Shown here: positions 1 through 64,000 of the stretch, one piece after another
How positions within the stretch are numbered: the stretch's first letter is position 1
Layout of the letters: each line of letters starts with the position of its first letter
DNA from: Chryseobacterium sp. G0162
GTDB taxonomy: Bacteria > Bacteroidota > Bacteroidia > Flavobacteriales > Weeksellaceae
Assembly (NCBI RefSeq): GCF_003815715.1
Contig: NZ_CP033922.1
Coordinates: forward strand, 4,884,001 to 4,948,000
Length of the DNA: 64,000 nt
Direction of reading: 5' to 3'
The notes under the pieces: generated by a model
The model's database searches: none
The model's input: the letters and a program-made list of their open reading frames with translations, nothing else
What the model was told of the DNA's origin: nothing
Program-made: the position numbers and the translations under genes

Positions 1-1557
1 GATATTTTCTCTGTATTTTGTATTCAGACGCATTCCCAATCGATCGCCTCCGATATGAAGATTGTATTTACCATAAGCTGTTCCTACAAATCCGATCTCA
101 GCATTGGGAGAACGTCCGCATCCGTTAGGACATCCGGTCATTCTGATCGTAATATCATCTTCCAAAAGACCATGTTTTTCAAGAATAGGTTCTATTTTGG
201 TAACCAGGGAAGGCAAATAACGCTGTGCTTCTGCTAAAGCCAATGAACAGGTATTCAAGGCAACGCAGGCCACAGAGTTTTTGCGTAGAGCACTTGCTTT
301 TTCAGTAGCCTCAGAAATTCCATATTCCTGTAACAGCCTTTCTATTTCAGCTTTGTCCTTTTCATTGATATCAGCAATGATTAGGTTTTGATTACAAGTA
401 AATCTGAAATTCACAGGGGCAGTCTGGGCAATCTTTAATAATCCTGATTTTAAAGGATAGCCTTCAATGTCAAGAACTCTTCCATGTTCTACGAAAACAG
501 TGTAAAACCATTTCCCTTCATGATTTTGAGTCCAGCCATAGCGGTCTTTTCTCTGTTCAAACTTAAATGCTCTGGCAGGTTCAAAACTGAAGCCTGTTCT
601 TTTTTCCACTTCGGTTCTGTACTGATCGATCCCAAGTTTATCAATGGTGTATTTTAATCTTGAAAGCTTTCTATCACTACGGTTTCCGAAATCCCGCTGT
701 ACGGTAATGATTTCATAAACGGCTTGTAAAGCTTTTTCCTCAGAGTCTACAAATCCAAGAACAGAGGCAAGACGAGCGTAAGTAGCTTCATTTCCGTGCG
801 TTGCTCCCAATCCGCCTCCAGCAGCAATATTATATCCTACGATTTCATTGTTTTTAATAATAGCAATCAGGGCAATATCATTAATGAAGACATCTACATC
901 ATTGTTAGGCGGAACTGCAATTCCGATCTTTAGCTTTCTCGGAAGGTATCTGTCCTGATATAAAGGATCTTCTTCAGTTTTTCGATCTACCATTAATTCA
1001 TCATCAATCCAGATATCATAGTATGACTTGGTTTTTGGAAGACACATTTCACTGATTTTACCTGCTAACTCATAAGTCTGCTGGTGCAATGGAGATTCTG
1101 ATGGATTGGCTGTACAGGTAACATTTCTGTTAACGTCTCCACAAGCCGCTATGGAGTCAAGGTGATTGATATTAAAATTCTGAATGGTTGGTCTTAAATG
1201 AGATTTTAAAATACCGTGCAGCTGAAGCGTCTGACGGGTTGTTATTTTGATGGTTCCTGTAGAATGGTCATTGGCAATATCATTCACTCCGATCCATTGA
1301 TCCGAAGTTAAAAATCCGCCGGGAAGCCTTAATCTTATCATGTAGGAATACAACCATTCCAGTTTTTTAGAAACACGTTCTTCTCTTCTGTCCCTATCAT
1401 CCTGTTGGTACATACCATGGAACTTGATTAAAGTCTGATCATCTTCTCTTATTGCTCCGGTAAAATCATCGGCAAGGCTTTCCTTTAAGGTTCCTCTGAG
1501 TCCGTTGCTTTGGGTTTTAATTCTTTCTACAGGGGAAAGATTATCTTTATGGCTCAT
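1..1557 (-). CDS. cysI: Sulfite reductase hemoprotein (beta) subunit, 3' end cut by window edge
   Basis: Reduces sulfite to sulfide with six electrons from the CysJ flavoprotein, using a siroheme coupled to a [4Fe-4S] cluster in the cytoplasm. The frame is open from an ATG at 1557 to the window edge (519 codons). The four cluster cysteines are visible near the end: a C-x5-C in ACVALNTCSLALAEA and a C-x3-C in TGCPNGCGR. The last visible residues, LHIGGDRLGMRLNTKYREN, match the family's C-terminal region, so roughly 40-50 residues lie outside. It follows cysJ by 31 bp on the same strand and is the last visible gene of the sulfate assimilation operon. The start gives MSHKDNLSPVERIK, normal for the family. 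Confidence 0.95.
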   Translation of the reverse strand, partial: MSHKDNLSPVERIKTQSNGLRGTLKESLADDFTGAIREDDQTLIKFHGMYQQDDRDRREERVSKKLEWLYSYMIRLRLPGGFLTSDQWIGVNDIANDHSTGTIKITTRQTLQLHGILKSHLRPTIQNFNINHLDSIAACGDVNRNVTCTANPSESPLHQQTYELAGKISEMCLPKTKSYYDIWIDDELMVDRKTEEDPLYQDRYLPRKLKIGIAVPPNNDVDVFINDIALIAIIKNNEIVGYNIAAGGGLGATHGNEATYARLASVLGFVDSEEKALQAVYEIITVQRDFGNRSDRKLSRLKYTIDKLGIDQYRTEVEKRTGFSFEPARAFKFEQRKDRYGWTQNHEGKWFYTVFVEHGRVLDIEGYPLKSGLLKIAQTAPVNFRFTCNQNLIIADINEKDKAEIERLLQEYGISEATEKASALRKNSVACVALNTCSLALAEAQRYLPSLVTKIEPILEKHGLLEDDITIRMTGCPNGCGRSPNAEIGFVGTAYGKYNLHIGGDRLGMRLNTKYRENI

Positions 1558-1588
1558 AATTGTTTTCTTTTAAGGGTGTGGGTACTTT

Positions 1589-3298
1589 TTAATAAACATC
1601 TTTAGCATATCGGCCGTTGAGCTCCATTTCTTCCAGGTAATGAACCGCTTCTTCCTGACTGCGTTTTCCATGATGCTGAATAATATTGAGCAGGGTATTT
1701 TCTACATCACGGCTCATAGGATCTTTGGTTCCACATACATAGACTGATGCTCCGTTTTCCAACCAGTAAAAAACTTCCTGCGCTTTCTGTTCCAGTTTGT
1801 GCTGTACATATACTTTTTCAGCGGTATCTCTTGAAAAGGCAAGATCCAAGTGGGTTAAGCTTCCTGTTTTAAGGAAATCCTGAAGTTCCGCCTGATAAAT
1901 GAAATCTGAGACAAAGTTCCTATCTCCAAAGAAAAGCCAGTTCTTCCCTTCCGCTCCAGTGGCATCACGTTCCCAAAGGAATGATCTGAAAGGAGCGATT
2001 CCGGTTCCGGGGCCAATCATGATGACATCTTTATCCGGTTCCGGCAATTTGAAATGTCCTGCATCCTGAATATAAAATTCAACCTCTCCACCTTCGCTAA
2101 ACTCGCTGAGATAACCGCTGCACAGACCGTTGTGTTTCTGGTGGTCAATAAAGAATTCCGATCTGGCAACGGTTATATGAATCTCATTTTCGCCATGGGC
2201 TTCCGGAGAAGACGATATGGAATACAGTCGTGGTGCCTGAGCTGTCAGAATCTGGATTACTTCTTCAAATTCTTCTGCATTTTTAACAGGATAAATTCTA
2301 AGCAGATCCAGAAGGCTTAAACGGACTTCCGGGATAGAATGTCCTGTAATCTTAGCATATTGAGCCACTACAGTTTTGAGTAAATAGCTAATATTAAGAC
2401 GTTTGTGTAAAAGCTCTTCTACAGGGGCAGTAATTTTTGCCGTTTCGACCTGTTTTTTAGGATCAATACCTGTTACAGCAATAATTTCATCCACTACAGA
2501 TTTGGAATTGAAAGGAATAATTCCCAACGCAGCACCAGGCTGATAGCTTAAAGCTTCCTCTGTTTCTATTTCAATGTGATAGGTTTCTTTTTCAGAGGTG
2601 ATATCATTCAGATTAATAATCGCAGATACAATGCCCTGGTATTTCTTTCTTCCTGTTGAAGCTTTCTGCACTGGTATATTTTTTACACTGTTGGCAGAAG
2701 TTTTATTCACCGCTTCAAAAACATGATCAATCCAGTTTTGGGCATCCTGTTCGTAATCAATATCACATTTTTTTAATGGAATGATACGCTGTGCTCCAAG
2801 AATTTCAAATCGGGAATCTACATCTTCTCCAGTTTTACAGAACAGAGGATAGCTGCTGTCTCCCAATGCCAGAACTCCAAATTTTAAAGTACTGAGATTG
2901 ATTTCATTTTCATAGATATAATCATAGAATTTCTTAGCCAATACCGGTGGATCTCCTTCTCCCTGTGTACTGATAACCACAAAGAAAAACTCTTCTTTAG
3001 CTAAGTCTTTAGGCTTATATTGGGAAAGATCGGCTAATTTAACCTGAATTCCTTTTTTCTTGATGATTCCGGCAAGAGCTGTTGCCAGTTTTTTACTGTT
3101 TCCGGTTTCTGTACCATAAGCCAGGGTGATTTTCTTAACCGTATTCTGTTCCGGTAATGTTACCTGCAAAGGAGGCTGTACCCCTGTAAGAGGAGCTCCG
3201 GCTAATCCTGCAAGGTATCCGCTTGCCCAGATAGATTCATCTCTGGAAAGATCACTGGAGATCTGTTTAAGAATATTTAATTTAGTTTCAGACAGCAT
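1589..3298 (-). CDS. cysJ: Sulfite reductase [NADPH] flavoprotein alpha subunit
   Basis: Carries electrons from NADPH through FAD and FMN to CysI. The 569-aa product has the family layout: an N-terminal linker, a flavodoxin-like FMN domain at about 55-200 (LAYGTETGNSKKLA phosphate loop; LGDSSY), an FAD-binding region with RLYSISSS at about 355, and an NADP-binding domain with GPGTGIAPFRSFLWER at about 425 and CGTKDPM at about 520. It ends in NGRYAKDVY, the usual C-terminus carrying the aromatic residue that stacks on FAD. The start overlaps the end of the upstream methyltransferase gene by 11 bp, which suggests translational coupling. Length is slightly below the roughly 600 aa of the enterobacterial protein. 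Confidence 0.95.
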   Translation of the reverse strand: MLSETKLNILKQISSDLSRDESIWASGYLAGLAGAPLTGVQPPLQVTLPEQNTVKKITLAYGTETGNSKKLATALAGIIKKKGIQVKLADLSQYKPKDLAKEEFFFVVISTQGEGDPPVLAKKFYDYIYENEINLSTLKFGVLALGDSSYPLFCKTGEDVDSRFEILGAQRIIPLKKCDIDYEQDAQNWIDHVFEAVNKTSANSVKNIPVQKASTGRKKYQGIVSAIINLNDITSEKETYHIEIETEEALSYQPGAALGIIPFNSKSVVDEIIAVTGIDPKKQVETAKITAPVEELLHKRLNISYLLKTVVAQYAKITGHSIPEVRLSLLDLLRIYPVKNAEEFEEVIQILTAQAPRLYSISSSPEAHGENEIHITVARSEFFIDHQKHNGLCSGYLSEFSEGGEVEFYIQDAGHFKLPEPDKDVIMIGPGTGIAPFRSFLWERDATGAEGKNWLFFGDRNFVSDFIYQAELQDFLKTGSLTHLDLAFSRDTAEKVYVQHKLEQKAQEVFYWLENGASVYVCGTKDPMSRDVENTLLNIIQHHGKRSQEEAVHYLEEMELNGRYAKDVY

Positions 3299-4133
3299 AT
3301 TCGAAGAAATTTTGAGTTTTTGGGACTAAGCTTCCGTTTTCAACTGATTTAAAATAAAGACCTTCCTGTTCTGCATTTTCAAGCCAGGAGAATTCTTCAT
3401 GAAGATTCACAACTTTTCCAATCACTACTAACGACGGTGAGGCAAAGGCTTTATCACCAAGTGTTTTACTAAAATCCTCAAAAGATGAGGTATACACCTT
3501 TTGATAAGGAGTTGTGGCCTGTTCAATCACAGCGATTTTTTTCTCGTTGGAAATATTCAGTTCAATGAACTTTTCTACCAGACTGGCCAGGTTTCCTTTA
3601 GACATATAGAATACAAGGGTATCCTGAGTGTTAGCAAGATCTTTCCAATAGTCTTCTGTAAGAATTTCAGACTTATAATAGGTCAGAAAACGAACAGAGG
3701 TTGAATATCCTCTGGCTGTTAAAGGCATTCCGGCATAAGCAGCAGCTCCCAAAGCAGCGGTAATTCCCGGGATAATCTCAAATGGAATATGATTTTCTTT
3801 CAAAGACTGAAGTTCATCCAGAATATTAGAAAAAATAGACACATCTCCTCCTTTAAGTCTTACGACTGTTTTGTTCTGTAACGCATAGTCTACCATTAGA
3901 GTATTGATAAGTGATTGAGGGGTAGACGCATTTTTACTGCATTCTTTGCCTACATAGATAAGTTCTGTGTCTTTATTAACATAAGTCTCTAAAATTTCAG
4001 GACTTACCAAACGGTCAGCAAGAACAACGTCTGCTTTGGCAATGGCTTTTACGGCTTTTACTGTGATCAAATCAGGGCTGCCGGGCCCTGCACCGATAAG
4101 GTAAACCTTAGGTGATTTTATTGTTGTGTTCAT
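3288..4133 (-). CDS. cobA: Uroporphyrinogen-III C-methyltransferase (siroheme synthesis)
   Basis: Uses two S-adenosylmethionine molecules to turn uroporphyrinogen III into precorrin-2, the first step toward the siroheme needed by CysI. The 281-aa protein shows the tetrapyrrole methylase signatures: VYLIGAGPGSPDLITVKA at the N-terminus, ADRLVSPEIL, the SAM-site loop VVRLKGGDVSIF (a variant of the usual GDPFVFG) and GITAALGAAAYAGMPLT. It is a stand-alone methyltransferase with no dehydrogenase/ferrochelatase domain of the CysG type; that activity is not encoded in this window. It overlaps cysJ by 11 bp and lies 25 bp after cysK. The symbol follows the SUMT name; sumT would be equally valid. Confidence 0.92.
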   Translation of the reverse strand: MNTTIKSPKVYLIGAGPGSPDLITVKAVKAIAKADVVLADRLVSPEILETYVNKDTELIYVGKECSKNASTPQSLINTLMVDYALQNKTVVRLKGGDVSIFSNILDELQSLKENHIPFEIIPGITAALGAAAYAGMPLTARGYSTSVRFLTYYKSEILTEDYWKDLANTQDTLVFYMSKGNLASLVEKFIELNISNEKKIAVIEQATTPYQKVYTSSFEDFSKTLGDKAFASPSLVVIGKVVNLHEEFSWLENAEQEGLYFKSVENGSLVPKTQNFFEYAV

Positions 4134-4158
4134 TGAAATCGGTGTTATTTAAAGGATT

Positions 4159-5070
4159 TTAGAAGAGTCCTTCAATAGAAAGATACCTTTCTCCGGTATC
4201 GTAATTGATGGTAAGAATTTTAGCTCCGGGTTGGATTTCCGGTAATTGTTTTGCGATAGCGGCTAAAGCGGCTCCTGTAGAAATTCCTACAAAAAGGCCT
4301 TCTTTTTTAGCAGCATTAATGGCATATTCATAAGCTTCATCCTTCCCTACGGTAATCACTCCATCCAAAAGGGTAATATCTAAAATGGAAGGTACAAATC
4401 CGGCTCCAAGACCCTGTAATGGATGTGGTGCAGGACTTCCGCCGCTCAATACCGGAGATAATTCCGGTTCTACTGCAATGACTTTAAGGTTGGGAAGTTG
4501 TTGCTTTAATGCTTTGGCAATCCCAGTGATGTGTCCGCCCGTTCCTACTCCTGTAATCACATAATCTAATCCTTCAGGGAAATCTTTTAAAATTTCCTGA
4601 GCTGTGGTTTCAACGTGTACTTTTACGTTCGCAGGATTGTCAAATTGTCTCGGAATCCAAGAATTGGGTGTTTCTTCCGCTAATTCATTAGCTTTCTCAA
4701 TAGCCCCTTTCATTCCTTTTTCTCTAGGAGTAAGCACAAATTCTGCCCCATAGGCTTCCATGATTTTACGACGCTCTATACTCATACTTTCCGGCATTAC
4801 CAGAATCAGTTTATATCCTTTTACTGCAGCTACCAAAGCTAATCCTATTCCTGTATTTCCACTGGTAGGTTCTATAATGGTACTGTTTTTATTTAATAGT
4901 CCTTTTGCTTCCGCATCTTCAATCATTGCCAATGCAATTCTGTCTTTAATGCTTCCGCCTGGGTTGCTTTTTTCTAGTTTGATCCAGATTTCATGATCTG
5001 AATTGAATAAATTATTAATCTTTACAATTGGTGTATTTCCAATGGTTTCTAGTGCATTCTGAAATTTCAT
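4159..5070 (-). CDS. cysK: Cysteine synthase (O-acetylserine sulfhydrylase)
   Basis: PLP enzyme joining sulfide to O-acetylserine to make cysteine, the end of the pathway encoded here. The 303-aa chain has the PLP lysine in [13 protein letters not shown] at about 43, the substrate loop [11 protein letters not shown] at about 70, and the phosphate-binding [10 protein letters not shown] at about 178. Length is that of the CysK/CysM family. Which isoform it is cannot be settled by eye; the GGSIKDR loop and the location beside serine acetyltransferase favour CysK. The serine acetyltransferase gene ends 28 bp upstream and cobA begins 25 bp downstream, all on the same strand. Confidence 0.93.
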
Positions 5071-5098
5071 ATCAATACAATTTTTTGTTTTTTCTGTT

Positions 5099-5929
5099 TT
5101 ATATTACAAAGGTTAATGATTCCGGTAAGGGATTATTATCCTTTATTCTTATTTCACTTTTATTATAGACCAGGGAATTGGGTGGGACATCCTGTGTGAT
5201 CCACACATTTCCTCCGATAACGCTTTCCCTGCCTATAGTTGTATTTCCACCCAAAATAGTGGCTCCTGAATAGATGATGACATGGTCTTCAATATTCGGA
5301 TGTCTTTTCTGGTTGGCTTTTTCTTTGGAGACATTCAAGGCACCGAGGGTTACTCCCTGATATATTTTGACATGATCGCCAATAACGGTGGTTTCTCCGA
5401 TAACAATTCCGGTTCCGTGATCGATGAAAAAATATTCTCCAATCACTGCTCCCGGATGAATGTCTATTCCTGTTTTGCTGTGTGCATATTCTGAAATAAC
5501 ACGAGGTAAAACAGGTACTTCCTGGTTCCAGAGCTGATGCGAAATCCTGTATACATAGGTTGCAAAATATCCGGGATACGCAAGGTATATTTCTTCCAGA
5601 GAGTCTGCTGCCGGGTCAAATTCAAGGATAGACTGTGCATCCTGAACGAGATGACCATAAATTTGTGGCAAGGCCTCAAAAAAAGCATTTACCTGCACTT
5701 CGGTAAGGTCTTTATCTCTTGTGATTGTATTAATCAGGACTGAAAGATGATCGTGCAGTTGGGCTAAATCCTGTTTCAGCTGATCAGGCGTATTGACTTC
5801 TTGTGGAAGAAACAATACTTTATACAATTCTGTTACAAAAACCTTTACTCTGGCTCTGTCAAAGAATCCATGGGTTTTATTCTGTTTGCTCTGATGAATT
5901 CTTTCTATAAAATGATGGGTAACTGACAT
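5099..5929 (-). CDS. cysE: Serine O-acetyltransferase
   Basis: Acetylates serine with acetyl-CoA to give the O-acetylserine used by the next gene. The 276-aa protein has a helical N-terminal half and a C-terminal left-handed beta-helix of hexapeptide repeats from about 150 ([20 protein letters not shown], then [20 protein letters not shown]). The catalytic His/Asp region DIHPGA and the HGTGIVIG loop are present. The C-terminal tail ([15 protein letters not shown]) is the Bacteroidota/EpsC type and not the short regulatory tail of E. coli CysE, so cysteine feedback may differ (inference). The gene sits 5 bp after cysN. Confidence 0.92.
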
Positions 5930-5934
5930 GTTCT

Positions 5935-7173
5935 TTACTGAATTATGCAGGCTGCAACCGTTGAATTAGAAGTTTCATCTACCAAAATTGCAGAACCTGT
6001 TCTTTTGTTATTGATAAAACTATCATAGACCAAAGGTTGTGCCGTTCGTAGGGTTACTTTTACCACTTCATTCAGTTTGATATCCCCTTCTGCTTTTTCC
6101 TGGGTAAGGGTATTCACATCAATTTTATAATCAATCTCTTTCACTACGGCTCTTATCAGTCTGCTGTTCTGCTGTAAGAGGTATTTATTACCAGGTTGCA
6201 ACGATTTTTGATCGAGCCAGCAAAGCAAAACTTCAAGGTCTTTTTCTATCACAGGAAGCTGTTCTTCGGTAGCAAAAATATCTCCTCTGCTGATATCTAC
6301 ATCGTCGTTTATATGAATAACAACAGGTTGTCCTTCAAAGGCTTCTTCTTTTTCAATTCCGTTGATCTCGATTTTTGCAATTTCGGTTGTAATGCCTGCC
6401 GGAAGGATTTGGATTGGGTCTCCTTTCTGAAACTTTCCGCTTAAAACCTGCCCGGCATATCCTCTGTAATCATGCAATTCTTCAGTCTGAGGACGAATGA
6501 CATACTGAACCTGAAAACGGCTGCCGGTATTCAATTCTTCATTCAGGGTAACATTTTCCAGATATTCTAAAAGAGAAGTTCCCTGGTACCAATCTGTCTG
6601 AGCTGACTTGGATACAATATTGTCGCCTTTAAGGGCCGAAATCGGAAAATAGCTTACGTCATTTAATCCAAGACTTTCCGCAATTTTAGCATAATCTGCT
6701 TTAATAGTTTCAAATACTTCCTGTGAATACTCCACCATGTCCATTTTATTAATGGCTACAGCTACTTTCTTCAATTTTAATAACGAAGCAATGATGGAAT
6801 GTCTTCTGGTTTGCTCGATTACTCCCTGACGGGCATCAATCAGAATTACCATCAAATCGGAGTTGGAAGCTCCGGTAATCATGTTTCTTGTATATTGTAC
6901 GTGACCGGGAGCATCGGCAATGATAAATTTTCTTTTGGAGGTTGAAAAATACCTGTATGCAACATCGATGGTGATCCCCTGCTCCCTTTCAGCACGTAAA
7001 CCGTCCGTAAGAAGAGCAAGGTCTACCCCGTCATCATTTTTATTTTTAGAATGTTTTTCCAGTACTTCTAACTGGTCCTGTAAAATACTTTTACTATCGT
7101 ATAGCAGTCTTCCGATCAGGGTACTTTTACCGTCATCTACGCTTCCTGCTGTTATAAATCTTAATATATCCAT
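5935..7173 (-). CDS. cysN: Sulfate adenylyltransferase subunit 1 (GTPase)
   Basis: GTPase subunit of ATP sulfurylase; GTP hydrolysis drives formation of adenylylsulfate (APS) by CysD. The 412-aa protein has an EF-Tu-like G domain: P-loop SVDDGKST at about 12, DAPGHVQYTRNM (switch II) at about 88, NKMD at about 143, and beta-barrel domains II and III after residue 215. It stops at the usual end of CysN and has no fused APS kinase (CysC) domain. Together with the APS-reductase type CysH, this points to direct reduction of APS without a PAPS step. The 111-bp gap to cysD holds a palindromic repeat. Confidence 0.95.
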   Translation of the reverse strand: MDILRFITAGSVDDGKSTLIGRLLYDSKSILQDQLEVLEKHSKNKNDDGVDLALLTDGLRAEREQGITIDVAYRYFSTSKRKFIIADAPGHVQYTRNMITGASNSDLMVILIDARQGVIEQTRRHSIIASLLKLKKVAVAINKMDMVEYSQEVFETIKADYAKIAESLGLNDVSYFPISALKGDNIVSKSAQTDWYQGTSLLEYLENVTLNEELNTGSRFQVQYVIRPQTEELHDYRGYAGQVLSGKFQKGDPIQILPAGITTEIAKIEINGIEKEEAFEGQPVVIHINDDVDISRGDIFATEEQLPVIEKDLEVLLCWLDQKSLQPGNKYLLQQNSRLIRAVVKEIDYKIDVNTLTQEKAEGDIKLNEVVKVTLRTAQPLVYDSFINNKRTGSAILVDETSNSTVAACIIQ

Positions 7174-7204
7174 CTGTTTTGTTTATGAGTAATGAATAAT
7201 AGGT

Positions 7205-7271
7205 AATGAGTAATGGTGAGTGTCATAAGTAGAAAAGTTGTTATTTAATCACTTATTACTCATTACTCATT
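7205..7271. repeat. Palindromic intergenic element between cysD and cysN
   Basis: The arms AATGAGTAATG (7205-7215) and CATTACTCATT (7261-7271) are perfect inverted copies. A second inner pair, ATAAGT (7225-7230) and ACTTAT (7251-7256), allows a longer imperfect hairpin. A partial extra copy of the left-arm motif lies at about 7185-7195. The element lies inside the operon, where it could act on mRNA stability or processing. It resembles the short dispersed palindromes common in flavobacterial genomes, but this is an inference. Confidence 0.6.
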
Positions 7272-7284
7272 GCTAATTACTTAT

Positions 7285-8193
7285 TTAAAAATAGCCTCCT
7301 TTTTTACGATCTTCCATTGCCGCTTCTGTGACACGGTCATCAATTCTGGTTTCGCCGCGTTCAGAGATTCTTGTGGCTACAATTTCTTCAATCACAGCAT
7401 CAATGGTTGTTGCTTTAGATTCTACTGCTGCAGTGCAGGTCATATCTCCTACGGTGCGGTATCTTATCTTTTTTACAGTAATTACATCATCTGTTTCCAG
7501 GGTTGCGTGGTCAGAATTAGCAATCCATTGCCCGTTGAGATCTACCACTTCTCTGTCATGTGAGAAGTAAATGGATGGAAGTTCAATTTTTTCTCTTCGG
7601 ATATAGTTCCAGATGTCAAGTTCTGTCCAGTTGCTGATCGGAAATACTCTTACATTTTCTCCTTTATGGATTTTTCCGTTGAAGATGCTCCATAATTCCG
7701 GACGTTGAAGTTTTGGATCCCACTGTCCGAATTCATCACGAACAGAGAAGACTCTTTCTTTGGCGCGGGCTTTTTCTTCGTCTCTGCGGGCGCCTCCGAT
7801 ACAGGCATCAAATTCAAATTCTTCGATAGTATCGAGTAAAGTAAAGGTTTGCAGCCAGTTTCTGCTTGGGAATTTCCCTTTAGGCTCTGTTAACCCTTTC
7901 TTTTTGATGGTATCTTCTACTTTACGAACTACCAAGTCAACTTCCAGGTGATTAACAAGTTCATCTCTAAAGTTCAAGACCTCAGGAAAGTTGTGTCCTG
8001 TATCTACATGAACAAACTTGAAAGGTATTTTTCCGTAGCGGAATGCTTTTGATGCTAAATGAGCCAGCACAATACTGTCTTTTCCACCGCTAAACAAAAG
8101 TGCCGGGCGTTCAAACTGTCCTGCGACTTCCCTTAAAATATAAATAGATTCAGCTTCCAACTGATCCAGGTAATCTAAATGATATGTTGACAT
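7285..8193 (-). CDS. cysD: Sulfate adenylyltransferase subunit 2
   Basis: Catalytic subunit of ATP sulfurylase: sulfate plus ATP gives APS. The 302-aa protein is an adenine-nucleotide alpha-hydrolase fold with the PP-loop LLFSGGKDSIVLAHLA at about 33, followed by FKFVHVDTGHNFPE, ACIGGARRDEEKARAKE and the C-terminal RISERGETRIDDRV, all hallmarks of CysD. The frame is open 40 codons further upstream, but those codons run into the cysH coding region and do not look like the family. The ATG at 8193, giving MSTYHLDYLDQLEAE, is the normal start and lies 11 bp after the cysH stop. Confidence 0.95.
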   Translation of the reverse strand: MSTYHLDYLDQLEAESIYILREVAGQFERPALLFSGGKDSIVLAHLASKAFRYGKIPFKFVHVDTGHNFPEVLNFRDELVNHLEVDLVVRKVEDTIKKKGLTEPKGKFPSRNWLQTFTLLDTIEEFEFDACIGGARRDEEKARAKERVFSVRDEFGQWDPKLQRPELWSIFNGKIHKGENVRVFPISNWTELDIWNYIRREKIELPSIYFSHDREVVDLNGQWIANSDHATLETDDVITVKKIRYRTVGDMTCTAAVESKATTIDAVIEEIVATRISERGETRIDDRVTEAAMEDRKKGGYF

Positions 8194-8204
8194 GTTTTTC
8201 TTTT

Positions 8205-8924
8205 TTATTGATGAATATGTAGACCGCATTCCTTTTTGTTGGCATCTTCCCACCACCAGCGGCCGGCTCTGAAGTCTTCTCCTTCCTGAATTGCTCTTGT
8301 ACAAGGCTCGCACCCGATGCTTACAAATCCTTTTTTATGAAGATAATTGTAAGGAAGCTGATGCGTTTTTACGTAGTCTGTCACTTGCTCAGTGCTCCAG
8401 TGTAGAAGCGGATGAAATTTAATGATCTGATTATCTTCGTCCCATTCCAATGAGGGCATATTCTGCCTGTTTGGAGAATGTTCAGCCCTTAAACCGGTAA
8501 TCCAGACTTTATATCCTTTCAAAGCAGATTTCAGTGGATGTACTTTACGAATGGTACAGCATGCTTTTCTCTGCTCTACGGACTGATAAAAAGAATTGGG
8601 GCCGTTTTCTGATACAAATTTTTTCAGTTCTTCAGTATCCGGATAGTACGCTTTGATCTCTTTTTTGAAGAATGCTTTTGTAGAAGCCCAGGTTTCATAA
8701 GTCTGTTCAAAAAGCCTTCCTGTGTCCAATGTGAAAATCTCTACATTCAGGTTTTTTATTAAATGAGTGATGACCTGATCTTCATAACTGAAGCTTGTTG
8801 AAAACACTACTTCACCTGGAAATATTTCTATAAGTGATTGCAAAATATCCTGTTGAGAAGACTCTCCTAGGATTTCTTCTTTCAATTTTTCGAATTCGTT
8901 TTTCAGACTATTTTCCATTTCCAT
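8205..8924 (-). CDS. cysH: APS-type (phospho)adenylylsulfate reductase
   Basis: Reduces activated sulfate to sulfite. Besides the PP-loop region (VVFSTSFSYEDQVI) and the catalytic cysteine of the C-terminal ECGLH, the protein has both cysteine pairs that bind a [4Fe-4S] cluster: CC in KACCTIRKVHPL and C-x2-C in SIGCEPCTRA. In this family those pairs mark enzymes that use APS, which agrees with the absence of a CysC kinase in the operon. The frame extends to 8972, but I place the start at the ATG at 8924 (or 8918) because a TATATTTG promoter element covers 8940-8947. It is the first structural gene of the operon, behind the Rrf2 regulator gene. Confidence 0.93.
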   Translation of the reverse strand: MEMENSLKNEFEKLKEEILGESSQQDILQSLIEIFPGEVVFSTSFSYEDQVITHLIKNLNVEIFTLDTGRLFEQTYETWASTKAFFKKEIKAYYPDTEELKKFVSENGPNSFYQSVEQRKACCTIRKVHPLKSALKGYKVWITGLRAEHSPNRQNMPSLEWDEDNQIIKFHPLLHWSTEQVTDYVKTHQLPYNYLHKKGFVSIGCEPCTRAIQEGEDFRAGRWWWEDANKKECGLHIHQ

Positions 8925-8939
8925 TCCAATTTGTTGATG

Positions 8940-8972
8940 CAAATATATATAAAATTCTATAACTCCTATCAA
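8940..8972 (-). promoter_or_regulatory. Putative cysH operon promoter
   Basis: Read on the minus strand, TATATTTG (8947-8940) matches the Bacteroidota -7 consensus TAnnTTTG, with a TTG at 8972-8970 placed 22 bp upstream. Transcription would begin near 8933, just before the chosen cysH start. The spacer contains the small dyad CTAT-CAAA-ATAG (plus strand, 8967-8978) within a larger TTCTA...TAGAA frame; this is a possible operator for the adjacent Rrf2 protein. Promoter by consensus match only; operator by inference. Confidence 0.5.
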
Positions 8973-8997
8973 AATAGTAGAATTTAAATGAAAAAAA

Positions 8998-9414
8998 TTA
9001 TTTTTTTTCGATAAACTTGGTCAGAGTGGCCTCCATCATGCTTTTTCTGGTCTTCTCACGAACGATCATTAGCTCGTTTCTAAGGTAACATTCTGTTTCA
9101 TCTACGCAATCGTCACATGCTTCGTAGAAATTTAAAGATACGCAAGGGGTTAATGCAATAGGCCCGTCGAAAATACGGTAGATATCCGCCAATGATACTT
9201 CATCAGGTGATTTTAGCAGGTAATATCCACCTACTTTTCCTTGTTTACTGTTAACAAGTTTAGTTCTTTTAAGTTCAAGAAGTATTTGCTCGAGAAACTT
9301 TTTGGGAATGTTTTCATCCTGTGCAATAATCGAAGTGGACAGATAGCCTTGATTGTAATTTCTTGCTAATCTGACCATTGCTTTTAGCGCGTATTTGCAA
9401 CGTTTGGACATCAT
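8998..9414 (-). CDS. Rrf2-family transcriptional regulator (IscR/CymR-like)
   Basis: A 138-aa Rrf2 winged-helix protein: MSKRCKYALKAMVRLARN at the N-terminus, the recognition helix region IPKKFLEQILLELK at about 36-49, and wing GKVGGYYL. The effector region has cysteines at the positions typical of Fe-S sensing members, in PCVSLNFYEACDDC followed by a fourth in ETECYLR. Upstream of a complete cys operon, the likely role is control of sulfur assimilation, either through an Fe-S cluster as in IscR or through interaction with CysK/O-acetylserine as in CymR. Both are inferences; neither can be told from sequence alone. Two adjacent ATG codons (9414, 9411) are possible starts. Confidence 0.88.
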   Translation of the reverse strand: MMSKRCKYALKAMVRLARNYNQGYLSTSIIAQDENIPKKFLEQILLELKRTKLVNSKQGKVGGYYLLKSPDEVSLADIYRIFDGPIALTPCVSLNFYEACDDCVDETECYLRNELMIVREKTRKSMMEATLTKFIEKK

Positions 9415-9502
9415 AATCTACGCAAGGTATAACAAATTATCTGATAAATGAAACGAAAGATAAATGATCCTGAAATATTTTTAGCCCAGGAAAAGTAAAG
9501 GA

Positions 9503-9559
9503 AGCTGAAAGTGCAACGGTGGTAAAGTATAATACAGGCCATTCTTCACATTTTCAGCT
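9503..9559 (-). terminator. Possible terminator after the GNAT gene
   Basis: An inverted repeat (AGCTGAAAGTG at 9503-9513, CACATTTTCAGCT at 9547-9559) lies just past the stop of the acetyltransferase gene and is followed on the minus strand by a T-rich stretch. The loop is long (about 33 nt), so this is a weak call. Confidence 0.35.
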
Positions 9560-9567
9560 CTTTTTAT

Positions 9568-10065
9568 TTATTGCTCTTTTGAAAATAAGAAATATGCTAA
9601 TGCTCTGTCCTCTCTTTCCAGGTTTTCTAATCTGTTAAATCCACTTTTTAGAAGGACTTTCTGTGAACCAATATTATCAAGATCTGTTAATGCAACGATT
9701 TCCTTTTCCTGATCGGCTGAAAGACAATAATCAGCAAGTGCTTTACAAACCTGAGTTCCAATCCCTTTTCCCCAGTAATTCTCTCCAAGCATATAGCCTA
9801 TTTCTATGGAGTTGGCATTTTCAGCGAAAATTCTGGCGAGGCATACTCCCACAAAAGCGTTATTCTGGGCATCAAATATTCCCCATCTGCTGAGTGACCC
9901 TTTTTTATAATCCAGCAATGCTTTTTCAAACATTTGTTTAAATTCTTCGGGGGATTTATAAGGCAGATAACGGGTAACATTCTCGTTTGTAAACAGATCT
10001 AAAAATAAATGAAGTTCCTGAGGAGTGAACTCCCGTATGATGATTGTGTCGTTATTATAGTACAT
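9568..10065 (-). CDS. GNAT-family N-acetyltransferase
   Basis: A 165-aa GCN5-related acetyltransferase. It resembles the RimJ/RimL-like group: TIIIREFTPQELHLFLDLF at the start, then SIEIGYMLGENYWGKGIGTQ, which is the acetyl-CoA-binding motif A (Q/R-x2-G-x-G/A equivalent), and ALTDLDNIGSQKVLLKSGF near the C-terminus. Members acetylate protein N-termini, small amines or antibiotics; the substrate here cannot be predicted. It is on the same strand as the sulfur operon but separated from it by 153 bp, and lies next to the decayed edge of the Rhs locus. Confidence 0.85.
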   Translation of the reverse strand: MYYNNDTIIIREFTPQELHLFLDLFTNENVTRYLPYKSPEEFKQMFEKALLDYKKGSLSRWGIFDAQNNAFVGVCLARIFAENANSIEIGYMLGENYWGKGIGTQVCKALADYCLSADQEKEIVALTDLDNIGSQKVLLKSGFNRLENLEREDRALAYFLFSKEQ

Positions 10066-10130
10066 AGGATAATTTGAGTTTGAAATTAATTAATAAAATT
10101 AGGTAAAATAAAGTGATGACCATGGAATAC

Positions 10131-10176
10131 AGGATAATAATTGCTTTCTTCCTGAAAAGATATATCTTCTCCGCCA
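10131..10176 (-). pseudogene. Short remnant of an Rhs core
   Basis: The stretch reading AGGATAATAATTGCTTTCTT onward on the plus strand, through the following CCTGAAAAG...TCCGCC, closely matches the part of the full Rhs gene at about 15290-15336. No frame is kept. It marks the far edge of the array of displaced Rhs tails. The segment downstream of the next immunity pseudogene (10183-10240) also resembles the flank of the immunity gene at 12810. Confidence 0.5.
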
Positions 10177-10232
10177 ACTTTATTCTAAATTCAAATGTTA
10201 ACTACTAATATCTAATTTGAATTCACAATATA

Positions 10233-10561
10233 TTAATTATCATAAAAAATAATCCCCAAAATGATACTGTAGTCTTCGCTACTAAAAATGGAACAGCTTT
10301 TTTTCTCTCCATCAATATAAGATAATCTTACATTTTTTAAATTTGAATTTTTCATTTTTTTTACCACCTCACAATGCCCCTCAAAAGAGTTATCCAAATG
10401 AACACCCAAACCTAATCTATCATTATAAATATGATATAAATGTTCTCTCGTTTGAACAAAAGAATCCACAATTATTTTATTTTTAATATTATTGATATAA
10501 GACTCAACTTGATCTGGTAATTTCTTGTACTATATAATTCTTGTATTATTTTGTCTTCCAT
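10233..10561 (-). pseudogene. Frameshifted immunity gene, paralogue of the gene at 12810-13145
   Basis: From an ATG at 10561 the frame reads MEDKIIQELYSTR and then runs off; one frame over, LPDQVESYINNIKNK continues into FVQTREHLYHIYNDRLGLG and ends in SIILGIIFYDN. The intact paralogue at 12810-13145 reads through the same segments without a break (INELFEIRN ... VKDYVNKIK ... FVQTREHLYEIYNDRL ... SVILGIIFYDN). The frameshift is at about 10519-10530. A GTG at 10469 could start a 78-aa remnant. It follows a deleted copy of the matching toxin. Confidence 0.8.
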
Positions 10562-10585
10562 AATTTTTTATTTTAAATATGGCGT

Positions 10586-10807
10586 CTAAGCTCTTCCTAA
10601 ATACACATTTGCAAAATCTGGATGTTTATCATGAACCCCTCTAATTAAAGTAATTGTTGGTTCTTTTTTTTGTATATCTCCTTTAAGAATTAAAGGCAGA
10701 GACCATAAACCAGCTCTTAAACCACCTGCTAATTTCGCTAATATACTTCTAATTGCAGTTCCTGTTGACACATCTGCAGAGGGTATAGGCAATACTTTTC
10801 CGTTCAT
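10586..10807 (-). pseudogene. Internally deleted ART-like toxin end
   Basis: The 73-codon frame ends in TITLIRGVHDKHPDFANVYL and then GRA-stop. The next codons after that stop read TPYLK-stop, which are exactly the last residues of the toxin end at 13157-13495 (...GTWTPYLK-stop). The copy at 13157 has about 85 more codons between these two points, so this copy has lost its middle, including the STS and ExE motifs. In its favour as the same toxin, HDKHPDFANVYLG aligns with HGKHPDLANAYLG. Probably inactive. Stops TAA and TGA at about 10817-10828 separate it from the Rhs linker piece upstream. Confidence 0.7.
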
Positions 10808-10825
10808 TGCACATCATTGCACTCT

Positions 10826-11041
10826 TTAAAGTTTTTTTCCAGAGTTGAGGGGGGCTGGAATATTAAGTTGCTGCCTAAGATTTTGCCCCTGACCTATCAT
10901 ACAGTATGAGCAGATTGCCAAATTATTACTAGATACAGCTCTAATTGAAGGATTAAGAACAATTTCCCCTACATCAATAGGACTTGTTGCTGTTCCTATG
11001 GATTGTGGCCCATTAGGACCAGAGCCTCCAAGATATAGCAC
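10826..11041 (-). pseudogene. Displaced Rhs C-terminal linker fragment
   Basis: The 71-codon frame contains PQSIGTATSPIDVGEIVLNP, followed by IRAVSSNNLAICSYC. This nearly repeats the linker that follows the Rhs core in the 1198-aa protein (PQSIGTATSPIDVGEIVLNA then PIRAMANSNLPSCSYC). It has no ATG-led Rhs core in front. On the other frame just upstream TGPTG resembles the DPTG that closes an Rhs core, suggesting another frameshift. It is in the same frame as the toxin fragment at 10586 but is cut from it by stop codons. Confidence 0.7.
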
Positions 11042-11090
11042 CTGTGGGACCTGTAAAAAATATAAGTTTTAGTGAATTAAAATTGATCTA

Positions 11091-11121
11091 AAATTAGGGT
11101 ATTTCTGAAATACCCTAATTT
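11091..11121 (-). terminator. Strong hairpin terminator after the membrane immunity gene
   Basis: A perfect 14-bp stem (AAATTAGGGTATTT / AAATACCCTAATTT) with a 3-nt loop lies 56 bp beyond the stop of the gene at 11178. Both flanks are A/T rich, so it could stop transcription in either direction. Confidence 0.8.
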
Positions 11122-11177
11122 ATTTATAATATACTTTACATAACGTGATTAATAGCTAAAATAACAAATCTATATTT

Positions 11178-11699
11178 CTATTTTTTATTATCCTCACCAT
11201 ATATTTTCTTAAGATTTTCAATTTGTTGGGCCTTTTGCAAAGAATCTTCTCTTCTTTCTTTTGCAACAAATTCTGGTGCGTAAGGTCCGGTCTGATTTCT
11301 TTTTGCTTGTGCAAACAATACATAAAATGAAAAAATGAAATTAGTAATTATTAAAATTATAAAACTATACACTATTTTTTTATTTTTTTTTATTTTCTCA
11401 TCTGGTAATTTATCAAACTCTTTTACTACATATTTCCATTGATCTTTATAATGTAAAAGTATGTAATCAAAAATAAATAAAACCATTACTATTATTATCC
11501 ATATTTTCTTTGAAAGCACACCAGAATTTGTATAAAAAATAACATTATAATAATTTGTAAAGGAACTTATTAACAAAATACCTATAATAATCATGTATAG
11601 ACTAGAAAGAAAATCATAGGAAAAAATTGTAATTGACTTTTGCTCTCTTTTATATAAAACATAAAAAGTATAATAATAAGCTTGTTTCATTTTTTTCAT
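11178..11699 (-). CDS. Putative membrane immunity protein of the second Rhs toxin
   Basis: A 173-aa protein with three predicted membrane segments, at about 29-45 (LYMIIIGILLISSF), 67-85 (IWIIIVMVLFIFDYILL) and 110-130 (YSFIILIITNFIFSFYVLF), and a charged cytoplasmic tail rich in K and E. I do not recognise a family. It starts 2 bp after the stop of the toxin module at 11702 and ends before a strong terminator. Its position directly behind a displaced Rhs toxin end makes an immunity role likely, and its membrane location suggests the toxin acts on the inner membrane. Very AT-rich codon use, as is common for immunity genes. Confidence 0.65.
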   Translation of the reverse strand: MKKMKQAYYYTFYVLYKREQKSITIFSYDFLSSLYMIIIGILLISSFTNYYNVIFYTNSGVLSKKIWIIIVMVLFIFDYILLHYKDQWKYVVKEFDKLPDEKIKKNKKIVYSFIILIITNFIFSFYVLFAQAKRNQTGPYAPEFVAKERREDSLQKAQQIENLKKIYGEDNKK

Positions 11700-11701
11700 A
11701 A

Positions 11702-12394
11702 TTAAAATTTTAATGCTGAATTACTAAAAAGTGGGTGGCCTGTCATTTGTTGTTCATAGGCTTCAGTTCTAGCAGCAGTCTCCGAAGCACCAACCCATCC
11801 TCCAGGATAGTAGTTATCAATTCCAAAATATAGTGTACTAATTATAGCTCCGTAGACACCTCCTTCTGTTCCTAAAAGCCCCATTCCAGTATTCAGTAAC
11901 ATTTTATTAGGGTGTACTGCATTTAAAGAACTAGGATCATTATTATAGATTTGAACTCCTCTAATATCCATAGCGAAACCAATACCTAAAGATACTCGAC
12001 CTACCCCTTTTCCAATTTTACTTATTGCTGTAGTTTTTGTATATGCATTTTTAATAAAAACATTACCATTCGCATTAGGACGATATAGCTTAATTGATGA
12101 ACCTGTAGTTGTGACTCTGGTTTGCCCAGATAAATTTTCTACACTTGCAGCCGCTGTTGCAATTCCCCAATTTGCTCGCCCTCCGAAGCCATACCACTCA
12201 GGGGTATTATCCGGTTGATAAGGATAAAAATCCTTATAAGATCTCCTGATTTCCGGTATATTGGGTGTTGAGGTATTCTGCAATCTAGGTGCAGAAATCC
12301 CTCCTCCATTACATACTAAACAATTAGAAGGCATTATAGATAGTGTGTTGGATGCCACCGCTTTTACAGGAGAGTTCAATATCACTTCCCCCAC
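11702..12394 (-). CDS. Orphan Rhs C-terminal toxin module (glycine-rich, membrane type)
   Basis: The frame begins inside the Rhs linker (GEVILNSPVKAVASNTLSIM), so the GTG at 12394 is only a nominal start; the frame is open upstream through FADPTGLEGDPVPGSSGTG to a 1-nt deletion near 12541. It carries no signal peptide or Rhs core of its own. Residues 65-230 form the module: a glycine-rich hydrophobic segment (KGVGRVSLGIGFAMDI), then NTGMGLLGTEGGVYGAII and the end segment GWVGASETAARTEAY. I do not recognise a catalytic motif; the hydrophobic Gly-rich stretches and the membrane immunity partner suggest a membrane-acting toxin (inference). It is probably silent unless recombined onto the full Rhs gene. 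Confidence 0.6.
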   Translation of the reverse strand: MGEVILNSPVKAVASNTLSIMPSNCLVCNGGGISAPRLQNTSTPNIPEIRRSYKDFYPYQPDNTPEWYGFGGRANWGIATAAASVENLSGQTRVTTTGSSIKLYRPNANGNVFIKNAYTKTTAISKIGKGVGRVSLGIGFAMDIRGVQIYNNDPSSLNAVHPNKMLLNTGMGLLGTEGGVYGAIISTLYFGIDNYYPGGWVGASETAARTEAYEQQMTGHPLFSNSALKF

Positions 12395-12734
12395 ATCAAT
12401 AGGGCTTGTTGCTGTTCCTATGGATTGTGGGTTACCAGTACCTGAGCTACCTGGTACTGGATCACCTTCTAGACCTGTTGGATCTGCAAAGAAGATAGGG
12501 TTTTGGTAAGCATACCCATAAGGATCTAGTGTCTTGCCGCTTAAGGATCGTGATGACCAAAGATTCCCAATTCAGGTACATAGAATCTGGCTCCTAAATC
12601 ATAGAATCCGTTTTCCTGTAATTCCTGACCTAAGAATTTATAATTATAATTAGTCCTGAATTCAGTTAAGAAAGAACTGCTGTTATACCCTTCATGCTTT
12701 AAGCCAAAAGGATAATAGTTACTTTCTTCTTGAA
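12386..12734 (-). repeat. Displaced copy of the Rhs core end (direct repeat copy A)
   Basis: This segment repeats 14967-15316 with about 13 differences over some 348 bp, one of which is a single-base deletion near 12541 (CTTAAGG versus CTTAAAGG in the intact gene) that puts a stop right after GIFGHHDP. It encodes, in broken frame, the core region from the YYPFGLKHEGYN motif to DPTG and on into the linker. It gives homologous recombination a place to swap the toxin end of the active Rhs gene for the downstream module. Confidence 0.9.
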
Positions 12735-12809
12735 AAACTACACTTCCCGCAAACCTTACTCAAACTCCATGTGTTCACTACTAATATATATTATACAATC
12801 TTAATTATG

Positions 12810-13145
12810 TTAATTATCATAAAAAATAATTCCAAGAATAACACTGTAGTCTTCACTACTGAAAATGGAACAACTTTTTTCAAAACCTTCAATAGATGAT
12901 AATTTTACATTATTTAAATCTGAATATTTCATTCGCTTTACGACCTCGGTTAACCCTTCATAATATTCTCCAGAATAAATACTGAAGTCAAGTCTATCAT
13001 TATAAATTTCATATAAATGTTCCCTTGTTTGAACAAATGTAAACTTAAAAATATCTTTTTGACCTTTAATTTTGTTGACATAATCTTTAACCAACTCCAA
13101 AAAGTTTCTGATTTCAAATAATTCGTTTATTATAATATCATTCAT
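12810..13145 (-). CDS. Putative immunity protein for the ART-like toxin
   Basis: An intact 111-aa soluble acidic protein (MNDIIINELFEIRNFLELVK ... SVILGIIFYDN) of no family I recognise. It follows the ART-like toxin end by 11 bp, has a frameshifted paralogue at 10233-10561 that also follows a copy of the same toxin, and shares its 3' flank (TTAATTATCATAAAAAATAA) with that copy. The constant pairing with the same toxin end is the basis for calling it an immunity gene. It may still give protection even if the toxin beside it lacks a start. Confidence 0.65.
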   Translation of the reverse strand: MNDIIINELFEIRNFLELVKDYVNKIKGQKDIFKFTFVQTREHLYEIYNDRLDFSIYSGEYYEGLTEVVKRMKYSDLNNVKLSSIEGFEKSCSIFSSEDYSVILGIIFYDN

Positions 13146-13156
13146 AAATTATAATT

Positions 13157-13495
13157 TTATTTTAAATATGGTGTCCAAGTACCAGCACCCCAAGGTTTAA
13201 TTACCTGAGCACCATGAACAGGTCCAAAAACTTGAACCTCCTGCTCTCCACGATGTCTATTATAAAAAGAAAGCCTTGATATATGAAATGTTTGCTTTAG
13301 AATTATTCCTCCAGAACCTCTTCTGGATGCAGAATAATTTGCCACTGAAATACTTGTAGACCAAGAGGTATACATACTGTTATTATCACCAGCATTATGT
13401 TGTTCAGCTGTAACGGGACCACCCCAAGGTATAGCACTACCTAAATATGCATTTGCTAAATCTGGATGTTTACCATGGACCCTGCTCTCCGAAGT
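13157..13495 (-). pseudogene. Orphan ADP-ribosyltransferase-like toxin end
   Basis: The frame is open from a stop at 13496-13498 to 13157 (112 codons); the first ATG is only at 13375. It reads RVHGKHPDLANAYLG ... MYTSWSTSISVANYS ... GGIILKQTFHISRLS ... RGEQEVQVFGP ... WTPYLK. The order R(V/GV)H, W-STS, E-x-E fits the R-S-E class of ADP-ribosyltransferase toxins: arginine in the first strand (clearer as LIRGVH in the copy at 10586), the STS motif, and the EQE catalytic loop. Family known; assignment by motif is an inference. It has no Rhs core attached and is followed by its immunity gene. Confidence 0.6.
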
Positions 13496-13569
13496 CTACC
13501 GACTTTGGAGCATTTGGAAAATAATTGATTTTATTAATGGCTCAAAGTCAGGAGAATTTGCGCAGCAGG

Positions 13570-14280
13570 TCAGGAGTTCACAATTTCGAACTCTCTCTTA
13601 CTAAATTCTTGGTAAAAATCATCAAATAAAATATTGTTTGAAAAATATTTCTCAAAGTTTTTATATCCATTTATTTTTAAAATTGGTGTTTTTTCCCTTT
13701 TTTTAATTGATGGACTGATACTGATTAAACAATCTATAAATGAATTTATTTCGGTTCCAAAATATCCATATGAATTAAAAAAAGCTTTACCAATTTCATA
13801 ATAGATATCCAAATCTGCTCTGACTTTTGACAAGTCAATTTCTATAATCGGATTCGTGTTATCTATTGTTTCTCTAACTCCATTCAATAGGCAACATCCT
13901 CTTAAGTAATAATACTTTTGCTTATCATTTAATTCATACCATTTTATTTTTTCTTTTTTGTCAGTGAGAAGTTTAAAATTATCTATATATCCCTGATTAT
14001 ATATCCATAAAGGATCGTCAAGGACTCCTATTAGAATAATTTCTCTGTTTTTAATTAAAATATCCGAGATATTAAAATAATAATCGTTTTTAAAAGTTTT
14101 AAGGCCTTTAAACGAAACTCTAATAATTATATTCTGCTTAGAGACTTCTCCAAATTGAAGATTGATAGACTTAATATCATCTCTTTTGATAACTATTTTG
14201 TCAAAATCTTTTTTACGAATCAGTTTTATGTATTTTGTTGATAATAGCGTTTTTTCTTCTGATAAAAAATTTATTTCCAT
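13570..14280 (-). CDS. Barstar-like immunity protein of the active Rhs toxin
   Basis: A 236-aa cytoplasmic protein. The C-terminal part (about 145-236) matches the barstar family: IIEIDLSKVRADLDIYYEIG, then YGYFGTEINSFIDCL, which parallels barstar's YYGENLDALWDCL (N179, D183 and C184 align with barstar D35, D39 and C40). Barstar blocks barnase-type ribonucleases by covering the active site. Residues 1-130 form an extra N-terminal region I do not recognise. The gene overlaps the end of the Rhs gene by 10 bp, so toxin and antidote are translationally coupled. AT content is higher than in neighbouring metabolic genes. Confidence 0.75.
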   Translation of the reverse strand: MEINFLSEEKTLLSTKYIKLIRKKDFDKIVIKRDDIKSINLQFGEVSKQNIIIRVSFKGLKTFKNDYYFNISDILIKNREIILIGVLDDPLWIYNQGYIDNFKLLTDKKEKIKWYELNDKQKYYYLRGCCLLNGVRETIDNTNPIIEIDLSKVRADLDIYYEIGKAFFNSYGYFGTEINSFIDCLISISPSIKKREKTPILKINGYKNFEKYFSNNILFDDFYQEFSKREFEIVNS

Positions 14281-17200
14281 TTTACTGCTGAGCTTGTTGG
14301 TATTTGTATAATTTTATTATAATCATGATTGATAACTAATCCCCATTTTCCATCTGGATGTTGAACAATTCGACTGCTATTTAACCCTACGGTACCTGGT
14401 ACATCTTTTATTTGCCATTCTAATGCCCCATTCCATTTGGAGTTACGTTGTACTGTTCTTTGTAATCCAAAATCATCAAGTCTTGGGACTCCTCTTCCTG
14501 CTAAGATTTCAGTGAAATCATTTGTTACATTTTTCGGTAAATTTTTAGGGTCAATTCTTAGAGGACCTGCTCCCCAAATATTTGACATTTTGGTTCGGGA
14601 AAGAGTCTTTATCTCTGTTTTAACAATAGAAGACTCTGCCTTTATAATCCCAGGTGCAGCTCTTCCTCCAGATGTAATTATCGCAATTGCTGCAAGCCCC
14701 AGTGCCGCCTCTCTATTTTCAGGCTCAGTATTTGCTGCAAGGATTCCAAGAATATCCCAAACACTGTCCATCATTTGGGCAGATCCATTGTGAAGAACTG
14801 GCATGCTTACTCTTCTTAAAGCTTCTTCGTGAGAAAGGGGAAGAGGAAGAATTCCGATATTCTGTAATCCCCCTTTTACTCCAGATACTCCAGAACCAGT
14901 ATAGCAATAAGAGCAACTAGGCAGATTACTATTGGCCATTGCTCTTATTGGAGCATTCAGTACAATTTCCCCCACATCAATAGGACTGGTTGCTGTTCCT
15001 ATGGATTGTGGGTTACCAGTACCTGAGCTACCTGGTACTGGATCACCTTCTAGACCTGTTGGATCTGCAAAGAAGATAGGGTTTTGGTAAGCATATCCAT
15101 AAGGGTCTAATGTCTTGCCGCTTAAAGGATCGTGCTGCCCAAAGATTCCCAATTCAGGTACATAGAATCTGGCTCCTAAATCATAGAATCCGTTTTCCTG
15201 TAATTCCTGACCTAAGAATTTGTAATTATAATTAGTCCCGAATTCAGTTAAGAAAGAACTACTGTTATATCCTTCATGCTTTAAGCCAAAAGGATAATAG
15301 TTACTTTCTTCCTGAATCATTATTCCTCCTCCGTCAGCTTTGCTGTAACTGAACCTTGCATTTCCCAGAAGATCTTTATACTGGTAAACATATTCATTCC
15401 TTTCTGCATTATAAAATCCTTCCGCCATAGGGAAAAACTTTAAAATCCCGCTTTCATACTGAAAACCATCCAAATAATCTGTAGCTTTTGTGCCAAAGAG
15501 CTTCTTCACTTTTGTGCCGTCGGCCCTGTAAATATAAGAAGTATTTCCTTGCGGCGCTACTGTAAGTCTTGGAAGATTCAGATAATTATACTGTATGGAA
15601 GAAATTCCCTTATCCAGCATACTTATCATATTCCCATTATCATCATAGGAAATCAGATTTCCACCTATAGGATATCCTGAACTATTGGCACTGTTATCAG
15701 TAATTCTTATCATTTTATTAGAATATCCGGACGCATCATAATCATACTTCAATTCATCAATCTGCGAGGCAGATCCTACCCCGGACGGTGTCTTTGAAAA
15801 CCTGTCCATCGTTTTGATATTACCATTGATATCATAAGACATCTTTTCATCATAAAAATGATTATGGGTAGAAGATGCTAAATAAGGAGTAAGATAAATC
15901 CCATCTGTAAGCCTGTTCAGTTTATCATATTTATAAGTATACCTTCGGTAGATTCCATCTCCGTAAGATGTTTTCCAGTCTACTTCAGAAATATTTCCGT
16001 TGTATTTTGCAATACCATAATCAGTATCCTCCGGATTCTGATATTTAATCTTCATGGCAAAAAGATCCTGCCCCAGATTCATAGGGTCATTAATACCCGT
16101 GAGCCAACCCCTGATATTGTAAGCATAATCTACTGATTGCAGGGGATTGCCATCATCGTCAAGTCCAACTTTTTTATTAATAAGCTGACCAATGCTGTTA
16201 TAAGTATTAATTGCGAGAGGTTCTTCATCTTGATTTCCTACTTTATGATTATGGGTCAACAGCCTGCTTTGGTTATCATACTCAAAGGTTTCTGTAATGA
16301 TCTTTTCTGCATCACCGGCAAGTCTTTTATGATGTGTTTTAATCTGCTTTGCTAAGCCTGTAAAATCGAGTTCAGTTTCTGTTTTGGTGTATCCGCCCAA
16401 ATAGTTTATGGAATGGCTTCCAATTTGCCGCCCTTTTGTATCATACCAAAAATAATCCTTAGTCCAGCCAGTATCTTCTATATTTCTTACATAAGTGGCA
16501 GTGGGAAGCCCACTACTACTCCTGCTTGTTGTGACTCCATTAACCGTCATAGCCGTTGGGGACGGAACAAGAGTGTTTTGCCCTAATATGTTATCAGGTC
16601 TTGCAGGCGTGTTAATACCCGGTGGATAGGAATCATAATAGCTAACAGAGAGAATGGTCATACTTCCTGTAGGAAAGGCACTTTTTGTATAATAAATATT
16701 TTCCCCGTTTTGCACAATAGGACTCCTGTCCGCTCTATTTTCAATATTCTGGGATGTCATACTGTTCAGGGCATTCTGCATAACCTGCCTCGTAGCGGTA
16801 TTGGCAAAAAAGCCAGTGTATACAATCCTGTTAAACTGGTCATATTTGGTAAACATCCAGCCTTTGCTTCCAAAATTATTGGCGGTTGTTCTTAGGTTAG
16901 CATCCTGAATCAGTACCAATCTATCCTGCTGGTCATAGACCATAAATTCCCATCCTTTCCCCGGAAATTTCTTCTCCACCAGCCTGTCCTGGTTGTCATA
17001 GCGGTATTGATAACATAAATTATCAAGTATGGTAGAGGTAATTGTATTTCCCGATGTTTCAACCGCTTTTACAGCTAAAGGGGGAATGACAAATGCCTCT
17101 TGCCCATATTCATTATAAGCATAATAGGTATCTATATTTTGGGTTCCATCATTTTTTCTTATCAAAATAACCTGCCCCTTACCGTTTGTAAATTTGGTTG

Positions 17201-17867
17201 CCTTATTACCATCTTCATCGGTCACTGTATTTTTATACAAAGTCCCGGCTTTGTAAAAACCATTTGATACATAATCTGTATTTTCTGTAGAAAGACTTAA
17301 GGCTGGAGTACCTACTGCTACCCCTGAAACATTAGTCCATGAGGTATTAACTATAAATTTTCTGACTTCTGAGCTGAGATTGGATTCATATTGATATTGT
17401 ATGGTTTTTCCCGATCCCATCTTCCATGGATCTCCTGGAGCGGCTTGTTCCTGAAGCCTTTGAAGAGGCGAATTTTCTACTTTCTTCTCTGCATAATAAT
17501 TTGAAGCGGCTCCATAGACAGAAACAGCTCCCGTCATATCAGGAGAGGTAAACAATCCCCCATTCTGAGTAGTCTGCTGAGGTAATGGAAGCAAATTTTT
17601 AAGCTGTCTTCCCAAAGCATCATATTCTACAGGAATTACAATATCTTTTCCTGAAGGTGTAGCTTTAATAGCGATATTCTGTTTAGATCTTCCCAGACCA
17701 TCGAGATAATTAACCTGTTGTACCTGTTTTGCGGTATTGCTGGAAGATACTACAGGCTCTAAATACGTCCTGCTATATACATAATTTTCTGTCTGTGTAA
17801 GATCCTGACCTTGCAGCGATAATGACCCTACCAGAAAAAGTGTTTTTAAGAGCAAATATTTTTTCAT
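14271..17867 (-). CDS. Rhs protein with barnase-like C-terminal toxin
   Basis: A 1198-aa secreted polymorphic toxin. Residues 1-20 are a Sec signal (MKKYLLLKTLFLVGSLSLQG). The DUF6443-like N-terminal region has EPVVSSSNTAKQVQQVNYLD; many YD-type repeats follow to about 850, then the Rhs-associated core (YYPFGLKHEGYN, FLGQELQENGFYDLGARFY, DPLSGKTLDPYGYAYQNP, FADPTG at about 937). After a variable linker, residues about 1100-1198 are the toxin: GALEWQI, SSRIV and WGLVINHDYNKI place E1150, R1166 and H1181 in the order and spacing of barnase E73, R87 and H102. A ribonuclease is therefore predicted. The barstar-like partner gene overlaps the 3' end. Confidence 0.85.
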   Translation of the reverse strand: MKKYLLLKTLFLVGSLSLQGQDLTQTENYVYSRTYLEPVVSSSNTAKQVQQVNYLDGLGRSKQNIAIKATPSGKDIVIPVEYDALGRQLKNLLPLPQQTTQNGGLFTSPDMTGAVSVYGAASNYYAEKKVENSPLQRLQEQAAPGDPWKMGSGKTIQYQYESNLSSEVRKFIVNTSWTNVSGVAVGTPALSLSTENTDYVSNGFYKAGTLYKNTVTDEDGNKATKFTNGKGQVILIRKNDGTQNIDTYYAYNEYGQEAFVIPPLAVKAVETSGNTITSTILDNLCYQYRYDNQDRLVEKKFPGKGWEFMVYDQQDRLVLIQDANLRTTANNFGSKGWMFTKYDQFNRIVYTGFFANTATRQVMQNALNSMTSQNIENRADRSPIVQNGENIYYTKSAFPTGSMTILSVSYYDSYPPGINTPARPDNILGQNTLVPSPTAMTVNGVTTSRSSSGLPTATYVRNIEDTGWTKDYFWYDTKGRQIGSHSINYLGGYTKTETELDFTGLAKQIKTHHKRLAGDAEKIITETFEYDNQSRLLTHNHKVGNQDEEPLAINTYNSIGQLINKKVGLDDDGNPLQSVDYAYNIRGWLTGINDPMNLGQDLFAMKIKYQNPEDTDYGIAKYNGNISEVDWKTSYGDGIYRRYTYKYDKLNRLTDGIYLTPYLASSTHNHFYDEKMSYDINGNIKTMDRFSKTPSGVGSASQIDELKYDYDASGYSNKMIRITDNSANSSGYPIGGNLISYDDNGNMISMLDKGISSIQYNYLNLPRLTVAPQGNTSYIYRADGTKVKKLFGTKATDYLDGFQYESGILKFFPMAEGFYNAERNEYVYQYKDLLGNARFSYSKADGGGIMIQEESNYYPFGLKHEGYNSSSFLTEFGTNYNYKFLGQELQENGFYDLGARFYVPELGIFGQHDPLSGKTLDPYGYAYQNPIFFADPTGLEGDPVPGSSGTGNPQSIGTATSPIDVGEIVLNAPIRAMANSNLPSCSYCYTGSGVSGVKGGLQNIGILPLPLSHEEALRRVSMPVLHNGSAQMMDSVWDILGILAANTEPENREAALGLAAIAIITSGGRAAPGIIKAESSIVKTEIKTLSRTKMSNIWGAGPLRIDPKNLPKNVTNDFTEILAGRGVPRLDDFGLQRTVQRNSKWNGALEWQIKDVPGTVGLNSSRIVQHPDGKWGLVINHDYNKIIQIPTSSAVKWK
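14967..15316 (-). repeat. Direct repeat copy B, inside the intact Rhs gene
   Basis: Part of the Rhs gene encoding the end of the core domain and the start of the linker. It is about 96% identical by eye to 12386-12734. The intact frame here contains the AAAGGATCG that is shortened by one A in the other copy. Confidence 0.9.
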
Positions 17868-17875
17868 GATTTGTG

Positions 17876-20800
17876 TTAGTTTTTGTAGTTGTATTTTAAT
17901 TCTTTCAGAATATTGTTATTCGCATCTACTACAGATTGCAGCCTGCCTGCTGTATCATATTTATAGAACTCCCTAAGCCCTGTAGACGGAGTAATACTTG
18001 TTACTCCAATAAGCGGATCATAGGTATAGGTGGTAATACTGGCATTCTCAAAAGCAGGCTGGTTTCTATAGTCATCCAAAGCTTTCATTAATACCTTCTC
18101 TTTGTCTGCATCTGTATCCTCATTAGATTTTGCAATAATATCTGCAGCCAGGCTCATCGCTTTATCATAAGTAATACCTTCTATCTTGGCAATCGGAAGA
18201 CTGTTGTTATACCCATATATAATAGCTGTAGGAGTACTTCCTTTTGTAGTATATTGAAGCATATTTCCGTAAGCATCATATTGGTTATAATCAATGGTAT
18301 TTTTAGCAGAGGATGGATTGTCCTTATCAAATTTCTGAGTAGCTACTGGTAAGATCATGTTATTAGTAGCAGCATTTTTAGCATATACTGTCTGACTTTT
18401 GGATATTACCTTTCCGTTCTCTTTTCCTTCTGTCTGTATTGGGATGCCTACCATATTGGCAGCGATCATATCGGTATGGTTTTGATCTGTAGCATACCGG
18501 AAATTGGCTTCCGCTTCTGAACCGTCAAAAGAAAGACTTTGGGTTTTAATTAGGTTAACGGGTTTATTAATATCACTTGCTGAATAGATATTATTTGTTT
18601 CCGAAGTAAGGATATTATTAAGATACGTTTTATTGTTTGCCTTGGTCAATAGCCATTTACCGGATTCTACCACATAAAAATTATTAATTCTGCTGAAAGT
18701 CTGACTATTTAATTCAAAGAAAGCAAATGACGTGGAAAGTGCCAGGCTATAAGGGGAAGCAGGAAGATGATCTGAAGACAAAGGATTTTTCAGCAGCATG
18801 TTTTCATACTCGTAGTTTTTTTCCTGAAGCAGTTCCCCGCCCTCGGAATATGATTTTTCATTCAGTATATTCCTGTTCAGAAACTGATAAGGGTTCCAGC
18901 CCATATCGGGAACTGTGATATCTAAATTACCCCCAATTGCAGGAAACTGATACATCTTTTTACCTTTTCCTAATGTATTTTCAGTGACATACTCATAAGA
19001 AACCACATCTCTTCCCGAAAGACTTGAATTAATAGATTGATCTGCACTTAAAGCATAATTGCTGCACATAATTGTCTGGTTAGAACCCGTAGGTTTTGTT
19101 ACACTATAATGGGTTTTTAAAAATTCTAACGGCGATGCGATACTCCCTGAAGACTGAGTACTTAAGTTGCCCGGCTTATTATATTCAAAAGTCCTTTTGG
19201 TATAATTGGTCTGGCCATCGAAGTCATTAATGCTTTTTATTCTTAACCCTCCAACAACAGCGTTTTGATTAATCGTAGTTTTGAACACTCTTTTTCGTGA
19301 AATAGAAAAAGACACTGAGCAACCTGCTTCCGGATCATTGGACTGTAACATCACTCTCAGTCTTTTTTTGTAAGAAGGATTATGGGAACCAGGAGTTTCC
19401 AAAATAGGTCCATGAACATCATTCCTAAACTGCGCTATTCTTTTCCAGCTCCCTGTTGGCTGTTGTTCTTCTAAATAGCCATTTCCGTTAGTAACCTGTA
19501 TAGATCCGGGTCCTCCGGGAATATTATTAGCACAACTGTTTGTCCAATCTACAAGAAAATTCATGGTTTCTCCTGGTACATTTGTAGCTTCGTTAAGGTA
19601 AAATTCAGGTCCTGTTTCTTCGGCATAACCTGCACCTGGGTTCAAGACCCCAATTACATTTGATTTTGGAATTATTTCCTCCTGTGGAACAATCAGTGTC
19701 TGCCAGACATTGTTATTTTCATAAGTAAATGAAGACGATCCTTTGGTAGGGTACTGTATTTTTTTTAGTATGTAAGCCTGTGAATATTGAGGATTTACAT
19801 TACGATTTCCGCCTTGTGTATAATTTCTGTTGAAATACTGCATATTGGGAATGAGTCCATAATTACTTTGACCATTATAATAACCCCATATATCTTGGGA
19901 AAAACTTCCCAAAGACGGTTTACCACTTTCATCATATTCGAAGGAATATTCTGTATTATCCAATAGATTTTTCACCTTATTCAATTTCAGCCTGAAATTT
20001 TTATAAGGTTGATCTCCACCATAAGTCTCAAAATAAGTATGTTCAAGAGACATTTTTTTTATGATTCTGTCTTTGTACGTCCCTATAATTTCACTAAGTA
20101 CAAAAGTATTGTCCGTCGCTCCGTCCAGATCTTTTCTTCCTTGTATTCCCTGAATAGTATTTGCATAATTGAAAGTAAGCTTCTCATCATTATGAACAAT
20201 CTCAGTAAGTAAAGCATCTATGTACATATTATTGGTTGTCGAATGCTGACTCTTTCTGGAATTTGCACAATTTGCATTATTCTGTTCCACAGGAATATAA
20301 ACATCTGTAAAACTGTGCGTAATATTCCTATATAGCATTCTTTTTCCATAATTAAAACTTACTTCCTCATTATTAGGAAATTTGATTTTTCCAAGAATAA
20401 ATGATGAGGTATAGGATTCTCCAAGGCTACCTGTGGTAATAGTACTGGTTGAGTTTCCCTTTGATAATGTATAGATAACCCCTTTAGAATCTATAATCGT
20501 AAATTTATTATCCGCATAGGAAATTTTTACATCCTCATAAGGAATAGTCCGGAAATTCCCGTTTGCATCTTTGATAAATGAGCCGGAAACAGTGGGTAGA
20601 TTATAATGATAAATATCGGGTTGAGAATCCATAACCCCCTCCTTTATACTTGACATTTTTTGGAAAACATCTGGTGGGAAAGTGTTTAAATCCCCAGTTG
20701 CATAATCCCCTGGCTGTTGAGGAAACCATACTCCGTTTTCAAGATCATCTTTTCCATGCATTTCTACTGAAATACCATTCGGAATGGCTAAAGACCAGCC

Positions 20801-21091
20801 TAATCCTGCCACTCCCGAGGTTTCATCTACTTTTATCCCTCCTGTATTATAGGTTAAACTAATAGGAATGCTCACTCCGTACCGTGTTTTGATTTCATAT
20901 AAAGGAACGGAAACATTCAGCTTTCCTGTTCTGTAATCTACCGGAAAGTCCCCAGCCTTAAACATGCTGTACGTTTCGGGAGTAGTAGGAAATATCTTTT
21001 GAATATCATTTTTTGTTCCGGGATCTATGGAAGCTTGCCCTAATATCATAATGCCTGACAATGCAGATGCCAGAAGTATTACTTTTTTCAT
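17876..21091 (-). CDS. YD-repeat (Rhs-like) secreted protein without toxin end
   Basis: A 1071-aa protein with signal peptide MKKVILLASALSGIMILGQA. The N-terminal third holds the conserved PVDYRTGKLNVSVPLYEIKT and GVAGLGWSLAIPNGISVE of Bacteroidota YD-repeat/SpvB-like proteins; the C-terminus has YD repeats such as ITTYTYDPLIGVTSITPSTG and KYDTAGRLQSVVDANNN. It ends in KELKYNYKN directly after the repeats, without Rhs core or variable toxin tail. It lies 13 bp after the T9SS gene and 8 bp before the Rhs gene, on the same transcript. A role as shell or scaffold partner of the toxin-bearing Rhs protein is possible, by analogy with TcB/TcC cocoons (inference). Confidence 0.82.
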   Translation of the reverse strand: MKKVILLASALSGIMILGQASIDPGTKNDIQKIFPTTPETYSMFKAGDFPVDYRTGKLNVSVPLYEIKTRYGVSIPISLTYNTGGIKVDETSGVAGLGWSLAIPNGISVEMHGKDDLENGVWFPQQPGDYATGDLNTFPPDVFQKMSSIKEGVMDSQPDIYHYNLPTVSGSFIKDANGNFRTIPYEDVKISYADNKFTIIDSKGVIYTLSKGNSTSTITTGSLGESYTSSFILGKIKFPNNEEVSFNYGKRMLYRNITHSFTDVYIPVEQNNANCANSRKSQHSTTNNMYIDALLTEIVHNDEKLTFNYANTIQGIQGRKDLDGATDNTFVLSEIIGTYKDRIIKKMSLEHTYFETYGGDQPYKNFRLKLNKVKNLLDNTEYSFEYDESGKPSLGSFSQDIWGYYNGQSNYGLIPNMQYFNRNYTQGGNRNVNPQYSQAYILKKIQYPTKGSSSFTYENNNVWQTLIVPQEEIIPKSNVIGVLNPGAGYAEETGPEFYLNEATNVPGETMNFLVDWTNSCANNIPGGPGSIQVTNGNGYLEEQQPTGSWKRIAQFRNDVHGPILETPGSHNPSYKKRLRVMLQSNDPEAGCSVSFSISRKRVFKTTINQNAVVGGLRIKSINDFDGQTNYTKRTFEYNKPGNLSTQSSGSIASPLEFLKTHYSVTKPTGSNQTIMCSNYALSADQSINSSLSGRDVVSYEYVTENTLGKGKKMYQFPAIGGNLDITVPDMGWNPYQFLNRNILNEKSYSEGGELLQEKNYEYENMLLKNPLSSDHLPASPYSLALSTSFAFFELNSQTFSRINNFYVVESGKWLLTKANNKTYLNNILTSETNNIYSASDINKPVNLIKTQSLSFDGSEAEANFRYATDQNHTDMIAANMVGIPIQTEGKENGKVISKSQTVYAKNAATNNMILPVATQKFDKDNPSSAKNTIDYNQYDAYGNMLQYTTKGSTPTAIIYGYNNSLPIAKIEGITYDKAMSLAADIIAKSNEDTDADKEKVLMKALDDYRNQPAFENASITTYTYDPLIGVTSITPSTGLREFYKYDTAGRLQSVVDANNNILKELKYNYKN

Positions 21092-21104
21092 GATTAATGT
21101 TTTT

Positions 21105-22742
21105 TTATTTCTTAATCAGCTTTGCATTCGCTGTTTTGTTATTATCTGTTTTTATGGTTACTAAGTAAGCGCCTTGTACCAAAGCCTGGGTATTCATCTT
21201 GGTCACTCTGTTTTTGGTTTTGAAGTTCTGAAGCTGTCTTCCGCTCATATCATACAGCATAATATCTGCTTCTTTGAAATCAAAACCGATTTCTACATAG
21301 GCATAGTCTGATACCGGATTCGGGTAGATCTTAATATCATATTTGGCAATCAAATCACTTACCTGCTTGTCTCCAAGCTTTACAATCTTCCAGTTTTCTT
21401 TTCCCAGTTCTTTGGCACTGGTCCCAGCTAATACAATAGAACCATCTCTGTTTAATTTCAAATCTGAAAGCCGCTCTTCTTTTTGTCTGGATTCTCCTGT
21501 TATATGTTTTCTCCATTGTTCATTCCCGTTGCTGTCTAAATAAAGCATCCAGAAGGTTTCATCATCTTTTTCGATTCTTCCCTCGGCCTGGGTATAACCG
21601 CCTAATAAAATTCCTTTGGTGATGTCTTGATTCTTGGCTCTCGTATCTTGACTCTGTATTACACTCATTCCCATCAGAATATCACGGTTTTTAAAATTGT
21701 AGGACTTTTGCCACTGCTCATCACCTCTTTCATTCAATGCAATCAGCCATAGATCTGTACCTTCCTGGGTACCTACTGTTTTGTTTCCTGATCGTTCTGA
21801 TCGGGATTCACCACCAATAACATAACCGCTTGATGTTAATGCCAAGGTTCTGATATGGTCGTCTCCCTTACCTCCAAAGTTCTTTTCCCATTCTACTTTT
21901 CCGTTTTTATCCAGTTTGACAATCCAGTAGTCGCCTTCGCCGAAGTTGCTGCTGGCTTTTGGCCTTTGGCTAATGGCTGTTGGACTAACAGATTGTTCAC
22001 CTAAAGACTTCTCTTCGCGGGTTCTAGCTCCTGAACCCATATCACGAACCTCGGAACTTCTTGAATATATTCCTAATAAAGCTCCACCGTCCTTCGTTGG
22101 AATCATTTTTTCGACTTCGTCTAAGCCTTTTCCGCCTAATATCAATTGAGAAAGTTCTTTACCCTCTTTGTCGAGTCTGGTTATCCAGACATCTTTAGAA
22201 CCATAGCCTTTGGAAGAGTTCTGGACATTTCCGGCGACAAAAAAGCCTAAGTCTGTCGTTTGAATAACAGATTTAGCTTCCTCATCAGAAGAAGTACCCA
22301 ATGTTTTCTGCCATAATTCATCACCGAATTCATTGATCCGGATGAGCCAGATATCGGAACCACCTTTGGAATCATCTTTCTTATCGAGTCCTTTTCCTGA
22401 ATAAGAAGTTCCGGCTAAGAGAAATCCTCCATCCTGAGTGCTTACTGTTGCGGATAAATAATCATGATTTTGTCCTGAGAAATACTTTTCCCAAGCCTGT
22501 TCTCCCTGCTGATTCAGCTTCACCAGATGGAAATCATAGCCGTTGTTTTGTTTATTGCCTTGTTGGAGTTTGCCGCTCTGTATAGAGCTTCCTGTAATAA
22601 GATACTGCTGATCGATGGTCGTAGTCACCTGACTTAGGAAATCCTGGGTAGTGGATTGGATGTCTTTCTGCCAGAGTACTTCCTGAGCAGACATACCCAG
22701 AACCGTGCATACAGTACATGCACCGAGATAAATTTTTTTCAT
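21105..22742 (-). CDS. T9SS-sorted beta-propeller-like protein, first gene of the Rhs operon
   Basis: A 545-aa exported protein. The frame is open to 22838, but the signal peptide MKKIYLGACTVCTVLGMSAQ begins at the ATG at 22742, so that is the start. The body has about six repeats of the type LWQKTLGTSSDEEAKSVIQT with an aspartate-glycine-glycine centre (QDGGFLLAG, KDGGALLG), as in delta-60/propeller proteins. The C-terminal ~75 residues are a type A T9SS sorting domain: IKIYPNPVSDYAYVEIG, ADIMLYDMSGRQLQ, GAYLVTIKT, ending NAKLIKK. Being first in the operon, it may serve as the surface-anchored or secreted partner of the two YD-repeat proteins. A promoter is suggested at 22788-22815. Confidence 0.82.
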   Translation of the reverse strand: MKKIYLGACTVCTVLGMSAQEVLWQKDIQSTTQDFLSQVTTTIDQQYLITGSSIQSGKLQQGNKQNNGYDFHLVKLNQQGEQAWEKYFSGQNHDYLSATVSTQDGGFLLAGTSYSGKGLDKKDDSKGGSDIWLIRINEFGDELWQKTLGTSSDEEAKSVIQTTDLGFFVAGNVQNSSKGYGSKDVWITRLDKEGKELSQLILGGKGLDEVEKMIPTKDGGALLGIYSRSSEVRDMGSGARTREEKSLGEQSVSPTAISQRPKASSNFGEGDYWIVKLDKNGKVEWEKNFGGKGDDHIRTLALTSSGYVIGGESRSERSGNKTVGTQEGTDLWLIALNERGDEQWQKSYNFKNRDILMGMSVIQSQDTRAKNQDITKGILLGGYTQAEGRIEKDDETFWMLYLDSNGNEQWRKHITGESRQKEERLSDLKLNRDGSIVLAGTSAKELGKENWKIVKLGDKQVSDLIAKYDIKIYPNPVSDYAYVEIGFDFKEADIMLYDMSGRQLQNFKTKNRVTKMNTQALVQGAYLVTIKTDNNKTANAKLIKK

Positions 22743-22787
22743 TCCCGTGTTGTTTTTGAGTTTAATGATTAGGTTTTTAAATTCGCG

Positions 22788-22815
22788 CAAATTTAACTTT
22801 TTTTCGTTAATACAA
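22788..22815 (-). promoter_or_regulatory. Putative promoter of the Rhs operon
   Basis: On the minus strand TAAATTTG (22795-22788) fits TAnnTTTG, and a TTG lies 17 bp upstream (22815-22813). The transcript would begin near 22781, about 40 nt before the chosen start. Farther upstream is a small palindrome, CGACAG-AAG-CTGTCG (22917-22931), a possible regulator site. Confidence 0.45.
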
Positions 22816-23022
22816 ATCATATCCATGTGATTTAACACTAAATATTTGTAATGAATTACCGAATTTCATTACATTTTAATGATCCTACATGATTTTACAA
22901 ATCTACTACAGTACTGCGACAGAAGCTGTCGTAAAATATAAAGAGTACACTTAAATAATATTATTTATAGCTAAGATTTTAACGATTCCTAGCGTAGAGT
23001 AATATTCATCATAACATAAAAG

Positions 23023-23046
23023 ATGGACTTAAAAAATTAAGCCCAT
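23023..23046 (-). terminator. Candidate terminator after the M43 protease region
   Basis: A 10-bp stem (ATGGACTTAA / TTAAGCCCAT, one G-U pair in the minus-strand transcript) closes a 4-nt loop and is followed by T-rich sequence on the minus strand. It lies about 190 bp past the protease stop, beyond the gene remnant. Confidence 0.5.
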
Positions 23047-23111
23047 CATCTATTCAACAAGTGAATAACTAATATATCAATACTAAATTATTTTATTAAT
23101 TGCATCTGTTT

Positions 23112-23232
23112 AAAAAGCTTTAAGCCAGTTTGTAACCGCTGTGAAGTAGTAATCAGGAGGCTGGTGGCCAAGAAGGGTTCCATTTCCAGAATACTGCACA
23201 CCTTCAATATTGTATTGATATAGCGTTTGATC
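23112..23232 (-). pseudogene. 3' remnant of an unidentified gene
   Basis: Directly after the TAG stop of the protease gene, the same frame stays open for about 40 codons: DQTLYQYNIEGVQYSGNGTL, then LGHQPPDYYFTAVTNWLKAF and a stop. The composition (aromatic, Pro-Pro, no low-complexity) looks like a true C-terminus. It has no start of its own, so it is probably the tail of a gene lost by deletion. I cannot name the family. The frame match with the protease may be chance. Confidence 0.4.
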
Positions 23233-25389
23233 CTATTTTTTAATGAATTTTTGGGAAGATTTCCCTAAAGAAGTTTCAATATCAATTAGATAAGTTCCGC
23301 CTAGGAAGTGTTTAACATCAACCTTATCCCCAATAACTTTAGCATTCATTTTTCTTCCAGACATGTCGTAAACAGAAATTGATTTAATTTTCCCATTTGT
23401 TTTAATATTCAATACATCAGAAACTGGATTCGGATAAATGGAAGTTTCTGAGTTTGTTGTATCAACGTCTGAAGTGGATAATGATGATAATGGTAATGCA
23501 CAAGGCGTTGTAATACTGCCATTTGGTTGTGTATTATAGGCAAAGTCAGTTACAGAATAACCAGAACCATTGGCTCCAACATTCAGTTTGAAATAGCCGT
23601 TAATATTGTAGCCTTCGAATTGGTTTCTAAAACCAACATAAGCTGTTTGGCCAGACCAAGTAGTGTATGTAGGGGTATATACGTCAAGTTGTCCAGGAGT
23701 ACCCGTTGGATAACCTATATTATTTGCATTACTTATAGTGGTGCAAGACGGAATTAAACTAATATTTCTTGTCCCTACCCCACATACTAATCCTTTCCAA
23801 TAGGTTTCCAATTTTAATTGATTGGCTCCATAGTACCAAGCACCATACCCTGCATCATCACTAAGCTCCGGGTTAATGATAAAATATTTCCAGGGTGCTC
23901 CGGAGTTGGTTGTTACTGTTGTTGGTGTTGGATTGGCATAACTTTCCAGAGGAGTTCCTGTAACTATTTTATAAGGATCTTTGTAAGAAAAAGTTAATGC
24001 CAAAGATGTTGTTGATCCTAATGAAGTTACGCCTCCTGTTATAGCCGGATTTAGAAACGTAATGGATGAATTCAGAACCTGACTTTTAGGATGACTGGTT
24101 GCCGCACCATTTATGGTAAGTGTAGCAGTAGTAGGGCTTGTAACGGCTATAGTTGCTGTTTGTCCTGCTGGTAATGAAGAATTGAAATGTGTTCCTGCAC
24201 TAAGAGTTGTTCCATTCGATACGGCAAATGTTGCTCCGTTTAGCGTAATCGTTGATTTAGGGGCAGATGCTACTGTTCCATCTAATGACACGGCTCCATT
24301 ATTGTTTAAGTTCTCTGTAAAGGTACTGTTGCTAAGAGTTAACTTAGGTGGCGTATTGGCAACTCCGGTTGCTGCTAAGTTAGCAGGCTGCCATAAATTT
24401 ATTCTTGACGGGTGATTTAATGCGGCTAACATTCTGTTAACTTGTCCATTGGTAAACATTTTATAACAACCAGCGGAACCGTTGTATCCCATATAGTTTT
24501 CAACGTTCACTCTTTGTCCAAGACAATTGTTTCCAGTTGTACATCCTAATCCGGAAGAATTATTTTCTACAGGGGTGTCAGCAACTCCGTCACCATCATT
24601 ACTAGGGTTCGCCGTTGAACAAAGAACATTGAACGTGTGTTGAAGATTTAGCCAATGCCCGAATTCGTGAGTGAATGTATCAGAAAACTCGTTTGAAGCC
24701 ACAGTTCCTGCAGCATCATATATATAACGGCCATTATAAACAACTCTTGCTGTATTTACTGAAGACATGTATGAATCCGGATACCAGGCAACTCCTGATT
24801 GATATAAATCTTTATCAGCATATAGATCATTTTGTATATACACATTCATATACTTTGTATTATCCCATGCATCTGCTCCAATTTGTGCATCATATCCGCC
24901 TCCGTTGCCATATCCACTTTTGAAAGGGTGAAATACCACTCCGCTTGTTGCTTTTCCGGTTGGGTCAATTTTAGCTAAGCGGAATTCAATACTTAATGTG
25001 CCCCTAATCGGCTGGAAGTAAGGGTCTATAGTGTTTGAATCGGTATTGATTCCATTGAAATTTAAGTTGATTTGTTGCAGCAGGTCAACTACTTTTTGGT
25101 AATTTACTTTTACATTACTCTGAGATTCTCCATACACATGAAAAACCACAGGGATGATGTAGGTGGGATTGTTGGCCTTTTTATTCAATGGAGTTTTGTT
25201 TGATTCTATTTTTTTTACAAAATCTTTGGTGAATTTTTCAAATTTTTCATATTCAGCCTTAGATTCAGGGTGCCGTTCAAAATGATTTTTCATCATTTCA
25301 TCTGCTTTACACTCATGAGGTCTATTTTCCTGAGCAAAACCTATTATTGGAAATAGGGAAACAAGTAGTAGTAATTTAAATTTTTTCAT
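23233..25389 (-). CDS. Secreted M43 (cytophagalysin-like) zinc metalloprotease with T9SS tail
   Basis: A 718-aa exported protease. Residues 1-19 are the signal peptide (MKKFKLLLLVSLFPIIGFA); a propeptide follows. The zinc site is HEFGHWLNLQH at 241-251 (H241, H245 and H251 as ligands, E242 catalytic), with a Met-turn in VENYMGYNG, matching the M43 family of PAPP-A and cytophagalysin. The middle part (about 345-460) is Ser/Thr-rich and looks like a beta-sandwich (IPT-like). The C-terminal ~75 residues are a type A T9SS domain: SIYPNPVSDVLNIKTNG, SVYDMSGRKM, GGTYLIDIET, SSQKFIKK. Its neighbour is the hydroxyproline operon, so a role in breaking down collagen-like protein is an attractive inference. 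Confidence 0.88.
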   Translation of the reverse strand: MKKFKLLLLVSLFPIIGFAQENRPHECKADEMMKNHFERHPESKAEYEKFEKFTKDFVKKIESNKTPLNKKANNPTYIIPVVFHVYGESQSNVKVNYQKVVDLLQQINLNFNGINTDSNTIDPYFQPIRGTLSIEFRLAKIDPTGKATSGVVFHPFKSGYGNGGGYDAQIGADAWDNTKYMNVYIQNDLYADKDLYQSGVAWYPDSYMSSVNTARVVYNGRYIYDAAGTVASNEFSDTFTHEFGHWLNLQHTFNVLCSTANPSNDGDGVADTPVENNSSGLGCTTGNNCLGQRVNVENYMGYNGSAGCYKMFTNGQVNRMLAALNHPSRINLWQPANLAATGVANTPPKLTLSNSTFTENLNNNGAVSLDGTVASAPKSTITLNGATFAVSNGTTLSAGTHFNSSLPAGQTATIAVTSPTTATLTINGAATSHPKSQVLNSSITFLNPAITGGVTSLGSTTSLALTFSYKDPYKIVTGTPLESYANPTPTTVTTNSGAPWKYFIINPELSDDAGYGAWYYGANQLKLETYWKGLVCGVGTRNISLIPSCTTISNANNIGYPTGTPGQLDVYTPTYTTWSGQTAYVGFRNQFEGYNINGYFKLNVGANGSGYSVTDFAYNTQPNGSITTPCALPLSSLSTSDVDTTNSETSIYPNPVSDVLNIKTNGKIKSISVYDMSGRKMNAKVIGDKVDVKHFLGGTYLIDIETSLGKSSQKFIKK

Positions 25390-25601
25390 GATTTTTTGGA
25401 TTTGTTTGTTAATAAATTATTTGAATAGTCAATTTTTCTATGCTTTTGTCAACAACTTTACCATCTCCAATGGTTCTGATTCTTCGCTTTCACAGGAATA
25501 GCAAAATAAGAACCCGTTAAAAAATGCAATCTTCATAATAGAATGTATTGCAAGAGTTACTGTTTTCATAAATAATAATTTCGTGGGTTATGTGATGTTT
25601 T

Positions 25602-26867
25602 TTAATTAAATCTTTCAGGGTTGAATATCTTTATCTCAACCGTTGGCTTTTGGTCATTGGCAAGTTCTGAAACTGTTTTTCCAAAAATGGGTCCTAAGCT
25701 TAGTCCCATCATACCGCCGCCGCCTGCGATGATCAAGTTCTTTAATTGGGAAGATTGTCCCAGATATGGAAGTCCATCCGGAGCACAAGGTCTGTAACCA
25801 AACCAGATTTCCGATTCTTTGGGTAATTTAACCTTAAAATCTGGCAAATATTTGGGAATAGATTGTACAATTCCCTCTACCCTCTTCATATTAATTTTAT
25901 TCTGATGGGAAGCCAGCTCCATGGTTCCCCCAAAACGGATTTGTCCATTCATAGGGGTTACCGCTACTCTTGCTTCCAATAATAAAGCGGCATGCTCCAA
26001 TTTATGGATTGGGTTCTCTGGAGTATGCATAAAAGAATAACCTTTCCCTGGCATCAATTGAATTTTAATCCCTGCTTTTTGCGCAAGTTCCGGCAAAAAT
26101 GAACCTCCGGTCATTACAAAACGGTCTGCTGAAAACTTTTTACCATTCGCTATGATTGCATTTATGGTGTTTCCTGTAATTTCATATCCTGTTACTTTAT
26201 GCTGTGTATGAAAAATGACCCCATTGTTTTTAAGATAAGAGATCATTTGCTTCATCAGCTTTACCGGATTCATATGGCCATCACATTTGTAATTGACTCC
26301 CCCAATGACATCCAGTTGAGCATTGGGCTCCAGTTCCTGAATTCCATTTTTATCCAGAATATCAACTGTTAATCCTAAACTGATAGCTTTATGAGCCAGT
26401 TCTGTTTCCTCTTCTGCTACTTTTTCCGTTTTATAGAGCATCAGAATTCCGTTTTGATTCAGTTCAAAATCGAATTCAGGTTTTTGGGTAATTTCATTGT
26501 AAAGACTGCTGCTTGCCAGATTAAGATCCCTGATGGCTGTTGCTGAATAGTCTACATGGTTCTGATTGGAATGTTTCAGAAATTTTAATCCCCATGATAA
26601 CAATTGTGTACTGAGCGAGGGTTTCACATAAAACGGACTTTTACTATCAAACATCCATCGAATGCCCTGTGCCAAAACTCCGGGAGCTGCCAATGGAGTA
26701 AAATGGCTGGGTACAATCATTCCTGCATTGCCGTAAGAACAATTGTTGGTAAGATCATTCTGTTCAAGGATTTCTACCTGCCAGCCTTTTTGTAAAAGAT
26801 AATATGCTGAACTGAGTCCTGCTATTCCTGCACCGATAATAAGTGCTTTACCTTTATTTTGTGTCAT
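25602..26867 (-). CDS. FAD-dependent D-amino-acid (D-hydroxyproline) dehydrogenase
   Basis: Glycine/D-amino-acid oxidase family flavoprotein, here expected to oxidise cis-4-hydroxy-D-proline to pyrroline-4-hydroxy-2-carboxylate. The 421-aa protein opens with the dinucleotide fold ALIIGAGIAGLSSAYYLLQK. Near the end it has FGYRPCAPDGLPYLGQSS and LIIAGGGGMMGLSLGPIFG, the DadA-type FAD C-terminal signature. The frame is open to 26906, but that would overlap the upstream epimerase gene; the ATG at 26867 (MTQNKGKALIIGAGIAG) lies 14 bp after the epimerase stop and is the better start. It is the last gene of the hydroxyproline operon. Substrate is inferred from its neighbours. Confidence 0.87.
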   Translation of the reverse strand: MTQNKGKALIIGAGIAGLSSAYYLLQKGWQVEILEQNDLTNNCSYGNAGMIVPSHFTPLAAPGVLAQGIRWMFDSKSPFYVKPSLSTQLLSWGLKFLKHSNQNHVDYSATAIRDLNLASSSLYNEITQKPEFDFELNQNGILMLYKTEKVAEEETELAHKAISLGLTVDILDKNGIQELEPNAQLDVIGGVNYKCDGHMNPVKLMKQMISYLKNNGVIFHTQHKVTGYEITGNTINAIIANGKKFSADRFVMTGGSFLPELAQKAGIKIQLMPGKGYSFMHTPENPIHKLEHAALLLEARVAVTPMNGQIRFGGTMELASHQNKINMKRVEGIVQSIPKYLPDFKVKLPKESEIWFGYRPCAPDGLPYLGQSSQLKNLIIAGGGGMMGLSLGPIFGKTVSELANDQKPTVEIKIFNPERFN

Positions 26868-26881
26868 ACTTTTTACAAACT

Positions 26882-27880
26882 TTACATTACCTGAAAGCCC
26901 TGCCAATAAGGATCTTCATCATCAATAATAATCTGGTTATAGCCGGTAATTCTTGCCCAGCCTTCTACTGAAGGGACAATAGCCGGTTTGCCATCAACGG
27001 TAGCGGTGCCTTCAATTCTTCCAATAAATTGGGAACCGATATAGCTTTCATGGATAAACTTTTCCCCTTCTTTTAGCTTATCTTTAGCATACCATTGAGC
27101 CATTCTTGCTGATGTTCCTGTTCCACATGGAGAGCGGTCTAAGGCATTTTCCCCTACTAATACGGCATTTCGCCCACTGGCTTTGGGATCTGTAGGGTTT
27201 CCCGTCCATTGAATATGGCTTAATCCGGAAATGTGTTCATTTTCAGGATGGATAAACTCATATTTTTCATTAAGCAGCCTTCTTATAATTTTTCCATAAT
27301 GGATAAGCTGACTTGCCATAAAATCTGAAATATCTCTGAAATTCTCCTGGGGATCAATAATAGCGTAAAAGTTTCCGCCATAAGCGACATCGGCTTTTAT
27401 GTGACCTAGATCGGGACATTCTACTTCAAGATTTTCAGCATAGAGAAAAGATTTTACATTGGTTAGTTTTACTGATTTTACTTTTTTTCCTTCCTGTATA
27501 TAATCTATAAGAATAAGCCCAGCTGGGGTTTCTAAACGTAATTTTCCCGGAATTTTAGGAACGACTAAACCTTCTTCTATAGCAATGGTAACGGTTCCGA
27601 TGGTTCCATGTCCGCACATCGGTAAGCAGCCACTGGTTTCAATGTATAAAACTCCAATATCATTTTCTTCATCAACGGGAGGATAAAGAATACTTCCACT
27701 CATCATATCATGGCCGCGAGGTTCAAACATTAACCCTTTTCGAATCCAGTCATATTCTTTCATGAAGTGAAGCCTGCGCTCCATCATGGAGTTTCCTTTT
27801 AAAATCGGTCCACCTCCTGCTACTAGACGTACGGGACAGCCACAGGTATGGGAATCTATACAAAAAAATGTTCTGTTCAT
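26882..27880 (-). CDS. 4-hydroxyproline 2-epimerase
   Basis: Proline-racemase superfamily enzyme converting trans-4-hydroxy-L-proline to cis-4-hydroxy-D-proline. The 332-aa protein has both catalytic cysteines, C89 in LPMCGHGTIG and C252 in RSPCGTGTSARMA, which separates it from the Ser/Thr-containing hydroxyproline dehydratases of the family. It also has FCIDSHTCGCPVRLV at the N-terminus. Its start overlaps the stop of the dehydrogenase gene by 4 bp (ATGA type), so it is in a tight operon with the other three pathway genes. Proline racemase is the alternative, but the gene context argues for hydroxyproline. Confidence 0.92.
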   Translation of the reverse strand: MNRTFFCIDSHTCGCPVRLVAGGGPILKGNSMMERRLHFMKEYDWIRKGLMFEPRGHDMMSGSILYPPVDEENDIGVLYIETSGCLPMCGHGTIGTVTIAIEEGLVVPKIPGKLRLETPAGLILIDYIQEGKKVKSVKLTNVKSFLYAENLEVECPDLGHIKADVAYGGNFYAIIDPQENFRDISDFMASQLIHYGKIIRRLLNEKYEFIHPENEHISGLSHIQWTGNPTDPKASGRNAVLVGENALDRSPCGTGTSARMAQWYAKDKLKEGEKFIHESYIGSQFIGRIEGTATVDGKPAIVPSVEGWARITGYNQIIIDDEDPYWQGFQVM

Positions 27881-29361
27881 ACGGTTTCTAATTTTAATGA
27901 TCCTGAGTGAATTTCTCCATCCACCATTCTGCTAATCTGTAATGGATTTTCGTTCTTCAGTTCGTCGGGTAAAAATTCATCCGGCCAATTTTGGAAAGAA
28001 ATGGGGCGAACGAATCGTTTAACGGCATCCGGGCCTACTGAAGTAAAACGGGAATCTGTGGTAGATGGGAATGGCCCTCCGTGCTGCATCGCATAAACAA
28101 CTTCTACTCCAGTCGGCATTCCGTTGAACAGTAGCCTTCCACATTTATCTTTCAAAAGATGAATCAGTTCCGCATTTTCATGGATATCATCTGAAGTAGC
28201 TGCTACAGTAATGGTTAGCTGTCCTTTTAGTTTTTTAGCGATCTGTATAAGCTCTTCTTTGTTTTCACAAGTGACGATGATACCAAATGGGCCGAAAACT
28301 TCTTCATTCAATGCAGGATTATCGAGAAATTTCTGAGCATTGGTTTTAATAATGGCAGCACTTCCTTTTCCTTCTTCTGTTTCTATGGATGTAATGACTT
28401 CAATATCAGGTTGCGCTATTGCATTTCCTTTATGATGTTCAAAGTTTTCATATATTCCTTTATGAAGCATATTGGCAGGTGCAATACCTGTAATTTCATG
28501 TTTAACCGTAGAGACAAACCGGTCCAGAGATTCTCCTTTGACAGCAATAAACACTCCCGGATTGGTGCAGAATTGCCCTACACCTAATGTTAGTGAGCTG
28601 ATATATTCTTTAGCTAATGCTTCTGCTTTATTTTCAATCAAGTTTTTAAATGCAAATACCGGGTTGATACTTCCCATTTCAGCAAATACGGGAATAGGAT
28701 TTTCACGACGATTGGCGATATCAAACAGTGCTTTTCCGCCATTGAATGAACCGGTAAATGCTACTGCCTGAATATTCTGATGCTGTGTTAAATAAGTTCC
28801 GATTTCATAGGAAGTTCCTGTAATATGGCTGAAGATACCTTCAGGCCAACCAAATTCTTTTACAGTATTTACTATTGCATCAGCCATGATTTGAGAGGTC
28901 TTAGGATGTGCCGGATGAGCTTTTACAATCACAGGACATCCTGCTCCTATGGCACTTGCAGTATCACCGCCTGCCGTGGAAAAAGCAAACGGAAAATTGC
29001 TGGCTCCAAAGACCACTACAGGCCCTAATCCTATATTATACTTTCTGAGATCTCCTTTCTGTTTTTCAGCTTGGGCAAGATCAATTCTGGGTTCAGTGTA
29101 TATTCCGGAGGCTACTGCTTTGGCGTAACTTCTCCATTGTCCTACGGTTCTGGCTTTTTCACCCTTAAGTCTTGCCAGAGGTAATGAAGTTTCAGTATGT
29201 GCAGTGGCTAAAAGTTCTTCTCCTAAAGTTTCAATTTGATCGGCAACGGCATTCATAAATGCTGCCCGTTCTTTTATCGTTGTATTCTTCAGGAATTGAT
29301 AAGCTTCAGAAGCCATCTGAATGCTCAGATCAATATTTTCTTTTGATGTTTCTTCAATCAT
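27877..29361 (-). CDS. 2,5-dioxovalerate (alpha-ketoglutaric semialdehyde) dehydrogenase
   Basis: NAD(P)-dependent aldehyde dehydrogenase making 2-oxoglutarate in the last step of hydroxyproline breakdown. The 494-aa protein has the subgroup-typical GASNFPFAFSTAGGDTASAI at about 119 and CPVIVKAHPAHPKTS, the catalytic Glu in FAEMGSINPVF (E228), and the catalytic Cys in GVGQFCTNPGVF (C265). The NAD loop FTGSFNGGKAL is at about 202. It starts 16 bp after the deaminase-like gene and overlaps the epimerase gene by 4 bp. The same enzyme type also serves D-arabinose and glucarate pathways, but the neighbours settle the role. Confidence 0.92.
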   Translation of the reverse strand: MIEETSKENIDLSIQMASEAYQFLKNTTIKERAAFMNAVADQIETLGEELLATAHTETSLPLARLKGEKARTVGQWRSYAKAVASGIYTEPRIDLAQAEKQKGDLRKYNIGLGPVVVFGASNFPFAFSTAGGDTASAIGAGCPVIVKAHPAHPKTSQIMADAIVNTVKEFGWPEGIFSHITGTSYEIGTYLTQHQNIQAVAFTGSFNGGKALFDIANRRENPIPVFAEMGSINPVFAFKNLIENKAEALAKEYISSLTLGVGQFCTNPGVFIAVKGESLDRFVSTVKHEITGIAPANMLHKGIYENFEHHKGNAIAQPDIEVITSIETEEGKGSAAIIKTNAQKFLDNPALNEEVFGPFGIIVTCENKEELIQIAKKLKGQLTITVAATSDDIHENAELIHLLKDKCGRLLFNGMPTGVEVVYAMQHGGPFPSTTDSRFTSVGPDAVKRFVRPISFQNWPDEFLPDELKNENPLQISRMVDGEIHSGSLKLETV

Positions 29362-29377
29362 AGCTTTTGTTTTGGAG

Positions 29378-30283
29378 TTAGTCTAATGTCGGGCGGTTAG
29401 CTCTACCTTCTTCGATGATCTTATTGACTTTTTCAGCTTCTTCACCCTGAAGTTCAAGACGGGGTGCTCTTACGTATGGATTGCTGATTCCTTCGGCAGT
29501 AGCAGCCAGTTTAATATATTGGATCAGCTTAGGATGAATATCCAGTTCTAGCAATGGCATAAACCATCTGTAAATAGCCACTGCTTTATCATATTCTCCT
29601 GCTTTGGCGTAGTTGTACATAGCCATTGTTTCGTTGGGAAAAGCATCTACTAACCCTGCAACAAGTCCGTCAGCACCAAGCATTAATGTTTCAAGGCAAA
29701 TAGTATCTACACCACCAAGAATTTTAATCCTTTTTCCAAAACGATTGATCATTCTGGTTACATTAGCCAGATCTCTGGTAGATTCTTTCACTGCCTGAAT
29801 GGTTGGATATTCAATAAGCTCATCAAACATTTCTAAGGTGACATAAATACCGTAATCAACAGGATTATTATAAATAAGAATAGGAAGATCTGTAGCACTA
29901 GCCACTGCTTTGAAATATTCTACCACTTCACGGCTGTCTGCTTTGTAACGCATTGGAGGGAGAAGCATTAATCCATCCGCTCCCAGTTCTTTTGCTTTTT
30001 GGGCAAAGCCTACTGCATTTTTGGTTGTATTTTCAGAAAGGTTAAGAATAACGGGAATTCTGCCTTGTGTCATTTTTTTAGCATATTGGAGAAGTTCAAA
30101 CTTTTCTTCGGTTTCCAAGACACTGGCTTCTCCTAATGTTCCGGCAAGGATAATTCCATGAACTCCGGCTTTAATCTGGGCTTCTGTATTGACTGCAAAC
30201 ATTTCAAAATCAATCTTTCCTTCTTTTGTAAAAGGAGTTAATACAGCAGGATAAATCCCTTCCCAGTTTAGTTTTGTACTCAT
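29378..30283 (-). CDS. DHDPS-family 1-pyrroline-4-hydroxy-2-carboxylate deaminase
   Basis: Aldolase-fold enzyme expected to deaminate pyrroline-4-hydroxy-2-carboxylate to 2-oxoglutarate semialdehyde. The 301-aa chain has the DapA/NAL layout: GIILAGTLGEASVLETEEK (substrate loop) at about 43, the tyrosine in ILIYNNPVDYG at about 138, and the Schiff-base lysine K166 in AVKESTRD. It is the first gene of the hydroxyproline operon, about 11 nt behind a predicted transcription start. The family also contains dihydrodipicolinate synthases and sugar-acid aldolases; I choose the deaminase because epimerase, D-amino-acid dehydrogenase and dioxovalerate dehydrogenase genes follow. Confidence 0.87.
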   Translation of the reverse strand: MSTKLNWEGIYPAVLTPFTKEGKIDFEMFAVNTEAQIKAGVHGIILAGTLGEASVLETEEKFELLQYAKKMTQGRIPVILNLSENTTKNAVGFAQKAKELGADGLMLLPPMRYKADSREVVEYFKAVASATDLPILIYNNPVDYGIYVTLEMFDELIEYPTIQAVKESTRDLANVTRMINRFGKRIKILGGVDTICLETLMLGADGLVAGLVDAFPNETMAMYNYAKAGEYDKAVAIYRWFMPLLELDIHPKLIQYIKLAATAEGISNPYVRAPRLELQGEEAEKVNKIIEEGRANRPTLD

Positions 30284-30300
30284 ATCAAATAATATTTATT

Positions 30301-30308
30301 CAAAACTA
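30301..30308 (-). promoter_or_regulatory. Promoter -7 element of the hydroxyproline operon
   Basis: On the minus strand TAGTTTTG fits TAnnTTTG. No TTG is found at the -33 position; that region is occupied by the two-armed site at 30328-30367, whose near end is 19 bp away. This is the layout of a promoter that needs an activator. Confidence 0.6.
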
Positions 30309-30327
30309 AGTGAATTTTAAAACGGTA

Positions 30328-30367
30328 AATGTTAATATTTTAATGTATTCTAACCGTATTTTAACAT
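30328..30367 (-). promoter_or_regulatory. Probable AraC-type operator O1 (hydroxyproline operon)
   Basis: Read on the minus strand: ATGTTAAAATA, 15 nt, then AAAATATTAACATT. The AAAATA halves repeat in direct orientation 21 bp apart (two helical turns), and the outer ATGTT/AACAT ends are inverted. The same site, in the opposite genomic orientation, occurs at 31291-31330. It begins 5 bp past the araC stop and ends 19 bp before the promoter -7 element of the operon. Confidence 0.65.
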
Positions 30368-30371
30368 GTGC

Positions 30372-31256
30372 TTATTCGTGGTCTGTAGTAGCCTCTTTAT
30401 AATGCTTCAGATATTCTTTTGGGGAGTACTTCATGATGGATTTAAATACCCGGTTGAAGTTGGTAAGACTGGTGAATCCGCTGTTAAAAGCAACGGAAGA
30501 AATGTTATACATGCTGCTGGAGGTTAATAATCTGCAGGCTCTCTGCACTCGTAATTCATTAAGATATTGAATATAGGTAATTCTGGTACGTTTTTTAAAA
30601 GATCTGCAAAATGCCTGTGGAGTCATACAAGCTTCTTTCGCAATCAGATCAAGGGTGAGTTTATGCTGGGTGAAATTTTTCTTAATATAATTCTGAGCAT
30701 CTATAATTCGCTGGTCATTATCCGAAATATGATTAGGCAGGTTCTTTTCTGAGGATAAAGGAATATGTAAATGCCTGTTCTGCATCAGGTGGTTTAAGAT
30801 CTTTATAAAATCGATGATCTGTTCTATGCCTTGCGTTTTTTGTAAAGCTGCCATGCTTTCACCCACACTCAATTTTAGCTTTGAAGCAATCTGAAATCCT
30901 GTTTTTGAATGTTCAATAAAATTTTTAAGCTCTTCAAATTCAGGAAGATCAAAAAAAGCTGCTATTTTTTTATCAGGATCAAAGAATATAGAAATGGCAT
31001 GAACCTTTTGTTTTTCGTTTTCATTAAAAGCTCCTTTAAAAACATGTGACTGGTTGGCTCCCAGATAGAAAATATCTCCGGATTCAAAGGTAAAAAGGTT
31101 TTGTTCTATCGCCAAAGTACCATGCCCTTTAAGAATCCACATGATTTGAGTTTCCGTGTGTCTATGAAAATAGGGATAGAAATTAGGCATAATATCTTCC
31201 TGAATACGGATGCTTTTATTGGTGTCGGCAGGAACTGAAAACTGGAGGCTCTTCAT
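30372..31256 (-). CDS. AraC-family transcriptional regulator
   Basis: A 294-aa regulator: N-terminal cupin-like sensing domain (about 1-130; FYPYFHRHTETQIMWILKG, FESGDIFYLGANQSHVF) and a C-terminal double helix-turn-helix domain (about 185-285). The latter has LDLIAKEACMTPQAFCRSFK (first helix-turn-helix), ACRLLTSSSMYNISSVAFNS and GFTSLTNFNRVFKSIMKYSP (second, with the family signature). It lies between the hydroxyproline operon and the divergent peptidase genes, with a shared 40-bp site on each side of it, so it most likely senses a proline/hydroxyproline-related ligand and switches on both. The upstream copy is 34 bp before its start, so self-control is also possible. Confidence 0.92.
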   Translation of the reverse strand: MKSLQFSVPADTNKSIRIQEDIMPNFYPYFHRHTETQIMWILKGHGTLAIEQNLFTFESGDIFYLGANQSHVFKGAFNENEKQKVHAISIFFDPDKKIAAFFDLPEFEELKNFIEHSKTGFQIASKLKLSVGESMAALQKTQGIEQIIDFIKILNHLMQNRHLHIPLSSEKNLPNHISDNDQRIIDAQNYIKKNFTQHKLTLDLIAKEACMTPQAFCRSFKKRTRITYIQYLNELRVQRACRLLTSSSMYNISSVAFNSGFTSLTNFNRVFKSIMKYSPKEYLKHYKEATTDHE

Positions 31257-31290
31257 ATAATCAATATTTTAAAGGGATCAATGATTAGGA

Positions 31291-31330
31291 ATGTTAAAAT
31301 ATTGCCGAATGTAAGCAAAATATGAACATT
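31291..31330 (+). promoter_or_regulatory. Probable AraC-type operator O2 (peptidase genes and araC)
   Basis: ATGTTAAAATA, 15 nt, then AAAATATGAACATT: 24 of 25 arm positions equal O1, with identical spacing, while only 3 of the 15 centre bases agree. It points toward pepP in the same way as O1 points toward the hydroxyproline operon. Confidence 0.65.
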
Positions 31331-31349
31331 AAATATCAAATTAAAATCC

Positions 31350-31413
31350 AAACTTTACATACTTATTATTTTAATGAATAAAGGGTTGTAAATAGTACAA
31401 AATCGTAACTTTA
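31350..31413 (+). promoter_or_regulatory. Candidate promoters for the X-Pro peptidase genes
   Basis: AAACTTTA (31350-31357) lies exactly 19 bp after O2, the same distance as the -7 element of the hydroxyproline operon from O1, but matches TAnnTTTG at only part of the positions. A second candidate is TAACTTTA (31406-31413) with TTG at 31386-31388, 17 bp upstream, closer to the gene start. Which is used cannot be told by eye. Confidence 0.4.
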
Positions 31414-31443
31414 ACCTTTTAAAATAAAAACTATTCATAATAT

Positions 31444-32838
31444 ATGTTTTCATCAAAGACTTATCAAGACAGAAGAGCCGTATTACAGAACAATGTGGCG
31501 AGTGGAATTCTATTGTTTCTAGGAAATATAGAAAATCCTGTTAATTTTGAACATAATCCTTATTACTTCCGTCAGGACAGTACTTTTCTGTATTATTTCG
31601 GAATTCAGGAACCAAAGATTGCGGCTATTATTGATATTGATGAAAATAAGACCATTGTTTTTGGAGATGAGTTGAGTATTGATGACATCGTATGGATGGG
31701 CAGACAAGAAACGTTGAAAGAGAAAAGTCAAAAATCGGGGGTGCGGGAAACTTTACCATATGCAGAACTTTCTCAATATCTTTTAAAAGCACAATCATCA
31801 GGCAGAAAAGTACACTACCTTCCACCCTATCAATCTTCCAATAAAATTTTATTGACTGATCTTTTAGGAGTTAAAATAGCAGAATTGCAGCCTTCTGTGG
31901 AGATGATTAAATCTGTTGTAAAACAACGTTCTATAAAAGAAGCTCAGGAAATTGTACAAATAGAAGAAGCTGTAAATGTATCTAATGAAATGCATTTACT
32001 GGCGATGAGAATGGCAAAACCAGGGATTAAAGAATATGAAATAGCCAATGCGATTCAATACCTTGCTGCTAATAAAGAATGCCAGATGTCTTATCCACCG
32101 ATCGTTACTATAAACGGAGGAATATTACATAATCATTACCGTCTTAATACGTTGAAGGAAGGAGACCTTTTCCTTAATGATTCAGGTGCAGAAACGGCAA
32201 TGGGATATGCAGGAGACTTGACCAGAACATTTCCGGTAAGCAAAACCTTTAGCACAAAACAAAAAGAGATCTATGAGATTGTGCTGAATTCATTCAATAA
32301 TGCTCATCATCTTTTGAAGCCTGGAGTTAAATTTAAAGATATTTATCTGAAAGCTTCTGAATATCTGGTAGAAGGACTTGTTGATCTGGGATTGATGAAA
32401 GGAAATCCTGAAGAGGCCGTAAAAAACAATGCTCATACTCTGTTTTTCCAATGTGGACTGGGACATATGATGGGATTGGATGTACATGATATGGAGGATC
32501 TTGGAGAACAGTATATTGGATATACCGAAGAAGAGCCAAAAGACACTAAAACATTTGGACTTAAATCTTTACGTTTAGGAAAAGCTTTAGAATCCGGATA
32601 TGTAGTAACCGTAGAACCTGGTATTTATATGATTCCTGAGCTTATTGATATCTGGCAGGCTGAAAATAAAAATGCAGAATACATTAATTATGATAAAGTA
32701 AATGAATACCGAAACTTCGGCGGAGTACGTGTAGAAGATGATTTCCTGATTACTGATGATGGTTATAAACTTCTAGGAAACGGACTGATTACTACTGTTG
32801 ATGAAATTGAAAACTACAGAGCAGAACATTTAGCTTAA
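31444..32838 (+). CDS. pepP: Xaa-Pro aminopeptidase (M24B)
   Basis: Removes the N-terminal residue from peptides whose second residue is proline. The 464-aa protein has an N-terminal creatinase-like domain (about 1-165) and a C-terminal pita-bread metalloprotease domain with the two-metal ligands in order: LNDSGAETAMGYAGDLTRTF (two Asp), GLGHMMGLDVHD (His), VTVEPGIYMIPE (Glu) and GVRVEDDFLIT (Glu). It starts 187 bp from araC on the other strand and is followed 14 bp later by a DPP-IV gene, so the two peptidases form one transcript. Products are free amino acids, X-Pro dipeptides and Pro/Hyp, which the neighbouring operon could use. Confidence 0.92.
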   Translation: MFSSKTYQDRRAVLQNNVASGILLFLGNIENPVNFEHNPYYFRQDSTFLYYFGIQEPKIAAIIDIDENKTIVFGDELSIDDIVWMGRQETLKEKSQKSGVRETLPYAELSQYLLKAQSSGRKVHYLPPYQSSNKILLTDLLGVKIAELQPSVEMIKSVVKQRSIKEAQEIVQIEEAVNVSNEMHLLAMRMAKPGIKEYEIANAIQYLAANKECQMSYPPIVTINGGILHNHYRLNTLKEGDLFLNDSGAETAMGYAGDLTRTFPVSKTFSTKQKEIYEIVLNSFNNAHHLLKPGVKFKDIYLKASEYLVEGLVDLGLMKGNPEEAVKNNAHTLFFQCGLGHMMGLDVHDMEDLGEQYIGYTEEEPKDTKTFGLKSLRLGKALESGYVVTVEPGIYMIPELIDIWQAENKNAEYINYDKVNEYRNFGGVRVEDDFLITDDGYKLLGNGLITTVDEIENYRAEHLA

Positions 32839-32852
32839 TTCGGATTCAATAT

Positions 32853-35024
32853 ATGAAGAATATAAAAAAAATAACGGCTATTGCTTTATACTTCCTGTGT
32901 CTGTCACCATTGGCTGCACAAAAGACGCAATGGACTCCTGATGGCAATGCTTATTATTCATTCACTAAAAATGGCGTTGGGATTATTGATGTACTGAATC
33001 CTGGAAAGGATCAGTCTTTTTTAAGTAATAATGAATTAATTCCTTCCGGAAGTGCTACCGCTTTAGAAGTACAGAGCTTTCAGGTATCACCGGATGGCAA
33101 AAGCTTATTGCTTTTTACCAATACCCAGAAAGTTTGGCGGGATAATACGCGTGGAGATTACTGGATCTTTGATAAAAATACTAAGAAGCTCACTCAGCTT
33201 GGGAAAGATCTGCCCACATCATCATTAATGTTTGCCAAGTTCTCTCCTGATGGTAAAAAGGTGGCTTATGTATCTAAACACAACATTTACATTGAAGACC
33301 TTTCCAATAATCAGCTTACTAAAATTACGAATGATGGTACAGACAGAATGATTAACGGTACTTTCGATTGGGCTTATGAAGAGGAATTTGGGACTCAGGA
33401 TGGCTTCAGATGGTCTCCTGACGGAAGCAAAATTGCTTACTGGAAGCTGGATGCACGAGGGACAAAGAACTTCCTGATGATTAATAATACAGACAGTCTG
33501 TATTCATTTACTGTTCCTGTAGAATATCCGAAAGTAGGTGAAAATCCTTCAGGATGCAGCATCTGGTTCTATGATCTTGCCTCAAAATCTTCGAAGAAAG
33601 CAAACATTGAAGGCGACGAAGTACAACATTATATTCCCAGAATGGAATGGGTGCTGGATTCTAAATCTATTATTCTACAGCAACTGAACAGAAAACAGAA
33701 TCAGAGTAAAATTATGGTAGCAGATGCTCAGTCCGGAAGCAGTAAAACCATTTATACAGAAACAGATAATGCATGGATTGATATAAAATCCCGCTGGAAT
33801 GAGAACGACCCAAGTGGCTGGGATTGGATTAACAATGGTAAAGAATTTCTGTGGCTTTCTGAAAAAGACGGATGGAGACATATTTATAAGATAGATATGA
33901 ACGGTAAAGAAACGTTGATTACAAAAGATGCTTTTGATGTGATAAAGCCTGAGTTTTTTGATGTTCAGAACAAGCTGATTTACTTTTTGGCTTCCCCTGA
34001 TAATGCTACTCAGAAATATTTGTATAAAGTAAGTATGCAAGGCGGAAAAGCCAGCAAGATAACTCCTGAAGCGTACACCGGATCAAATCAATATACCATA
34101 TCTCCCAACGGAAAAATTGCTATGTTTAACAATAGCAGCGTAAACTCGCGTTCAGCAGGTGCTGTGGTATCATTGCCGCAACATAAAGAGCTTGTAGCTG
34201 CTAAGAGTATTTTAAAAGCAGATCCGGCAAGATCTAAAGCTGAGTTTTTCCAGATAACAACCCAAGACGGAGCTACATTAGACGGATGGGTAGTAAAGCC
34301 TAAAGATTTTGATCCTAATAAAAAATATCCGATTGTTTTCATGGTTTACGGAGAACCGGGATCACAAACGGTAACAGACAGTTTCTACGCAGGAAAGAAT
34401 GGTTTGTATACAGGAGATATGGCTCAGGACGGCTATCTTTATGTTTCTCTTGAAAACCGTGGAACTCCTGCTCCTAAAGGACGTGAATGGAGAAAATCGA
34501 TTTACCGTAAAATTGGACAGCTTAATATCCGTGATCAGGCTATGGGAGCCAAAGCATTGTTTGCAAAATGGCCTTATGTGGATACTTCAAGAGTGGCTGT
34601 TTGGGGCTGGAGCGGTGGTGGTTCTTCCACTCTAAACCTGTTAGGGCAATATCCTGATATTTACCAGACCGGAATTGCCATTGCTCCGGTAGCCAACCAA
34701 TTATTCTATGATAATATCTATCAGGAACGTTATATGGGCCTTCCACAGGAAAACCGAGAAGATTTTGTAAATGGATCTCCATTAGCGTATGCCAAGAATC
34801 TCAAAGGAAATCTTTTATTGGTTCACGGAACAGGCGATGACAATGTACATTATCAAAATACAGAAGTTTATATTAATGAATTGGTAAAGTATAACAAGCA
34901 GTTTCAGCTGATGTCTTATCCTAACAGAACCCACTCTATCAGTGAAGGTGAAGGAACATCATTGCACCTGGCTACGATGTTTACCAAATACTTAAAAGAA
35001 CATTGTCCTCCGGGAGGAAGATAA
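32853..35024 (+). CDS. Dipeptidyl peptidase IV (S9B)
   Basis: Releases X-Pro or X-Ala dipeptides from peptide N-termini. The 723-aa protein has a signal peptide (MKNIKKITAIALYFLCLSPL, cleaved near AAQ), an N-terminal beta-propeller (DPPIV_N; WAYEEEFGTQDGFRWSPDGS holds the Glu pair that grips the substrate N-terminus) and a C-terminal hydrolase domain with the triad Ser in WGWSGGGSS (about 587), Asp in HGTGDDNVH (about 662) and His in YPNRTHSISEG (about 694). It is probably periplasmic or surface-exposed. It is co-transcribed with pepP, and a good terminator follows. Confidence 0.93.
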   Translation: MKNIKKITAIALYFLCLSPLAAQKTQWTPDGNAYYSFTKNGVGIIDVLNPGKDQSFLSNNELIPSGSATALEVQSFQVSPDGKSLLLFTNTQKVWRDNTRGDYWIFDKNTKKLTQLGKDLPTSSLMFAKFSPDGKKVAYVSKHNIYIEDLSNNQLTKITNDGTDRMINGTFDWAYEEEFGTQDGFRWSPDGSKIAYWKLDARGTKNFLMINNTDSLYSFTVPVEYPKVGENPSGCSIWFYDLASKSSKKANIEGDEVQHYIPRMEWVLDSKSIILQQLNRKQNQSKIMVADAQSGSSKTIYTETDNAWIDIKSRWNENDPSGWDWINNGKEFLWLSEKDGWRHIYKIDMNGKETLITKDAFDVIKPEFFDVQNKLIYFLASPDNATQKYLYKVSMQGGKASKITPEAYTGSNQYTISPNGKIAMFNNSSVNSRSAGAVVSLPQHKELVAAKSILKADPARSKAEFFQITTQDGATLDGWVVKPKDFDPNKKYPIVFMVYGEPGSQTVTDSFYAGKNGLYTGDMAQDGYLYVSLENRGTPAPKGREWRKSIYRKIGQLNIRDQAMGAKALFAKWPYVDTSRVAVWGWSGGGSSTLNLLGQYPDIYQTGIAIAPVANQLFYDNIYQERYMGLPQENREDFVNGSPLAYAKNLKGNLLLVHGTGDDNVHYQNTEVYINELVKYNKQFQLMSYPNRTHSISEGEGTSLHLATMFTKYLKEHCPPGGR

Positions 35025-35037
35025 GTTATGCAATAGA

Positions 35038-35064
35038 AGTCTCACAGTAATGTGGGGCTTTTTT
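35038..35064 (+). terminator. Terminator of the pepP-DPP4 transcript
   Basis: AGTCTCACA and TGTGGGGCT form a 9-bp stem (two or three G-U pairs) around GTAA, followed by CTTTTTTG. It lies 13 bp past the stop. Confidence 0.75.
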
Positions 35065-35073
35065 GTTGGAGAA

Positions 35074-35320
35074 AGGAAGATGGAGGCTGGGAGTTGGAAG
35101 TACTTGAGGTCAAGGATTCAGGTAATTGGCTTTTTACTGTTTTTCAACGGTGCTTTATAGAAGTTAAAAATATCATTCGGATGTTATAAATAAAATGATA
35201 ACTTCAAGTCTTTTTCTTTTTTACTGTTTTTCAATGGTGCTTTATAGAAGTTAAAAATGTTATTCAGATGTAATAAACGAAATAATAACTTCCAGCCTCC
35301 CTCTTCCATCTTCCAGCCTT
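35074..35320. repeat. Intergenic element: 87-bp direct repeat with inverted flanks
   Basis: Two copies of a ~72-bp segment (35134-35205 and 35221-35292, period 87) begin TTACTGTTTTTCAA(C/T)GGTGC and continue TTTATAGAAGTTAAAAAT. The outer ends are inverted: GGAAGATGGAGGCTGGGAG at about 35076 and CTTCCAGCCTCCCTCTTCC at about 35288. No gene is visible. It looks like a dispersed flavobacterial repeat (inference). It fills most of the 320-bp space before the glycosylase gene. Confidence 0.7.
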
Positions 35321-35339
35321 TCATTTAACAAATTATCAT

Positions 35340-35347
35340 TAATTTTG
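35340..35347 (+). promoter_or_regulatory. Putative promoter -7 element of mpg
   Basis: TAATTTTG fits TAnnTTTG exactly. No TTG is seen at the -33 position. If used, transcription starts near 35353, which excludes the TTG at 35345 as a start codon. Confidence 0.4.
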
Positions 35348-35374
35348 GGGGTAGAATTCTTAAAAATCAACGAG

Positions 35375-35980
35375 TTGAAACTACCACTTTCCTATTATTC
35401 CAATCAAGATGTTCTTTTTCTGGCTCAGGATCTTCTGGGTAAAGTGCTCTTTACAAAAATTAATGACGAAATAACAGCTGGAATCATCGTAGAAACTGAA
35501 GCCTACAATGGAATATCAGACAAAGCTTCTCACGCTTATGGTGGAAGGCGTACAGATCGTACAGAAACATTGTACAGCCATGGAGGAGTTTCCTATGTGT
35601 ACTTATGCTATGGAATTCATCATCTTTTCAATGTAGTGACTTCTGTGGATGATGAACCGCATGCGGTTCTCGTGAGAGCTATTGAGCCGTTAATCGGGAT
35701 GGAAATTATGGAACTCAGGAGAAATATGCCGGCTTCCAAAGCTGCGATTTCGGCCGGTCCCGGATCTGCTGCTAAAGCATTGGGGATTGACCGCTCATTG
35801 AATAAAAAAGATCTGAACGGAACTGAAATCTGGATTGAAGATCATGGGATTCAGTATTCTTCCGATAATATTGTTACCGGACCTCGTATAGGAGTTGCTT
35901 ATGCACAGGAAGATGCACTGTTACCCTGGCGATTTTTTGTGAAAGGGAATAAATATGTGAGCAAACCCAATACAAAATAG
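35375..35980 (+). CDS. mpg: DNA-3-methyladenine glycosylase (AAG/Mpg family)
   Basis: Excises alkylated purines such as 3-methyladenine and hypoxanthine. About 201 aa from the TTG at 35375 (MKLPLSYYSNQDVLFLAQDL), close to the family's usual ~200. Visible family motifs are GIIVETEAYNGISDKASHAY (with the catalytic Glu, E of ETEAY), GVSYVYLCYGIHHLFNVVT, VLVRAIEPL, SAGPGSAAKALGI and GPRIGVAYA. The frame is open upstream to a TTG at 35345, but a promoter -7 element overlaps that codon. No ATG is available near the start, so a rare start codon is needed either way. It is convergent with the mug gene, 3 bp apart. Confidence 0.9.
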   Translation: MKLPLSYYSNQDVLFLAQDLLGKVLFTKINDEITAGIIVETEAYNGISDKASHAYGGRRTDRTETLYSHGGVSYVYLCYGIHHLFNVVTSVDDEPHAVLVRAIEPLIGMEIMELRRNMPASKAAISAGPGSAAKALGIDRSLNKKDLNGTEIWIEDHGIQYSSDNIVTGPRIGVAYAQEDALLPWRFFVKGNKYVSKPNTK

Positions 35981-35983
35981 ATT

Positions 35984-36484
35984 TTAAGGATGAATGACCT
36001 GATAAAGCTCTTTATAATAAACAACAAGATCATCCAGAGAAAAGCCTCGGTTTAAACCACTGGTATTAGGCAGCACCCAAACTTTTACACCACAAAAATC
36101 CTCTGGCTGCAATCCCCATTGAATTTCTTTCTTTTTAGAAAATGCTTTATAGGCTGCTTTACCAAGAAAAGCTATATATTGAGGTTGAAATTCCGTTATT
36201 TTGGCTGTAAAAGCTTCAAGTGCATCATCAAATTCTTCTTTTGATAGCTCATCTGCCCGTGACGTAGCTCTTGCAACCGCTGTTGTCAAACCACATCCAA
36301 AGTCTAAAATTGCAGTATCATTTACTGCTTCAATTTCGTAAGAGGTAAACCCTGACCGATGAAGAACCTTCCAAAAACGGTTGCTTCTCCCTGAAAAATG
36401 ATGCCCATCATTAGAAGATTTTAAACCGGGATTAATTCCACAAAAAATAACATCTAGATTTGAAATAATAATATCTGTTAACAT
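35984..36484 (-). CDS. mug: G/U mismatch-specific DNA glycosylase
   Basis: Removes uracil or thymine opposite guanine. The 166-aa protein has the Mug/TDG motif I, DVIFCGINPGLKS (with the Asn that activates water), GHHFSGRSNRFWKVLHRSGF, and motif II LPNTSGLN near residue 147, as expected for the family (E. coli Mug, 168 aa). It is convergent with mpg and the stop codons are only 3 bp apart, so the two repair genes share a terminator region. It has its own promoter on the other side; none is clear. Confidence 0.92.
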   Translation of the reverse strand: MLTDIIISNLDVIFCGINPGLKSSNDGHHFSGRSNRFWKVLHRSGFTSYEIEAVNDTAILDFGCGLTTAVARATSRADELSKEEFDDALEAFTAKITEFQPQYIAFLGKAAYKAFSKKKEIQWGLQPEDFCGVKVWVLPNTSGLNRGFSLDDLVVYYKELYQVIHP

Positions 36485-36551
36485 ATTTGAAGTAAATTAA
36501 ATAAGATACATCTGTTCTCATTTTTATAGCTTAAAGATATCAATATTCCGG

Positions 36552-36693
36552 TTACTCAACCTTAGGTTGGAGGTAAGATTTTATCGTTTCATTCTTAATA
36601 TGATACGATTTATCTGCCTTTTTTGCAGGGTCACTTAGTTTATCGCTCTGAATATGAAAAGATCCAGGTACCTTTGCATGGTAATTAAAAAGG
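36552..36693 (-). pseudogene. 3' remnant of an unidentified gene upstream of mug
   Basis: An open frame without ATG reads VSPLFNYHAKVPGSFHIQSD, KLSDPAKKADKSYHIKNETI and KSYLQPKVE before a stop at 36552-36554. The hydrophilic, protein-like composition suggests a true C-terminus whose upstream part was lost; a stop lies just before TVSPLF. No family recognised. The same DNA contains an imperfect hairpin (TCGTTTCAT / ATGATACGA). The rest of the 299-bp gap to the SMR gene shows nothing further; I looked for a guanidine riboswitch and see none. Confidence 0.4.
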
Positions 36694-36783
36694 GGTGAAA
36701 CAGTCTATTATAATGAACATTAAAGCTGAATTGTAATTCTTTAATCCAATAGATTTTCATTCCTAATCATTAAAATAAATAAT

Positions 36784-37101
36784 ATGAACTGGATTGCATT
36801 AATTATTGCAGGAATTTTTGAAATCGGATGGCCGTTAGGTCTTAAGCTATCTCAGCAGCCTGAAAATAATAAATGGAGTTGGATTATGTTTTCGATTGCA
36901 TGTATGGCGGTTAGTGGCGGATTTCTCTGGTATGCTCAAAAAAGTATTCCCATTGGAACAGCATATGCTGTATGGACGGGAATAGGTGCAGTAGGAACGT
37001 TATTGGTGGGAATTGTATTTTTTCAGGATTCGGCCAGTATTTTGAGATTATTATCCGCATTATTGATCGTAGTGGGAATCGTTGGACTTAAACTTTTTTA
37101 A
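36784..37101 (+). CDS. Small multidrug resistance (SMR) exporter, SugE/Gdx-like
   Basis: A 105-aa inner-membrane protein of four membrane helices that exports cations in exchange for protons as a dual-topology dimer. The essential glutamate is E13 in IIAGIFEIGWPLGLKLSQQ, and the third helix region has GTAYAVWTGIGAVGTLLVG. The FEIGW...GLK pattern fits the SugE/guanidinium-exporter branch more than the EmrE branch. It is a single gene with no paired second SMR subunit. A weak hairpin (GGCTTAA / TTAAGCC, 37111-37139) follows. Confidence 0.88.
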   Translation: MNWIALIIAGIFEIGWPLGLKLSQQPENNKWSWIMFSIACMAVSGGFLWYAQKSIPIGTAYAVWTGIGAVGTLLVGIVFFQDSASILRLLSALLIVVGIVGLKLF

Positions 37102-37444
37102 ATAAAAAATGGCTTAAGATTATTGCTAATCATTAAGCCAAACCATTATTCAACATTAGAATAATAAACCAACTACATTATATTTACTTTTATTATTGCT
37201 TAGTACCTTCGTAATAAAATTTCACATCAATAATAGATGTTTTCTGTAAATTGATCTGTAAACATTTTGTTGAGATAAGATAGTTGGACTTCCTTCAGCA
37301 TGATTTCCTCCTGCCCCTTACTCTCTAATCATTTATTATTATTTCAAAGATCAATAAATAATTATCAAATTGAAAAAAACATCTATCAAAGAGAAATTAG
37401 GGTCTATGAATGATTTTAATAGGGATCAAGTTTAATCAAATAGG
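37102..37444. other. Intergenic region, 343 bp, no gene seen
   Basis: After the weak hairpin at 37111-37139 there is AT-rich sequence between a plus-strand gene and a convergent minus-strand gene. A 24-codon minus-strand frame behind AGGAGGAAATC (about 37301) starts MLKEVQLSYLN, but it ends soon and has no family resemblance; I do not call it. Confidence 0.6.
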
Positions 37445-38146
37445 CTACCAATCAATAAACGGCTTGTAAGTTCTCCCAATCGGAAGTTTTTTCCCTTTAA
37501 TCTGTACCATAGTTGCAGATTTTACCTCTATTTTAGGTTTGGAAATAATATAAGATTTATGGATGCGGGTAAACATCTTGGGATTCAGGGTTTCTTCCAT
37601 CCTGCTTATTGGCATTTTAAAAGTGAGAGTTTCTGTTTTAGTGTGAATATGAATGTATTCCCTCAAACTTTCGATATAGAAAATATCCTGAAGAATAATT
37701 TTGATCTGTTTTTTACCACTGCTGATGAAAATATGGTCACGCTCAGCTATTTCCAGCAAAGCATCTTCGGCTTCCATTAAATATTTAAACTTACCAACAG
37801 CTGTAACAAACCGTTCATAAGGAATGGGCTTCAGTAAATAATCGGCAATATCCAGTTCATAACCTTCTATTGCATATTGATGATAGGCTGTTGTTACAAT
37901 GACAAATGGAGGGTTTTTCAGTTGTTTCAAAAAATCAAAGCCTTTCACCACTGGAAGATGAAGATCTAAAAACATAAGGTTTACCTCATGAGTGCTCAAA
38001 AGGTTGCTTGCATGTACAGCATTGGAACATTTTCCTATAAAATTCAGTTCCGGATCACGGGAAATAAAAGTTTCCAGTATTTCTGCAGCAATGGGTTCGT
38101 CTTCTACAATAATGCAATTGTATTTTTTAGAGGCTGGATGTATCAT
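37445..38146 (-). CDS. LytTR-family response regulator
   Basis: A 233-aa two-domain regulator: receiver domain (about 8-125) with the acidic pair in VEDEP, phosphoacceptor Asp in NLMFLDLHLP, and the lysine in DYLLKPIPYE; then a LytTR DNA-binding domain (about 140-233) with FYIESLREYIHIHTKTE and FTRIHKSYIISKPKIE. The frame is open to 38191, but I choose the ATG at 38146 (MIHPASKKYNCIIVEDEP), which overlaps the end of the sensor kinase gene by 20 bp. Kinase and regulator are one coupled unit; the target genes are not evident, though DoxX lies just upstream. Confidence 0.9.
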   Translation of the reverse strand: MIHPASKKYNCIIVEDEPIAAEILETFISRDPELNFIGKCSNAVHASNLLSTHEVNLMFLDLHLPVVKGFDFLKQLKNPPFVIVTTAYHQYAIEGYELDIADYLLKPIPYERFVTAVGKFKYLMEAEDALLEIAERDHIFISSGKKQIKIILQDIFYIESLREYIHIHTKTETLTFKMPISRMEETLNPKMFTRIHKSYIISKPKIEVKSATMVQIKGKKLPIGRTYKPFIDW

Positions 38147-39212
38147 TGAAATCAATTTTGAGTTGAACCATATATCGGTCACTTTTGTCATTCACAGTTA
38201 GCTTGTGTTTAGGATAAAGCAGTTCAAGTTGGCGGCGGATATTTTTAAGTCCTATTTTTGTAGAATGCTGATGGGGTATTTCTTCCTTGGAATTTTCAAT
38301 ACGATAGGTAAGAATTCCGTCTTTCAGTTCAATATCAATGGTGATATAAGAATCTCCGAGACTTTCGGAAATACCATGTTTAAAAGCATTTTCAACAAAC
38401 TGAATCAGGATAAGCGGTGAAATTTCCTGAGCAGGATTGTCAATATTTTCCTGTAAATGTACACTAAGATGATGATGTCTTATTTTCTGAATCTGTATAT
38501 AATCCTTAATATTCTCAAGGTCTTTTTCTATAGAAATATTTTTTTCAGCAGCTTCATAAATATTGTACCGCATGATTTTGGAAAGCTGGAGAATAGCATC
38601 AGGGGTTTCATCTGCCTTTTTAAGAGCCATTCCGTAGATATTATTCAGTGTATTGAATAGGAAATGAGGATTGATCTGGGCTTTTAACATCGTAAGTTCC
38701 TGATCCAGCTTTTCCGATTTCAATTGAGAAATCTGCTCTTTCAGCATGTTTTTCTGCCTCGTAATCTCTACCCCGAAAACCAGTCCTACCATAAAAATAA
38801 GATCCATAAAGGAATTGAAAGCAACCAGACCGTTGATAAATCCGGAAGGCTGTTTGCTGTCTAAAGTCTCTATAACGCCATAGATATAAGGATAAATAAT
38901 ATAATGAGTGAAAACCCGGTGTCCTAAAACTGCCAGTATCACGATCAGAACATAGAAAATACATTGAATAACCTTAGTAAAATGTATCTTTTCATACACA
39001 TACAACAAGGAATAGGCAAGAGGAATTTTAATCAATAAATAACCCAATTCAAGAATAAGCGTATTCTGAAGTCTCAACTGCCAGATGAAATCCGGAAACT
39101 GGTATCTGGACCAGTAAAAGTCAAGATAAACTTCCAGAATATAATACAATATCCAAAAAAACAGATGAATTTTTAGTTTAGATTTACGATCTGATGTTAC
39201 ACTTATTGCCAT
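38127..39212 (-). CDS. LytS-like sensor histidine kinase
   Basis: A 361-aa membrane sensor. Four hydrophobic segments fill the first ~160 residues (IHLFFWILYYILEVYLDFYW; YLLIKIPLAYSLLYVY; CIFYVLIVILAVLGH; FMDLIFMVGLVFGVEI), then a short coiled region and a His_kinase domain with the phospho-accepting histidine in LKAQINPHFLFNTLNNIYG. The HATPase region has LIQFVENAFKHGIS (N box) and KIGLKNIRRQLELLYP (G box). This is the standard partner of LytTR regulators in Bacteroidota. The next gene overlaps by 20 bp. The stimulus is unknown. Confidence 0.9.
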   Translation of the reverse strand: MAISVTSDRKSKLKIHLFFWILYYILEVYLDFYWSRYQFPDFIWQLRLQNTLILELGYLLIKIPLAYSLLYVYEKIHFTKVIQCIFYVLIVILAVLGHRVFTHYIIYPYIYGVIETLDSKQPSGFINGLVAFNSFMDLIFMVGLVFGVEITRQKNMLKEQISQLKSEKLDQELTMLKAQINPHFLFNTLNNIYGMALKKADETPDAILQLSKIMRYNIYEAAEKNISIEKDLENIKDYIQIQKIRHHHLSVHLQENIDNPAQEISPLILIQFVENAFKHGISESLGDSYITIDIELKDGILTYRIENSKEEIPHQHSTKIGLKNIRRQLELLYPKHKLTVNDKSDRYMVQLKIDFNDTSSL

Positions 39213-39288
39213 TTAAAAATATAAAATAATAAGATTCAGTCAAATATAGAAATATATAGTCTATCAATGTCTGCGATCTATCTATAAA

Positions 39289-39675
39289 CTACCCTACTTT
39301 ATTCCTTAAGATGATTTTAGGAAACATGAGATTGATAAAACTGAAGATTAACAGAACATTAAATTCGATCCCATTAGTTCCTCCGCCTACCACAAACCAA
39401 CCATTTTCCCAATGAATAAAGTAGATCCCTAACACAAAAATCAGGATGTTACAAATAGCAACAGGCTTTATACACCGATCTATCCAAATAAGGAAAACGG
39501 AAGCAAAATGGGTAAGCTTTACTATCCAGGCTAGATACAGCCCTATTGGAGAGAATCCTATCATATCCAGATAGTTCATGCCAAAACGATTGACATCTCC
39601 ACTCAAAATAGAGATTACACTATGCATAAACAGAATAACAGAGAGTGCAAGTCTCAGGTAGTAGTTATTTTTCAT
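39289..39675 (-). CDS. DoxX-like membrane protein
   Basis: A 128-aa protein with four membrane helices, ending after a conserved NGWFVVGGGTNGIEFNVLLI segment, which is typical of small DoxX-family proteins in Bacteroidota. Functions proposed for the family concern quinone/thiosulfate redox or membrane stress, and none can be assigned here. It lies 76 bp upstream of the sensor kinase gene on the same strand and could be read with it. Confidence 0.75.
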   Translation of the reverse strand: MKNNYYLRLALSVILFMHSVISILSGDVNRFGMNYLDMIGFSPIGLYLAWIVKLTHFASVFLIWIDRCIKPVAICNILIFVLGIYFIHWENGWFVVGGGTNGIEFNVLLIFSFINLMFPKIILRNKVG

Positions 39676-40069
39676 GAAACTAAGGTAGTTATCATGTAGA
39701 AATAGTAGGTTTTATCGTATATCAATTGCTTTTAACAGCATACGAAATTCTTTTCATTGATTAAAAATTATTCTTTATGATCTGTTATAACTTATTTTAT
39801 TTCTGATAGTTAACAAATATTTCTATTTATTTACTCCTCTTTTATTAATGATTTATTGCTTATTTAAAGGTAAATTAACATTTTAATTATTCCCTTAATT
39901 GTGATTTTTATAAATTAAATTCTTATTTTTACAGTATTAATTACAGAAATTAATGAAACTTGACTGAAAAAACTCATCAATTGGGAAACATTTTCCCTCT
40001 ATAATTTTCTGATTGGTGAGAATAGCTAAATTCAGCGTCGATTCTAATGCACAAATAGCTGTCAATGTA
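39676..40069. other. AT-rich intergenic region, no gene called
   Basis: Between the DoxX gene and the TlpA gene terminator. Very AT-rich, without a convincing promoter. A 48-codon minus-strand frame (MATLFTLTAICALESTLN...) begins inside the terminator hairpin at 40083; I do not believe it is expressed. Confidence 0.6.
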
Positions 40070-40098
40070 AAAAGAGTGGCCATCCTGACCACTCTTTT
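40070..40098 (-). terminator. Terminator after the TlpA-like gene
   Basis: A perfect 10-bp stem, AAAAGAGTGG / CCACTCTTTT, with a 9-nt loop lies 21 bp past the stop; T-rich sequence follows on the minus strand. Confidence 0.8.
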
Positions 40099-40118
40099 GT
40101 ATTGTTATTCTTTCGGTC

Positions 40119-40622
40119 TTAATTTTGACCTAAATTTTTCTTTAAAAATTCTTCAAGTTCCTTTTCATGAAGATTCTTCGCAATAATGATCCCTTCGCCA
40201 TCAATAATAACATTAAAAGGAAGTTCATCTATTTCATAAGCTTTTGCAACAGGGCTCTTCCAGAATTTTAAATCACTGATCTGTATCCAGTTGATCGTAA
40301 ATCGGTCAATAGCTTTCTGCCAGCTTTCTTTATTTTTATCCAAAGAAACACCCACAATTTCAAACTTATTGGTTTTCACCTGATCCGAATAGGTTTCATA
40401 CAGCTTTTTCAGTTCAGGTTGTTCTCCTACACACGGAGCACACCAGGTTGCCCAAAAATCAATAAGGATAAGCTTTCCTTTTTGGCTTGAAAGTGAAAAT
40501 GAAGAGCCATCCGGTTTAGACATTGTTATTTCAGGAGCCTTCTTCCCTATTTCAATTTTGTTTTGAGCGAATGCAAATCCAGAAAACAGGCTCAAAAACA
40601 ATATAATAAAACTTGTTTTCAT
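40119..40622 (-). CDS. Secreted TlpA/ResA-like thioredoxin
   Basis: A 167-aa periplasmic thiol-disulfide oxidoreductase. Signal peptide MKTSFIILFLSLFSGFAFAQ begins at the ATG at 40622, 1 bp after the preceding stop; a start at 40631 is possible but would put MIN before the signal. The redox site is WATWCAPCVGE at about 62, within ILIDFWATWCAPC, and the cis-proline region is ELPFNVIID. It is the second gene of a pair with a rhodanese-like protein, suggesting joint action on protein thiols or sulfur in the periplasm. Confidence 0.9.
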   Translation of the reverse strand: MKTSFIILFLSLFSGFAFAQNKIEIGKKAPEITMSKPDGSSFSLSSQKGKLILIDFWATWCAPCVGEQPELKKLYETYSDQVKTNKFEIVGVSLDKNKESWQKAIDRFTINWIQISDLKFWKSPVAKAYEIDELPFNVIIDGEGIIIAKNLHEKELEEFLKKNLGQN

Positions 40623-40623
40623 A

Positions 40624-41052
40624 TTAATCATTTGTTGGATAATCTTTATCCAGCCAATCGGTTTTTATATTTTTAGGAAGATTTAAAAGCTTGGCGTTTT
40701 TAAAGCCCATCTCCATCAATACATTAAATGCAGGACGGATGTTCGGACACTTTACAAAAGGACAGCATCCACAATAGATTACAATTTCCTTATTTTTAGG
40801 AATGTCTTTAAGATAAGTTCTTAATTTTTCCAGGTTTTCCGGCTCATGGGTCGGACCAATGTCTACCGAACCTTTAATGATAGCTTCAGGACCTACAGAA
40901 ATGATTAATAAATCCTTAGTCTTGTGCTTTACAATTCTTGAGGCTAATAATGCCGGATCCATCAGCTGGCTGTCTTTCCACGGATCCTGTGTTTGTTGTG
41001 CCTGACTGAAAATGGAGCACACAAAGCACACCATCATAAACAAATACTTCAT
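40624..41052 (-). CDS. Rhodanese-like periplasmic protein with extra cysteines
   Basis: A 142-aa protein with signal peptide MKYLFMMVCFVCSIFSQAQ starting at 41052; the frame is open to 41148, but that stretch has no signal-peptide character. The fold pattern is rhodanese-like (DPALLASRIVK, IISVGPEAIIKGSVDIGP), with an active-site loop IVIYCGCCPFVKCPNIRPA that has four cysteines (C-G-C-C-x4-C) instead of the single Cys of standard rhodaneses. That loop could carry sulfur or bind metal. It directly precedes the TlpA-like thioredoxin gene. Function unassigned. Confidence 0.75.
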   Translation of the reverse strand: MKYLFMMVCFVCSIFSQAQQTQDPWKDSQLMDPALLASRIVKHKTKDLLIISVGPEAIIKGSVDIGPTHEPENLEKLRTYLKDIPKNKEIVIYCGCCPFVKCPNIRPAFNVLMEMGFKNAKLLNLPKNIKTDWLDKDYPTND

Positions 41053-41134
41053 ACTTCTATTTTTCACAAATATATAAATGATTTGTTGAACTTTAAAAGG
41101 TTCCAGAGTCTGTTTCCTGATTATTACAGGCATT

Positions 41135-41410
41135 TTAGAGGTTTTCATTCTTTTTTGGAGTAATATGGACTACATTAGAAGCTCCCGGTTCTATAATCAG
41201 TCGGGTGCCTGCTCCTCTCTCCTGCTCACGTCCCTGAATAGCAGAACCTGTAGTCAATGTCAGTTTTCCCTGGAAAACAGGATGTGGCGGGAGTAACGAT
41301 ATCTCAATCTCCTCTTCTTCAAGCTGTATGATAATAGATGCTGCGTCAATGCTGAATCGGTTTCCATCTTTATCTATGGCAAATACCGGATAAGGTTTAG
41401 GTTCTTCCAT
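41135..41410 (-). CDS. Small acidic hypothetical protein
   Basis: A 91-aa cytoplasmic protein with no signal peptide or membrane segment and no family I recognise. It begins MEEPKPYPVFAIDKDGNRFS, has an acidic stretch (QLEEEEIEISLLPPHP), and ends in SNVVHITPKKNENL. The regular alternation of hydrophobic residues suggests a small beta-rich fold. It lies 82 bp upstream of the rhodanese-like gene on the same strand and could share its transcript. Confidence 0.6.
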   Translation of the reverse strand: MEEPKPYPVFAIDKDGNRFSIDAASIIIQLEEEEIEISLLPPHPVFQGKLTLTTGSAIQGREQERGAGTRLIIEPGASNVVHITPKKNENL

Positions 41411-41560
41411 TGTAATATGATTTTTAACAAAGATAAAACATCAAATGAATTCTCTTTTTGTAATTTAGTGGTGAAAAACAAATCATAGCCAAGCATGGGC
41501 TGTGGTTTTAGGTATTTAAGAGTACCTTTTTTGATTTAAAATAAGTTTTCTTTTTATTCT

Positions 41561-42667
41561 ATGAAGATCAATCCTCCTGAACATTGGACCAACTTTATAA
41601 AAGTTTTTACTAAAAAATTCAACGATGAGATCGTTGCTGATGTAGTCCGTGTATTCCGTACTATGGAAGATATTCAGGAACGCTATGATACCTATGAATT
41701 TGAAGAATTTATTCCCGGATATATTCCTATTGCAGACGATTCCGGAGGACAGGTTGCTGTTATATCAAAAGATGGCAGAAATACAAAAGTCTATCTGAGT
41801 TCGTATGGAACATTACAGGAAAAGTATTTTGAAGTTTTGGATCGGGATCTGATGCATTGGATGCAACGAAAATTTCCTTTTGAAAAAATACAAAATACCA
41901 TTTCAGAGGCGGATATTGAGAAAAAACAAAAAGAAAATACAATTTTAGCTCAGGCAATAGCTTCTTTTCCTCCTATTCTGCAGTTTTTGAAAGAATCTGT
42001 CATTATTGAAGGGCTTGCCTTACCGGAAAATTATGCTTCTGCGGAACATATTTATTATTTCCAGGATGGGTACCATTACAATTCGGTGGAAAATAAAGTT
42101 CTGACAGATGATGTTCCGGGAGGTTTTAAACCGGATTGGGTTGTTTTGGCTTCTAATTATTTTGCAGATCCTTTTTTTATTGATTTGAATGAAGCTAAAA
42201 ATGATTTCCCTGTATATTTCGCATATCACGGACAAGGAGATTGGAAGCCAATACAAGTAGCTGAAAGTTTAAAAGCATTTCAGAAAGTATTGAATGATAT
42301 TCAGAATTTAAGAGCTGATAAAAGAAGTTTAATTGATTATTGTAATGAAAATATAGATCTGGGAAACCCTTTATGGAAAGAAGTGTATACAAGTATTGAA
42401 GAAGAGGAAGAATATGACCCGGAGCCAATAGAAACGTATGAATTATTAGGCTCAGAAGCCAGTTTGTACATTACTGATATCGGCCCCAATAAAATGAAGG
42501 TTATTGCTGTACTGAAAAAAGAATTCGGTATCTCCGGAACCGAAGCTCTCGAACTCAGTAAAAAGCCAAAAATATTATTCAAAACCGGCTACAGCAAATG
42601 GCTTGAATATGACCGTAAGCAATTGGAAGAGCTTGGCGCCAGTGTTGAATTTGGGCCTTTTACCTAA
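41561..42667 (+). CDS. SUKH (SMI1/KNR4)-like protein with an L7/L12-like C-terminal domain
   Basis: A 368-aa cytoplasmic protein. Residues 1-105 look like an independent alpha/beta region (FEEFIPGYIPIADDSGGQVAV). Residues about 135-260 fit the SMI1/KNR4 (SUKH) pattern (FPPILQFLKESVIIEGLALP, PDWVVLASNYFADPFFIDL, VYFAYHGQGDWKPIQVA). The last ~70 residues (GPNKMKVIAVLKKEFGISGT, EALELSKKPKILFKTGY, KQLEELGASVE) resemble the ribosomal L7/L12 C-terminal domain. SUKH proteins are often immunity proteins, but no toxin gene is adjacent. Both assignments are by pattern and the function is open. Confidence 0.7.
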   Translation: MKINPPEHWTNFIKVFTKKFNDEIVADVVRVFRTMEDIQERYDTYEFEEFIPGYIPIADDSGGQVAVISKDGRNTKVYLSSYGTLQEKYFEVLDRDLMHWMQRKFPFEKIQNTISEADIEKKQKENTILAQAIASFPPILQFLKESVIIEGLALPENYASAEHIYYFQDGYHYNSVENKVLTDDVPGGFKPDWVVLASNYFADPFFIDLNEAKNDFPVYFAYHGQGDWKPIQVAESLKAFQKVLNDIQNLRADKRSLIDYCNENIDLGNPLWKEVYTSIEEEEEYDPEPIETYELLGSEASLYITDIGPNKMKVIAVLKKEFGISGTEALELSKKPKILFKTGYSKWLEYDRKQLEELGASVEFGPFT

Positions 42668-42802
42668 AACATTTTCATTGATTTCTAATCCTGTCGCTAT
42701 GTATGCTAATTTCTTATGATTTTTGAAAGTACTTTGCTTATTTAAATCCAGATATTTTATACATTTATATAAAGTATTGTGAACTAAAAAAATACCTTTA
42801 TC

Positions 42803-44464
42803 ATGGAAGAAACATTCCAGCCTGATGCGATTATTATAGGAACCGGATTGGCAGGGCTTACTGCTGCCATGGAAATCACCAATGCCGGAAAAAAAGTATT
42901 GCTTCTGGATCAGGAAACTGAACAGAACATAGGCGGACAGGCTTTCTGGTCATTCGGAGGACTTTTCCTGATTAATTCACCCCAACAACGGAGAATAGGA
43001 ATTAAAGATTCTTATGAATTGGCTTTACAGGACTGGAAAGGTACCGCAGGTTTTGATCGTGATGAAGATTACTGGCCCCGCAAATGGGCAGAAGCCTATC
43101 TGAAATTTGCAGCGGGTGAAAAGTATGAGTACATTTCTAAGTTGGGAATCAAATTGATGTTTATGGTAGGTTGGGCAGAACGTGGTGATGGATCTTCCAC
43201 CGGACACGGAAATTCTGTTCCCCGTTTTCATGTAAGCTGGGGAACAGGAACAGGTGTGGTAAAACCCTTTGTTGAGAAAGCATATAAAGCGAAAGACAAA
43301 GGATTGTTACAGATGAAATTCCGGCACAGAGTTACAGAACTGATCGTCAAAAACGGAAAAGTAGTTGGTCTGAGAGGTGATATTCTGGAAAATGATGCTC
43401 AGGAAAGAGGTGTTGCCACCAATAGAAACATTATCTCTCCATTTGAATATTCCGCAACTCATATTATCATTGCCTCAGGAGGTATAGGTGCCAATCATGA
43501 ATTGGTAAGGAAGAACTGGCCCGAAAGATTAGGTACACCTCCGGAAAATATGGTGTGTGGAGTTCCTGCTTATGTGGATGGTAAAATGATTGGTATTGCT
43601 GAAGATGCAGGAGCTGATATCATCAACCGTGACAGGATGTGGCATTATACGGAAGGACTACAAAACTGGAATCCCATCTGGCCGAATCATGGGATAAGAA
43701 TACTTCCGGGACCTTCTGCCCTATGGTTTGATGCTAAAGGAAAACGTCTTCCAGCTCCTTTCCTGCCAGGATTTGATACCTTAGGAACATTAAAATACAT
43801 TCAGGATACAGGATATTCTTATTCCTGGTTTATTCTCACACAAAAAATCATTAAAAAAGAATTTGCACTTTCTGGTTCAGAACAGAATCCGGATATTACC
43901 AATAAAGACTATTCCCTTTTTCTGAAAAGGATTTTTGGCAAAAAAGCTCCCGGTCCTGTAGAAGCCTTTAAAGAGCATGGTAAAGACTTCATTGTATCAG
44001 ATAATCTGAAAGACCTGGTGGAGAAAATGAATCAACTGGCAGGTAATCATCTTCTGAACTATGAAAAGATAAAATCCCAGATCGAAGCCAGAGACAGAGA
44101 ACTGGATAATAAATTTTCAAAGGATACACAGGTTAATTATATCAGGAGTACCAGAAGTTATTTAGGAGATAAACTTGGAAGGGTTGCTGCTCCGCATAAG
44201 ATTTTATTGCCTGAAAATGGACCTTTAATTGCAGTACGGCTTAATATTTTAACCCGAAAAACATTAGGTGGGATAAAAACCAATCTGAACGGACAGGTTT
44301 TAAAAGAAGACGATAGCCCTATTGAAGGACTTTATGCAGCAGGTGAAGTAGCAGGTTTTGGAGGTGGTGGCATGCATGGTTACCGGGCATTGGAAGGAAC
44401 ATTTTTAGGTGGATGTATTTTTTCAGGAATGAAAGCCGGAAAGTATATTGCCGGATTAAAATGA
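42803..44464 (+). CDS. FAD-binding dehydrogenase (fumarate reductase/KSTD-like)
   Basis: A 553-aa flavoprotein of the 3-ketosteroid-1-dehydrogenase/fumarate-reductase superfamily. The FAD fold is DAIIIGTGLAGLTAAMEITN at 8-27, followed by GGQAFWSFGG. The C-terminus has EGLYAAGEVAGFGGGGMHGY and LEGTFLGGCIFSGMKAG, which bind FAD. It matches the cytoplasmic KSTD-like FAD-binding dehydrogenases by length. No steroid genes are near, so the substrate is open. A gene for a short-chain dehydrogenase follows 25 bp later; the two may act on the same substrate. Upstream, TACATTTA is a poor promoter match. Confidence 0.88.
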   Translation: MEETFQPDAIIIGTGLAGLTAAMEITNAGKKVLLLDQETEQNIGGQAFWSFGGLFLINSPQQRRIGIKDSYELALQDWKGTAGFDRDEDYWPRKWAEAYLKFAAGEKYEYISKLGIKLMFMVGWAERGDGSSTGHGNSVPRFHVSWGTGTGVVKPFVEKAYKAKDKGLLQMKFRHRVTELIVKNGKVVGLRGDILENDAQERGVATNRNIISPFEYSATHIIIASGGIGANHELVRKNWPERLGTPPENMVCGVPAYVDGKMIGIAEDAGADIINRDRMWHYTEGLQNWNPIWPNHGIRILPGPSALWFDAKGKRLPAPFLPGFDTLGTLKYIQDTGYSYSWFILTQKIIKKEFALSGSEQNPDITNKDYSLFLKRIFGKKAPGPVEAFKEHGKDFIVSDNLKDLVEKMNQLAGNHLLNYEKIKSQIEARDRELDNKFSKDTQVNYIRSTRSYLGDKLGRVAAPHKILLPENGPLIAVRLNILTRKTLGGIKTNLNGQVLKEDDSPIEGLYAAGEVAGFGGGGMHGYRALEGTFLGGCIFSGMKAGKYIAGLK

Positions 44465-44489
44465 TAATTCAAATGAATAAAGACATACA

Positions 44490-45293
44490 ATGAGCAACTA
44501 TTACAATGATAAAGTAGTCTGGATTACAGGAGCTTCGTCAGGAATTGGGGAAGCTTTGGTAAAAGAATTAGTAGAGAATAGCAATGCAAAAGTGATTCTT
44601 TCTTCCAGAAGTGAAGAACAGCTCTATGAAGTGGCAGAAAGTATCGGGATTACCGTGAATCAATATGCGGTACTCCCATTAGATCTGAAGAACTATAAAG
44701 AAATGCCTGCAATAGCTGCTAAAGCCATAGCAATTTTTGGGAAAATAGATATTTTAATTAATAATGCAGGGCTATCCCAGCGTTCTTTAGCGATGGAAAC
44801 TGATATTGAAGTAGATAAACGCTTAATGGATGTTGATTTTATCGGGACAGTAGCATTAACTAAAGCGGTAGTGCCCTATATGATTCAAAATAAAGGAGGA
44901 CAGGTTGCTGTAGTTTCAAGTCTTATGGGAATTTTCGGGGCACCGATGCGAAGTGGCTATGCAGCTGCAAAACATGCTCTTCATGGGTTCTTTGATGCTT
45001 TGCGTGCAGAATTATACACTCAAAATATTTCGATAACGATTATCTGTCCGGGATTTATACAAACCAATATTTCCATTCATGCGGTAACCGGTGACGGCTC
45101 TTCACAGGGAACAATGGATGACGCAACCCATAATGGAATGCCTGTGGATATTTTTGCAAAAAAAATGCTGAATGCCATTGAAAAAAAGAAGAATCAAAAA
45201 GCCATTGGCGGCAAAGAAGTATTGGGCGTTTATCTGAAACGCTTCTTCCCAGCCCTGCTGGCAAAGATCATCCGAAAAGCAAAAGTAGTCTGA
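44490..45293 (+). CDS. Short-chain dehydrogenase/reductase (DHRS7-like)
   Basis: A 267-aa classical SDR: cofactor motif VWITGASSGIGEALVKELVE at the N-terminus, DILINNAGLSQRS at about 90, Ser in VVSSLMGIFG and the catalytic YAAAKHAL at about 158, then ICPGFIQTNIS. The substrate is not predictable. It follows the FAD dehydrogenase gene by 25 bp on the same strand, so both are on one transcript. The C-terminal stretch LKRFFPALLAKIIRKAK is basic and amphipathic and may touch the membrane. Confidence 0.9.
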   Translation: MSNYYNDKVVWITGASSGIGEALVKELVENSNAKVILSSRSEEQLYEVAESIGITVNQYAVLPLDLKNYKEMPAIAAKAIAIFGKIDILINNAGLSQRSLAMETDIEVDKRLMDVDFIGTVALTKAVVPYMIQNKGGQVAVVSSLMGIFGAPMRSGYAAAKHALHGFFDALRAELYTQNISITIICPGFIQTNISIHAVTGDGSSQGTMDDATHNGMPVDIFAKKMLNAIEKKKNQKAIGGKEVLGVYLKRFFPALLAKIIRKAKVV

Positions 45294-45471
45294 GGAAATT
45301 TATTTGAATAATAATTAATAAGGTAAGTATATACAATTTTATAATAAGATCTATTGTTTAGTGATTCTGCTGTGTCATTCTGACAAAAGAAGAATCTCAT
45401 CTATAGCTTAGATTATTCCTTCATCAGAATGAAAATTATATATAAGCATTAGAAGCCTTATATAATGCAAA

Positions 45472-45494
45472 AAACCACACAAAAAGTGTGGTTT
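45472..45494. terminator. Shared terminator between convergent genes
   Basis: AAACCACAC / GTGTGGTTT, a perfect 9-bp stem with loop AAAAA, between the SDR gene (plus) and the T9SS repeat gene (minus). On the minus strand it is followed by TTTT. The rest of the 222-bp gap shows nothing else. Confidence 0.75.
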
Positions 45495-45515
45495 CTATCA
45501 TTTTTAGTATAAATA

Positions 45516-47123
45516 TTATTCTATAATGAATTTTTTAGTTAGTTTTTGTGTCCCATTTGGGAGAGTCAAAAAGTAAACCCCTTTTTCAAGATGACTTGTA
45601 TTGATCTTTGTTCTTAATCCTTCTAATTTCTGTTGATGAACAGTTTTTCCTAACATATCTGTAATGGTAACTTCCATAGATGGTGTGAAATAATCAAGTT
45701 TTAATGTAATATGATCTTTTGCAGGATTAGGAAAAACATTTATCGTAGCTGTGACATCTTTCACAACCTCGCTAGTAGCCAATTGAATTTCCGGAGCAAG
45801 TTTTACAACCCAAACATCATCATTTCCGTTATTTACTGTTACATCGCCATTGTTTGAATTAGAGCCTCCGGCAATTATATATCCACCGTCTGTAGTTTGA
45901 ATGACAGAATTCGCACTATCAACTCCCGATCCTCCAAAGCATTTTTGCCATTGAATATTTCCTGTAGGAGTAAGTTTTACAGCCCAATAATCATAAGAAA
46001 GAGGTATTTCTCCGGTACCTGATCCTGAAGGGGGATGATATCCTGTTACCTGACCATCATTTGAAGCGGTGCTTCCCACAACCAAATACCCACCATCAGT
46101 GGCTTGAATAATAGAAGAAGCCAAGTCAGCTTTGCTTCCACCCAAAGCTTTTTGCCATTGGATGTTTCCTGTTGCATCTATTTTTACAACCCAGTAATCA
46201 GTTCCGTCATGATTTTCCGTTACATCTCCATCATTAGAAAAAGCATGACCTGCTACAATAAAACCTCCATCTGAAGTTTTTACAATAGATGTTGCTAAAT
46301 CCTGATGGGAACCACCTAAAGATTTTTTCCAATAAATCACTCCGCCATCAGAATTCAATTTTATGATCCAGTAATCTTTCCCTCCATGGTTTCCTGTTAC
46401 ATCACCATTGTTGTTTTCGGCATATCCGGCAACTACATACCCACCGTCTGTAGTTTGAACAACGGAAGTAGCTCTGTCATCTCCTGTTCCTCCTAAAGAT
46501 TTTTTCCATTGGACATTTCCATCAGAATTTATTTTTACGATCCAATAGTCTATATACCCATTATTTCCGGGTACATCACCATTATTATTTGAAGAAGAGC
46601 TTCCCACAAATAGATATCCACCATCTGTTGTTGAGATCATTTTACTGATAGCATCATAATTGGTTCCTCCAAAAGCTTTTTTCCAATAAATAACTCCGGC
46701 ATCAGAATTTAATTTTAAAGCCCATCCATCTGTAAATCCATGATTTCCTGTTATATCACCATTGTTTGATTCGGAAGTTCCGGCAACCACATATCCGCCA
46801 TCTGCCGTTTGAATGATAGAGCTTGCATAGTCGTTTCCTGTTCCTCCCAAAGATTTTTGCCATTGAAGAGTTCCTGTTGCATTTAATTTTATGAGCCAGT
46901 AATCTGAATTTCCGTGATTCCCGGTTACATTACCATTATTGGAAGCAGAAGTTGCGGAAATCATATACCCCCCATCTGCTGTTTGAATGATAGAGCTTGC
47001 ATAGTCACTTCCTGTTCCTCCTAAAGATTTTTGCCACTCTATAGCTGGAGCCTGTGCCATACTAAAGCCTGAGAAAAAGAGCCCAGCCAATACAGGCAGC
47101 GTTTTTTTGTAATTGAATTTCAT
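45516..47123 (-). CDS. T9SS-sorted protein with seven propeller-like repeats
   Basis: A 535-aa exported protein: signal peptide MKFNYKKTLPVLAGLFFSGF with cleavage near MAQA. Seven repeats of about 62 aa follow, each beginning with W(Q/K)K(S/A/C)(L/F)GG and holding an ADGGY(V/M/I) core and a DYW(L/I/V)(I/V)K(L/I) end. This is the layout of a seven-bladed propeller. The C-terminus is a type A T9SS domain (INVFPNPAKDHITLKLDYF, EVTITDMLGKTVHQ, GVYFLTLPNG, LTKKFIIE). It is related in design to the first gene of the Rhs operon. Single-gene transcript; function unknown. Confidence 0.85.
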   Translation of the reverse strand: MKFNYKKTLPVLAGLFFSGFSMAQAPAIEWQKSLGGTGSDYASSIIQTADGGYMISATSASNNGNVTGNHGNSDYWLIKLNATGTLQWQKSLGGTGNDYASSIIQTADGGYVVAGTSESNNGDITGNHGFTDGWALKLNSDAGVIYWKKAFGGTNYDAISKMISTTDGGYLFVGSSSSNNNGDVPGNNGYIDYWIVKINSDGNVQWKKSLGGTGDDRATSVVQTTDGGYVVAGYAENNNGDVTGNHGGKDYWIIKLNSDGGVIYWKKSLGGSHQDLATSIVKTSDGGFIVAGHAFSNDGDVTENHDGTDYWVVKIDATGNIQWQKALGGSKADLASSIIQATDGGYLVVGSTASNDGQVTGYHPPSGSGTGEIPLSYDYWAVKLTPTGNIQWQKCFGGSGVDSANSVIQTTDGGYIIAGGSNSNNGDVTVNNGNDDVWVVKLAPEIQLATSEVVKDVTATINVFPNPAKDHITLKLDYFTPSMEVTITDMLGKTVHQQKLEGLRTKINTSHLEKGVYFLTLPNGTQKLTKKFIIE

Positions 47124-47151
47124 GGTTTTTAGTTTATTGAATCTAGAAGCG

Positions 47152-47159
47152 CAAAAATA
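47152..47159 (-). promoter_or_regulatory. Putative promoter -7 element of the T9SS repeat gene
   Basis: TATTTTTG on the minus strand fits TAnnTTTG and sits 29 bp before the start; no TTG at the right distance upstream. Confidence 0.35.
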
Positions 47160-47312
47160 GGGTTTATCAAAGAATAAATACCGGTAATTCTATCATTTTT
47201 AGCAGGTGTTGTTAGATTTAGTTTGGCATATGAAATGATTTTTTTAAAGCCCATCAGTAAAATGTATCCGTTTTCAGGTAATATGTCTACCTGTTTTGAA
47301 AATGGGCGACTG

Positions 47313-47320
47313 TACATTTG
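47313..47320 (+). promoter_or_regulatory. Putative promoter -7 element of the hydrolase gene
   Basis: TACATTTG fits TAnnTTTG, 45 bp before the start. The closest TTG upstream is 14 bp away, shorter than usual. Confidence 0.4.
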
Positions 47321-47364
47321 TATCATAAAATAATCACAGTGTTAATCATTAAAAAACAAGTATT

Positions 47365-48288
47365 ATGATTCAATCAGTAACATTCAAAAACCTTAACTGG
47401 GACGTAGCAGCAGATCTGTATTTCCCACCTAACTTTGACGAGAATAAAAAATATGCAGCCATCATCAGTGCCCATCCGATAGGAAGCTGTAAAGAACAAA
47501 CTTCCGGAAATGTGTATGGACAAGCATTGGCAGATGCAGGATTTGTAGTATTGGCATTTGATGCTTCATTTCAGGGTGCCAGTGGCGGAGACATCCGTTT
47601 CATTGAAGATCCTACATTAAGAGTGGAAGATTTCCGCTGTGCATGTGACTATCTTGCTACCCTTCCCTATGTAGATGAAAACCGTATTGGTGTTTTGGGT
47701 ATTTGTGGTGGTGGTGGTTATGCCATCAATGCAGCAATGACAGAACGCCGTATCAAAGCTATAGGAAGCGTTACAGGGGTTAACTATGGAAGACTTTGGA
47801 GAGAAGCATTTGGAAACTGGAATCCTATTGAAGCATTGGAAAAAATTGCAGAACAGCGTACTGCAGAAGTAAGAGGTGCTGAAAGATTGGTAGGTCAGTT
47901 TTTACCACCATCTGTGGAAGCTGGAAAAGCAGCAGGAATTAAAGATATTGATGTACTGGAGGCTACAGAATATTATAAGACCTCAAGAGGAGAAAAACCT
48001 CACGGAGCCACCAGTTATTTATATTCCCGAAGCAGCGCTGCAGTGGGTTGGGATGCTTTTCATCTGGCAGAAGTCTTGTTGACACAGCCCTTGATGGTGA
48101 TTATCGGAGATAGGCCAGGAGGTTTTGGAGCCTACAGAGACGGGCTGGAAATTATGAGAAGAGCCCGATCAGAGAAAAAAGAGCTTGTTATTGCGGAAGG
48201 ATGGTCACATTATGAGCTGTATGACCAGCCGGAGCCTGTAAAAATTGCATTGGATAAATTGATTCCTTTTTATCAAGCAAATCTATAG
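47365..48288 (+). CDS. Dienelactone-hydrolase-like alpha/beta hydrolase
   Basis: A 307-aa cytoplasmic hydrolase of the alpha/beta fold. The nucleophile elbow is RIGVLGICGGGGYAINAAM at about 112, so the nucleophile is cysteine and not the usual serine, as in dienelactone hydrolases. The acid and base are probably the Asp in VIIGDRPGGFG (about 250) and the His in EGWSHYELYD (about 288). The N-terminal part has AAIISAHPIGSCKEQTSGNV (oxyanion region). The substrate is unknown; the YcjY/DUF1100-like groups act on small esters. It stands alone on the plus strand. Confidence 0.83.
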   Translation: MIQSVTFKNLNWDVAADLYFPPNFDENKKYAAIISAHPIGSCKEQTSGNVYGQALADAGFVVLAFDASFQGASGGDIRFIEDPTLRVEDFRCACDYLATLPYVDENRIGVLGICGGGGYAINAAMTERRIKAIGSVTGVNYGRLWREAFGNWNPIEALEKIAEQRTAEVRGAERLVGQFLPPSVEAGKAAGIKDIDVLEATEYYKTSRGEKPHGATSYLYSRSSAAVGWDAFHLAEVLLTQPLMVIIGDRPGGFGAYRDGLEIMRRARSEKKELVIAEGWSHYELYDQPEPVKIALDKLIPFYQANL

Positions 48289-48517
48289 TACAATTTTGGA
48301 TCAGACGCTAAAAGTTGTGCGACAGTATGTTGTATTAATTTTAAATTTAACGCAAAGTTTTTATTTAAATGGATATTGATTCTGGTGAAGCGAATGTTAT
48401 CTATCTGCTTCATCGAATCAACTCTGTTGATTCCATCTTTGCTTCTTTAAAAATATAGCATAAGTGTTCTAAAATTTTGTGTTAAAAAATCATACAGTAA
48501 TTTTTTAGTCTGAGTAT
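48289..48517. repeat. Intergenic region with small palindromes
   Basis: No gene seen. It contains GAATCAACTCTGTTGATTC (8-bp arms, about 48415-48433) and a GAAGC...GCTTC pair just before it, in the text AACGCAAAGTTTTTATTTAA. This looks like a member of an interspersed flavobacterial repeat (inference). Confidence 0.45.
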
Positions 48518-48521
48518 AAAG

Positions 48522-48546
48522 AATCGGCGGCCATAGGCCGCCGATT
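48522..48546. terminator. GC-rich terminator hairpin shared by convergent genes
   Basis: AATCGGCGGCC / GGCCGCCGATT, a perfect 11-bp stem with loop ATA, followed by TTTCTT on the plus strand and TCTTTAT on the minus strand. It lies between the hydrolase gene (plus) and the PAP2 gene (minus). Confidence 0.85.
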
Positions 48547-48604
48547 TCTTGTATCAATAATTATTGGTATTTAGGAGTGTTTAGAAAAATCTTAATGCTT
48601 TAAC

Positions 48605-49402
48605 TTAGAAATTCTTCACCAATCCTATTCCTACTATTTTATTCTGATAGAAAGGCATAACCATCGTAGAACTTGAGAGGTTTTTAGTTTTACTTTTTCC
48701 ACGCAGCATAGTATCGATCCTTGGGAAAAGCCAGTAGGCCAATTCTGTGGATAGAATTCCAAACCCAGCACCTGCAACAACATCTACCAGCCAATGTTTA
48801 TCATTCAACATTCGATATACTCCTGTAAATATAGCGAACGGATATCCGGAAAGGCTGAGCCAGAAATTGGTATCCTTATATTCTCTGAACATAAACTGAG
48901 CTGAAGAAAAAGCCGTCGCAGAATGTCCGGAGGGAAAAGAAAGTGTGTTTGATCCATCGGGCCTCTCCTCTTTGACTAGATATTTTAAAGGCATAGTAAA
49001 CGCTGCAGAAATCAGTTGTGAAGAAGCATAGATAATCGTTCGGTCTCTCAGGTTATGTTTTCCTTTTATTCCTATAGCATTCAATCCGTATACCATCACT
49101 GCAGGAGCATATTGGGTGTAATTATCCAGGTTCATTCGTGCCGGTTGATGTTCATTAATCTCTGTACGGGTAGAAAAATTAAGCTGTTTAAGCTTATCTG
49201 ATGTTAAACCCGCTACTCCATAACTGATAAACACTGCAGGAATAATCAAACTTTTATAATTCAGTTTATTGGTATGGATAGCAGACAGGCTATCTTGCTT
49301 AGGCTCAACAATAATAGTATCATTATTCTGAGCATTGATTTTGCTAATAACTGAGGTGAAAACTAGTAAATAGATCAGTAATTTTTGACAGGACCTTTTC
49401 AT
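48605..49402 (-). CDS. PAP2-family membrane phosphatase
   Basis: A 265-aa protein with a signal-like N-terminus (MKRSCQKLLIYLLVFTSVIS) and the three PAP2 motifs: KYLVKEERP (K-x6-RP) at about 148, FPSGHSATAFSS (PSGH) at about 165, and YRMLNDKHWLVDVVAGAGFG (R-x5-H-x3-D) at about 205. Such enzymes dephosphorylate undecaprenyl diphosphate or lipid A at the periplasmic face. It begins 21 bp after a TonB-dependent receptor gene. That pair, downstream of a two-component system, suggests envelope adaptation (inference). Confidence 0.9.
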   Translation of the reverse strand: MKRSCQKLLIYLLVFTSVISKINAQNNDTIIVEPKQDSLSAIHTNKLNYKSLIIPAVFISYGVAGLTSDKLKQLNFSTRTEINEHQPARMNLDNYTQYAPAVMVYGLNAIGIKGKHNLRDRTIIYASSQLISAAFTMPLKYLVKEERPDGSNTLSFPSGHSATAFSSAQFMFREYKDTNFWLSLSGYPFAIFTGVYRMLNDKHWLVDVVAGAGFGILSTELAYWLFPRIDTMLRGKSKTKNLSSSTMVMPFYQNKIVGIGLVKNF

Positions 49403-49423
49403 TTGACGTAGATTGGTTTTAAA

Positions 49424-51841
49424 TTAAAACTTATAACTGTATCCCAGTCTTACAACCTGGGTTTCGTAATAGTCATTGCTGGTATAGGCAAACCCCATCC
49501 CCTGAATATTTTTCTTAATAACCATAGTGTTGAGGAGATCAGACGCATTTAAGAAAAGCTCTCCTTTTCCTTTCTGAATTGCTTTTTTCAATCCAATATC
49601 CATAGTGAATCTTGCTTTTATTTTTCCTTGAGGAATAACATCCGGTGCCAGATAAACTGCTGTAGCCTGAAGATTCAGCCCTTTTGAAAAACGAAAAATA
49701 TTATTCAGCTTTATATTTCCGGACACTGCGGTTTGTCTATCAGCAGAAAATGTGTTAGGTTCAGGGTATAAATTTTGAACGGTAAAGGCATTGATCTGGT
49801 TGCGATAGATATTTCCATTAATATTGAATGAATATACATCAGAAACCTTTTGATTCCATATTGCTTCTAACCCTGTATTATAACTTTTGTCTGCATTTTG
49901 AAAGATGGCATAGATCAGATTACTGCCTGGTACAATGCTGGAGATCCTGGTAATGGTTCCATTCGCAAAGCGGTGATACAGGGCAGAATATAAATATCCG
50001 TTATCCCAATTATATTTATATCCCAATTCAATGGAATTCGTAAACTGTGGTCTTAATGCCGGATTTCCAACCTTGATGATTTCGGCATCATCATATTTTG
50101 GAAATATTCTGATATCTACCTCATTCGGACGGTCTACTCTTCTGTTATAAAATACTGAAAACTTGTTACGATCGTTAAGTTTATAAGCTAATCTAAAATT
50201 GGGAAATGGCTGAGTATAATTATATCCATCACTTTTATAAGTAGGATGATTAGGGTTCACATCATATTCAATTTTTACGTATTCTAATCTTAATCCAAGT
50301 TCTGCTTCCCATTTTTCATTCTCAAAAATATAGTTTCCATAGACGGCCGGAATAAATTCTTTATAGTCCGCTTTACCCCCAGCCGATACATCCAGTACTG
50401 AATTTGCTCCGGGAATAAAGTTCATATTGGTAGGGATACTTCTGCTTCTCAGTTTAATTCCTGTTTCAATTCTTCCATATTTTAACGGCTTAATATAATC
50501 TACGTTGAAATCATATACCTGCTCATCTGACAAAAGTTTAAAAGCATCGGTTCCGGTAGAAGCAGGTAAGTAATTATCATAAAAGTATTTTTCATCTTCC
50601 CTGTGAAATGTATAATTGAATCCAACATTTAATAAATGACCTGCTTCTTTAAACTTATGCTGATAAGAGGCACTCCCCATGATTGTCGTTTTCAGCTCAT
50701 CTTCCAGAAATTGCCACAGACGAAGGCGCTGAGATTGATCTCCGTTAAAAAATGGCTGATCTCCACGGTCAATAATTTTTTCACTTCCGTACATTCCTGA
50801 AACCGTCAACGTATTGTGTTCATCAATATTCCAGTCTAATCCTGCTTTTGTAGTAAAGAAATTGGTATTTCTGTTCCTTTTCAGCTGAGAATTGATAACC
50901 GTTCCATCATCATAAGTACGGGTTACAAATTCATTTTTATTCAGCGTTTCCGTGTATAAATTATCGGCTTGTAGAAATAGATTGACCTTATTTTTTCTAT
51001 AGTTAAGGGAAAGAGACGGATTAATTTTAGGAGTCAATGTATATTGAGGTCTGATGGTTGGTAAGTTCTCTTTTCTTACCCACAATGAACCCAGCCCTGT
51101 GGTAAAGCCTACTTTTCCGTTCCAGCCATTCTGCTTATTTTTCTTCATAATGATATTGATGATTCCGGCATTACCGTTGGCATCATATTTTGAAGAAGGA
51201 TTGTTGATAATTTCAATTTTATCAATAGCTGAAGACGGAATATTATCAAGTCCTGTCTGGCTTCCAAATCCGGTAAGAGCGGTCTGCTTACCGTCAATAA
51301 GAACGGTTACCTTGTCATTTCCTCTCAATTGTACTTTTCCATCCTGTACAGTAATACCGGGAAGGTTCTGCATACTTTGCAGTACGGATCCTCCACTTTG
51401 GCTGATATTATCCGCTACAGAATACGTTTTTTTATCAAGCTTGTTATCCAGTTCATTTTTTTTAGAAGCAGATACCACTACTTCTTCGATTTTTGTTTCC
51501 TTTTCCTGTTTTCGATTAAGTTCTATTGTCGGAATCTCTAAAAACTCAGAAAGACTACCGATAAAAACAGATTGTCTGTATACATCATATCCTGCTACAG
51601 AAGTTTCCAGAAAATAATGATCAGGTTTTACCCCAGCAATAGAAAACCTTCCCTCTTCATTGGTAATCGTTCCGGCTACAAACGCTGTATCTTTTTCCTT
51701 TTTTAAAATAAGGTTGGCATAAGGAAGAGCTTCCTTATCCTTATTAGTCACTTTTCCGGAAAAAGTAACTGATGTGACTTGCGCTGTAATCATAGAAGAG
51801 ATAGCAACAGTTGGGAAAAGTAAAAATTTCGATCTGTTCAT
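49424..51841 (-). CDS. TonB-dependent-receptor-like outer-membrane beta-barrel protein
   Basis: An 805-aa outer-membrane protein. Signal peptide MNRSKFLLFPTVAISSMITA; a CarboxypepD_reg-like domain (about 25-110: FSGKVTNKDKEALPYANLIL, ITNEEGRFSIAGVKPDHYFL); a plug domain (about 120-235: SVLQSMQNLPGITVQDGKVQ, IEIINNPSSKYDANGNAGII); and a beta-barrel ending in YYETQVVRLGYSYKF with the terminal Phe. No SusD partner is present, so it is not a glycan-uptake pair. Its ligand is unknown. It is 43 bp after the DUF347-type gene and 21 bp before PAP2. Confidence 0.9.
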   Translation of the reverse strand: MNRSKFLLFPTVAISSMITAQVTSVTFSGKVTNKDKEALPYANLILKKEKDTAFVAGTITNEEGRFSIAGVKPDHYFLETSVAGYDVYRQSVFIGSLSEFLEIPTIELNRKQEKETKIEEVVVSASKKNELDNKLDKKTYSVADNISQSGGSVLQSMQNLPGITVQDGKVQLRGNDKVTVLIDGKQTALTGFGSQTGLDNIPSSAIDKIEIINNPSSKYDANGNAGIINIIMKKNKQNGWNGKVGFTTGLGSLWVRKENLPTIRPQYTLTPKINPSLSLNYRKNKVNLFLQADNLYTETLNKNEFVTRTYDDGTVINSQLKRNRNTNFFTTKAGLDWNIDEHNTLTVSGMYGSEKIIDRGDQPFFNGDQSQRLRLWQFLEDELKTTIMGSASYQHKFKEAGHLLNVGFNYTFHREDEKYFYDNYLPASTGTDAFKLLSDEQVYDFNVDYIKPLKYGRIETGIKLRSRSIPTNMNFIPGANSVLDVSAGGKADYKEFIPAVYGNYIFENEKWEAELGLRLEYVKIEYDVNPNHPTYKSDGYNYTQPFPNFRLAYKLNDRNKFSVFYNRRVDRPNEVDIRIFPKYDDAEIIKVGNPALRPQFTNSIELGYKYNWDNGYLYSALYHRFANGTITRISSIVPGSNLIYAIFQNADKSYNTGLEAIWNQKVSDVYSFNINGNIYRNQINAFTVQNLYPEPNTFSADRQTAVSGNIKLNNIFRFSKGLNLQATAVYLAPDVIPQGKIKARFTMDIGLKKAIQKGKGELFLNASDLLNTMVIKKNIQGMGFAYTSNDYYETQVVRLGYSYKF

Positions 51842-51884
51842 TATATTTTGGGCTTTAATTACTTATTATTTATAGTATGGAATT

Positions 51885-52637
51885 TTAATTTTGAAAAGAT
51901 GGTTTGTTGTTTTGTTTTCGCTGTGAAATAAAAATCATCACTGTCATTAAGACAAGAGATACCAAAGAGGCATTAATGGTTCCCAGATCAAGCCCTCCTT
52001 TTGCAATCGGTTTGGTTAAAAGATCCCCAAAAGTAGCTCCAAAGGGTCTTGTAAATACAAAGGCAATCCAAAACAGAACGACATGATTGATCTTGGTAAA
52101 ATAATGAAGCAGTACGACGATCAGGATGATAAGTCCGGTAATAAAAGCTCCGGTCATATATCCCAGTCCTAAATTATCACTCAGGAAATCTCCGAATGCA
52201 GTTCCAAGACTGTTAGAGAACAATATGGCTGTCCAGTAATAGAATTCTTTATTTCTTTCAGAAATGGGATATACTTCAAGGGTATGATATTTTTTATACC
52301 ATAAAAAAAGTGAAAATAAGAGCCCGGAAAGAAGTATTAAACTACCAGCTAAATACCCGGCTTTCAATGTTCTGTCAATAAAATCTGAAATTTCTGTTCC
52401 CAGCGTAGTCGTTGCGATGATTACCAGCCAGTATACTGCCGGAATATATTTTTTGACACTGAGCTGTATGGATAATATAAAAATAAAAAAGAATAAGGTG
52501 ATGAGAATTCCTTTAGAATAACCCAAATTCAAGGTCATGGAAATAAAATCTCCAAGGGTTTCTCCTAAGGTGGTCGCTACAATTTTCATAAGCCAGAAAA
52601 GTATAGTGACTGCTGCTACTTTGTTTGCGGTTCTCAT
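51885..52637 (-). CDS. DUF347/COG4705-type multi-pass membrane protein
   Basis: A 250-aa inner-membrane protein built from four repeats, each with the motif (T/S)xxGxxxGDFxxxxLxLGYxxG: TTLGETLGDFISMTLNLGYS, TTLGTEISDFIDRTLKAGYL, NSLGTAFGDFLSDNLGLGYM, and RPFGATFGDLLTKPIAKGGL. The frame is open to 52661 with a TTG, but the ATG at 52637 (MRTANKVAAVTILFWLMKI) is the natural start. The family has no firm function; some members are linked to metal export. It leads the operon with the TonB-type barrel and PAP2 genes. Confidence 0.85.
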   Translation of the reverse strand: MRTANKVAAVTILFWLMKIVATTLGETLGDFISMTLNLGYSKGILITLFFFIFILSIQLSVKKYIPAVYWLVIIATTTLGTEISDFIDRTLKAGYLAGSLILLSGLLFSLFLWYKKYHTLEVYPISERNKEFYYWTAILFSNSLGTAFGDFLSDNLGLGYMTGAFITGLIILIVVLLHYFTKINHVVLFWIAFVFTRPFGATFGDLLTKPIAKGGLDLGTINASLVSLVLMTVMIFISQRKQNNKPSFQN

Positions 52638-52740
52638 TGTATCTATTTTTATTGGGGCCAACCTTCAAAAGGTTAAGTTTTGTACACTTTTCTATTTCCT
52701 AACACACATTAATTGTTTTAAGACTCGTGAAAATCAAATT

Positions 52741-52870
52741 TATTTGTTCATTCGTGGCAGATAAAAACTATACTGATTAACTAATACAATCTGTGTCATC
52801 AGCAAAATCTGCGAGAGAATTTATCACATTCTATCTTTAATGATAAAATGCTTCATCATCATGTTTCTAT
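52741..52870. repeat. Intergenic repeat-like segment
   Basis: The 237-bp gap before the DUF347 gene contains CAATCTGTGTCATCAGCAAA and ATCTGCGAGAG, text that recurs in variants in flavobacterial genomes (from memory, not checked). No gene is seen. Confidence 0.3.
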
Positions 52871-52874
52871 ATCG

Positions 52875-53909
52875 TTAAGCCTTATACTTTGTAAGCACAT
52901 TGTCTTTATAACAATAAAATTCATGAGAGGTCTTTTTTCCTAATACATATACTTTCTCAACATGAACTTCATCATAATGTTCCATGAGTGTATGATACTG
53001 TTCTTTCAGATGTCCGGACAATTCGTCAGGTTGCACACTCTTTTCTATTTCTATTCCTCCTTGAGCTTTATATTCCATAACCACACGCGTGTTTCTCCAG
53101 GACATGGTGTAAACATTTTTATTTGCTGTAGATGAAGAGTTGATCTCAATTTGATCCTGCTGAACAATTTTTCCCGATGTGCTTGTAAATAAAGTAATTC
53201 CAGAAATTACCATGGCACCGTATCCTATCTTTTTAAACAAGTTTTCACTAAGGTGAGGCAGAATATATTTCACGGTATAAGAAGAAACAATAGCAGCTAC
53301 TGCAATGGCAATTCCCAGCCATAGAGCCATATTAGAATATAATCCTAATGAAATATAAATGATAAGCTTAATAAGGTGAAGAAAAATTTCATTGGCGGCA
53401 CGGGTGGCTACAATTTCTTCTTTTTTAAGTCCGAACTTTAGATAAAAACGGTTAAAAAGCAATCCTACAGCGCCTGTGATTCCCGAAATGAAACCTGCAG
53501 AAAAACCAATAAGTGCCAATGCCGATTTTGGATATTCTTTTCCAGTTTCCTCAGTTTTGTTTTTAGAAGCAAAGAGTTGGGGCACATTGGCAATCAGGAA
53601 GAATGCTACGATTAACTGCAGATAATTAGGGTTTACATATTTAATCAAATAAGCACCCAACAGCACTGCCGGAATAGAAAATGGAACAAACCATAAAAAT
53701 ATTTTCCAGTTGATATGCTGCTTAAATACTGCAATACGAGAAGCTGAACTGGTAAACGTTCCGATTGTTAAAGAAAAAGGAACTAACGAGGTAGGAAGCA
53801 AAAGATTCAGGATCGGAATCAGAATGAGACTTGCACCGCCTCCACAGATAGCGCTGATCCAGAATGCAAGAATGGTTCCTGCGAATAAAAGGGCAATTTT
53901 TAAAATCAT
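52875..53909 (-). CDS. TauE/SafE-family sulfite/sulfonate exporter-like permease
   Basis: A 344-aa membrane protein of the TauE/SafE family: ISAICGGGASLILIPILNLL at the N-terminus, about eight membrane helices to residue 255, and SAGFISGITGAVGLLFNRFY in the middle. The family exports sulfite, sulfoacetate or related anions. The last ~80 residues form a soluble tail (TMSWRNTRVVMEYKAQGGIE ... EKVYVLGKKTSHEFYC) not usual for the family. It lies 94 bp after the histidine kinase gene on the same strand. It is far from the sulfate operon; a shared role is possible but not shown. Confidence 0.87.
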   Translation of the reverse strand: MILKIALLFAGTILAFWISAICGGGASLILIPILNLLLPTSLVPFSLTIGTFTSSASRIAVFKQHINWKIFLWFVPFSIPAVLLGAYLIKYVNPNYLQLIVAFFLIANVPQLFASKNKTEETGKEYPKSALALIGFSAGFISGITGAVGLLFNRFYLKFGLKKEEIVATRAANEIFLHLIKLIIYISLGLYSNMALWLGIAIAVAAIVSSYTVKYILPHLSENLFKKIGYGAMVISGITLFTSTSGKIVQQDQIEINSSSTANKNVYTMSWRNTRVVMEYKAQGGIEIEKSVQPDELSGHLKEQYHTLMEHYDEVHVEKVYVLGKKTSHEFYCYKDNVLTKYKA

Positions 53910-54003
53910 TTCTAAATAAAATTTACACTTCAGTACGTATATATTTTCAGTACAAAGATGCCAACCGATTTAGAATTAATTTTGAATTTTTAGATTGTAA
54001 ATG

Positions 54004-55299
54004 TTAAGAAAATGATAAACTGACAGAAAAAATATGATAGCCGTTTTCAAACCTGTAGCTGATGATCCAGTGATGAAATTTACAGATTTCCTGGATGATA
54101 GATAAACCTAGCCCACTTCCATTACTATCCGCTGATAATTTTGAAAACCGTTTAAATAATAATTCTTCATCCAGTTGTTGAGTTCCCGAATTGGAAACTT
54201 CAAAGACAGAATCCGTCAACCTTATTGAGATCAATCCATTAGGAGTGGTATGTCGGATAGCATTGATGATAAGATTATTAATCATAACCTCAGTGAGACT
54301 GCTATTACCATTTACCTTAACATTAGAGGCTATATTTTTCTCCAGAGCTATATTTTTCTGCTCAAAATGTTCTTCAAGAATGTCAATACTTTGTGTTAGG
54401 ATATGGTCAAATGAAATACTTTCAGAATTATCAAACTGATGATTGTCTATTTTGGCAAGCAACAATAAGTTCTTATTAATACGGGAACTTCTGGTAAGTG
54501 CTTTATTCATATCCTCCACAATGCGGTATTGCTTTTCAGTAAGATCCTGATCCTGCAGCAAAAGATCCAGCTTGTTTTTAATAATGGCAAGTGGAGTCTG
54601 TAGTTCATGAGACGCATTTTCCGTAAACTCTTTTTGAGTTTTATAGACAGAGATATTACGTTCTATCAGTTTTTGAACAGATTGATTCAGTTCCTGAAAT
54701 TCTGTGATATCAGATGTTGGGAAATCTATTTTACTCTGGCTGTTAAGATTAAAGGTTTTTAGCTGGTTAAGAGTACTTCTGAAAGGTTTCCAGATTGATG
54801 CGGAGAACTTTCTGTTCAGGTAAAGAATTCCTACCAATATTATTACAAAGAAGAATACCGTGACCATTGCAAGGATCCCAATTGTTTCATGAGACTCTTC
54901 AATATTGGTTTCTACAGTAAACAGATAAGGTTTATCATGAATATATACTACCTTTTTCAGGCATCGATAACGTTCTTTTTTTTGCTCAGAGATAAATGGC
55001 AGATGTTTTTCTGTAATATAAACACTGTCTTTCTTTATTTGATCTTTGGTAATTCTCTCAATATCGGTTTCAGGTTGAATATGATTCCAAAGATCTATAC
55101 TCTGTTCCAGTTTTTCATCGGAAAGCTGTAAATGATTGAATTTATAGGCCGTTTTCTCTACAATAATCTGATTATGTTCATCCAGTTCATCCTGCCAGAT
55201 GGTATCCACTACAAAATAATACACAGGAATACTTATCATCAGAACGATAAGGACGTAGATGATAAAAGGTTTGGTGGTTTTGCTAAGTAGAGGTTTCAA
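54004..55299 (-). CDS. Sensor histidine kinase (HisKA type)
   Basis: A 431-aa membrane kinase: a first membrane helix at about 13-32 (FIIYVLIVLMISIPVYYFVV), a ~110-aa periplasmic domain, a second helix at about 140-160 (LAMVTVFFFVIILVGILYLN), and then the kinase. The H box is FTENASHELQTPLAIIKNKL (His at about 235), the N box MINNLIINAIRHTT, and the G box DSNGSGLGLSIIQEICKFHH. It follows the OmpR-type regulator gene by 209 bp and presumably partners it. The stimulus is unknown. Confidence 0.9.
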   Translation of the reverse strand: MKPLLSKTTKPFIIYVLIVLMISIPVYYFVVDTIWQDELDEHNQIIVEKTAYKFNHLQLSDEKLEQSIDLWNHIQPETDIERITKDQIKKDSVYITEKHLPFISEQKKERYRCLKKVVYIHDKPYLFTVETNIEESHETIGILAMVTVFFFVIILVGILYLNRKFSASIWKPFRSTLNQLKTFNLNSQSKIDFPTSDITEFQELNQSVQKLIERNISVYKTQKEFTENASHELQTPLAIIKNKLDLLLQDQDLTEKQYRIVEDMNKALTRSSRINKNLLLLAKIDNHQFDNSESISFDHILTQSIDILEEHFEQKNIALEKNIASNVKVNGNSSLTEVMINNLIINAIRHTTPNGLISIRLTDSVFEVSNSGTQQLDEELLFKRFSKLSADSNGSGLGLSIIQEICKFHHWIISYRFENGYHIFSVSLSFS

Positions 55300-55508
55300 A
55301 TGGTGTAGTTCAAGGTTTAATGTTTAACATGTAAAGTTGGTGTACTTTGACATGGAGATCTATTTTTACTGTATGCAATTTAGTATTTTATTGGTTGTGA
55401 TCTTACCCGTTAAAAGGTTGAAAATATTTTATTATTTTTTCACTTCGAATGGAGCTGGAAACTTATTTTTTAGATCCCAAATCACGAACCATGAATCCCG
55501 CGACTCAT

Positions 55509-56183
55509 TTAAGCTTCCCACTTATACCCCGTCCCGTAGACCGTTTTAAGATAATGCCCACATCCCGCATCATATAATTTTTTCTTGAGGTTTTTTACAT
55601 GAGCATATACAAAATCATGATTATCAAGCATGTCGGCAAAATCACCAGAGAGATGTTCTGCAAGAGTACTTTTAGAGATTACTTTGTTCTTATTCCCTAT
55701 AAAATAGATTAAGAGATCAAATTCTTTTTTGGTTAAAGAAATAATTTCATCATTTACTGCTACTGTTTTTGCCAGAAGGTCAATCTGAAGTTCATTTTGC
55801 TTTACAACATTAGAACTGCTGAACTGTTTTCTACGAATAATAGAATAGACTCTTGCCATCAGCTCAGAAAGGTGAAAAGGCTTGGTAAGATAATCATCCG
55901 CGCCCAATTTTAAACCTTCAATCTTGTCATCCAGAGCATTTTTGGCAGATATGATAATAACACCGTCCTGTTTATTTTGCTTCTTTAATTCCTCCAGAAT
56001 CTTAAGCCCATTTCCATCGGGCAGCATAATATCCAATAAGATACAGTCGTACTCGAACATATCTATTTTGGTCATGGCTTCACTGAAAGTAGCAGCATTT
56101 TCACAGAGATAATTTTCCACAGATAAATATTCGGAAATACTCTTGGCGAGTTCTGCTTCGTCTTCAATAATTAGAATTTTCAT
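55509..56183 (-). CDS. OmpR/PhoB-family response regulator
   Basis: A 224-aa regulator: receiver domain (1-115) with IIEDEAELAKS, the phosphoacceptor Asp in CILLDIMLPDGNG (about 51) and the Lys in DYLTKPFHLSE (about 101), and a winged-helix DNA-binding domain (about 128-224) with LTKKEFDLLIYFIGN and VYAHVKNLKKKLYDAG then KTVYGTGYKWEA. It is the first gene of the two-component pair. The downstream TauE, DUF347, TonB-barrel and PAP2 genes on the same strand are possible targets. Confidence 0.93.
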   Translation of the reverse strand: MKILIIEDEAELAKSISEYLSVENYLCENAATFSEAMTKIDMFEYDCILLDIMLPDGNGLKILEELKKQNKQDGVIIISAKNALDDKIEGLKLGADDYLTKPFHLSELMARVYSIIRRKQFSSSNVVKQNELQIDLLAKTVAVNDEIISLTKKEFDLLIYFIGNKNKVISKSTLAEHLSGDFADMLDNHDFVYAHVKNLKKKLYDAGCGHYLKTVYGTGYKWEA

Positions 56184-56273
56184 GCGATAAATCTATGATT
56201 AAATTTTGAAGAAATTTTGAATTTCCAACAAAATAAGCCTGAGAATACATTGAATGAAAAACAAATTGATGTT

Positions 56274-57263
56274 CTATTGAGGAACCTCTGCTTTTTCATA
56301 AATCAATCCTTCTGCTTTCAATTCTTGCCAAAAACCAAGAGGAATCTGAGTGTGCAGTGCTTCCAGATTACTCTGTACCTGTGCAGGTTTACTGGCACCG
56401 GGAATAATAGAAACAAAATCTTCTGAAGCAAGTACAAAATGAAGAGCTGCATCAACAATATTGATTTTATATTTCTCTGCAATGGCCATTATTCTTGCCC
56501 GTTTTTGTTCCATACCTTTTGGAATCACATCTGTATAATTATACCGTTCACGTCCTGTAATATATCCGGAATTGTATCCTGCTCCAGAAACCAGTTTTAC
56601 TCCTGCTTTTTTTACTGCCGGAAGAAGTCTGTCCACTGCATCTTCATGTTCCAATATAGAGTATTGGGTAGCAGAAAGGCAAATATCAGGGTCTGCAGAT
56701 TCAATACAGTCTAGAATAGGCTCAATTTTATTGACTCCCATTCCCCATGCTTTGATAACTCCCTGATCCCTCAATTCGGAAAGAGTTTTAAAAGCTCCTT
56801 CTCTAGCCTGCTTCAAGAAATAAGGATAGCGGTCACCTACCTGATCTTCAGACAGGTCATGAATGTAAACAATATCGATATGGCTTAATCCGGTTCTTTG
56901 CAGACTCTCTTCAATAGATTTTTTTACAGCATCTGCAGTATAATTATGTTCGAAATCAAAGTTCAGAGGATTTTTCCACATGGTAGGCGGTACCTCAGAT
57001 TCAGGAACCTGATGAAAGAGTCTTCCTACTTTTGTGGAAAATATAAATTCATTATGATCCTGATTTTTAAGAAAATCTCCAAATCTTCTTTCACTTTTGG
57101 TGAGCCCATACCAGGGAGAGGTATCATAATATCTAATTCCTGAATTCCAGGCAGTTTGAAGAATATTATGAGCTTCTTCATCCGTTATATTTTCAAAAGC
57201 AGTACCTATAGCAACTCCTCCTATTCCTAACCTGTGTTTGTCTGTTAAAAGCGGCGTTTTCAT
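56274..57263 (-). CDS. Aldo/keto reductase (pyridoxal 4-dehydrogenase/aldose dehydrogenase-like)
   Basis: A 329-aa NAD(P)-dependent TIM-barrel oxidoreductase. Catalytic residues are visible: Asp and Tyr in GIRYYDTSPWYGLTKSERR (about 41-59), Lys in FSTKVGRLF (about 78) and His in DIVYIHDLSED (about 132). The cofactor end has IIPGASKPAQVQSNL at about 293. It belongs to the group with D-threo-aldose 1-dehydrogenase and pyridoxal 4-dehydrogenase. The substrate is not predictable from the neighbours. It is divergent from ndh. Confidence 0.87.
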   Translation of the reverse strand: MKTPLLTDKHRLGIGGVAIGTAFENITDEEAHNILQTAWNSGIRYYDTSPWYGLTKSERRFGDFLKNQDHNEFIFSTKVGRLFHQVPESEVPPTMWKNPLNFDFEHNYTADAVKKSIEESLQRTGLSHIDIVYIHDLSEDQVGDRYPYFLKQAREGAFKTLSELRDQGVIKAWGMGVNKIEPILDCIESADPDICLSATQYSILEHEDAVDRLLPAVKKAGVKLVSGAGYNSGYITGRERYNYTDVIPKGMEQKRARIMAIAEKYKINIVDAALHFVLASEDFVSIIPGASKPAQVQSNLEALHTQIPLGFWQELKAEGLIYEKAEVPQ

Positions 57264-57463
57264 ATTAAAATATTTTTATGGTGTTATCTATACCGCTGCA
57301 AACATCATGCAGACCTCAAAAGAAAAAGTAAGTTCTATCATTGAAATCCTTTCTATTATAGAGATATTGGGATTTCTTATATTATGTTAAATATTTTATG
57401 TTTTGAAGCCTTTGGTCTTGTTCTTGAATGAATTAGACTACACCACTTCAATATCCACTTAAT

Positions 57464-58738
57464 ATGAAAAAGCATGTTCTAATCGTAGGAGGAGGGTTTG
57501 CAGGTATTAATCTTATCAAATCCCTCAGGAGCGACAACAGATTCAAAATTACCCTGGTTGATAAAAATAATTATCACTTCTTTCCACCATTGATTTATCA
57601 GGTGGCAACCTCTTTTATAGAAGCCTCCAATATCAGTTATCCTTTCCGGAAACTATTTTCCAATAATAGAAATGTAAAATTTCATATGGGGAGCCTGATC
57701 AGGATCAAAACTGACGAAAAAATTATAGAAACAGATACAGGAACTTTGTCTTATGATTATCTTGTTCTGGCTTTAGGTACGGAATCTAATTTCTTCGGAA
57801 TGGAAAATGTGAGAAAGCATGCTCTTCCAATGAAGAATATAGAAGAGGCGCTCTATCTGAGAAACCATATCTTGTTAACCCTTGAAGAAGCCGCCCGCAA
57901 TAAGGATGTAAAACAAGCTGAAAAGCTTCAGAATATCGTCATTGCCGGTGGTGGTCCTACAGGTGTTGAACTTGCAGGAATGCTGGCTGAAATGGGAAAA
58001 TACATTGCCCAGAAAGAATATCCGGAAATAAAATTTGGACTTTCCCATCTCTATTTGGTAGATGCCCTTCCTTCTCTCCTTTCTCCTATGAGCGATATGG
58101 CCAAGGAAACTGCTTATAAAAAGCTCACAGAGCTGGGAGTGAAAATTATTCTGAATGTAGCTGTGAAGGATTATGTAGATGGTAAAGTTATTTTAAGTGA
58201 TGGTAAAACAATTGAAACAGAAACCCTGATTTGGACATCCGGAGTAATCGGTCGTGAAGTTGCTGGATTGCCCGAAAAAAGTATTGGTAAAGGAAGACGA
58301 ATATTGGTAGATGCTTACAATAAAGTAGATGAAATGGAAAATGTCTATGCATTAGGAGATATTTGCCTTATGCTTTCTGAAGAAAAATATCCTAACGGGC
58401 ACCCTCAGCTTGCTCAGGTAGCCATCCAGCAGGGGAAAAATATTGCAGAAAACTTTAAGAGGATAGAAGATGAAAAAGTATTGAAGTCTTTCCAATATAA
58501 TGATAAAGGAAGTATGGCTATTATTTCGAAATATAATGCTGTAGTGGATCTTCCGAAGCATTCTTTCAAAGGATTTATAGCTTGGCTTACCTGGCTTTTT
58601 ATCCATATTATTCCTTTGGTTGGCTTTAAAAATAAACTTCAACTGGCTTTTGACTGGTTCCGTTTATTTATAACGAATAATCCATCTATCAGACTGATTT
58701 TGTATCCCAAAAGAAATACGGATAATGGTTCTTCCTGA
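57464..58738 (+). CDS. ndh: Type II NADH dehydrogenase (NDH-2)
   Basis: Single-subunit, non-proton-pumping NADH:quinone oxidoreductase at the inner membrane face. The 424-aa protein has two Rossmann motifs, HVLIVGGGFAGINLIKSL (FAD, about 4-21) and IVIAGGGPTGVELAGMLAEM (NADH, about 164), plus NVYALGDICLM (FAD, about 294) and HPQLAQVAIQQGKNIA. The C-terminus has the hydrophobic stretch FIAWLTWLFIHIIPLVGF at about 375, the usual membrane-attachment region. It starts 200 bp from the divergent reductase gene and is followed by an SDR gene 36 bp later, probably on one transcript. Confidence 0.92.
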   Translation: MKKHVLIVGGGFAGINLIKSLRSDNRFKITLVDKNNYHFFPPLIYQVATSFIEASNISYPFRKLFSNNRNVKFHMGSLIRIKTDEKIIETDTGTLSYDYLVLALGTESNFFGMENVRKHALPMKNIEEALYLRNHILLTLEEAARNKDVKQAEKLQNIVIAGGGPTGVELAGMLAEMGKYIAQKEYPEIKFGLSHLYLVDALPSLLSPMSDMAKETAYKKLTELGVKIILNVAVKDYVDGKVILSDGKTIETETLIWTSGVIGREVAGLPEKSIGKGRRILVDAYNKVDEMENVYALGDICLMLSEEKYPNGHPQLAQVAIQQGKNIAENFKRIEDEKVLKSFQYNDKGSMAIISKYNAVVDLPKHSFKGFIAWLTWLFIHIIPLVGFKNKLQLAFDWFRLFITNNPSIRLILYPKRNTDNGSS

Positions 58739-58774
58739 ATCCAGATAAAATGAATCACACTTAAATATATTGAT

Positions 58775-59776
58775 ATGAAAAATAGTAGAAAACCTCCATT
58801 TTTTGGAGAAACAGTTGTCATTACCGGAGCATCAAGCGGAATTGGCAAGGCCACCGCAGAAGCCTTTGCTGAGCAGGGAGCTGATCTTGTTCTTGCAGCC
58901 CGTAATGAAGAAGCTTTGAAAGAAACTGCAGAAATATGCAGAAGCCTGGGAGTTAATGTTATTACTGTTCCTACTGATGTTTCTGTAGCGGAAGAAGTAG
59001 CCCATCTTGTGAATGAAGCCATTCAGTTCAGTGGTAAAATTGATTATTGGGTGAATAATGCAGGAGTACTGGCATTTGGAAAATTTGAGGAAATTCCAGT
59101 AGATGTTACCGATCAGATTATTAAAACAAATCTTTTAGGATATATGCATGCAGCTCATGCGGTACTTCCCGTTTTTAAACGGCAGAAAAAAGGAGTATTG
59201 CTTAATAATATTTCGATTGGCGGATGGATGCCGGCTCCTTATGGAACAGCTTATACTGCTTCAAAATACGGTATCCGGGGAATGACTGAAACATTGCAGG
59301 GTGAAGTGTCAGATTTTCCGGATATCCATATTTGTGCGTTGTATCCCGGTTTCCAGAAATCTTCAGGAATAGAACATGCCGCTAATTATTCAGGAATCAA
59401 ACTCAGTACTCCTCCTCCATCATTTGACCCAAGAAAACTGGCCGCTTCTATTGTAAGAACAGCAAAAAATCCTACTGAAGCATCTTATCCGGACTGGTCA
59501 GCAGTGGCTTTTAAAAGTATTTATGAAATTTTTCCCGGTGTTGTTCGGTATGTTTCTTCAGCAGCAATGCGAATGGTGATGAAAAAAGCCAATAAAGATG
59601 AAAAATCAAAAGGAAATGTATTAGAACCCTCCAAAGGAAATATGGGAATTGATGGAAAATCACTGTTCACTATTTCTGCAAAACCATTGATATGGACTGC
59701 CGCCGGAATTTTAGGAATAGCAGCTGCCAAATTTCTGTTTTCAGGAATGTCTAGAAAAATTAATGAAGCTCAGTAA
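58775..59776 (+). CDS. Short-chain dehydrogenase with C-terminal membrane anchor
   Basis: A 333-aa SDR. The cofactor motif is VVITGASSGIGKATAEAFAE at about 13, with DYWVNNAGVLAFG at about 92, Ser in NNISIGGWMPAP and the catalytic YTASKYGIRG at about 164. The extension beyond residue 260 is longer than in classical SDRs and ends in a hydrophobic helix (LIWTAAGILGIAAAKFLFSG, about 308-327), which should hold the protein at the membrane. It is probably co-transcribed with ndh. The substrate is unknown. Confidence 0.9.
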   Translation: MKNSRKPPFFGETVVITGASSGIGKATAEAFAEQGADLVLAARNEEALKETAEICRSLGVNVITVPTDVSVAEEVAHLVNEAIQFSGKIDYWVNNAGVLAFGKFEEIPVDVTDQIIKTNLLGYMHAAHAVLPVFKRQKKGVLLNNISIGGWMPAPYGTAYTASKYGIRGMTETLQGEVSDFPDIHICALYPGFQKSSGIEHAANYSGIKLSTPPPSFDPRKLAASIVRTAKNPTEASYPDWSAVAFKSIYEIFPGVVRYVSSAAMRMVMKKANKDEKSKGNVLEPSKGNMGIDGKSLFTISAKPLIWTAAGILGIAAAKFLFSGMSRKINEAQ

Positions 59777-59788
59777 CATCATATAAAT

Positions 59789-59833
59789 CAGCTGTAATAA
59801 GGGATGTGAAAATCAATATTACAGCTGGTTTTT
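59789..59833 (+). terminator. Terminator of the ndh-SDR transcript
   Basis: CAGCTGTAATA (59789-59799) and TATTACAGCTG (59817-59827) form a perfect 11-bp stem with a 17-nt loop, followed by GTTTTT. It lies 12 bp past the SDR stop. Confidence 0.8.
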
Positions 59834-59995
59834 AATAGATTAAATGAGTAATTTAAGATATTCTGAATAGAAAATAAGAATCTTTTCCTGATCTTAGGGA
59901 AGTTTTTAAAACGTGTTTTGGGTAAGTTTCTCTAAGATATTTCATAAATTTACACAGCAGTTTCAAATTGAGGCTCGCATTAAAATTCTTCCCAG

Positions 59996-61843
59996 GTGAA
60001 AATTCACAACAAAAAAAAGTACCTAAGTTTTCTAAAATTTAAAAGAGATTTCCAAAAATATGGACTGGAAAAAGCACGCAGTTATGAGCTTATTCTGCAT
60101 TGGCTAAACAATAGGCTGAGCCGGAATCAGTTTCTTGTGCTTTCCGGAATCCTGGTTGGATGTACAGCAGGTTTAGCCGGAGTTATTCTGAAAACACTGG
60201 TACATAATATTCACTATTTTATTACCAATAAAGTTCATTTTGAATATCAGATCCTATTCTATATCGTTTTTCCGTTTTTAGGAATTGTTCTGACCACAAT
60301 GATTGTTTTAACATTGTTTAAAGGCCAGGATAGAAAAGGAATTGGAGCAATACTGTACGAAATTGCTCAAAATTCAAGCATCGTAGCTTCTGTAAAAATG
60401 TACTCACAGGTGATCCAAAGTGCAGTTACCGTTGGACTGGGAGGTTCTGCCGGACTGGAAAGCCCCATTGCAGTTACCGGAGCTGCCATAGGATCAAATT
60501 ATGCACAGACTTACCGACTCAATTATAAGGAACGTACATTATTACTGGCAGCGGGAGCCACAGCCGGAATAGCTTCGGCTTTCAATGCACCTATCGCCGG
60601 AATCATGTTTGCCTTTGAAATTCTCCTGACTGGAGTGGTTTTTACAGACTTTATTCCATTGGTCGTTGCAGCAGTTTGTGGAAGTCTTTTGTCCAGGATA
60701 CTGCTTCAGGAGGATGTCCTTTTCAGATTTTATACCAGAGAAGCTTTTAACTATAAAAATCTGCCTTATTATCTTATTTTAGGCCTTGTAACAGGACTCT
60801 ATGCAAGATATTTTGTGATTATCTCCCAAAAAGTGGAGCATTTTATAAAAGGACTTAAGCTTTCAAAAATGCGTAAAGCCATGTTTGGAGGAGCTGTTCT
60901 TTCCCTGCTTTGTGTACTTTTCCCTCCTTTATTTGGTGAAGGATATGAAACGGTGAAGGCTTTTACCAACGGAAATACACATTCAATTATAGAAAACAGC
61001 TTTTTCAGGTATTTTGAAATTGGAGATTGGACGATTATAGTTTTTTTGGTACTCGTACTGCTATTAAAAGCTTTTGCTACTTCATTCACCATATTCAGTG
61101 GCGGAAATGGAGGAAATTTTGCTCCTTCTCTTTTTGCCGGTGGAACCTTAGGGTATTTATTTGCATTGGTTTGCCAGCATATTGGATTTACAGATGTCCC
61201 GGTTACCAATCTTGTTCTGGTAGGAATGGCCGGAGCCATGAGTGGCGTAATGTATGCCCCACTTACAGCAATATTCCTGATCGCAGAATCCAGCTTTGGA
61301 TATGATCTGTTTATTCCTTTGATGATTGTTTCCATCATTTCATATCTTATTGCCAAATGGTTCTCTCCTATTTCTCCGGAATTGAAATCCCTTGCAGATG
61401 AAGGAAAGATATTTACCAATAAACATGATAAAAACTTACTTTTTGCTCTAAGAACAGAGGATTTTATCGATAAATATTCTCAGACGATTCAGGAAAATGC
61501 TTCTATTACAGACCTCTTTGAATTGGTAAAGAACGGAGATAAAAATATTTTTGCTATCGTAGATGAGACCAGAGCATTAAAAGGTGTTTTAACGCTGGAT
61601 GATATCAGGCCCTATCTTTTTAATAAAGAAATTGACACTAGCCAAACGGTTGCTCAGATTATCAAGGCTCCTCCTGCGATAGTCCATCCTGAAAATAAGC
61701 CTCTTCAAATCCTTCAAATTTTTGATGACACCGGAGTATGGAATCTTCCTGTTGTCAATGAAAATAATGTTTTTATTGGGTTTATTTCCAAGTCTTCTAT
61801 TCTGATGAGTTATAGAAAATTGTTGAAGGAGTATTCAGATTAA
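59996..61843 (+). CDS. ClC-family chloride channel/antiporter with CBS domains
   Basis: A 615-aa inner-membrane ClC protein, starting with GTG at 59996 (no nearby ATG fits the family). The selectivity-filter motifs are GLGGSAGLESPIAVTGAAIG (residue E of LESP is the gating glutamate position) and GGNGGNFAPSLFAGG (G-x-F-x-P). About ten membrane helices span 35-470. A C-terminal pair of CBS domains (about 485-615: ENASITDLFELVKNGDKNIF and NKPLQILQIFDDTGVWNLPV) would bind nucleotide. Whether it is a channel or a Cl/H exchanger is open. It is a single gene; TAAATTTA at 59948 is a weak promoter candidate. Confidence 0.92.
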   Translation: MKIHNKKKYLSFLKFKRDFQKYGLEKARSYELILHWLNNRLSRNQFLVLSGILVGCTAGLAGVILKTLVHNIHYFITNKVHFEYQILFYIVFPFLGIVLTTMIVLTLFKGQDRKGIGAILYEIAQNSSIVASVKMYSQVIQSAVTVGLGGSAGLESPIAVTGAAIGSNYAQTYRLNYKERTLLLAAGATAGIASAFNAPIAGIMFAFEILLTGVVFTDFIPLVVAAVCGSLLSRILLQEDVLFRFYTREAFNYKNLPYYLILGLVTGLYARYFVIISQKVEHFIKGLKLSKMRKAMFGGAVLSLLCVLFPPLFGEGYETVKAFTNGNTHSIIENSFFRYFEIGDWTIIVFLVLVLLLKAFATSFTIFSGGNGGNFAPSLFAGGTLGYLFALVCQHIGFTDVPVTNLVLVGMAGAMSGVMYAPLTAIFLIAESSFGYDLFIPLMIVSIISYLIAKWFSPISPELKSLADEGKIFTNKHDKNLLFALRTEDFIDKYSQTIQENASITDLFELVKNGDKNIFAIVDETRALKGVLTLDDIRPYLFNKEIDTSQTVAQIIKAPPAIVHPENKPLQILQIFDDTGVWNLPVVNENNVFIGFISKSSILMSYRKLLKEYSD

Positions 61844-61927
61844 AGAGTTAAACCACCTTTCAAACAGTAGTAGTATCTTAAAATAACTTATTGTTAAAAA
61901 CTTTTATGCCTTCTGCGTTAAAAAATA

Positions 61928-61957
61928 AATCCGTTCAAATACTGAACGGATTTTTTA
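61928..61957. terminator. Terminator between the ClC gene and the aldo/keto reductase gene
   Basis: AATCCGTTCA / TGAACGGATT, a perfect 10-bp stem with loop AATAC, then TTTTTT on the plus strand; on the minus strand TATTTTTTAAC follows. It can serve both convergent genes. Confidence 0.85.
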
Positions 61958-61979
61958 ATCTAATAATGAAGTTTAAAAA

Positions 61980-62924
61980 TTAATGGCTCACTTTATTAAG
62001 CAAGTCAATATCTTCCTGATCTAAAGTAAGTTTCGGAGCGTTGAATAACGTTTCAAGTTGTGAAGAACTGGTAGCACTTACAATAGGTGCAGTAATCAAT
62101 GGATTGGATAACAGCCATGCTAAAGCCACTGTCCCCTGATTGCTATGATGTTTTTCACTCACCTGATCCAGTGCTTTTAACACTTCTGTTCCTTTTGGAT
62201 TTAAATATTTTCTTATCCCTTCTCCTCGTGCACTTTTGGCAAGATCTGCTTCATCACGATATTTCCCGGTTAAGAATCCTGCTGCCAGTGACCAATAAGG
62301 AAATACACTCAGATCAAATTGTTCAACTAAAGGAGCATAGTTTTTTTCAAAACCTTCTCTTTCCAATAAATTATAATGGGGTTGTAATGCAACATATTTA
62401 GGAAGGTTATTCTTTTCAGAGGCTTCAAAGGATGCTTTTAAACGTTCAGGAGAAAGGTTAGATGCTGCGATATAACGTACTTTTCCAGCTTTGATAATTT
62501 CATCATAGGCAGAAAGTGTTTCTTCTACCGGAGTGGTATGATCGTCAAAATGCGTATAATAAAGATCAATATGATCAGTTTGAAGTCTTTGCAGAGACTC
62601 ATCTACAGACCTTAAAATATGTTTTTTACTGATATCGTAGCCATGCTCCTTCGTCTCAGAACCTACTTTGGTAGCCAGAACAATATCCTTACGGTTGTTA
62701 CGGCTTTTCATCCATTTTCCGATGATCTCTTCAGATTGTCCACCTCTTCCGTTTACCCACCATGAATAGGTGTCTGCGGTATCTACAAAATTGAATCCGG
62801 CTGCTGTAAACTGATCCAGGATATCAAAGGATTGTTTTTCGTCCAGTGTCCATCCGAAAACATTTCCTCCGAAATTAATAGGAGCTACTTCTAAATCCGT
62901 GTTTTTGATCTTTCTTTTTTCCAT
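61980..62924 (-). CDS. Aldo/keto reductase
   Basis: A 314-aa NADP-dependent oxidoreductase of the AKR superfamily (YajO/YdjG-like branch). Catalytic residues are visible: Asp and Tyr in FNFVDTADTYSWWVNGRGG (about 44-62), Lys in VLATKVGSETK (about 83) and His in DLYYTHFDDHT (about 121). The cofactor end has APIVSATSSSQLETLFNAPK at about 275. It is convergent with the ClC gene. It is not a close copy of the AKR at 56274. Substrate unknown. Confidence 0.88.
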   Translation of the reverse strand: MEKRKIKNTDLEVAPINFGGNVFGWTLDEKQSFDILDQFTAAGFNFVDTADTYSWWVNGRGGQSEEIIGKWMKSRNNRKDIVLATKVGSETKEHGYDISKKHILRSVDESLQRLQTDHIDLYYTHFDDHTTPVEETLSAYDEIIKAGKVRYIAASNLSPERLKASFEASEKNNLPKYVALQPHYNLLEREGFEKNYAPLVEQFDLSVFPYWSLAAGFLTGKYRDEADLAKSARGEGIRKYLNPKGTEVLKALDQVSEKHHSNQGTVALAWLLSNPLITAPIVSATSSSQLETLFNAPKLTLDQEDIDLLNKVSH

Positions 62925-63063
62925 AAAAATAATTTTACTAACTGAAATCTAAGGTAGCAAATATTATTCTTCATCACTATTCAAAATAGCCATATGCTCT
63001 ATAGTTATTATAAATGAAAAAGCCGATGATTCCTCATTTATTTTGCAGAATGCGATAATAAAA

Positions 63064-63087
63064 AAACAGTCTTATAGAAGACTGTTT
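63064..63087 (-). terminator. Terminator for the gene at the right edge
   Basis: AAACAGTCTT / AAGACTGTTT, a perfect 10-bp stem with loop ATAG, followed on the minus strand by TTTATTATCG. It lies about 220 bp past the stop at 63311. Confidence 0.75.
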
Positions 63088-63184
63088 CTGCTGTAATTGT
63101 TGGATTAACGTAAAGGCACAAGTTTTATCTGTATTGTGTATTTTTTTTACACAAGATAACTCTAGTATTCTTTTCGTACTAATT

Positions 63185-63230
63185 CTATGTGACTTTGTGG
63201 TTAAATTTTTAAAACCACATAGAGACATAG
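63185..63230. repeat. Imperfect palindrome of a dispersed type
   Basis: CTATGTGACTTTGTGGTT and AACCACATAGAGACATAG form a long imperfect hairpin around AAATTTTTAA. The text ACCACATAGAGACATAGAG is of a kind often repeated between genes in flavobacteria (from memory). No gene is seen in 62925-63310 apart from this and the terminator. Confidence 0.5.
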
Positions 63231-63310
63231 AGTTATGCAAGCTAATTCAAGTAAATAAAATAATTAATCCATTCATTGTGGTGTATTTTTCAAACTATCT
63301 GCGAGATAAT

Positions 63311-64000
63311 CTATTGCTTTTCAATCTGAGGAATTTCAAGTGCTATCAGAATTTGTCTGTATTCCTGTAATTGAAGATTAATCGTTTGTAATCCTTGTTT
63401 AAAGAATGCAGATGTGTTGAATAGGTTTTGATAATATTCTACTCCCTCCAGCATATTCTTTTTGAATGCATTCCATTTCTTTGTTTGAGACTGGGTAATT
63501 TGTATGGAAGTGTTTTCGATTTCCTTTTTCAGATACTCTACATACATTTTCAGTTCATTGATGAACATATTAGGACGGTTGTTATCAGGCAGAATATTGG
63601 TATTGCCATAAATATGTTTTACCATTTCCGAAAGAGAAACTTCTTTATCAAAAAAGGCAATATTGGGTCCCGGACAGATGACAACACCTTGCTTTTCGCC
63701 CTTAATCTCTATTCCCTGTTCCATGTAAGCAGCGTTTACAAGTCCTACACAAAGACAGGCTTTATCTGTAATTTCAGTTTTTTTCTTTTCAAACTCTTCT
63801 GTAGAAAGTGTTTCTTTCTGATGATAAAGTTCGTTCAACTTCATATCCTGATATTTCTTAGAAGCAGTACAGGTGCCTTCAGGAGAATATTCTTTGCTTA
63901 ATGCTAATAATTTCTTTGGACATGAGCTTCCATACCTTCCTTTGGCTTCTTTCTGCTGTTTTAATAATTCGTTAGAAGTTCCTTTTATAGTGTTGAAAGG
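63311..64000 (-). CDS. Partial gene of unrecognised family, 5' end beyond the window
   Basis: The frame is open from the window edge to the stop at 63311 (229 codons); the ATG at 63844 is internal, since the frame upstream is clearly coding (GTSNELLKQQKEAKGRYGSS, then CPKKLLALSKEYSPEGTCTA). Further on it has ITDKACLCVGLVNAAYMEQG and GVVICPGPNIAFFDKE, with conserved-looking cysteines (C-L-C and CPGP), and a helical C-terminal ~90 residues. The Cys pattern may bind a metal or cofactor. I do not recognise the family; similar tails may occur behind nitronate-monooxygenase-like domains, which would lie outside the window, but this is only a weak recollection. Confidence 0.7.
   Translation of the reverse strand, partial: PFNTIKGTSNELLKQQKEAKGRYGSSCPKKLLALSKEYSPEGTCTASKKYQDMKLNELYHQKETLSTEEFEKKKTEITDKACLCVGLVNAAYMEQGIEIKGEKQGVVICPGPNIAFFDKEVSLSEMVKHIYGNTNILPDNNRPNMFINELKMYVEYLKKEIENTSIQITQSQTKKWNAFKKNMLEGVEYYQNLFNTSAFFKQGLQTINLQLQEYRQILIALEIPQIEKQ

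Follow-up and report, generated by a model that had tools for sequence, protein, structure and literature searches.

Predicted direct-repeat operators on both sides of an araC-family gene probably link hydroxyproline breakdown and X-Pro peptidases in Chryseobacterium

Hydroxyproline is a mark of collagen in animals and of extensins in plants. At the araBAD promoter of Escherichia coli, the direct-repeat half-sites of AraC (araI1-araI2) lie 21 bp apart, and the inner half-site extends into the -35 region. For hydroxyproline genes themselves, PMC6608401 describes LhpR of Pseudomonas aeruginosa as an AraC-family protein that, once it has bound L-Hyp, activates the lhp genes (with reference to Li et al. 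2016), and HypR of Streptomyces coelicolor as a GntR-type protein whose regulon includes the putative collagenase SCO5912.

Here, we analyzed a stretch of 64,000 nucleotides from Chryseobacterium sp. G0162 (the window), in which a gene for an AraC-family protein (araC) lies between a predicted hydroxyproline operon and a pair of peptidase genes, with one predicted operator on either side (O1 and O2; Table 1). The window's AraC resembles LhpR, by description only, in being an AraC-family protein predicted to control hydroxyproline genes; it differs in phylum and promoter type, and a peptidase operator is not mentioned for LhpR in the account given by PMC6608401. With HypR, it would share the coupling of hydroxyproline catabolism with proteolysis through one regulator, but HypR is described as a GntR repressor with another motif, whereas the window has an AraC-type protein, direct-repeat operators, and exopeptidases. 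The geometry is like that of E. coli AraC at araBAD (21-bp direct-repeat half-sites, the inner one at the -35 region), although the phylum is another one, the promoters are of the -33/-7 type, and the half-site sequence is different. AraC control of hydroxyproline genes and a link between a regulator and proteolysis are thus already precedented (LhpR; HypR with its collagenase), and it is the make-up of the regulon that we did not meet: among the open-access titles and abstract openings listed, we found no published operator or regulon of this make-up for this bacterial group. With these sites, hydroxyproline control in such bacteria gains a defined operator that can be tested, and the operator predicts peptidase, uptake, and glycosidase genes that are possibly under a shared switch. 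Since hydroxyproline marks collagen and extensins, the regulon, if true, would show how these bacteria recognize and use either.

Table 1. Genes, predicted operators, and promoter boxes in the window
Feature	Position	Strand	Description
M43 metallopeptidase, T9SS sorting tail	23233..25389	-	adjoins hydroxyproline operon
FAD-dependent D-amino-acid oxidase/dehydrogenase family	25602..26906	-	proposed D-hydroxyproline oxidase
4-Hydroxyproline epimerase	26882..27880	-	NF010578, 574.7 bits, cut-off 376
Aldehyde dehydrogenase	27877..29361	-	proposed 2-oxoglutarate semialdehyde dehydrogenase
DHDPS-family protein	29378..30283	-	proposed pyrroline-4-hydroxy-2-carboxylate deaminase
-7 box TAGTTTTG of hydroxyproline operon	30301..30308	-	19 bp past O1; unchanged across all 31 distinct O1 sequences; read from 30308 to 30301
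O1 operator (predicted)	30328..30367	-	half-sites TGTTAAAATA + CATTAAAATA, 21-bp spacing, towards hydroxyproline operon; reads ATGTTAAAATA-N15-AAAATATTAACATT from 30367 to 30328
araC-family regulator, 294 aa	30372..31256	-	N-terminal cupin-like domain + C-terminal double HTH (HTH_18)
O2 operator (predicted)	31291..31330	+	half-sites TGTTAAAATA + AGCAAAATA, 21-bp spacing, towards X-Pro aminopeptidase/DPP-IV unit; reads ATGTTAAAATA-N15-AAAATATGAACATT
Weak -7-like box AAACTTTA (P1)	31350..31357	+	19 bp past O2
P2 box TAACTTTA	31406..31413	+	probable basal promoter of X-Pro aminopeptidase; alignments read by eye
Xaa-Pro aminopeptidase	31444..32838	+	AMP_N + Peptidase_M24
Dipeptidyl peptidase IV type S9 peptidase	32853..35024	+	starts 14 bp past aminopeptidase gene

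The four genes of the hydroxyproline operon encode proteins with Pro_racemase, DAO, DHDPS, and Aldedh domains, which together represent the four pathway steps (the activities are predicted). The NCBIfam equivalog cut-off was passed by the epimerase only and reached for none of the other three enzymes; members of the DHDPS, Aldedh, and DAO families presumably fit the deaminase, dehydrogenase, and oxidase steps by which hydroxyproline is degraded in the epimerase route. Cysteines C89 and C252 of the epimerase, which we take to be the catalytic ones, sit in the motifs MCGHGT and PCGTGT. The AraC protein, the proposed regulator of both units, belongs to its family by the C-terminal HTH_18 domain (PF12833, E 3.3e-20, 72.6 bits, cut-off 33.6), and its N-terminal ligand-binding domain is marginal, with Cupin_2 at the cut-off (27.2 bits) and AraC_binding just above it (21.5 versus 21.1). 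No second match of the kind of the Xaa-Pro aminopeptidase was found in the genome at E<=1e-5.

The sequence-only reading had described a site of two arms around a variable center, present on both sides of araC. By direct count in the window, O1 and O2 indeed agree at 24 of 25 arm bases and only 3 of 15 center bases; across the window and 33 related loci, the agreement is 21 to 24 of 25 and 3 to 8 of 15, respectively. The arm agreement stands, but a pair of direct half-sites describes the repeat unit better than arms around a center do. The two AAAATA blocks of each site have a spacing of 21 bp, as had been noted and as would fit AraC-family geometry, and this spacing recurs in all 31 distinct O1 and 33 distinct O2 sequences, in the manner of direct repeats. 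Invariant in, and common to, both sets are columns 3 to 11 (GTTAAAATA), 24 (A), 27 to 33 (AAAATAT), 35 to 38 (AACA), and 40 (T). O1 starts 4 bp past the araC stop codon. Partial dyad symmetry is present in both sites. An inverted repeat was rejected as the main unit: in O2, 21 of the 33 distinct sequences have G instead of T at column 2, yet the dyad partner of this column, column 38, is A throughout, and outside the family the sites have the form of direct repeats. The symmetry could still have some role.

A promoter-like element 19 bases beyond each site had also been reported, and both elements are there, the one at O2 being weak. The -7 box consensus is given as TAnnTTTG or TAHHTTTG and is taken here as -12 to -5 (PMC9723704, PMC6847099). 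P1 matches only 4 of the 6 letters of TAnnTTTG in the window; in the 33 distinct O2 sequences, the A and TTT letters are invariant and occupy the same columns as at O1. The box at O1 carries a G at -10, which is unusual against the Flavobacterium johnsoniae consensus, as G at this position is called "virtually absent" among the promoters of that species (PMC6847099). If the box is set at -12 to -5, the predicted register places O1 and O2 each at -71 to -32, a class II position, and both window sites have ACAT, not TTTG, at -36 to -33. Such a promoter, lacking TTTG there, is what would be required by an activator taking the place of the -33 contact. The reverse strand of 31315-31322, within O2, reads TATTTTGC and fits TAnnTTGY, the box of another promoter class (PMC9723704); it is possibly linked to araC's own promoter.

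We estimate at roughly 0.83 the probability that O1 and O2 are direct-repeat, class-II-like operators of the AraC protein encoded between them, which probably activates both units. An AraC dimer would bind the two half-sites, which share the core AAAATA and form a direct repeat with 21-bp spacing. As the promoters keep a -7 box, lack TTTG at -36 to -33, and have the site at -71 to -32, the bound AraC probably substitutes for the -33 contact and thereby activates transcription in a class-II-type manner. The four-gene hydroxyproline operon would be driven from O1, and O2 would drive P1 as an added promoter of the aminopeptidase/DPP-IV pair, on top of the basal P2. Induction would presumably be by hydroxyproline or one of its derivatives. 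The sequences, their geometry, conservation, co-occurrence, and natural losses are observed, and AraC as the binder, activation, and the ligand are inferred.

To cover close relatives, 33 araC loci were taken from the GTDB collection (30 from Chryseobacterium and 3 from Elizabethkingia; AraC 75 to 96% identical). Both sites are conserved in all 33, with <=3 mismatches. The four hydroxyproline genes were matched in 33 of 33 loci (some matches partial), the aminopeptidase in 32 (in the remaining one, L010, the contig ends), and the DPP-IV in 31. Among 148 genomes of the genus (that of the window included), which overlap with the 33 loci and are related, so that the counts are not independent, 41 have an araC orthologue (39 whole at >=71% identity and 2 with interrupted frames). 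The pair of O1 and O2 was present in 40 of these 41 and in none of the 107 others (counted from listings), and the epimerase was found in the same 41 genomes plus G021 and G141, both with a divergent version. The araC reading frame is interrupted in some assemblies (G037, G062, G305, L033, and L034). Both sites are still present in the four of these that were checked (all except G305); L033 and L034 misalign in the O1 panel, and their sites were nevertheless counted in the conservation, alignment, and matrix-rank tallies.

Natural losses were followed in 29 of the 107 genus genomes without an orthologue and in G064, the one genus genome with an araC orthologue that has O1 only. In G064, where araC and the hydroxyproline operon are kept, O1 is present at a distance of 19 bp from TAGTTTTG, and no aminopeptidase match and no O2 were found. 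Four of the 29 genomes (G009, G015, G033, and G035) have the aminopeptidase (86 to 90% identity) without an araC orthologue, and in these four no O2-like site (<=7 mismatches) was found within 1 kb upstream of the gene; the P2 box TAACTTTA is retained in three of the four (by eye). O2 was therefore seen only where araC and the aminopeptidase are neighbors. The earlier proposal that hydroxyproline breakdown and X-Pro peptidases form one regulon is hence supported, as a prediction from comparative genomics, by araC co-occurrence, natural losses, and shared geometry.

It would be possible, though we hold it unlikely, that O2 mainly autoregulates araC and that the X-Pro peptidases are bystanders under P2. 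O2 ends only 34 bp from the araC start codon, which lies on its other side, and P2 occurs without araC; yet all 34 sequences maintain the -7 register facing the peptidase, and G064 retains araC while lacking both O2 and the peptidase. A divergent version of the locus in L112 to L115 (AraC 35 to 37% and X-Pro aminopeptidase 59% identical) bears on the same question. The aminopeptidase gene of L112 and L113 is followed, on the same strand, by the hydroxyproline genes, and in L114 and L115 only the aminopeptidase and araC were found. By eye, all four have a tandem site upstream of the divergent araC that points away from it, with no gene diverging there, as autoregulation would have it; profile R1 (see below) detects this site in L112 and L113 only. 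The best matrix match of L114 (14.2) is upstream of the divergent X-Pro aminopeptidase, yet oriented away from it. Outside the family, however, peptidase genes are found within the hydroxyproline locus or behind second operators, which argues against a role in autoregulation alone. O2 may autoregulate araC in addition to serving the peptidase unit.

Occurrence of the site at many unrelated genes, which would have told against the regulon, was not seen in genome searches with the site pattern (<=3 mismatches) and with a profile (150 of 15,106 first-look candidates scored). The pattern (5,276,141 bases, <=3 mismatches) matched O1 and O2 solely, and the reversed-pattern control gave 0 matches. 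A pattern with one extra leading A, which matches O2 only, gave 0 matches in 100 shuffles. Profile R1, built from 28 of 41 distinct sites with the window's two included, scored O2 at 44.7 bits and O1 at 39.9; the next match had 16.1 bits (E 0.07), and no further site clearly above chance was found among the 150 of 15,106 first-look candidates scored. Genus-wide, the pattern gave 18 extra matches, each at 3 mismatches, and the reversed-pattern control gave more, 32 (count from listings).

Of 395 genomes of the order, 53 have the epimerase at E<=1e-120, and 41 of these 53 lie outside the genus; 40 of the 41 loci were fetched in two batches (G631 was left out). By family, 38 belong to f3, presumably Flavobacteriaceae, one to f4, and one to f7. 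An AraC relative 28 to 39% identical to the window's is encoded in 34 of the 40 loci, divergently from the deaminase gene in 32, and the mean identity over the 34 is 40.2% in the HTH part and 28.8% in the rest. A tandem repeat (approximately GGRTAATATA, with a partner 21 bp on) was first noticed in the first batch. With a loose pattern, 10 of 13 loci of the first batch and 16 of 19 of the second (26/32) have the tandem at a spacing of exactly 21 bp, compared to at most 3 and 4, respectively, at that offset in 200 shuffled sets; a stricter pattern gave 8/13 and 9/19 (17/32), with at most 2 and 3 in the shuffles. Of the loci with the tandem, 10 of 12 in the first batch and 13 of 18 in the second (23/30) have TAnnTTTG (>=5/6 letters) at offset 58. 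The boxes of O1 and O2 are at the same offset, 58, in 34 of 34 sequences at a lower bar (>=4/6 letters), at which other offsets fit too (64 in 25/34 O2 and 68 in 29/34 O1 sequences). Hydroxyproline operons outside the family share this predicted operator-promoter geometry with O1 and O2. In L154, araC and the deaminase gene share one strand, as in the window, and the best-scoring site is between them.

The two groups of sites were also compared by a 68-column matrix trained on 29 sites outside the family, with the window sequence excluded and L189 left out of the training (wrong tandem picked). In the window, the matrix ranked O1 first and O2 19th of 127,866 positions (first and 14th of the 22,314 low-GC positions); dinucleotide shuffles scored as well as the site itself in 0 (O1) and 6 (O2) of 20,000 cases. 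In another scan of the window by the fixed-length matrix, the second-ranked match was one of 8.8 at 45682 on the plus strand. Within each of the 33 araC loci, O1 ranked 1 to 3 and O2 1 to 4 of some 25,600 positions, with smaller totals for L010 and L012, and across these loci 1 of 832,610 background positions reaches 12. Leave-one-locus-out matrices, with near relatives kept, gave the operon site the first rank in all 29 training loci, and in five further loci (L152, L154, L161, L168, and L189) the top site of the matrix was immediately upstream of the deaminase gene. By our own counts, a site scoring >=12 is present in 34 of the 40 loci outside the family and a second such site in 14. Model R2 (18 of 30 order-level sites), which was run on the genome and 11 sources, gave 35 matches on the genome, O1 and O2 not among them (150 of 6,948 candidates scored), and likewise missed both in the window.

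That O1 and O2 are operators of some regulator other than the AraC protein between them is, in our judgment, quite improbable. AT-rich sites are bound by many regulators, and L161 and L168 have a strong site in hydroxyproline loci without an AraC match; the link of site to AraC outside the family is not strict, a site of >=12 being present in 32 of the 34 loci that have AraC and in 2 of the 6 that lack it (own count). Against such a regulator, no further copies were found in the genome by the pattern search or by the profile with its 150 of 15,106 candidates scored, the site pair co-occurs with this araC, and the same tandem geometry is found beside AraCs that are only 28 to 39% identical. Direct repeats of 21 bp are typical of AraC. 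Our confidence in the AraC-operator reading is slightly reduced by the looser bar for the O2 box and by the two loci with AraC and without a site. It is scarcely credible that O1 and O2 are merely AT-rich stretches that persist by chance or because divergence is short, or that they form a terminator or another RNA element, even with intergenic DNA being AT-rich and O1 directly behind the araC stop codon, given half-site columns that are invariant while the flank of O2 on the araC side varies across the 33 distinct sequences, the shuffle and low-GC controls of the matrix, and the same design outside the family.

If O1 and O2 are AraC operators, as we prefer, further genes might respond with them. 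The M43 metallopeptidase gene comes after the hydroxyproline operon in 27 of the 33 araC loci, relatives 48 to 50% identical are present at 3 of the 40 hydroxyproline loci outside the family, and no operator before the window's M43 gene was found among the eight best matrix matches of the window; it is a possible further member of the regulon. DPP-IV relatives (48 to 55%) or X-Pro aminopeptidases (26 to 29%) occur in 12 of the 40 loci outside the family. Genes behind second operators were named by Pfam (applied to 14 proteins of the loci) or else by similar protein starts or tblastn. By Pfam, the second site of L171 precedes a DPP-IV type S9 peptidase and then a GH127 beta-L-arabinofuranosidase, those of L155 and L178 precede SusC/SusD, that of L187 an M43 metallopeptidase with a T9SS tail, and a weaker site in L183 (9.8) an M1 peptidase and then a DPP-IV; L181 has an M43 relative (tblastn).

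We give about even odds to a broader picture, in which the AraC protein would belong to a family of hydroxyproline regulators that spans several families of the order and switches on the whole route of hydroxyproline-rich protein use, by a single operator-promoter design (half-site, 21 bp, half-site, and a -7 box at a fixed offset). The route would comprise a secreted M43 protease, SusC/D uptake, X-Pro, DPP-IV, and M1 peptidases, in some loci GH127, and hydroxyproline catabolism. GH127 enzymes have been linked, in the accounts of PMC10850190 and PMC7263609, to beta-L-arabinosides of plant hydroxyproline-rich glycoproteins. This link and the position of GH127 beside an S9 peptidase make plant extensin a possible substrate besides collagen, so that the substrate may be either, and GH127 in some loci would point to extensins rather than collagen. 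The GH127 gene beside the S9 peptidase was seen at L171:31-3075 (Pfam on L171 only), and similar protein starts are found in L174, L184, and L188.
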